DNA from: a virus
IMG/VR virus record: IMGVR_UViG_3300049729_000416
Location: 1-28,771 of that record
Reading direction: 5' to 3' (one strand)
Length of the DNA stretch: 28,771 nt
The translations under genes were made by a program, and so were the position numbers. This document shows positions 1 through 28,771 of the stretch, in pieces. Numbering within the stretch: the stretch's first letter is position 1; each line of letters starts with the position of its first letter. A model generated the notes under the pieces. It was not told where the DNA came from. It saw only the letters and a list, made by a program, of their open reading frames with translations, and ran no database searches.

Positions 1-1203
1 ATGGCCAACAAGAAGATTGCCCTGCTGCGAAAGTGCAAGACCCCGAACGGGTGGAGGCGCTACCCCGTCGTGATGAGTGCCAATGGGCGCGTGAAGCCCA
101 ATGCGGTGACCGTGGCAGGGAAGGAAGTTGTCTATCCTGTAGGCCACTACGAGCTCCGGTCTTGCACCGGTTCGAAGATCATCTGGACGCGCGTCACCGG
201 AGGCGCTACTGAGGCGCTGGAACAGCTCCATGTCGCTCAGAAGAGGGCCAACGTCTCCATCCTTGCAAAGGACGCTGGAGTCCAGGTTGTCATGGACCCG
301 CAGCGGGTGGATCTGCGGGCGGCGGCCACGGCTTTCATCTTGGCAGCGGAGGATAGGAAGGCCCCCGAGGCTGCCGAGATATACCAGCGTACCCTGGACG
401 ACTTCTTCACCGGCTGCGACAAGACCTACGCGGACGAAATCATCGCCGCCGACGTCCTAAGGTTCCATAACCAGATGAGCAAGCGAGGCCTCTCCGCCCG
501 CACCGTTCACAACCGGCACAAAAATCTCAAGTCATACCTGCTCTATCTTGGCCTGGACGTCAGGGCGCTCGCGGGGAAGGCCCCAAAGTACGAGAAGACC
601 ATGCCAGAGATATTCGAACCTGAGGATCTGACCGCGTTCTTCGCCGCATTGACGACCGACTACGACAAGCTCCTGTTCAGTCTGCTGCTGCAAACCGGCC
701 TACGAGAGCAGGAAGCCATGCACCTGGAGTGGGCGGACATCAGCTATGCACGAAGGACTCTCCAGGTTCGGTCGAAGCCTCGCTACAAACACAAGATCAA
801 GGATGCCGAGGAGCGAGAACTGCCGCTCAGCCAGGAGCTTGTTGCCCAGCTCCAGGCCTACCGGAAGGAGATCCCGGAAGAGTTCCGGTTGGTGTTCGGT
901 AGGCGGGGCGGCAAGCTCGACAAGCCGGAGAAACACCAGCTCCGTCACCTCAAGCTCTTGGTAAAAGATGCGGGTCTGAATTGCGATGTATGCACCGCCT
1001 GCATGGCCAGTGGGCAGTGCGAAAAGTGGTTCCTGCACAAGTTCCGCGCAACCTACTGCACCACGCTCCTGCGCAGTGGGATGGATTTGCGAACGGTCCA
1101 AGGTTTAATGGGTCACGCCGATCTCGCTTCGACCATGCGCTATCTGCGTCCCGCATCCACCGCTCAGGTCCAGGACCACGTGGACGCTGTGAAGTGGTAC
1201 TGA
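1..1203 (+). CDS. int: Tyrosine recombinase / phage integrase
   Basis: Catalyses site-specific integration and excision of the phage genome. The C-terminal catalytic domain (about residues 205-390) shows the tyrosine recombinase residues: Arg235 in TGLREQEAMHLEW, His346 and Arg349 in LHKFRA, His372 in LMGHADL and the nucleophile Tyr381 in TMRYL. A SAM-like core-binding domain lies at about 105-195. A Cys cluster (C328, C331, C334, C340; CxxCxxC then C) just before the HxxR box looks like a small metal-binding insert. From memory, similar inserts occur in integrases of Acidobacteriota. The reading frame begins with ATG at base 1, so the true start cannot be checked against upstream sequence; 400 aa is normal for the family. 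It is transcribed away from the late operon. No att core could be recognised. Confidence 0.95.
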   Translation: MANKKIALLRKCKTPNGWRRYPVVMSANGRVKPNAVTVAGKEVVYPVGHYELRSCTGSKIIWTRVTGGATEALEQLHVAQKRANVSILAKDAGVQVVMDPQRVDLRAAATAFILAAEDRKAPEAAEIYQRTLDDFFTGCDKTYADEIIAADVLRFHNQMSKRGLSARTVHNRHKNLKSYLLYLGLDVRALAGKAPKYEKTMPEIFEPEDLTAFFAALTTDYDKLLFSLLLQTGLREQEAMHLEWADISYARRTLQVRSKPRYKHKIKDAEERELPLSQELVAQLQAYRKEIPEEFRLVFGRRGGKLDKPEKHQLRHLKLLVKDAGLNCDVCTACMASGQCEKWFLHKFRATYCTTLLRSGMDLRTVQGLMGHADLASTMRYLRPASTAQVQDHVDAVKWY

Positions 1204-1205
1204 GG

Positions 1206-1222
1206 ACCTGGGTCACCCAGGT
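1206..1222 (+). terminator. Short hairpin just after the integrase stop
   Basis: A perfect 7-bp inverted repeat (ACCTGGG / CCCAGGT) with a 3-nt loop starts 3 nt after the integrase TGA. There is no following T-tract, so it may be a weak or Rho-assisted terminator, or a stabilising 3' hairpin. The rest of 1223-1353 holds no gene that I can see. The octamer GGTAGCAT occurs there twice (1220-1227 and 1280-1287) without an obvious role. Confidence 0.35.
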
Positions 1223-1353
1223 AGCATAGTAATTCGGCGTCTCAACTGCCCCTTGTCCCGTCAACGGCGTTTTCCATGTGGTAGCATGATCGCGCCGGAA
1301 TCATGGGGTGTTAGGTTGTGCCCGAACTTTGGCGACATTATGCGGAGACTACG

Positions 1354-2412
1354 ATGAGAAAACCATTTCTTCTTTTGTTCCTGGCACTTCTTCCTGCGAG
1401 CGCGTTTGCTCAACGGGTAAATTGTGTGGTTTTTACTCCTGCTACCGTGGCAAAGATGAATGCCCATAACATCCCGGTTAGCACCGGCCTTGTTGAATAC
1501 ATGACGGCCACGGAGCTTGCTGCGGCAATGACCCGTGCCCTGCATTGTGAAATCCCTCGACCGCAGAGCGTGCATGACATAGACACGGCTATTGCGTGGA
1601 GAGTGTTGAAATTTGCTCGCTCGTCAGAGCAGTTGAACCGCATGTTTATGGCATACTGCGCCAGCTATGGGCAGGACACCATCACTTCGGAAGTCGCCAT
1701 TAAATGGCTTACTCATAATAATTTTGTGGCCAAATTCAATGCTTGGGATGCTGCCGACGTGAAGCACAACTGGGAGAAGTTCAAACTTCCTCAGAAGGCA
1801 GTAGGGACGGAGCCTAGCGTGGAGGATCATCCGAAGACTGCTTCTTCTAGGGCGATACCAACTAAGACGTTGGACGAGGCCGAGGCAGCCCACATGGCCA
1901 TAATTGACCATGCTAGCCCCAAGGTCACCGCAGCAATTGCCAAAGAGCGCGAGTGGATCAAACTCAACATCAACAGCACTCCTGCGAGGTTCCGCGATGA
2001 ACTCGAAGGTCAGTACGGTGCGATTAAGCTCGACACGACGGATTCATTCAGCGTCAAAGTCCTGGATGTGGGGCGGTGGGAGTTCAAGAGGCTTGACAGT
2101 ACGGACCGGGACGAGAATCAAGCGCGGACAAATCAGAAGGTGAGCTATGTTTGTGACGTCGATTACCGGAAAATAGACTGGCCACGAGTCCAAATCGAAG
2201 AGTATCCACCGTCAAACGGTAATCCTAGACCCGCCTACCTCCTCATGACTAACACGGCTGATAGTCCTTGGATCCTATGTGATAATAATTTCTACGACAC
2301 TATACCGCCCATGCGGGACAATAGTCCATTGTTGGCTTTACTCTTTGACAGCGAGCCAAGTGCTAAACGTTTTGCCGATCGAATGAGTCAACACGCAAAA
2401 GAAATGAAATAA
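1354..2412 (+). CDS. Secreted protein of unknown function (candidate lysogenic-conversion gene)
   Basis: I do not recognise the family. The ATG at 1354 is preferred over an upstream GTG at 1318 because it has a GGAG ribosome binding site 6 nt upstream and begins a clear Sec signal peptide: MRK, then a Leu-rich core, then ASAFA with probable cleavage after residue 19. The mature protein of about 333 aa should lie in the periplasm or be secreted. The middle (about residues 145-205) is polar and charged. No catalytic motif, lipobox or further membrane segment is evident. The gene is visibly more AT-rich than the structural genes, sits between integrase and late operon, and is transcribed against the latter. 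These are typical traits of a moron gene expressed from the prophage, but that role is inference. Confidence 0.75.
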   Translation: MRKPFLLLFLALLPASAFAQRVNCVVFTPATVAKMNAHNIPVSTGLVEYMTATELAAAMTRALHCEIPRPQSVHDIDTAIAWRVLKFARSSEQLNRMFMAYCASYGQDTITSEVAIKWLTHNNFVAKFNAWDAADVKHNWEKFKLPQKAVGTEPSVEDHPKTASSRAIPTKTLDEAEAAHMAIIDHASPKVTAAIAKEREWIKLNINSTPARFRDELEGQYGAIKLDTTDSFSVKVLDVGRWEFKRLDSTDRDENQARTNQKVSYVCDVDYRKIDWPRVQIEEYPPSNGNPRPAYLLMTNTADSPWILCDNNFYDTIPPMRDNSPLLALLFDSEPSAKRFADRMSQHAKEMK

Positions 2413-2451
2413 ACCTGCCCAGACTTAATGTGCAATCAGCAAGGAGAAGTA

Positions 2452-2637
2452 ATGACATCCAAGCGCCTACACGAACTAGAACAAGTTAGCCAGGGAATCC
2501 ACAACGCCCTCGCCGAAATCAAGTATCAACACGCTGACGTGGACCTCAGCGCAATTGAGAGCAAAGTAGTCACCCTCGATTCACTTCTCAGCGAGTGGGC
2601 TAAAAAGCTTGACACACCAGACGAGCCGGTGATGTAG
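2452..2637 (+). CDS. Small hypothetical protein, 61 aa
   Basis: The ATG at 2452 follows an AAGGAG ribosome binding site at the right spacing and is preferred over an in-frame ATG at 2428 that lacks one. The product is a short, acidic, largely helical protein (HELEQVSQGIHNALAEIKY...) resembling a small coiled-coil. No family was recognised. It lies 39 nt downstream of the secreted-protein gene on the same strand and may form an operon with it. Its last 38 nt overlap the end of the convergent lysozyme gene. Confidence 0.6.
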   Translation: MTSKRLHELEQVSQGIHNALAEIKYQHADVDLSAIESKVVTLDSLLSEWAKKLDTPDEPVM

Positions 2638-3064
2638 GCCCGGTCACCCACTCAGCCCTCTCGGCGAGTCTGCGGCGGAGGAGTCCTGCAACAACAAGCC
2701 CACCCGCTTTATCCCACTTCGCAAACTCGTCTACAGCGCGAGCCATGTCACCTACGTTGATGAGCTTGAGCAGGGTACTATGCTCAAAGTTCCCACACCC
2801 ACAATTGAACACGAAGTCAACCAGGGAGTCATTCTCCGGCTGCGTTAGCGGTACGTGCACATCAGAGTTAACCCTACCCTGAGCCCACTCGATGTCAGCC
2901 TGGAGCCACGCCTCAGCCTGGAGCAGGGTGCAGGTCATGCCGGGATACACACCGGCTGTATGGCCATAACCGATCGTCCAGACGCCCTTGCTGTCCTGAT
3001 AAGCCGATAGCTTACAGCCTTCGAACTGCTCGGTTAGATGCAACCCCGTAAGTGAGTAGACCAT
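2600..3064 (-). CDS. Endolysin, GH24 (T4-type) lysozyme
   Basis: A muramidase that cleaves the glycan strands of peptidoglycan at the end of the lytic cycle. The N-terminus carries the classic GH24 triad with exact spacing: Glu15 (QFEG), eight residues, Asp24 (YQDSKG), five residues, Thr30 (WTIGYGHT). At 154 aa it is typical of single-domain phage lysozymes. There is no signal peptide or signal-anchor helix, so it should need a holin to reach the wall; no convincing holin lies next to it. ATG 3064 has an AAGGAG site upstream. It is the last gene of the leftward late operon and overlaps the end of the convergent 61-aa gene. Confidence 0.95.
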   Translation of the reverse strand: MVYSLTGLHLTEQFEGCKLSAYQDSKGVWTIGYGHTAGVYPGMTCTLLQAEAWLQADIEWAQGRVNSDVHVPLTQPENDSLVDFVFNCGCGNFEHSTLLKLINVGDMARAVDEFAKWDKAGGLVVAGLLRRRLAERAEWVTGPTSPARLVCQAF

Positions 3065-3091
3065 GGTTGAAACTCCTTAATTGAGACAGGG

Positions 3092-3742
3092 TTAGCGGTC
3101 GTGCAGCGTGGCGGAGACATGGCCCCGACGCACACTTGACGAGTCGTAACCATAGATCAGCGCCACGCCGTGTACCCCCTCACCGCGATGCATTCCGAGG
3201 CCGCAATCGTGCAGAATGACCTCCCATTTTTCTTGCTCGTCAGACCGCCAGGCTCTGTGCTTTAAATGACGGCCCGGGCATATGCCTACTATTCCGGCTG
3301 CACTGAGTATGTGGCTCACCCGGCGTTGCGAGATCCCGAAGTGTTTGCCTATCGCCGCATAATGCAAGATGGGGTTTGCCTTCGCATAGGCCACGACTGC
3401 CTCGTAATCTGCTTTGGGCTTCGGTCCCTTACGCCTGCCTTTTATTCCAGCGGCACTAAGTATGCGACGCACGTAAAAGCGTGAGATTCCGAAGTGCACG
3501 CCTACATCCGCCTGACTCATGTCGGGGTTTGCAGCCCTATAGGCCACCACCTCCGCGTAGTCAGCTTTGTGCCTGCCTTTTATTCCAGCGGCACTTAATA
3601 TGTCATTAGTATGAGATTTTAAGATTCCGAAGTGCGCACCTATATCCGCCTGGCGCATGGTGGGGTTCGCGATCGCATAAGCCACCACTGCTGCAGGGTC
3701 TACTTTGAACTTACGTCTCTGCGGCATTGTGGAGGTTGTCAT
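3092..3742 (-). CDS. Triple helix-turn-helix protein with conserved C-terminal block
   Basis: A 216-aa basic protein made of three tandem HTH-like units (about residues 11-54, 59-100 and 110-151). Each follows the pattern AxVVAYxxANPxxxxADIGxHFGI then a recognition helix ending ILSAAGI, joined by Lys/Arg-rich linkers. The C-terminal part (about 165-216) contains WEVILHDCGLGMHRG and LIYGYD. Unit and C-terminal block both recur in the single-unit paralogue at 26432-26788. I know no function for this architecture. It resembles transposase-type or Psq-like HTH repeats, so sequence-specific DNA binding is inferred; no HNH or other nuclease motif is seen. ATG 3742 was chosen; ATG 3727 is possible and neither has a good ribosome binding site. 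A hairpin lies 2 nt upstream. Confidence 0.8.
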   Translation of the reverse strand: MTTSTMPQRRKFKVDPAAVVAYAIANPTMRQADIGAHFGILKSHTNDILSAAGIKGRHKADYAEVVAYRAANPDMSQADVGVHFGISRFYVRRILSAAGIKGRRKGPKPKADYEAVVAYAKANPILHYAAIGKHFGISQRRVSHILSAAGIVGICPGRHLKHRAWRSDEQEKWEVILHDCGLGMHRGEGVHGVALIYGYDSSSVRRGHVSATLHDR

Positions 3743-3744
3743 CT

Positions 3745-3787
3745 GTAGGTCGATTGAGAAGTCGATCCGCGTGGATCGGGGACCTAC
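3745..3787 (-). promoter_or_regulatory. Composite stem-loop between fibre gene and triple-HTH gene
   Basis: Nested inverted repeats: outer arms GTAGGTC (3745-3751) and GACCTAC (3781-3787), inner palindrome CGATCC-GCGT-GGATCG (3763-3778). The structure covers the TAG stop of the fibre gene and ends 2 nt before the ATG of the HTH gene. It could terminate or attenuate the fibre transcript, mask the start region of the HTH gene, or be a DNA operator for the HTH protein. No T-tract follows, so a simple intrinsic terminator is unlikely. Confidence 0.55.
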
Positions 3788-4782
3788 GTGTAATCGAGTT
3801 CGCCATTTGTAATGGATAGCGTCACCGGCAGCCCGGTGCCAGCATCCACGAGCACGATCAATGAAGATGCGACGACGGTCAGATTTGTTGCCGAGAAGGT
3901 ACCGCCCGACGTGAATGCAATGGATGGGGTATAAGACACCCCGCTGTAGGTCAGTAAATCTCCCATCGCGTACGAGGTGGTGGCAGCCCATGCTCCGCGA
4001 AGGTTGAATCCGCCCGGCACCCCCTTGGGTCCGGTAGGTCCAGTCGGTCCAGGTACCGTAGACACCGCGCCGGTCGGTCCGGTAGGTCCAGGTACAGTGG
4101 AAGCTGCACCTGTTGGTCCGGTAGGTCCAGGCACCGTGCTTGCAGCGCCAGTTGCACCTGTAGGTCCGGTAGGCCCAGGCACCGTTGAAGCTGCTCCCGT
4201 GGGTCCAGGCACTGTTGATGCCGCCCCGGTAGCCCCGGTAGCCCCGGTTGGTCCAGTAGCACCCGTAGCACCCACTGTTCCGGTTGCACCAGCCGTGCCC
4301 GCCGTACCTGTTGCGCCGGTGGGACCGGTGATTCCCTGAATTCCCTGCGGGCCAGTCGCGCCGGTCGACCCTGTCGGCCCAGTTGGTCCTGTTGCTCCGT
4401 CACCGCCCGCCCCGGAGCCTCCACCCACGCAGAGGACGCCCCAGTACGCCGGGTTGTCATCCGGCTCATAATTCAGGGTGCCGTTGCGGGTGCAGATATA
4501 TGTCGAATTCCCGTATGAAACGCAGTCGTAGGCGTTGTATCCGGTCAGGGTGTTGTAGGCCCCGCGCCAGTAAAACCCCTGGGGAACGGTGTTAGGCGCT
4601 CCCGCAATCGACCCGGCGGCGGCTAAGAGGTTCCACGTCGTGGTAGACGCTGGAGTCGTCGGAGGCATTACATCGATGTTCGCCGTCGCCGCAACGTAGG
4701 AAGAACCGAGGTAAGAGATCGCATCCCCTACGTTGTATGAGGTGGTGCTGACCCACGTGCCTGCCCAGTTGAGAGTGCTCAA
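3784..4782 (-). CDS. Collagen-like tail fibre with carbohydrate-binding-like modules (short)
   Basis: A structural fibre of 332 aa. Residues 1-110 hold two modules of the CBM5/12-like pattern ([19 protein letters not shown]...; [21 protein letters not shown]...). A Gly-X-Y collagen-like stalk of about 130 residues rich in GPTGATG and [10 protein letters not shown] follows. A third, divergent CBM-like module and a short beta-rich tail ending at TAG complete it. Collagen-like stalks in phage fibres form trimeric rods, and CBM5/12-type domains bind polysaccharide, so host-surface binding is inferred. The start is TTG at 4782, two nt after the preceding stop, with AAAGGA just upstream. It is closely related in sequence to the giant fibre at 7413-11954. 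Confidence 0.85.
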
Positions 4783-4784
4783 TG

Positions 4785-5174
4785 TTAATCCTTTGCGGTG
4801 GTCCTATCCACCAGTTGCTCTAGGAGACGCTGCGACCCGGCCTGCGCCGTGGTCTGATTTGCAAGCATGACCTTTTGATCCGCGCTCATCTCTTTCAAGA
4901 AGTCCAGTTGCGCGTTGTGCGCCTCCGTCTGGTGTTGAATGGACTCAGCAATCCGTTCGAGCCCGGCGGCGACGATGCGCTGGGTCTCAATGCTGCTGAC
5001 CACAAGCTGCTTGAGATCCGCAAAGTTTGCGTCATCCTTCTTCGCTCGCGCCGTCATGTCAGATCGCGTTTGATATGACAGGACTAGCGACGCGACGAAC
5101 AGGCCGACGCAGATGACAGACGCGCCCACAGCAGGGCCGTACTGATTGATGGGCGCAAGGACATCCTGGAACAT
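4785..5174 (-). CDS. Membrane-anchored coiled-coil protein
   Basis: A 129-aa protein with one predicted transmembrane helix near the N-terminus (about residues 14-33, [20 protein letters not shown]) and a long polar helical remainder with heptad-like spacing. The family was not recognised. Its place among fibre and lysis genes near the end of the late operon allows two readings: a holin-like or lysis-accessory protein acting with the GH24 lysozyme, or a membrane protein tied to the fibres. The topology is opposite to XhlA-type proteins, which have a C-terminal membrane segment. ATG 5174 has AAGAGG upstream. The gene is followed after 2 nt by the TTG start of the short fibre. Confidence 0.75.
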
Positions 5175-5226
5175 GCAGGCCTCTTTCAGCTACACACAAT
5201 GGCTTTACCTACATAACGGTTAGCTA

Positions 5227-7362
5227 TTACTTCCAGAAGACCATCCCGGTAGCCGCTGCTGCGGAAGTGCCGTTTACTGCGGTAGTTACCGCGAACCCGA
5301 TTCCAGCGGTGAAGTTCATCAGGGGGAAACTATTGGGGGTGATGGTCACATTTCCAGCAGCGGGAAGTGGAACGCAGAACACAACCGCCGTCGTACCCAA
5401 CGTCGGCGCGACAGCCGAGTTAAAAAACTCGATGTAGGCCGGAAACGCGTTGGAGTTGGTCAGTGAGAAACCATAGAGGTTGCCCGCTGCAGCCTTGATA
5501 CTGACCGCCGCACCCGTATTGTTTCGGAAGGTGGCGGACAGAGCGGGATCGTCAGCACCCGTGCTGAGGATGTTGACGTTCAACGCACCGGTGGAGGTGA
5601 TGCTGAGTGGGCGCACCGCGTTGTTAACCGTGTCTAAGCCCATTGCTGTAGTTCCGACCAGGACGGCCTCGACGTTGATCGTGACAAGGTCAGACCCTCC
5701 CGTATTCAGATACCCGGACTGAAAAACGATTGGCCCGGTGCCTATGCCCCCATAGGCGCAGTCACCGGCGGTTCCTAACGGCTGCATCAGGAAACTCCCG
5801 GGGACGATGGGGCCGTTCGCATACCATACCGACGAAACCAGAAGGTTCACCGTGATACCAGGCTGGGTCGGAGCTGTGGGTGTGAAGGAGTTTGCCGTCC
5901 CTTTTTGAAGGGAAAAGGTCAGACAGCCAACGCCAGTGTTTTGGAACTCCTGCACCAACAGGTTCATGGTCGGAGCCGGTGTCATGATGCTGCCACCATA
6001 AAGCATAAAGCCGAGGCTACCTTGCAGGTCCAGTTGCGTTACCGGCACCTCGAAAATGACGATGGCCTCACCCAGTTGGGTTGTGGACTGATCGTAGGAG
6101 GCGCTGTAGACGACGTTGTTCGTGTCCATGAGTTGAAGCCCAGTCGGGCCGCCCGCCCATGAGTTCCCGGTCGTCGGAAAGATGACCATCGTCACCAACA
6201 GCACGTCGCCTATGATGGGGGTTTTCGGAAGCACATAAGTGGGTATCGCCCAATTGCTTGGCGTAGGCACCGTAACCTGACCCGAGCCGGATTGATACAG
6301 GCTGGCGTTGGGAGCAGCTCCATTCAGATACTGGACCTCCCCGGGGAGATGAATAGCCATTCCGTTCTGGTCGATCAGTTCCGTTTTCGAGTAGCTCGAC
6401 TCATCCCCGAGGGCTGTCGTAAGCGCGTAGTAAACGCTGAGTCCGTCTGTTGAGACCGCGTTAATAGTGCGCAGGCGAACATAAGGGAAACCGGCCAGGT
6501 TATAGCGGGCCGAGAGTGGTAGCTGCAGGGTGGTTGTGGAATACTCGGTGATCTGCTGCGGGTTTGATGACTGGATAGTTCCGGTCAGCGGCACCCAGAA
6601 CACCCCGTCAGTTGAGCCCTCAATCTGGAAACTACCGCCGACGGCAGGTGAGACACCCGTCAAGGCGATGTTAATGACAAGCGTGGACCAGGTGAATACG
6701 CCGGAAATAATCGTCAGCGTACCATCCGCTGCCATCGGCACAGCGCCGCTTGAGACCGTACCAGTCTGGTTGTTGTACACCGCGCCCACTGTCACGGTTA
6801 GGTTCTGGTCGCTTGCAATGACTACCGGGATTGACGCTGCCGAGAGTTTCTGGCCGATGCTCAGGGCTGAGCCTCCGATGGTCTTCAAGTTTGAGTCGAG
6901 CGCCCCGCTGGTGCTGGTGAGGGCGTTACCCGAGCCGTCTTGGGTGAGGACGGTGGCCTTGAGGTTGGCAGGAGTAGCCTGGGCAACGGTCACGGTGTCG
7001 GTGACGTCAACCATTAGGTTCCCGCTGCCATCCACATTAAGTCCGGTCAGTTCGAAAGTATTGTCCTCCGTGGTTACGATCAAGCTGCCAGCCGTATCCA
7101 CGCTAAGACCGGTAAGGTCACCCGATGGGTTCTTTGCTGCAACGTAGGTTGCATCTGCGGGGACGGCAGAGCCCGGCGCGGCCATGCTTGCGCTCGTGGT
7201 AGCGACAGTGCCGCTGACCGGCTGGACGGTTGTGCCCGTGGGGTCAACCTTCACCGGATGAGTGGGCGTGCCCAGCACGTTAGTTCCGTCCGTGACTTCC
7301 ACTGGCCATGCGTTGGCTGGTGTGGTTGGTGCGCCCTGCGCGATTTGTTCATACACACTCAC
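5227..7362 (-). CDS. Large phage structural protein, probably tail fibre/baseplate associated
   Basis: A 711-aa beta-rich protein, low in charge and rich in Thr, Ser, Gly and Val, with no enzymatic motif. The N-terminal 200 residues contain repeating short units such as DxxGNLxVDVTD and a motif of the type SIPVVIASDQ, which I know from many phage structural proteins of unassigned role. The middle (about 200-330) resembles a jelly-roll-like domain around a YAGFPYVRLRT-type motif, and the C-terminus (about 600-711) is another beta domain. Function as a fibre, fibre connector or adhesin is inferred from its position between two collagen-like fibre genes. The start is GTG 7362, preceded by GCAGGT. 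Confidence 0.75.
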   Translation of the reverse strand: MSVYEQIAQGAPTTPANAWPVEVTDGTNVLGTPTHPVKVDPTGTTVQPVSGTVATTSASMAAPGSAVPADATYVAAKNPSGDLTGLSVDTAGSLIVTTEDNTFELTGLNVDGSGNLMVDVTDTVTVAQATPANLKATVLTQDGSGNALTSTSGALDSNLKTIGGSALSIGQKLSAASIPVVIASDQNLTVTVGAVYNNQTGTVSSGAVPMAADGTLTIISGVFTWSTLVINIALTGVSPAVGGSFQIEGSTDGVFWVPLTGTIQSSNPQQITEYSTTTLQLPLSARYNLAGFPYVRLRTINAVSTDGLSVYYALTTALGDESSYSKTELIDQNGMAIHLPGEVQYLNGAAPNASLYQSGSGQVTVPTPSNWAIPTYVLPKTPIIGDVLLVTMVIFPTTGNSWAGGPTGLQLMDTNNVVYSASYDQSTTQLGEAIVIFEVPVTQLDLQGSLGFMLYGGSIMTPAPTMNLLVQEFQNTGVGCLTFSLQKGTANSFTPTAPTQPGITVNLLVSSVWYANGPIVPGSFLMQPLGTAGDCAYGGIGTGPIVFQSGYLNTGGSDLVTINVEAVLVGTTAMGLDTVNNAVRPLSITSTGALNVNILSTGADDPALSATFRNNTGAAVSIKAAAGNLYGFSLTNSNAFPAYIEFFNSAVAPTLGTTAVVFCVPLPAAGNVTITPNSFPLMNFTAGIGFAVTTAVNGTSAAAATGMVFWK

Positions 7363-7412
7363 AATTTACCTGCTTTCTGTTGCCTACTTCTACTCACTTA
7401 CCAATCCGAAAA

Positions 7413-10400
7413 TCAGCCTAGGACATACTCGAACCATCCCGTGACGGTGAATGTACCCGAGTCAACATAAACGAGATAGAAGTCCGAAGGCTGCGACACG
7501 GCCAATGTTGCTTTGTAGGAAGCGCTTCCGTTTCCTTCCCAAATACCGGCGATATTAAATGGAGGGACAGCAGGATCAACGATGGCATTCATGGTGTATC
7601 CGCCGCCGGTTCCACAGACCAGCACCAGCGTGCTCTTACCTGAGTTGTTTGGAAACGAGGTCATGGGTTTCCGCTGCACAGGAGCAGTAGCGCTTAGGTT
7701 GGCTGACTTAGTAAGGGCCACGCCGCTGAGTTGGAACTCACGCCAGCTCCCGATGGATATTCCGGTTACACTGTAGTAGTCGCCAGCGGGGATAGGCACA
7801 AAGGCCGGAACGATTGAGGTCACAACCGGGCTTGCCTCAAATACAACCGTCGACGGACTGGACGAGCTATCGCTCACGACTATCATGGTGGGAGTGCCGG
7901 ACGTCGAGCGTACCGACAGGAACATGGCATTTCCCGAGGTGTTGTGGTACACCGTACCGACCACTCGACTTCCAGAAAGTTCACCCGAATCGGTTAAGGT
8001 TCCCGAGTTTATGGGGTACTCATTCCAGTAATTAATCGTTCCGCCGGAACAAGTGATCTGGAAGTAGTAGCCGATCGGGACAAAGAAGATCAATTCCGCC
8101 CCACCCGCATTTATTTGTGTCGTGGAAACCACGGCGCTCGGCGCGGAAGATGCATCGCACACCGCAACTCCGATCGTGTTAGTCGGATTGGTTACTCCAA
8201 CGCTAACCAGTAATGGAACCCCGCTAGTATTGTGGTAGATGGTGCCGATCGCCCGCGTTCCCGTACCGTATCGATTGCGCCCCAGGATGGGAGCTGCCGG
8301 GCTGCCGCTGGGACCGGTCGCACCTGTGGCCCCGGTCGGGCCGGTGGGGCCTGTTATTCCTGCGCCGGTGGGTCCCGTGGGGCCGGTTGGACCTCCTGAG
8401 GGGCCGGTTGGTCCGGGCACTGTACTGGCTGCGCCAGTTGGTCCAGTGGCTCCAGTGGCTCCTGCTTGGGCTACCAAGCTCCAGTTCATCGTATCGGTGG
8501 GCACGTCATTAAGATTGTTGGCCGTATGGTTGACGTATGTTGCCCCGTTGTAGCTCACCAGGTTATTAATCTGGTAAGTGTAGGTGCTGCTCCACGCGCC
8601 AAAAAAAAGTATAGAAGTTCCGTTCGTCCCGGTCGCCCCCGTAGCGCCGGTGGCACCTGTAGCTCCCGTGGCACCTGTTGCGCCGGTGGCACCAGCGGTA
8701 GATACCAGAGTCCAATACGTCGCATTCGTCGGCAGGATGTTGTTGACGTTGAACCCGATGCAGATGTAGGTCGCCCCCAAGTAACTCACTAGCTGGTTAA
8801 GCTGATAGTTGGTGTAGGACTCATAGGCACCTGTCCAGACCGCACCTGCGGGGCCGGTTGCACCTGTTGGGCCGGTTGATCCAGTTGGTCCCGTTGGTCC
8901 TGGTACGGTGCTTGCTGCTCCTGTAGCTCCCGTAGCTCCGGCACCCGTTGCGCCGGTGGGACCGGTTGCACCGGTGGCACCGGCTGTGCCGAGGGCTACC
9001 ACCTGCCAGTAGGTACCGTTGGTGGGATTTATGCTGCTGGTAGCGATTAGGCAGATGTAGGTTGACCCAGAGTACAGGACACTATCGCTCACGGCATAAC
9101 TTGTCGCGGTGTACCACTGGCCCCGCACATATCCGAGGCCGCTTGCACCAGCGGTGCCGGTAGGACCCGGGACCGTCGAGGCTGCACCTGTTGCTCCTGT
9201 TGCACCAGTCGGTCCAGTTGGACCAGGAACCGTTGATGCAGCACCCGTTGGACCTGTGGCTCCAGTTGATCCCGCCACGGCAAGCAAGGACCAGTAGGTA
9301 CTTCCAACGTAAGGTGCTTGATTCGTGTTCGCATTGAACGCGACCCATGTTGATCCACCGTAGTAAACCGCATAGTTCAACGGATACGCTGTGGTAGAAA
9401 CCCACGGACCATCCCAGGTTAGCCCCGCGCCTGCTACTCCGGTCGCCCCTGTTGGTCCAGGAACGGTTGAGGAAGCACCAGTCGCACCTGTAGGGCCGGT
9501 CGGTCCGGTTGGGCCAGTTACACCCGTAGGTCCAGGAACGGTTGAAGCAGAGCCAGTTGGTCCGGTGGCTCCCCCAACACCGGTGGCTCCAGTCGGGCCA
9601 GTCACACCTTGAATACCCTGAGCCCCCGTGGCTCCGGTGGGGCCGGTCGCCCCCGTGATTCCGATCGTGCCGGTCGCACCCGTTGGACCAGGGACTGTCG
9701 AGGCTGCGCCGGTGGCACCAGTTGGACCCGTTGGTCCGGTGAGGCCGATGGATCCCGTTGGTCCAGGTACCGTTGAAGCAGCCCCGGTGGCTCCCGTCGG
9801 TCCCGCCGGACCCGTTACTCCCGTTGGGCCGGGAACGGTTGATGCCGCCCCGGTTGAACCTGTAGGTCCTGCTGGTCCGGTGGCTCCGGTCACGGTCTCC
9901 GCAACGGGCTGCCAAGTAGCAGGATTGTCCCACGGTGGGACCCCGGTGTTAGCGCTCAAAGCGATATAGAGGCCGTAGGTGCCGTCGGTGACGATGTTGT
10001 TGACCGCGTAAGCGGTGGTGCCTGACCAGTTACCTATGTAGACGGGTATCCATGCGGTGCCCGTGGCACCCGTTGGCCCGGGAACGGTTGAGTTCGCACC
10101 TGTAGCTCCCGTGGCACCTGTTGGACCCGTGGGCCCTGTCAGTCCAGTCGGCCCCATCGACGCGATCTCCGTCCAGTAGCTGCTGGACACGGTGGGGGTC
10201 TGGTATGTGTTGCCGATGGTGCAAAGCCAGGAGGAGCCTCCGTAGTAGACCGCGTCGTTAGCCACGTAGGCGGTGGACACACTCCACGTGCCGGTCCAGA
10301 CTATGCCTGCGGCAGCCGCTCCGGTCGCTCCGGTTGCACCCGTCGCTCCTGTTGCACCGGTAGCTCCGGTCGGGCCGGTGGGACCTGTTCCACCTGCCCA

Positions 10401-11954
10401 ACCCTCCTGCGCGAGCAGCGCCCAGTATGGGCCGGTACCGCTGGGAGGCTGGTTTGAATTGGACTCGGTGCAAATCCAGGAGGAGCCTTCATAGCTGACT
10501 CCGTCATCCACCGAATAGGTGGGGCCGTTAGCATATGCGCCGCGCCATGTCATGCCCACGGGGCCGGTCGCACCTGTAGAACCAGTTGCACCCGTAGCAC
10601 CCGCAGGCGCAACCAGACTCCAATAAGCTCCGGTCTGCGGATACTGACTCGTGCTCGGTGCGGTTGCAATCCAGGTAGAGCCTCCGGCGGAGACGGTATC
10701 ATTCACTACATAACTCGTGCTGCTGTTCCAAACTCCGCGCCATGTCATGCCCACGGGGCCGGTGGCTCCGGTAGGTCCGGTCAATCCAATAGAACCTGTT
10801 GGCCCGGGAACTGTACTTGCGGCTCCCGTCGGTCCCGGGACGGTACTTGCAGCGCCAGTCGCCCCTGTTGCTCCAGTAGCCCCAGCCGTACCAGTGGCTC
10901 CGGTCAATCCGGTCGCTCCCGTAGCTCCTGTCGCACCGGTGGCACCCGCTGCACCTGCTGCGTACTCATAAACAATAATGACTCCGGGTGCACCAGCTCC
11001 ACCCGCATATGCGCCGCTGTTGCTGGCCTGAGCTGCACCTCCGCCGCCCGCGCCATATCCTGTGGCTGCGCCGCCGGAGGTATAAGTCGAGCCGCTTCCG
11101 CCCAAGCCGCCCTCACCAAGGGATGTAGATCCGCCATTGCCTCCGTGGCCTGCCGAGGCCGAAAGACGCACGCCGCATTCGCCCGGTGCGCCTGTACCAT
11201 TCACGGTGCCGTTTGATCCTGCGCCGCCCGCGCCGCCCGCTGGAAACGATACGGACGATCCAGCATACTGCCCCGCACCACCACCACCACCAGTAGCAGT
11301 GACCGTAGTGCCGCTATTCCAAATGAAGGTTGTCGAGGCCCCGCCCGCGCCGCCGCTGCCGTCGGTCGCGCCGCCCGCGCCGCCCGCGCTGCTGACAGTG
11401 TACGTTCCGACCTGACCAGACGTGATTCCGGGGAAAGAGTATAGAACGCGTGAGCCCGCTCCTCCGCCAGCAGCATAAGCACCGGTGGAGGATAGCGTGG
11501 TCACGCCGCCTCCTCCGCCGCCCGCACCGATCAGCTCCACCAAGATGGAGGTGGTGCCCGTCGTCGGTGTATACACCGCCCCTGAACCTGGGGTAAGGAC
11601 CCGAGTGTTTAGGAGCCCAATGCCGCCACCGCCACCGCCAGAACCAGTTGGACCAGTAGCGCCGGTTGCTCCCGTGGCTCCTGTTGGACCTGTGAGACCG
11701 ATCGGCCCAGTTGGTCCGGGGACGGTTGAAGCCGTACCAGTGGGGCCAGCGGGGCCGGTTGGACCTGTTGTGCCAGTTGCGCCTACCCCCGGACCCGTGG
11801 GACCTGTTGGACCAGGGGTTCCGACGTATCCGGGGTACCCCATTGGTCCCATAGGCCCGGCAGGCCCCGTTGGGCCAGTAGCACCCGTGAACGCGCCGTC
11901 GCCTGTTGGAACTGGAACTGCTGAGGGCACACCGGAAATATTAACTAGAACCAT
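7413..11954 (-). CDS. Giant collagen-like tail fibre with glycine-rich domain and CBM-like modules
   Basis: A 1513-aa fibre. In order: a short N-terminal attachment region; a collagen-like stalk (about 22-104); a glycine-rich domain (about 105-332, starting GGGGGG, with [12 protein letters not shown] and ending GVIIVYEYA); then Gly-X-Y stalks interrupted by eight modules of about 50 aa with the CBM5/12-like pattern (for example [20 protein letters not shown], then an aromatic YW or similar); and a C-terminal head (about 1218-1513) with three repeats, the first two marked by GTxYHNTSG and ending WNEYPI or WREFQL. Collagen-like rods trimerise, the CBM pattern suggests polysaccharide binding, and glycine-rich domains occur in phage adhesins, so receptor binding is likely. 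ATG 11954 follows AGAGAGA. The repetitive DNA is prone to copy-number change. Confidence 0.9.
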
Positions 11955-11993
11955 AATTTTCTCTCTCTACCTATACGTGCGAAAGTCCGTTCG

Positions 11994-14900
11994 TCATATC
12001 AAGTCCCAGCCGTCCACACCGTTGGAGACGAACGTGCAGGACGAATACTGATACGTGATGGTGAGGCTGGTCCCGTTTCTGATCGTGTCGCTGCCACTGC
12101 CCGCGATGGTGATGGTGTGGGCGTCGGCGGAAATCTTGCACACCACGATCTCACCGTTCACGTTCGACGCCGCCGGGGGGAAGGTTGCGGTCAGGTTGCC
12201 GCTTGCTGTGTTCACCAGATCGCAGTCACCCACCGCCGGACTCCAGTTCGCCGAGATGTTCCTGACCGTGAAGCCGCCGCCACCGACCCCAGGTACGGAA
12301 GTGATGGGCACCCACGCGGGTGGTGCCGCCGCGCCTGTGTTGTTCACCAACGCGTAGCCCGGGGGGATGTTGTTGAGACCCGATGAACCTTGTAACACGT
12401 TCACGGTGCCGTCGATCGTGCTAACCGAGTGCGCCGGAGTTCCCGTCATCAACAGCCCGGTGGCCGCATCGACTGCGCCGGAGTTCGTGCTGCCAATCGT
12501 GAACGACACTGCCGACAGGTTGGAGAGCGGCTGAGGGTTGTTGCCAAAGCTGTTCACGGCCTGGAACTTGAGGTAGATGGTCTTCCCCTGCCAGAGCGGG
12601 TCGTAGGTGTATTTAAAAATGCTTCCATCCAGCCGCAGGAATAGAGAGCCAGCAGCGTGAGAACTGATCGGGGTGCCCAGTTGACCGCGCCGGATGTAGC
12701 CACTCAGCGTGTAGGTGTTCTGGCCGGTGACCGCTGCCGCTGAGTAGCTGATGACCTCGCCATCGACGTAGGCGAGCATAGTGTCGTTGTCAGCGGCGGA
12801 GGTAGTTCCCGAGGCCAGCGCGGCACAGTTCTCGGCGAGCTGCACAGACAGGGAGTTCACTGTGTCCGGGTCACTGCCCGATGCGAAGGTGGAGACCAGC
12901 TCACCAAGCACCGCAGGCTGGCCGAGACCGCCAGGGGTGACATTGACGTAGTTGACGCCATCCTGCGACACCCAGACGTTGGTTGAGCCGTAGTTATCGC
13001 CGGTTCCGCATGCACCGATCCAGAGCTGGTTGCCAGCATAGCCGGTCAGGCGGCCAGTGGCCTCAAACATGACAACCTCAGACGTGCCCGGCGAAGCCAA
13101 CGGGTCCGAGATAACCTCCGCCGAGCTCAGGCCCTTGTTGAAGATGGTGGGCTGTCCCACGCCATACGGGTAGTCCTCAGCCTCGATTTTTAGACCCTCG
13201 ATCGGATCATCGACGATCTTGGTGATGCGGATGGGGAGGTTGACCACGCCAAGGTTGGTGTTGTTGAGTCCCTGCGCCCACACCGATGAAGTGGTGATGG
13301 TCGTGAGGTCCATGGGCTCCAGGTAGGAGTAGGTGAAGGGCAGCACGAACTCGTACGTGTTGCGGATGTACGTGCCATGCTTGAGTCTCATGTTCGCGGC
13401 AAAAGTCGCGGCGGCCAACGTGTGAATGAAGTTCCAGTCTTGAGGATCTTCGATCCGTGACCCAAAGCGATTAATTAGACTCTGATCGCTCTCAGCCGTG
13501 ATCTCATTGGCATACTGGTTGTTCCGGTTTTGCCATTGGACCTGCACCTCGTTGCACGCATCCTGCCACGCGCTGCGCTTGATAGGTACCGGGTCCTCGC
13601 CTTCCTTCGCGATGAAGCAGGTGTCGTCCAGGGCCACGACGAAGGTAGACGGGGCGGTCCATGTGCAGCCGTTCGCTGCTGTGGTGGTGTCGCCGTAGGG
13701 CACAAGTTTGAGCAGGCCTTCACTCACGAAAGCAGCACACATGCCCGCTTCCAGCCACTTGCTCATGGAAGAGTCGGCGGAGTCTTGTGAGTCGAGCACC
13801 GGGGAGATGAAGAAGTTGTTAGCCGCGAACCAGTTCCACGCCGTGGCACCCACACTCTGCACGGAAGGAGTTCCGGGGGTGCCCCATGTTCCGCCAGGTC
13901 CGTTGTCAATAAATCCCGGGGGGAATGGCTGAGCACCTACACCGAGACCCCATTGTGTGTCGGTAAGCACACGGAGCATGCAGTGGACCACGTTGCAGTC
14001 GAGTATGGGTGTGCCATTGGCATATACGCCGCCCATCCTGTCGGGTGTGATGACTTCGAAGCTGTTCTGCTGGGGCTCTCCGCCCATGCCAAAATCCATG
14101 GGCTCGAACAGCAGGATGGCCGCGCCACTGTAACCGAGGGCTGCGCCGGGGTAGCTGCCCGACAAGAAGGAAAATGGAGCCTGGCCGATGTATCCCTCGG
14201 CGAGGGTGAAGTCCAGCATGGTGGACTCGTTCTGCCCCACCGCGTTGGGGTTGTTGATCTGGAAGGTGACGATGAACTCAGCACCAATGTCAGCCGATGC
14301 AAAGTGATAGGCGGCGGGGGCTGACCCTGTGACCGAGTAGGTTCCGGCGACAGAGGGTGTGCCATTCACGCGAGTGAATGCATTGCCCGCGTTGGAGCCT
14401 GTTCCACCGTAGACCACACCGAGGTCGGCATTGAAGGCATAGCTGCCGCCAACATATATGGTGCGCCCAGATGGTACGAGGTCTGTCTCCTGCTGGTTGA
14501 TGGTGGTGAGGAGGAACCCGTAGGCGACGGTCACGGTCTTGCCCACGTCAGCGGAAGAGAAGTAGTAGGCTCCGGTGGATGGGTTGATCGAGTATTGTCC
14601 GGCGGCGAGGACTTGTCCAAGCACATATATCATCTGCTGTAGTGGGCTGCCCGTTGCGTTGCCGACCAGTGTGGCACCCGGCGCTGAGTAGTCGTTGTAG
14701 GAACCGGTGTAGGTCGATACCGGGGACACCCCATAATTGTTGGTGAGCGCGGCGGCGTTGATCGGTGTGTAGGTGTATGAAGGCCCGGCGATGGTGTAGG
14801 CCTCAGCCGCCTTGGGTGAACCCAGCCATGACTGGCCCGACCAACAATCACCGATACCGGCGATGGGGCCTGCACAAAGGGCAGCCACTACGTTGGCGGA

Positions 14901-15128
14901 GTACAGGTTTTCACCGTTACCCTTGCCACCACCTTTGCCGCCTCCGCCACCCTTCTTGCCACTGGAGATGGGAGACGCGGTGAATCCATCGATCCAGAAG
15001 ATGAGCTGGTTTGTCTTAGCAGTGCCCATGATGACCGTAAGGGGCTTGCCCAAGTCTGACGTGTTGATCTTGACTCCGAAGAGTTTTTCCGGCGTGGCGC
15101 TGTTACCCGAACTAAAGATGTTTCCCAT
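11994..15128 (-). CDS. Tail tip / central fibre protein (GTA gp15- and lambda J-like)
   Basis: A 1044-aa protein at the tail tip that should connect the hub to the fibres and contact the host. Residues about 512-660 (DPVPIKRSAWQDACNEVQVQ ... ITKIVDDPIEGLKIEAEDY) match the Phage-tail_3 type region found in GTA gp15-like and J-like proteins. A Gly/Lys run lies at about 57-72. Two related units occur at about 176-204 and 261-289 (AGQYSINPSTGAYYFSSADV and AGTYSVTGSAPAAYHFASAD). The C-terminus (about 945-1044) is a small beta domain ending WDLI. The ATG overlaps the stop of the NlpC/P60 gene by one base (TAATG), so the two are translationally coupled. Confidence 0.88.
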   Translation of the reverse strand: MGNIFSSGNSATPEKLFGVKINTSDLGKPLTVIMGTAKTNQLIFWIDGFTASPISSGKKGGGGGKGGGKGNGENLYSANVVAALCAGPIAGIGDCWSGQSWLGSPKAAEAYTIAGPSYTYTPINAAALTNNYGVSPVSTYTGSYNDYSAPGATLVGNATGSPLQQMIYVLGQVLAAGQYSINPSTGAYYFSSADVGKTVTVAYGFLLTTINQQETDLVPSGRTIYVGGSYAFNADLGVVYGGTGSNAGNAFTRVNGTPSVAGTYSVTGSAPAAYHFASADIGAEFIVTFQINNPNAVGQNESTMLDFTLAEGYIGQAPFSFLSGSYPGAALGYSGAAILLFEPMDFGMGGEPQQNSFEVITPDRMGGVYANGTPILDCNVVHCMLRVLTDTQWGLGVGAQPFPPGFIDNGPGGTWGTPGTPSVQSVGATAWNWFAANNFFISPVLDSQDSADSSMSKWLEAGMCAAFVSEGLLKLVPYGDTTTAANGCTWTAPSTFVVALDDTCFIAKEGEDPVPIKRSAWQDACNEVQVQWQNRNNQYANEITAESDQSLINRFGSRIEDPQDWNFIHTLAAATFAANMRLKHGTYIRNTYEFVLPFTYSYLEPMDLTTITTSSVWAQGLNNTNLGVVNLPIRITKIVDDPIEGLKIEAEDYPYGVGQPTIFNKGLSSAEVISDPLASPGTSEVVMFEATGRLTGYAGNQLWIGACGTGDNYGSTNVWVSQDGVNYVNVTPGGLGQPAVLGELVSTFASGSDPDTVNSLSVQLAENCAALASGTTSAADNDTMLAYVDGEVISYSAAAVTGQNTYTLSGYIRRGQLGTPISSHAAGSLFLRLDGSIFKYTYDPLWQGKTIYLKFQAVNSFGNNPQPLSNLSAVSFTIGSTNSGAVDAATGLLMTGTPAHSVSTIDGTVNVLQGSSGLNNIPPGYALVNNTGAAAPPAWVPITSVPGVGGGGFTVRNISANWSPAVGDCDLVNTASGNLTATFPPAASNVNGEIVVCKISADAHTITIAGSGSDTIRNGTSLTITYQYSSCTFVSNGVDGWDLI

Positions 15129-15583
15129 TATTCAGCCACGTCTTTCAGCGTTAAGAAGAGCTTCTCGGATTTCAGGAACCGCAACCGTGTCCGGGCGCTA
15201 CCGGCTTTAACCGAGTCGCCGTAGGCATGAATGTAGTAGTCCGGCCAGGACTTGATAATGGCTCCGTGGCAGTACGACTTACTTCCTGTGAGCCTCCAGA
15301 CCACCAGGTCACCAGGGAGCACTTCAGACTCCGGGATCTCGCGGAAGAACTTGAGCACCAGGTCCACATATTCGGTGCTTGCTCTGTGGAGACCGATGAA
15401 GAGCGGGTAGTCCTTGGGTAGGTCAGGGATCTCGGGGATGAGGTTGCAGTTGTGGAAGACGCCGTAAAGCAACTGGCCGCAGTCCACCCCGGCACCCTTG
15501 ACACAGGACCAGCCACGGTAGGGAGTTCCTATCCATGTGAGTGCCTCGGCTACTACGGCTTCGCGTTGTTCGATGGTCAGCAT
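15128..15583 (-). CDS. NlpC/P60-type peptidoglycan peptidase, tail-associated
   Basis: A 151-aa cysteine peptidase of the NlpC/P60 fold, the equivalent of GTA gp14, thought to open peptidoglycan during DNA entry. Cys35 lies in GAGVDCGQLLYGVF at the expected helix start, and His106 in YCHGAIIKSW is the catalytic His; His119 (YYIHA) may be the third polar residue. ATG 15583 lies 2 nt after the hub stop and begins the conserved domain. A longer in-frame opening that reaches into the hub gene was rejected because its extra residues are a shadow of the hub coding sequence. It overlaps the tail-tip gene by one base. Confidence 0.92.
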   Translation of the reverse strand: MLTIEQREAVVAEALTWIGTPYRGWSCVKGAGVDCGQLLYGVFHNCNLIPEIPDLPKDYPLFIGLHRASTEYVDLVLKFFREIPESEVLPGDLVVWRLTGSKSYCHGAIIKSWPDYYIHAYGDSVKAGSARTRLRFLKSEKLFLTLKDVAE

Positions 15584-15585
15584 AG

Positions 15586-16500
15586 TTACACCGCGCTCTG
15601 GGGTGGTGGTACGAACGGCATTCCGCCGAAATGGACAAGGTTGGCAAACTTCTGGGTGCAGGTGGTAACCGATTTGTCGCAGCCTGCGATGACGGAGAAG
15701 GTATCTCCAGGAGCAGGCGTGAACAGCCATGGGTACATGACTTGTAGGTTGCCAGCGGCGTGCAGCTTCACACACTGGCTAAGACCGATGTTTGCACCGG
15801 TCAGGCATTTGACCACGCCCTGGGTGAAGTAACCGGCTGCCTGGCTGAACGCGGTGGTGGGAATCATCGTCCAAGCTGTGGTTCCGCTGGCGGCGGTGAA
15901 GTTAGTGGTGTAGCTCGATGCAGCTAAGTTGCAGTTGGCATCCGCGAATCCCCAGGGGCAGTTGGCCTGGATGATGCGGGTCGGAACTTTTACGTTGAGC
16001 AGATAGAGATAGTCGGCACACTCGAAGACAACCTTGTTGCGGCTGATGGAGTTTATCTTTGTGACCTGCCCCATGAACTTGGTCTCAACGCCGTTGCTCA
16101 CGTTGCCATACTCGCCGAAGGGCATGTAGACCGTCTGCACGATGATCTGGCAGGCATCGAACAGCCCGTTCAACGCGGCGTTCAAGATGCCCGTGGGTGC
16201 ACCTGGGTAGGTAGTGCCCACCTGCGGAACACAATTCAAATCCATCGTGTTCGAGTGCAGATCGAAGCTGGCGTCGGAGGTGATGGCTCCCCGGCTCCAG
16301 TTGCCCCACAGCGAGGAGGAGAATGTCGTGGTGGCGTTGAGCCATCCCGGGGTGCCCGAGGGCACGGTGATGTCAAACTGGCCGTCTGTAGCCAACAGGT
16401 ACTCGCCGTTCGGCAGAGCGATCGTGAAGATGTCCGCGCGTACGCAGTTTGGGTTGGCCATCAGGAAGGCGATGAGACCGGAGGGCATAAGGCGCTTCAT
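15586..16500 (-). CDS. Tail hub protein, DUF2163 / phage_BR0599 family (GTA gp13-like)
   Basis: A 304-aa hub protein at the end of the tail tube. The N-terminal DUF2163-type half starts at MKRLMPSGLIAFL. The C-terminal BR0599-type domain carries the family's cysteine signature: Cys181 and Cys190 in CPWGFADANCNL, and Cys274 and Cys281 in GCDKSVTTC, followed by QKFANLVHFGGMPFVP. From memory, the equivalent cysteines in the Rhodobacter gene transfer agent hub hold an iron-sulfur cluster, so the same is inferred here. ATG 16500 directly abuts the preceding stop and has AGGAGG 7-8 nt upstream. Confidence 0.92.
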   Translation of the reverse strand: MKRLMPSGLIAFLMANPNCVRADIFTIALPNGEYLLATDGQFDITVPSGTPGWLNATTTFSSSLWGNWSRGAITSDASFDLHSNTMDLNCVPQVGTTYPGAPTGILNAALNGLFDACQIIVQTVYMPFGEYGNVSNGVETKFMGQVTKINSISRNKVVFECADYLYLLNVKVPTRIIQANCPWGFADANCNLAASSYTTNFTAASGTTAWTMIPTTAFSQAAGYFTQGVVKCLTGANIGLSQCVKLHAAGNLQVMYPWLFTPAPGDTFSVIAGCDKSVTTCTQKFANLVHFGGMPFVPPPQSAV

Positions 16501-17157
16501 CTACACGCCTCCTGGTGCAGCGATAATTCCGTAGGTGGACGTGGGTAGAAATTCTGACGAAAATTTAATGCCCGAAAATGTCCAGTGGTCGAGTCCGTTG
16601 TTGATGGTGAACTCCCGAACTGCATCGAGAGTGTCCTCGGAGAAGCGAACCGCATACATAAAGCTCCCCGACCAGGTGAGCACTGCACCGCTGGCTGGGG
16701 CCGTCGTGAACGTGACCACACCCGTTGCAGAGATCGAGGCCGGGGCGGTCAGGGTTCCACTCACATAAATGTTGGGTGTGCCGTTCAGATTCTGCACGAT
16801 GTCTGGGTAGCCGCAGATGTTGCGGCTGAGTTGGAACTTGGTGGCCGAGCCCGTGCCGGTGCCGAACTGGGCACTCGTCACGGTGTTGTCTTGGGGATCT
16901 GTGAAAAGCCACAAACCGGCACCACCTGCTGTAGCCATGAACATCCCGAGGAACTGGGCCACCACTGAGGCCGCTGTGTGCTCGTGGCCGGTGACGTGAT
17001 CCATGCTCCACTCGAAGTCCCAGGTTGGGTATGGCTTCAGCGCGATGGCAGCGTTGACACCGGCAGCGCCCTTCTGCCGAACGGTGTTGAAGTTCGGTGA
17101 CTTGTGAATCCCGGATGCCATGCTAATCGGCATGGTTGGCATAATCGGAAACGACAT
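16501..17157 (-). CDS. Distal tail protein, DUF2460 family (GTA gp12-like)
   Basis: A 218-aa tail protein joining the tube to the hub. It shows the family pattern: an N-terminal WDFEW region, FLGMFMATAGGAGLWLFTDP at about 88-107, then a FGTGTGSATKFQLSR motif and a C-terminal beta region with FSGIKF. The position immediately before DUF2163/BR0599 and NlpC/P60 genes is the conserved GTA-type order. ATG 17157 has AGAGGA upstream. Confidence 0.9.
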   Translation of the reverse strand: MSFPIMPTMPISMASGIHKSPNFNTVRQKGAAGVNAAIALKPYPTWDFEWSMDHVTGHEHTAASVVAQFLGMFMATAGGAGLWLFTDPQDNTVTSAQFGTGTGSATKFQLSRNICGYPDIVQNLNGTPNIYVSGTLTAPASISATGVVTFTTAPASGAVLTWSGSFMYAVRFSEDTLDAVREFTINNGLDHWTFSGIKFSSEFLPTSTYGIIAAPGGV

Positions 17158-17190
17158 TTACTTCGTCCTCTACTAACTACGTTTGGAAGT

Positions 17191-19599
17191 TCATTTGTTC
17201 ATGCGCCGCACGGCAGCGGTGATGTGGCGCTGGAAAACGGAAGCGTGCTTGGAAAGCATGGCGTCCACGCCGGTGGCATCGACCGCATGAATCTGGGGGG
17301 CGTAGTTGATGCTTGGCATCCCGCCACCTTTTGAACCCCCGTGCTCGGATGACTCAACTCGGTCGGTGAGCGCCTTGGTAACGACGGTCTCGCCACCGTG
17401 CCCAACGATCGGCACCGCGCCTTCGCCCGGGATCTTGCCGCCGACCTCGAAGGACATGACCGATGCAAAGGCTGCTGCACCGGCTGCGTACCCCCACATC
17501 GGGGCCGGGGGTATGCCAGCCATAGCTTTGAACGCCCGACCGTAAGCAGCCTTGGCGTTAATCAGCTTCTCCTTGTCCCCGGTCAGCTCCATCATCAGGA
17601 GATTTTTAATCATCTGCTCAGCCATCTGCTCTCCGGTCTGGCGGAAGGATGCTGCCAAGCTCTTGTTCATCACGATGGAGTTGGCGATGTCGCTGGAAAT
17701 CGCCTCCTTCATCTTGTTCTCGGAATTCTGGGTGTCCATCAACTGCTTCTGCTCAGCGGCAGCCCGTAGAGCGGTGACATCCGCAGCACCCTTTTGCTCA
17801 GCTTTCGTCACATCTGCATTGAACTTCACCACCGCTTCGAGGTACTTTTTGTCGTGCGTATCCAGAGCCTTGAGTTGGGCCTGGAGTGCGGTGACCTCCG
17901 CATTGGTAGCAGCCTGAGACGCGGCAATATCCGCCTTCAGCGTCTGCTGAGCAGTTGCTTGGTGGAGGGCCAGTTTATTCTTGGCAGCCTGCTCATCAGC
18001 CTTAAGGCCGATCTGGGCAGTGAACTCAGCGAGGGACAGTTGCTCTGAGATTTCCTTCGCCACGAGTGCCTTGTCAGAAGCAGCACGCTCGTTGTCGGCG
18101 GCGCGGTCGGCGGCTACGATCTGCTTATTGGCGTCCGCGTTGAACTGAACAATCTCATCCGCCGTGCGCTGCTGGTCGTTCTTCCAGTCCTGCGTCAGCG
18201 TCTCCTTCTGTTTTGCGGTGAGACTGGCCTCCTTGATGTCAGAGTCGTAAGCAACCTTCTTTGCTGCCAGAGCCGCCTGTGCAGCCTGAATGTCGAAGTC
18301 TCGCTCCTGCTCGATCAGTTTCTTCTGGTCAGCGAGTTTGTCACCGCCGCCATCGTCTTCCCCACCCTTAGTCGCTGCGGCTGCGGCTTCAGCCGTGCTA
18401 CGGGCTAGTTTGATGAGAGCCTGAGAGTGCTGCTCCACACCGGTTGCGGCGGCCTTCTGTAGGGCGGCTTCCTGCCGGTCGGCCTCGGCTAACGCGTGGG
18501 CTGCTTTAGCGGCCTTCTCCTTGGCGGCGGAGGCGTCCTTCTTCCCGTCCTCTGTCTTTGCGTTCTTTCCTTCTTGAGCCTCGATGGCCGCGATAGCTGA
18601 TACAACATCCTTCCGCTGGTTGAGATGTGTGATGAGCTGCTGCTGGGCAGCAATGGAGTTCTGGTCAACAATGACCCGCTTGCCACCGACGGTATCCCAG
18701 GCGGCACCTATCTCCTTGGCATCGGCACCCTGCTCCAGGTAGGAGTCGTTTATGTGCTTAAGGATGGTGTTCTGCGCCGCGAGATTCTTGTTGGCGGCGT
18801 CAATCGTGCCAATGGTGTTTTGGGCGGCTGCGGCTTTAACACTGGCGAGTGCCTTCTCGGCAGCGATTTTATCCGCTGGGTTGGTGGCCGCTTTTACCTT
18901 GGCCTCAGCCGCCAGTTGGTCGGCGTAGAACTGCCTCTGAGTTTGGCTGTAGCCATCCCACGCGCTCTTGGCACCGCTGATGAGGGTGGTCTGCTGACCG
19001 AAGATGTCGTACCAGGCCTTTGCGTTCTGGAACATTACCCCGAACGTCTTGTCCGCTTCGGTTGTTACTTCCTGCAACGACTGGATCAAATCCTTCAACG
19101 AGGCATGGTCCAGGAGTTCCAACTGCCCGCGCAATGCACCAAGGTGGTCGCCCGCGAGTTCGTCGGCTTTATCCTGTGCCGCAATGAGCTTGTCGCTAAG
19201 GTTGGTGAAGCCGATCACACCCTTGATGGAGGCGTCAGCGGAAGCCTCGGCCAGCTTGTGCATGGACTCTTCAGCGGCCTTGTGCTTCTCAATCAGCTTG
19301 CTGATAATCTCAATGGCTACAAGCACGCCAGCGATGGGGAGCATCGCCTGGAAGGCAGCACCTACCCCGGGGATTCCCGCGATGAGTGAGTTAAGGTGAC
19401 GCGGGAGTCGAACGCCGACTGACTCTTCAACAAGCATCAGTCCACCACGCGCCTTCGTCATCGACACGTTGATGCCTTCGCCAGCGGAGTCAGCACCACC
19501 CTTGAGGTCGTCGAGATCGCCCTTAACCTTGCCCATGTCCTCGCGGAACTGAGCCGTCTCAGCTTGCAACTTGACGATCAGTGCACCGACTTCACTCAT
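17191..19599 (-). CDS. Tape measure protein
   Basis: An 802-aa protein that sets tail length and is ejected with the DNA. It is Ala- and Lys-rich and mostly predicted helix/coiled-coil (about 110-640), with a hydrophobic stretch near 72-103 (LIAGIPGVGAAFQAMLPIAG) and a C-terminal VGGKIPGEGAVPIVGHGGET motif typical of tape measure C-termini. It follows the tail assembly chaperone, as expected, and its ATG overlaps the stop of the frameshift extension by 8 nt. Using the general rule of about 1.5 angstrom per residue, tail length would be about 120 nm (inference). Confidence 0.95.
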   Translation of the reverse strand: MSEVGALIVKLQAETAQFREDMGKVKGDLDDLKGGADSAGEGINVSMTKARGGLMLVEESVGVRLPRHLNSLIAGIPGVGAAFQAMLPIAGVLVAIEIISKLIEKHKAAEESMHKLAEASADASIKGVIGFTNLSDKLIAAQDKADELAGDHLGALRGQLELLDHASLKDLIQSLQEVTTEADKTFGVMFQNAKAWYDIFGQQTTLISGAKSAWDGYSQTQRQFYADQLAAEAKVKAATNPADKIAAEKALASVKAAAAQNTIGTIDAANKNLAAQNTILKHINDSYLEQGADAKEIGAAWDTVGGKRVIVDQNSIAAQQQLITHLNQRKDVVSAIAAIEAQEGKNAKTEDGKKDASAAKEKAAKAAHALAEADRQEAALQKAAATGVEQHSQALIKLARSTAEAAAAATKGGEDDGGGDKLADQKKLIEQERDFDIQAAQAALAAKKVAYDSDIKEASLTAKQKETLTQDWKNDQQRTADEIVQFNADANKQIVAADRAADNERAASDKALVAKEISEQLSLAEFTAQIGLKADEQAAKNKLALHQATAQQTLKADIAASQAATNAEVTALQAQLKALDTHDKKYLEAVVKFNADVTKAEQKGAADVTALRAAAEQKQLMDTQNSENKMKEAISSDIANSIVMNKSLAASFRQTGEQMAEQMIKNLLMMELTGDKEKLINAKAAYGRAFKAMAGIPPAPMWGYAAGAAAFASVMSFEVGGKIPGEGAVPIVGHGGETVVTKALTDRVESSEHGGSKGGGMPSINYAPQIHAVDATGVDAMLSKHASVFQRHITAAVRRMNK

Positions 19600-20080
19600 G
19601 TGATTTGCTCTCTTCTTCGGTCGGTTTCAGGTGTGGCCAGACTTCGTTAAACATCGCCTCAGGATCTTCATAGCCACTGGCCTTCAAATCGACAATGGCC
19701 CTACGTCGGACGTCGAGTAGCTTCGGGCGAGGAGTCATCATAGGTAGTCCGCCGATTACCTTCTTAATGTGGCGATGGGCCTCTCTCACCTTCTCCAACT
19801 TGAGTGCCTCATCCTCGGGCCGAACAAAATCAAACGCGGTCGTGACTGCATCGTCTACGCTGCCACGGTGAACGTTGTACACAGCGGCGGCGGTCAAGGC
19901 GTTGGAGTAGCGGTCGTAGCGGATCGCAATATTTCTACGCTTAGCCAACTCGTGAAACTCACCGGGTGTAAGCTCCTCGAACTCTTCCCAGGTGAGCCGG
20001 AAGTCGTAGCGTGCCCAGGCCCACAGTTCGCCCCATGTCTCCGGGGCTTGTTCTATGCGGTCGTCGGGACCGCTGATACG
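19592..20080 (-). CDS. Tail assembly chaperone frameshift extension (lambda T-like part of G-T)
   Basis: The -1 frame continuation of the chaperone gene. After CCCAAAC slippage, translation continues RISGPDDRIEQAPETWGELW with no stop until TGA at 19592, adding 162 residues and giving a 297-aa G-T-type fusion. The stretch LTWEEFEELTPGEFHELAKR resembles the start of known second-half chaperone domains. There is no ATG near the start of this frame; the first usable codon (TTG 19948) would remove the conserved part and lacks a convincing ribosome binding site. Production by programmed frameshift is therefore much more likely than separate translation. It overlaps the tape measure start by 8 nt. 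Confidence 0.85.
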   Translation of the reverse strand, partial: RISGPDDRIEQAPETWGELWAWARYDFRLTWEEFEELTPGEFHELAKRRNIAIRYDRYSNALTAAAVYNVHRGSVDDAVTTAFDFVRPEDEALKLEKVREAHRHIKKVIGGLPMMTPRPKLLDVRRRAIVDLKASGYEDPEAMFNEVWPHLKPTEEESKSHE

Positions 20081-20484
20081 TTTGGGTCAGCGGTTGCACC
20101 CGCATCCTTGGCCTTAGCCTCAGCCTCGATCTCTGCGAGATGCTTTTCGTACGCCTCCCGCACGCCCGGGAACATCAACTCGAAAATGGCGTCGGAGAGC
20201 AGGCGCTGGCACTCGGGGTTGAGGATGTCGCGCACCTCATCGAGAGTCACTTCTGGGTTGAACCTATCGAGGCCTCCCCACACGATTACAGGGAATTCTT
20301 TGCCGGAGGATAGGCTCTGCCAGTCGGCGATCTTCTTGATGTCCTTGCCGATGGCCTCCTCCACCTTGGCGATGGCCTTGTAGGTGTAGGCGAGCTTCCA
20401 CGTCTTCGGCTCTGTGCCGTCCTCTGCATCTAGCACCAGGGTGAAGTGTGAAGTGACGCGCATCTTAATCGGTTCAGCATTCAT
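20053..20484 (-). CDS. Tail assembly chaperone (lambda G-like)
   Basis: A 143-aa protein between tail tube and tape measure that should coat the tape measure during tail assembly and not be in the virion. It shows an N-terminal beta part (TLVLDAEDG, TWKLAYTYKAIAKVEEAIGK) and a helical C-terminus ending in a charged Glu/Ala/Lys tail. The sequence resembles gene transfer agent and lambda-like chaperones. The 0-frame product ends at TAG 20053-20055. A slippery site at codon 135 lets a fraction of ribosomes shift to the -1 frame. ATG 20484 has AAAGGGAA upstream. Confidence 0.88.
   Translation of the reverse strand: MNAEPIKMRVTSHFTLVLDAEDGTEPKTWKLAYTYKAIAKVEEAIGKDIKKIADWQSLSSGKEFPVIVWGGLDRFNPEVTLDEVRDILNPECQRLLSDAIFELMFPGVREAYEKHLAEIEAEAKAKDAGATADPNVSAVPTTA
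20057..20086 (-). promoter_or_regulatory. Programmed -1 ribosomal frameshift signal
   Basis: On the - strand the heptamer C CCA AAC (20086-20080, in the X XXY YYZ phase of the 0 frame at codons 134-135) is followed by a 6-nt spacer GTATCA and a perfect 6-bp hairpin GCGGTC-CCGAC-GACCGC (20073-20057). The 0-frame stop TAG comes right after the hairpin. The -1 frame is open from the slip to the T-domain end. All parts of a canonical -1 signal are present at the position expected for lambda-type G/G-T expression. Confidence 0.85.
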
Positions 20485-20494
20485 GGGGTTCCCT

Positions 20495-20674
20495 TTACAG
20501 TTTGGCTTTCAGCATGCGGAACGCTGAGGCGATCTCAGTCTTGCCCATGCGCTCCGCTTTTGTGATGACCAAGTCAAACTCGGCCTTGACGGCAACCAGA
20601 CCACGCTTAGCAGCGTAGTAGCCCAGGGCGAATCCAGCGACGAGAGACACAGCGACAACGACTTCAATGACCAT
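20495..20674 (-). CDS. Small single-helix membrane peptide, 59 aa
   Basis: ATG 20674 is supported by AAGGAGA at 6-nt spacing; an in-frame GTG-type extension upstream was rejected because it runs into the tail-tube hairpin. Residues 1-19 form a strongly hydrophobic helix (MVIEVVVAVSLVAGFALGYY) followed by a basic amphipathic tail. The family is unknown. It lies between tail tube and chaperone, where lambda-like phages have no membrane protein, so it may be a holin-like, superinfection or membrane-targeting peptide. All of these roles are speculative. Confidence 0.65.
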   Translation of the reverse strand: MVIEVVVAVSLVAGFALGYYAAKRGLVAVKAEFDLVITKAERMGKTEIASAFRMLKAKL

Positions 20675-20707
20675 GACGGTCTCCTTGAGACGAGTTCGGG
20701 GCATGCA

Positions 20708-20729
20708 GGTGGGGGCTCGCGCCCCCACC
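20708..20729 (-). terminator. GC-rich hairpin downstream of the tail tube gene
   Basis: A perfect 9-bp stem (GGTGGGGGC / GCCCCCACC) with a 4-nt loop starts 14 nt after the tail-tube TAA. No T-tract follows. It may act as a partial terminator or a 3' stabiliser, separating very high expression of the tube protein from the genes behind it. Confidence 0.5.
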
Positions 20730-20743
20730 ATGTCCGGGGTGGC

Positions 20744-21160
20744 TTAGACGTACACCTTGGGGCCGGAAATCTTGATCTTGATGTCAAGACGCGCGGGCTT
20801 TTCGAGCGGGAAGCTCGGTGTCATCGACTCAACGATGCCCGAGAAGGCAACGCTGTTGGACGTGCCGTATAGACCTTTCATTGCTACCGGGGCACCGGCC
20901 AGGCGAATGCCTTCCAGTGCGACCTGAGTCGTGTCGCCGGGAAGGAAGAACGCCTTCACGTCGATCGTGCCGGGGTCCTGGGTGGAGCCGATGAAGGTGT
21001 CCACACCATTGACCGTTGCCATGGTGGTGGTCTTCTCGGTGGCGACCTTGTCGCCGGAGATTGCGAAGGAGTCAACACCCGCAAGGGTGGTGAAGGTGGT
21101 GGGCGAGAGGGCGGAGGCGAACTCGAAGCTGTCGCCTATGCCGGTGGTGGGAGTGGACAT
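20744..21160 (-). CDS. Major tail tube protein
   Basis: A 138-aa Thr-rich beta protein fitting the lambda gpV-like tail tube family in size, position and its C-terminal strand pattern (FSGIVESMTPSFPLEKPARL then DIKIKISGP). It should polymerise around the tape measure to form the tail tube. It sits upstream of the chaperone/tape measure block, as in other siphoviruses. ATG 21160 has AGGAGA upstream and overlaps the 3' end of the glycosyltransferase gene by 25 nt. A strong hairpin follows the stop. Confidence 0.85.
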   Translation of the reverse strand: MSTPTTGIGDSFEFASALSPTTFTTLAGVDSFAISGDKVATEKTTTMATVNGVDTFIGSTQDPGTIDVKAFFLPGDTTQVALEGIRLAGAPVAMKGLYGTSNSVAFSGIVESMTPSFPLEKPARLDIKIKISGPKVYV

Positions 21161-21903
21161 GGTGGGTCTCCTGCGGCCTTACTGTTTTTCTTCTTGGGTT
21201 GCGGTTTAACAGCGGCCTTAGGAGCGATCGCTGTGTAGAACTGGGTGGGTAACTCTTCCTTCGGAACTACTGGAAACTGTCTGTGGGTGCCGAGCTGCGT
21301 CGGGTGGCATACACTGCTGTCGTGTGCTCGGGCTACCAGCAGCTCGGCACCGTCTATGCTGTCCAGCTCGTGGGCAGCGAGCGCCTCGCCCTGGAATGCA
21401 TAATCTTCGATCCCGGTTTCGGGAAACTTGTGGTACTCCCACCAGGACCGCTTGTAGCACTGGCTCGATCCGCAGGCGTATGGTACGTGTGGCCGGTTAG
21501 GCTCAAACCAATATTTATAGGTGCCCCCGTTGGTGACGTCGTAGTAGTAGATGGAATGGAAGCCGGTCACCTGTTTGCCGGTTCCGATCAGACGTCCCAC
21601 CTGCTCACCTACTCGCTCGGGATGACTCCAGTCGTCCTCGTCGATCGTGATGCAGATGTCGCCGGTGGCGTAGCTGGTTCCCAGGTTGCGGAGCGCACCC
21701 ACTGGCATGCGGTCGCAGTGGTGATACTTCACGCGGGGGTCATCCGGGATCTGGCTTTCGATCGGCTCCTCGTTGTTGTCGAGGATGATGAGTTCCAGCT
21801 CACCTTCGTAAGTCGAGGCGAGGAAGGCATCAGCGGCTACTCGAAAGTAGGTGTCGCCATATCCAACTGGAAGAATTCCCGAGACCTTAGGTAAGTCACT
21901 CAC
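21136..21903 (-). CDS. Family 2-like (GT-A) glycosyltransferase
   Basis: A 255-aa protein with a GT-A fold pattern: N-terminal VSGILPVGYG strand, LIILDNNEEP at about 38-47, the metal/nucleotide-sugar DxD-type motif ITIDEDDW (Asp88-Asp91), and a later ED pair (166-167) near the acceptor site. The C-terminus is a Lys/Pro-rich tail. It would transfer a sugar to an unknown acceptor. It starts with GTG 21903 overlapping the TGA of the preceding gp10-like gene (GTGA), with GGAG 8 nt upstream, and overlaps the tail tube gene. It is thus locked into the tail-joining operon, and a virion protein acceptor such as the tail tube is a reasonable guess. No membrane segment is seen. Confidence 0.88.
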   Translation of the reverse strand: MSDLPKVSGILPVGYGDTYFRVAADAFLASTYEGELELIILDNNEEPIESQIPDDPRVKYHHCDRMPVGALRNLGTSYATGDICITIDEDDWSHPERVGEQVGRLIGTGKQVTGFHSIYYYDVTNGGTYKYWFEPNRPHVPYACGSSQCYKRSWWEYHKFPETGIEDYAFQGEALAAHELDSIDGAELLVARAHDSSVCHPTQLGTHRQFPVVPKEELPTQFYTAIAPKAAVKPQPKKKNSKAAGDPPCPLPPPA

Positions 21904-22301
21904 TTTTTATTCTCCAAATCCATCAACAACCCAGTGCACTCTGTCACGAAGACGTTCAGACATGCATCGCGGCAACCCATCCAGGCGCGACCAAACCAAT
22001 GCTGTGCGGGCTCGGTTGCGGTCCCGAACTCCTGCAAAGAGCCCCAGAAGGCCGGTTTAAGCGGACCGATCTCGATCTCCATCGTGGTCTCGTCGCCGTC
22101 TGTGCCCCAATGCTTCTGCCAGCCCAATTCCTCTTCGAGAATTCCGACGCCGACCGGAACCGTCTCAGCCATTGCATCGAGTACCACTTGCGCGGCGGGC
22201 TCAGCACAGCGGCTGAGGTATCTCTTAGCAGCTTTTGGCGTTAACTCAGTGAGCATGTTGCTCAGCTCAGCCAGCCCATCAATGTGAACCGCATCACTCA
22301 C
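21900..22301 (-). CDS. HK97 gp10-like tail completion protein
   Basis: A 133-aa protein of the HK97 gp10 family, acting at the head-tail/tail-terminator junction. The N-terminal helix reads IDGLAELSNMLTELTPKAAK, and the family signature FWGSLQEFGTATEPAQHWF lies at about 83-101. The start is GTG 22301 with GAGG upstream; the stop overlaps the GTG of the glycosyltransferase. It lies after the DUF3168-like gene, whereas the usual order in related phages is gp10 before DUF3168. Confidence 0.85.
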   Translation of the reverse strand: MSDAVHIDGLAELSNMLTELTPKAAKRYLSRCAEPAAQVVLDAMAETVPVGVGILEEELGWQKHWGTDGDETTMEIEIGPLKPAFWGSLQEFGTATEPAQHWFGRAWMGCRDACLNVFVTECTGLLMDLENKK

Positions 22302-22480
22302 CGATCGCCTCTAGCGAGACGTGAACACAGCAGGCAAACACATGTATGGGGACAGGTCGCTGGCACCAGGACGGTGCGCTGGAGAGGACCGCAGAGGGTC
22401 TTCAATCCGAATAAATAGCTGTCTTCGCCTTACTGGTCTTCGCCTTGCCGTGTTCACGTGACTTGCTACTTAGGGGTTGA
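22302..22480 (-). other. Intergenic gap in the late operon
   Basis: This 179-bp gap is the longest inside the otherwise tightly packed operon. On the - strand it contains an Arg-rich 48-codon open frame from GTG 22457 to TAG 22311, with no good ribosome binding site, and a short direct repeat AAGGCGAAGAC present twice near 22430. I see no convincing gene, hairpin or promoter. It could be a degraded gene or a very small unrecognised one. Confidence 0.3.
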
Positions 22481-22906
22481 TTAGTCGTAAAACCAGACGC
22501 GGAACTGGAGGTAGGCACCGTAAATGAAGCCCTTCGAACCCTCCTCGTACCGATCGTCCCAGTCCTTCTCAATGAAGACGGCGTTGACCACGGTTGCGTC
22601 GGTGTCGGGTAGAGTGCCCACATAGTCCTGGAGAAACTTGCGGATCGTGTTGGCCACGGCGCGGCTGCTGTAGTAGCCGGTCGAGTAGCATACGACCTGA
22701 AACAGCCCTTCGCGCAGGCCAGTGGCTCCAGCCATGTCATAGAAGTCAGTGGTCCCGACACGGGAAAAAATGAGGAACGGTAGGGCCGCGCCTTGGGGTG
22801 CAAGAACCCAGAAGGCTTTGGCGATGCCGTTGGCATCGACGCCGACAGCACTCTGCACACCGGCATTTTGAGTCACGAGTTGGAAGAGACCTTGCTCGAT
22901 AGCCAT
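22481..22906 (-). CDS. Tail terminator protein, DUF3168-like
   Basis: A 141-aa protein fitting the DUF3168 / lambda gpU-like group: an N-terminal helix (MAIEQGLFQLVTQNAGVQSA), a PFLIFSRVG strand, GLFQVVCYSTGYYSSRAVAN in the middle and a C-terminal LQFRVWFYD strand. It should cap the tail and interact with the head-completion proteins. Its ATG overlaps the preceding stop by one base (TAATG). Confidence 0.8.
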   Translation of the reverse strand: MAIEQGLFQLVTQNAGVQSAVGVDANGIAKAFWVLAPQGAALPFLIFSRVGTTDFYDMAGATGLREGLFQVVCYSTGYYSSRAVANTIRKFLQDYVGTLPDTDATVVNAVFIEKDWDDRYEEGSKGFIYGAYLQFRVWFYD

Positions 22907-23277
22907 TACTTGTTCACCGTATCGTTTTCCACAAATGTCCAGATGTGAAGCTCCTGCCGGTTGCCATCGGGGTCGGAGAAGCTTTCGATGTTGTGACGCT
23001 GGCCGCGTGCGAGGATGTTCATGCCGGTGTCCACTGCCCAGGTCTGCGGGTATCGGATGACGATCTTGTAGCTGGAGATGGAATTCAAAGTTTGGGGCTT
23101 TTCCTCCTGCTTACCGCGCCACATGGATACATTGGCCCAAGGGTTGGCTACGGCGACCTCGGGCAGTGGTGTACCGTCCGCAGCGTTGCCGTTGTTCGGT
23201 TGAGTTACCGTGATCCGCGTGTTGTAATCCGTGGAACCGAGATACCGAGTCCCATAGGGTTGCTTCGGGAGCTTCAT
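22906..23277 (-). CDS. Head closure / head-tail adaptor (SPP1 gp16-like)
   Basis: A 123-aa protein of the Phage_H_T_join type. It has the family pattern of WANVSMWRGKQEE, a YKIVIRYP strand, GMNILARGQRHNIESF and a final DPDGNRQELHIWTF strand. It should plug the connector after packaging and dock the tail. ATG 23277 has GAGG upstream and lies 3 nt after the connector stop. Confidence 0.88.
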   Translation of the reverse strand: MKLPKQPYGTRYLGSTDYNTRITVTQPNNGNAADGTPLPEVAVANPWANVSMWRGKQEEKPQTLNSISSYKIVIRYPQTWAVDTGMNILARGQRHNIESFSDPDGNRQELHIWTFVENDTVNK

Positions 23278-23280
23278 GGG

Positions 23281-23997
23281 CTACCTCGGGATTCTCATGC
23301 TGCGGAAGGTGCGGAGCATCCGGCACAGGGTCATGCCAACTTCACTGGTTGGTTCGACGGTGATGATCTGGCGCACGTTATACATGTGGTTCGCCAGGTA
23401 GAGAATTGCCATGATGAGGCGGGCGGGCACCTGGGTGGGGTCGGTGAGTGAGTAGCCCGCGTAGTAACTGATCTGCACGCAGTCTTGGCGACGATCGGTC
23501 AGTGGCCACGTGCAGCCGACATTAAGTGTGATCTTGTCGGCGAACACGGTGTAGTTGGACGGGTCAAACGTCTGCTTCGCACCGGTCGTGTCGTTGTAGG
23601 TCACCACCAGGTTGTTAGTGAGCGGCGAGCCAGAAGGGACCATGACGGGGCGGTACACCAGCTCGATTCCGTCGGTGACCGGGAAACCCACCCACCACCA
23701 GGGCGTTGCGAGAAATTGGTAGTTCAGGCCCAGGAAGTAGTTGCGCGGGTCGGCTTGCCCAGGGAAGAAGTCGTACGTTTCGAGGCGCTGCTCACTCAGG
23801 CAAGCCTGGGCGGCCATGGACTCAATCTCGTCGGTCGCGGCCTCGATCATAGTCAGGAGCATCTGGTAGTCGTCGGTGAGCACCGCCGGAGAGGACCCGT
23901 AGGCATACTTCTGCGGGACGTCAAAACGCCCGAACGATGCAAGCTGTTCGGGGGTGATGACCGGCTGTGTGCGCTCCGCTAGGATTTTCTGATACAT
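23281..23997 (-). CDS. Head-tail connector, HK97 gp6 / phiE125 gp8-like
   Basis: A 238-aa protein. The N-terminal half has a helical DDYQMLLTMIEAATDEIESM region, the middle is beta-rich, and the C-terminus has YYAGYSLTDPTQVPARLIMA followed by ILYLANHMYNVR, the pattern of phiE125 gp8-like connectors. It forms the ring below the portal. It follows the prohead protease directly (11-nt gap), where a major capsid gene would normally be. ATG 23997 has GGAG upstream. Confidence 0.85.
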   Translation of the reverse strand: MYQKILAERTQPVITPEQLASFGRFDVPQKYAYGSSPAVLTDDYQMLLTMIEAATDEIESMAAQACLSEQRLETYDFFPGQADPRNYFLGLNYQFLATPWWWVGFPVTDGIELVYRPVMVPSGSPLTNNLVVTYNDTTGAKQTFDPSNYTVFADKITLNVGCTWPLTDRRQDCVQISYYAGYSLTDPTQVPARLIMAILYLANHMYNVRQIITVEPTSEVGMTLCRMLRTFRSMRIPR

Positions 23998-24008
23998 CGT
24001 GGCTCCAG

Positions 24009-24731
24009 TTACTTCCGCTTGTTCAATTCGAGCTGGTGCGTGTAGATGCTAAGGTCGGGGGCCGCGTTGACTACCGGCTCTTCAACCACGGGCTTCACCA
24101 CGACGGGTTCTACCACCGGCTCGGTCACAGCCTCGGCCTTCAATGCGCTCGGCACGTTGCTGAATACGTCAAGTTTGAATTCGTTCTTCACGGCAGACGT
24201 TTTGCTCACGGATGTGGCGAAACCCTTGGCAACTGCCTCGTCAGCGGCCATCCATGTCTCGACGTGCTGCATGGCAAGGATGTCGGCCTTGGGGAGGCCG
24301 GTCTTGGCAACGTAAATGTCCGCGATTCCGCTGGTGACTATGGTCAAGGTGTCGGCCATCTTGCGCATGCTGTCTGCGTTGCCGCAGGCAATAGCCATGC
24401 CCTCGTGGATCATCATCACGCTGCCCGTAGCCATGGTGATGGTGTCCCCGGCCATGGCGATGATCGATGCTGCGGAGGCGGCCATTCCGTCAACGATCAC
24501 TGTCACCGACTTGTTGCTGGTCTTGAGCAGGTTGTAGATGGCGACGCCGTCGAACGCGGAGCCTCCCGGGCTATTGAGCCGGACGGTGATCGACTTACAG
24601 GGGTCCTTGAGCGCGTCGCTCACTGTCTGTGCGGTGATACCCTCCCCAAACATGTCCGCGCCGATGGCACCGTAGATGTTCAGTGTGAGCACGTCACCGG
24701 TCTTCGCGGCGTTAAAAAACTTGTTAGTCAT
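24009..24731 (-). CDS. Prohead protease, ClpP-like (S14)
   Basis: A 240-aa serine protease that should mature the prohead by cleaving capsid or scaffold segments. Visible features are NSPGGSAFDG (about 53-62, substrate-strand region), the nucleophile Ser86 in GMAASAASIIAMAGD, and His109 in VMMIHEG. The third position, around Glu158 in VETWMAADEAVAKGF, carries Glu where cellular ClpP has Asp. The C-terminal 60 residues are Val/Glu/Pro-rich. ATG 24731 follows AGAGGAGA and overlaps the portal stop by 8 nt (ATGACTAA); an upstream in-frame start was rejected. No capsid gene follows. Confidence 0.92.
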   Translation of the reverse strand: MTNKFFNAAKTGDVLTLNIYGAIGADMFGEGITAQTVSDALKDPCKSITVRLNSPGGSAFDGVAIYNLLKTSNKSVTVIVDGMAASAASIIAMAGDTITMATGSVMMIHEGMAIACGNADSMRKMADTLTIVTSGIADIYVAKTGLPKADILAMQHVETWMAADEAVAKGFATSVSKTSAVKNEFKLDVFSNVPSALKAEAVTEPVVEPVVVKPVVEEPVVNAAPDLSIYTHQLELNKRK

Positions 24732-26412
24732 CGCTGTCTCCTCTGCCCAATGCGACCAGCTCTGCACGGGCTTGTTCCTCTGTCATGTCCTTGCGCTTGG
24801 TGATGTACTCCTCAGCCTGTTCAGCCGAGATGTTGAGCACCTCGGCGACAAACTTTGCATCAATTTTGCCTTTGGCCTCTTTGCGCAGCACACGATCGGC
24901 CATGCTGCCAGCCAGCGCGTTCAAGCGTGCATTGGTCTTTTTCGCCGGTACGGGTATAACGACCTGCTTTACCGGCTGCTTCTTCGGCTTCGGCGGAACC
25001 GGGTGCTTGAAGGGGGGCTCGGTATTGCCATCGCTGTCACCGGCCTCATCGGGTTCATCCTCACTCGGGTCGGGAACGTCGGCCTCTTCATTGGCGTCAT
25101 CGGGGTCGTCAGGATCTGGTGGCTTCTGGCCCGGAATGAAAAATTCACCAGTGACCGGGTTGTAGATGGCTCCGTTCGCCGGGCCGCTGATGAAGTCTCC
25201 ACCTTCAATTGAGTCGCGGTCCTCAAGGAACCGAGCCTCGTTGGGTGTCATTTGCCAGCTATTAATGAGCACCTGATTAGTGAGCGCCCGTTCCTTCGGA
25301 GAGCCTCGCAGGATAATGTCAGCGGCGTGCTTGGCATAGAGTTTGCCCCACTTTTTCTTGGGGATCAGGTCGCGCGTGATGCTCTGCTCGATCGCCGTGG
25401 TGAAGGGCAGCAGTGAGGTGTTGAAGTATTCGTCGAGAAAAGCTGAGCTTGATGCATAGGTGCTGTTCTGCTCACCAAGTCCCATCTTCACCATCAGCGG
25501 CGCACCACCGAGAAGCCGGACCACCTCTTGCTCTGACCATTTCCGCGACTCTAAAAGCTGCGACTCCTGGGCGTTGAATGTCATCTTCACCCAGGTAGCG
25601 CCGCCGGGGAGTGCGCTGAACTTACCCGCATTCTGAGAGCCGCTGAAATCCTTCTTCAGGCGATCGACGATGTTCTGTGCTTCCTTCTCATCGGGTGCGT
25701 TGTCCGCATCGGGAAAGGAGATGAAGCCGCCCATGCCAAGGCCATTGGCAAAGTTGCGTCCGGCCACTTCCTCAGCCGCCATCAGCAGCGACAGGGCCTC
25801 TTTGGCTAGGAGAATAAGCGGGCTGCCTTCGAGGCCGAAGCCTTCGAAGTTGAGTGCCGACACGTGCCAGATTTGATCCTGGGTAAACTCCATCGTGCCG
25901 CCCTGACCACAGTTTGTGTAGCGGTACTTCAGGGTAGGTGGCGTGGTGGTTCGGTCCCAGTGTGGTGTCATGTGCCAGGCATTGAGCGGGATGAGACCGA
26001 TGGGATCACCTGCCTGGTCTGTCAGAATCTGGCAGTAGCAGTTGCTGTTCATAATGAGCTGGGACGCGAGGAACCAACGCATTTGATACGAGGTCTGGTA
26101 GCTGTTCGGGCAGTCCTTGAGTAGTGTGTAGAGTGGATTGTCGATCGCCGGTTGCGTGCGAACGCGGCCATCGACTCTCTTGGTCTCGCGCAGAATAAGC
26201 GGCATCTTGGCGAGGTCGTTGGAGAGCATCTTAACGCCGCCCAAAAATGCAGACACGCGAAGCGCGGTCTCGCGCGTGACTACCTTACCGGCGGCGGCGG
26301 GTAGCCCAACGAGGGCGTGTACCAACTCGGAGCTGGGAGACGCAAAGGTGCTCTCCCCACTGTTTCGAAAGGCGTTCAACCAGCCCGCTCTGAAGTTATT
26401 AATGAAGCCCAT
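24724..26412 (-). CDS. Portal protein, HK97 family
   Basis: A 562-aa protein forming the dodecameric DNA-entry ring at the unique capsid vertex. HK97-type features include TALRVSAFLGGVKMLSNDLA (about 49-68), PLYTLLKDCPNSYQTSYQM (about 93-111), NSNCYCQIL with IPLNAWHM, and later IWHVSALNFEGFGLEGSPL. After the core, about residues 428-490 form a very acidic Pro/Asp/Glu stretch and then a Lys/Pro segment, and a helical tail ends GRGDSDD. This C-terminal extension is longer than in the shortest family members. ATG 26412 has AAGAGAG upstream. Confidence 0.93.
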   Translation of the reverse strand: MGFINNFRAGWLNAFRNSGESTFASPSSELVHALVGLPAAAGKVVTRETALRVSAFLGGVKMLSNDLAKMPLILRETKRVDGRVRTQPAIDNPLYTLLKDCPNSYQTSYQMRWFLASQLIMNSNCYCQILTDQAGDPIGLIPLNAWHMTPHWDRTTTPPTLKYRYTNCGQGGTMEFTQDQIWHVSALNFEGFGLEGSPLILLAKEALSLLMAAEEVAGRNFANGLGMGGFISFPDADNAPDEKEAQNIVDRLKKDFSGSQNAGKFSALPGGATWVKMTFNAQESQLLESRKWSEQEVVRLLGGAPLMVKMGLGEQNSTYASSSAFLDEYFNTSLLPFTTAIEQSITRDLIPKKKWGKLYAKHAADIILRGSPKERALTNQVLINSWQMTPNEARFLEDRDSIEGGDFISGPANGAIYNPVTGEFFIPGQKPPDPDDPDDANEEADVPDPSEDEPDEAGDSDGNTEPPFKHPVPPKPKKQPVKQVVIPVPAKKTNARLNALAGSMADRVLRKEAKGKIDAKFVAEVLNISAEQAEEYITKRKDMTEEQARAELVALGRGDSDD

Positions 26413-26431
26413 GCGTGATCTCTCTTAAGGG

Positions 26432-26788
26432 TTAGTTAGTCGGTTGCAGGGTGGCGGAGTCGTCGTTATGACTCTGCTTGAGCGGGTCGTAGCCGTAGAG
26501 GATGCGCTGGTTATGCAGGCGTAGCCCGCGCTCCATGCCCAGCCCGGCGTTGTGCAGGATGACCTCCCACTGGGCTTGCTCGCTGGTCTGGCCCGGCTTT
26601 GCTTTCAGTGGCCTGCCCCTGCGGATTCCCTGGACGCCACACGCGGCGAGGATGTGACTCACCCGGCACTGCGAGATGTGAAAGTGCGTGGCCACCTCTG
26701 ATTGGTGCATGATGGGGTTTGCGGCCACATAGGCCACCACCTCGTCATAGTCGGCTTTACGCTTACGTCCCTTGGGCATCTTGCTCAT
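26432..26788 (-). CDS. Single helix-turn-helix protein with conserved C-terminal block
   Basis: A 118-aa basic protein. One HTH-like unit (about 11-53; DYDEVVAYVAANPIMHQSEV, HFHISQCRVSHILAACGV) is followed by a Gly/Arg linker and the block WEVILHNAGLGMERG and ILYGYD. Both parts match the triple-HTH protein at 3092-3742, and the two also share SATL near their C-termini. ATG 26788 overlaps the terminase TGA (ATGA) and has GGTGAG upstream; a TTG five codons earlier is less likely. Place and size would fit a small terminase subunit or a DNA-binding regulator; neither can be shown from the sequence. Confidence 0.8.
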   Translation of the reverse strand: MSKMPKGRKRKADYDEVVAYVAANPIMHQSEVATHFHISQCRVSHILAACGVQGIRRGRPLKAKPGQTSEQAQWEVILHNAGLGMERGLRLHNQRILYGYDPLKQSHNDDSATLQPTN

Positions 26789-28521
26789 GCGCTCACCATC
26801 CAAACGGTTTTCTTTTTAATTTGGTTTTCTGGATCTGTTGCTCGCGCGAGAGCCATGATTAGGGAGGCGCAGCCATCGATCTTTTCGCGCTTGCGGTCGC
26901 GGGCTGGCTTAATAAATCCGGTGCCGCGCTGTGTGTTCCAGCGCAGGTTCGACATTTGCCAACGCATCACGGGGTTGTGTGCGTGGGTGAACTCGGAGCG
27001 GAGTACCTTCCGCATGAGCTCCTGGCAGGGGGCGTTCATTTTTAAGTGGGACTGGGGGTAGTCCACGAGCTTGCGCATCGGGAACCCACCCTCGTCGAGC
27101 ATGCGAACAAGTTCCGATGACCAGGCTTGGTCGTATGCGATTTCTTTTAATTCGAAAAGTTTGCTGATCTCTGTGATCTGGTCCGCGATGTATCGGACGT
27201 CGGTGAGGTTGCCGGGGGTCGGAACAATGAACCCATCCTTGGCCCAGGTGCTATAGGGCACTTTGTCGCGCTTCACGCGCTCGGCGATGTTGTCTGCTGG
27301 GCACCAGAAATATTCGAGAATTGACCACTTTTCGTCGGTTTTAAGGGGTGGAAAGAGTAAAACGAGGGCAGAAGTGTCAATTTTTGGCGCTAAATCGATG
27401 CCACCAAAACAGGGACGGCCCTTGAGCAATTCAATGAGCTGCAGGCGCAGGCGCTTGGGATCTGGGTGAGTGGCGATGTCCTCGGAGCAGCAGGCGTCCC
27501 AGGTGGCAATGTCGATCGCGGGGTCACTGACCTCGTCGCTCCACAAGTTCATGCGGAACCGTTTGAACTCGCCGAGTGCGGTGGGTTTACCCTGGCTCTC
27601 TGCAAATTGGTTCTCTAATGCGGTGAGCGGAAGAATGTACTCCAGTGATGGGTTGGGCTTCGCCCAGTTCTTCTTGTCTCGGTAGTCGTCCTTGAGGTCG
27701 AGTGAGAAGATGAAGGCTGCAACCTCATCGTCGTCAACCATTCCGTCGAGGATTCGCTCGCAATATTCGTGCTCGCCCCAGCAAAGTGTGGATTTGTTGG
27801 CCGAGGCACCGGCGGTCGTGATGCACCACATCATGGGCTGGCGGCGGGTGTCTCCGCCGTAGCGCAGGATTGACCAGAGATTGTTTGTCAGCGACCAACG
27901 ATGGAGCTCGTCAAGGATGGCCGCCGATACAATTGCACCATCTGAGCTGTCGGCACCACGGGCCAGTGGTGAGAGCCGGGAATTCGTCTCGGGGTCGTAC
28001 AGCGACAACACGGGGGAGTTGCCATACTTGTGGATGCGTTCAGTCAGCTCAGGGTGCTTGTCGCGCATCGCGCAGGCTTCGTTAAACACCTCCCGGGCTT
28101 GCTTCATTGCCGTGGCGGCACAGTACACGCGGGCGGCGAGTTCACCATCGGCGATCAGGTGAAGGAGTGCCAGGCCCGCGCAGAGGCCCGTCTTCCCATT
28201 TTTTTTCGCCACCTCTAAAAAAACCCTGCGGTAGCGGCGGGAACCATCGAGCCGCTTCCAGCCATAGACGATGAATAGGATCGCCCGCTGCCACGGCATT
28301 AGCTGGATCGGCTCGGTCTGAGCGGAGGGAATGCAGTAGGTGCTGAGGAACTCGATGGCATATTGACCGGCGACTGGGTCGAAGCGGATGTCGGTGCGCT
28401 TCAGATCAGCTACGTGACGCCGGATCGCTTTCTTGATCCAGGGACCTACAATCACAGAGCCGTCGAGGACGCCATCGATGTACTCTTGCGCCGTGGCAGT
28501 TATTGGGAGCATGGTGTGCAC
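26785..28521 (-). CDS. terL: Terminase large subunit (HK97-type)
   Basis: A 578-aa packaging motor and nuclease. The ATPase part shows Walker A VAKKNGKTG with Lys110 and Walker B AAILDELH with Asp204-Glu205; a motif III-like CITTAG follows. The nuclease part has the three acidic residues Asp376 (GGIDLAPK), Asp464 (IAYDQAW) and Asp549 (KIDGCASLIMAL). It is complete and typical in length. The start is taken as GTG 28521, which has GAGG upstream; ATG 28512 (residue 4), preceded by GGGGTG, is equally possible. It is the first gene after a strong hairpin, so the late operon may start here; no clear -35/-10 pair could be fixed in 28522-28620. Confidence 0.96.
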   Translation of the reverse strand: MHTMLPITATAQEYIDGVLDGSVIVGPWIKKAIRRHVADLKRTDIRFDPVAGQYAIEFLSTYCIPSAQTEPIQLMPWQRAILFIVYGWKRLDGSRRYRRVFLEVAKKNGKTGLCAGLALLHLIADGELAARVYCAATAMKQAREVFNEACAMRDKHPELTERIHKYGNSPVLSLYDPETNSRLSPLARGADSSDGAIVSAAILDELHRWSLTNNLWSILRYGGDTRRQPMMWCITTAGASANKSTLCWGEHEYCERILDGMVDDDEVAAFIFSLDLKDDYRDKKNWAKPNPSLEYILPLTALENQFAESQGKPTALGEFKRFRMNLWSDEVSDPAIDIATWDACCSEDIATHPDPKRLRLQLIELLKGRPCFGGIDLAPKIDTSALVLLFPPLKTDEKWSILEYFWCPADNIAERVKRDKVPYSTWAKDGFIVPTPGNLTDVRYIADQITEISKLFELKEIAYDQAWSSELVRMLDEGGFPMRKLVDYPQSHLKMNAPCQELMRKVLRSEFTHAHNPVMRWQMSNLRWNTQRGTGFIKPARDRKREKIDGCASLIMALARATDPENQIKKKTVWMVSA

Positions 28522-28620
28522 CCCACTTGCCTCAGCCCGACACCCCCTGCAAAAGTTCCCATACCTATAAGGGCGGAAGTCGGTTCATGTAATTAGTTGT
28601 TAAGCGGTGGTCTACACGCA

Positions 28621-28655
28621 CAAAGGACCCCACCTTGTTCGGGTGGGGTCCTTTG
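28621..28655 (-). terminator. Strong hairpin upstream of terL
   Basis: A perfect 14-bp stem (CAAAGGACCCCACC / GGTGGGGTCCTTTG) with a 7-nt loop. It lies 14 nt after the stop of the partial leftward gene and 100 nt before terL. With a short T-run inside the 3' arm and high stability, it likely ends most transcription of the upstream gene. Confidence 0.75.
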
Positions 28656-28669
28656 GGGTTTGGCGCGGA

Positions 28670-28771
28670 TTAGGCGGTGGTGTTGAGCTGGACGACGGCC
28701 TCGCCGAGCAGGATGCGCTGGTCGGTGCGGCGGTAGCCGAGGATGACGGTCTGGCCGTTGAGGGCTGCGAC
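28670..28771 (-). CDS. 3' end of a leftward phage gene, possibly the major capsid protein (partial)
   Basis: The last 33 codons of a gene that continues beyond the right edge; the protein end reads ILGYRRTDQRILLGEAVVQL then NTTA and TAA. The codons are strongly GC-ending (GTC, CTC, GGC, ACC), like a highly expressed gene, and a strong terminator-like hairpin follows. Because no capsid gene is found between protease and connector, this is a candidate for the major capsid or another abundant virion protein. That assignment rests on context only. Confidence 0.6.
   Translation of the reverse strand, partial: VAALNGQTVILGYRRTDQRILLGEAVVQLNTTA

Follow-up and report, generated by a model that had tools for sequence, protein, structure and literature searches.

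The closest described counterparts of the protein reported here are phage proteins with tandem HTH units, such as the HTH arrays fused to HNH/LAGLIDADG endonucleases and the D5-like regulators (phrog_323, phrog_14131), which likewise consist of arrays of short tri-helical HTHs and are related to it by weak profile and fold matches. A similar tri-helical HTH is found in the DNA-binding domains of gamma-delta/Tn3 resolvase and the Mos1/Tc3 transposases, with Z scores of 5.5-7 over about 45 residues, and the P27-type small terminase (PF05119) is likewise a small phage protein encoded near terL. The gene studied here comes from an environmental phage (uncultured sample), and its product is a small protein, predicted to bind DNA, that consists of three copies of one module and a short, very highly conserved end piece.

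Genome context

The window, meaning the whole stretch of DNA analyzed (28,771 bases), contains from left to right an integrase, two small plus-strand ORFs and a late operon that occupies a long part of the minus strand. Its genes are transcribed in the order terL, the one-HTH gene, portal, head and tail genes, collagen-like fiber ORFs, the triple-HTH gene and lysozyme (Table 1). Adjoining the integrase is a 364-aa plus-strand ORF (1318-2412) with no Pfam or PADLOC match. The collagen-like ORFs (3784-4782 and 7413-11954) carry Gly-X-Y repeats, the first with repeated CBM5/12 modules, and are probably tail fibers. A family 2 glycosyltransferase gene (21136-21903) lies within the tail cluster, overlaps the next gene and is kept in relatives.

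Table 1. Coordinates of the triple-HTH gene, its protein regions, the one-HTH paralogue and their neighbors in the window.
Feature	Position	Strand	Description
Triple-HTH + GLGM-block protein gene	3092..3742	minus	216 aa
HTH unit 1	3590..3697	minus	aa 16-51; AlphaFold helices and unit alignment; recognition-helix region LKSHTNDIL, diverged from family
HTH unit 2	3452..3559	minus	aa 62-97; AlphaFold helices and unit alignment; recognition-helix region SRFYVRRIL, diverged
HTH unit 3	3299..3406	minus	aa 113-148; AlphaFold helices and unit alignment; recognition-helix region SQRRVSHIL, near one-HTH family consensus
C-terminal GLGM block	3140..3241	minus	aa 168-201; helix EQEKWEVILHDC, then GLGMHRG, then LIYGYD
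Phage lysozyme gene	2600..3064	minus	Pfam Phage_lysozyme E 2.3e-44; immediately downstream of triple-HTH gene
Collagen-like / CBM5-12 tail-fiber-type ORF	3784..4782	minus	Pfam Collagen, CBM_5_12; immediately upstream of triple-HTH gene
One-HTH paralogue	26432..26788	minus	118 aa, same block; between terL and portal
Terminase large subunit (terL)	26785..28521	minus	Pfam TerL_ATPase, TerL_nuclease; upstream neighbor of paralogue
Portal protein	24724..26412	minus	Pfam Phage_portal E 3.9e-64; downstream neighbor of paralogue

The HTH units

The triple-HTH gene, at the coordinates given in an earlier note on this DNA, runs from an ATG at 3742 to a stop at 3092, and the plus-strand frame over the same positions is interrupted by several stops. 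No promoter-like site was found at the locus. AlphaFold modeled three similar tri-helical units with pLDDT mostly 86-93; pTM was low (0.39), and the relative placement of the units is not predicted. Three tandem HTH-like units had been claimed from the letters alone, a claim against which a predicted structure lacking HTH folds would have counted; the HTH folds are present in the model, and the suggested spacing of 48-51 residues was nearly right, as the unit starts are 46 and 51 residues apart. The tri-helical unit was also recognized by profiles. Sigma70_r4 (E 1.1e-8), HTH_28 (E 6.8e-8) and HTH_23 (E 4.1e-6) matched above the Pfam gathering score, and HTH_PafC matched three stretches of the protein, each just under its cut-off.

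Compared in pairs, the units are alike at 25-29 of 48 amino acids and 60-68% of bases. The repeats are still visible as DNA, with repeat families that run in step with the HTH units. Three HTHs can fairly be taken to indicate a putative extended or repeated DNA target.

The one-HTH paralogue

The triple-HTH protein is 52% identical over 111 aa (E 4.4e-34) to the one-HTH protein encoded elsewhere in the window. HTH and block are common to both and are matched over the one-HTH protein's length, the tree is consistent with paralogy, and unit 3 is alike to the paralogue's HTH at 29 of 48 amino acids. The ATG of the paralogue overlaps the terL stop by 4 bp, as ATGA. Searches with tblastn placed the one-HTH gene between terL and portal in 20 viral contigs, and reading of the ORFs placed it likewise in two more divergent contigs, L062 and L084. 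Among one-HTH orthologues with measurable dS, dN/dS was 0.04-0.22; the gene is under purifying selection. In most members of the one-HTH family the HTH is preceded by a basic arm of resolvase type (GRKRK-type, net +2 to +6) and followed by a GRP-K-like linker.

The earlier note had called for a survey of unit number and genome position in homologues. The lineage-wide form proved to have one HTH and to lie between terL and portal, and the triple form occurs in one genotype only. Three HTHs are thus not the defining architecture of the family, since the triple architecture derives, in a single genotype, from the lineage-wide one-HTH protein.

Several further features were observed in passing. 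The order in L022 (4745-7164) and L062 (2374-5998) is unusual, with a terS-like gene, capsid and terL preceding the one-HTH gene and portal, so that capsid is upstream of terL. A tRNA-Trp gene (CCA anticodon) lies just upstream of terL in a relative (L043 5270-5345), and GIY-YIG-like ORFs, identified by reading, are inserted among the head genes of relatives (L062 9004-9486 and 10170-10844; L084 1219-1773). The stretch that separates terL from the capsid gene (the latter seen in L022) contains, at 28621-28655 of the window, an inverted repeat whose 14-bp arms match perfectly around a 7-nt loop. This repeat was considered as an operator for these HTH proteins and rejected. Because several relatives have hairpins at the corresponding point, several of them followed by T-runs, the repeat is probably a terminator after the capsid gene.

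Distribution of the family

Proteins with one HTH and the block were found in many metagenome contigs. In a second lineage (L040 and L063) the HTH + block genes lie well upstream of terS, beside replication/HNH-type genes, and L040 has two of them in a row. One homologue with a single HTH (L012 2813-3181) reads GLVMESG for GLGMERG and YRYD for YGYD, which reflects a sequencing error or a decaying copy. Among 50,697 phage records there was no credible match to the one-HTH or the triple protein; the closest TerL matches listed from these records are less than 36% identical, and some of the records have an unannotated small ORF, or none, between terL and portal. Planctomycete genomes gave no match, in a search that had no positive control.

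A pattern scan of genome contigs returned five matches, none of which had the architecture. A Bacillus plasmid match (H1, E 0.01) falls within an ORF of 714 aa whose neighbors are an ABC gene and a gene for a bacteriocin of the lactococcin 972 family, a Klebsiella KP12 match (E 0.3) lies in a long unrelated ORF, and both are attributed to chance, as are loci L072-L079, L081, L083, L085 and L086, which are without the architecture. A defense role was also set aside; the PADLOC match reached just E 0.012 and fell in the HTH region.

The C-terminal GLGM block

In the AlphaFold model the block begins with a fairly confident helix (residues 168-179), followed by a low-confidence Gly-rich turn and beta-hairpin, with pLDDT about 42-54 past the helix. 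The earlier note had suggested that it may be a new oligomerization or effector domain; as modeled, it looks more like a short docking element than a folded enzyme. Eighteen HTH + block proteins share W, E, L, GLGM, G and YG without exception, and W, L, GLGM, G and a later G are also kept in three block proteins without an HTH. The block is better conserved than the HTH. The C-terminal block with invariant residues that the earlier note described is therefore real; its "invariant-looking" residues were apparently derived from the second copy at 26788..26432, which exists.

The earlier note had proposed a profile search for the block, and a placement in a well-described family would have counted against its claim. 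No Pfam, NCBIfam or PHROG model covers residues 168-201, and matches of any weight are confined to the HTH region; PF03561 and phrog_18659 reach partly into the block, with E values no better than about 0.05. No solved relative was found by sequence, and literature searches returned nothing on the GLGM block. The block also occurs without an HTH, as a 58-aa ORF in L038 (no match in family-model searches), alone in L037, and as a 73-aa ORF in L018 whose start is 7 nt downstream of a separate ORF that weakly matches an HTH. Because it exists alone in these contigs, and in L018 beside a weak-HTH ORF, the block can act as a separate unit.

Origin of the triple form

A family-profile search found the triple gene in one of 20 virus records, many of them fragments, and that record is identical to the window. 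The triple form was seen only in this phage genotype, in the window and in one identical contig from another metagenome. At the matching place in L067 and L068, after the holin-like gene and then the fiber ORF, a different gene follows and the triple gene is absent. In the tree, unit 3 and the block group with this lineage's own one-HTH copies, with support of 91/86, below the strict threshold. Because of the paralogy, the absence in relatives and the tree grouping, the triple form apparently arose by duplication of the one-HTH gene, relocation and then tandem duplication of the HTH. A copy of the gene between terL and portal would have moved to the tail-fiber/lysis junction, where its HTH would have been tandemly duplicated twice. 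With a single genotype, orthologues give no measure of selection on the triple form, which could be a short-lived duplicate.

Proposed function and alternatives

Our preferred reading, to which we give somewhat less than an even chance, is that the triple protein is a sequence-specific DNA-binding adaptor of the phage, descended from the one-HTH + GLGM protein of the packaging operon, with a block that docks a partner, most likely in late-gene transcription control. Each HTH, with a basic arm, would read one DNA segment. Unit 3 would keep the ancestral specificity and units 1 and 2 would read new sites, and the triple form would thereby bind a longer composite site more tightly. The block, as helix, Gly turn and hairpin, would dock a partner protein that most likely serves late-gene transcription control, with DNA packaging as the main alternative role. 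The position of the gene suggests late expression.

If packaging is the role, the one-HTH protein would assist terminase in recognizing phage DNA or terminating on it, its block would dock TerL, TerS or portal, and the triple protein would be a spare or modified version. This is possible but doubtful. The packaging-operon position of the paralogue, fixed between terL and portal and overlapping terL, fits packaging at least as well as transcription, and one family member weakly matches the PHROG terminase small subunit. Recognition of DNA could be a shared task, because the gene recognized as the small terminase has just a weak match to Terminase_4 that falls short of the cut-off (E 3e-4); neither the triple-HTH nor the one-HTH protein matches this model (PF05119), and the P27-like gene is a separate ORF upstream. 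On the other side, a small-terminase-like gene is already present upstream of capsid and terL (L022 6772-7164, L062 2374-2790), the HTH + block genes of the second lineage are remote from terS and have replication/HNH-type neighbors, and the triple copy is placed in the lysis region. For these reasons we tilt slightly to transcription control.

Another explanation holds that the protein is what remains of, or is related to, a mobile DNA-binding protein of the homing type, with HTH arrays as on phage endonucleases, that spread by duplication and has no phage role. The top viral match in Foldseek (E 3.4e-8), from BcepSauron, is annotated as an endonuclease and has HTH repeats resembling these, with LAGLIDADG and mismatch endonucleases next, GIY-YIG-like ORFs occur in the same modules of L062 and L084, and the triple gene is missing at the same place in two relatives. 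We nevertheless think it improbable, as there is no nuclease domain or motif, the one-HTH gene keeps one position in those contigs of the lineage that were seen and evolves under purifying selection, whereas homing genes are sporadic, and conservation is higher in the block than in the HTH. The triple gene might instead be a decaying, non-functional duplicate that is still open by chance. It is known from a single genotype, stands on a long branch (1.2), has changed recognition helices and carries RGEGVHG in the block where others have RGLRLHN; its ribosome-binding site is weak by eye, and its GC3 is 0.60 versus 0.81 in the paralogue. Against decay, the gene is intact over 216 codons although it differs greatly from the paralogue at synonymous sites (dS about 1.65, dN/dS 0.25), every invariant block residue is retained, and an identical copy is found in a contig from another metagenome. 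We regard decay as having only a slim chance of being correct.

Beyond the adaptor reading of the triple protein, the GLGMxRG...YGYD block, which occurs alone, beside an HTH-like gene and fused to one or three HTHs, may be a new phage protein-interaction module that recruits, for example, RNA polymerase or the packaging motor to HTH-read DNA sites, although we hold this broader proposal to be rather unlikely. If it is true, HTH + GLGM-block proteins would be a new class of terL-linked phage DNA-binding adaptors. In a broad group of uncultured phages the one-HTH protein is encoded at a fixed place between the packaging ATPase and portal genes, and its end piece is conserved more strongly than its HTH; together these features point to a connection between DNA recognition and late phage functions that has yet to be described. 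The triple form would be a natural experiment in widening DNA specificity through HTH duplication, and the practical value lies in a named, searchable block and a small, easily tested protein.

Comparison with known systems

Where HNH/LAGLIDADG proteins have a nuclease joined to their HTH array, the triple-HTH protein has the GLGM block, and beyond the HTH there is no clear sequence orthology. No match to a nuclease domain (HNH, GIY-YIG, LAGLIDADG) was found in the block, and the endonuclease PHROG matches fall in the HTH part. Among solved structures, those most similar in fold are the HTHs of Mos1/Tc3-type transposases, of gamma-delta/Tn3 resolvase and of transcription factors, FapR among them. 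These matches come from the whole-protein comparison, those listed cover mostly single HTH units, and Z values of at most 7 indicate a common arrangement. Unlike the resolvase and the transposases, the triple-HTH protein is without a catalytic domain and has three units and the extra block. Its best Pfam match, Sigma-70 region 4 (PF04545), reflects generic HTH resemblance; no other sigma regions were found in the protein, and among the SigBFG/ECF NCBIfam models the best score was 14.9 against a cut-off of 234. The architecture had been called unfamiliar, and this holds for the block, whereas tandem HTH arrays joined to another domain are already common in phage proteins. The new part is the GLGM block. 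This is not a new kind of system, and it is the block and its linkage to terL and portal that are worth following.
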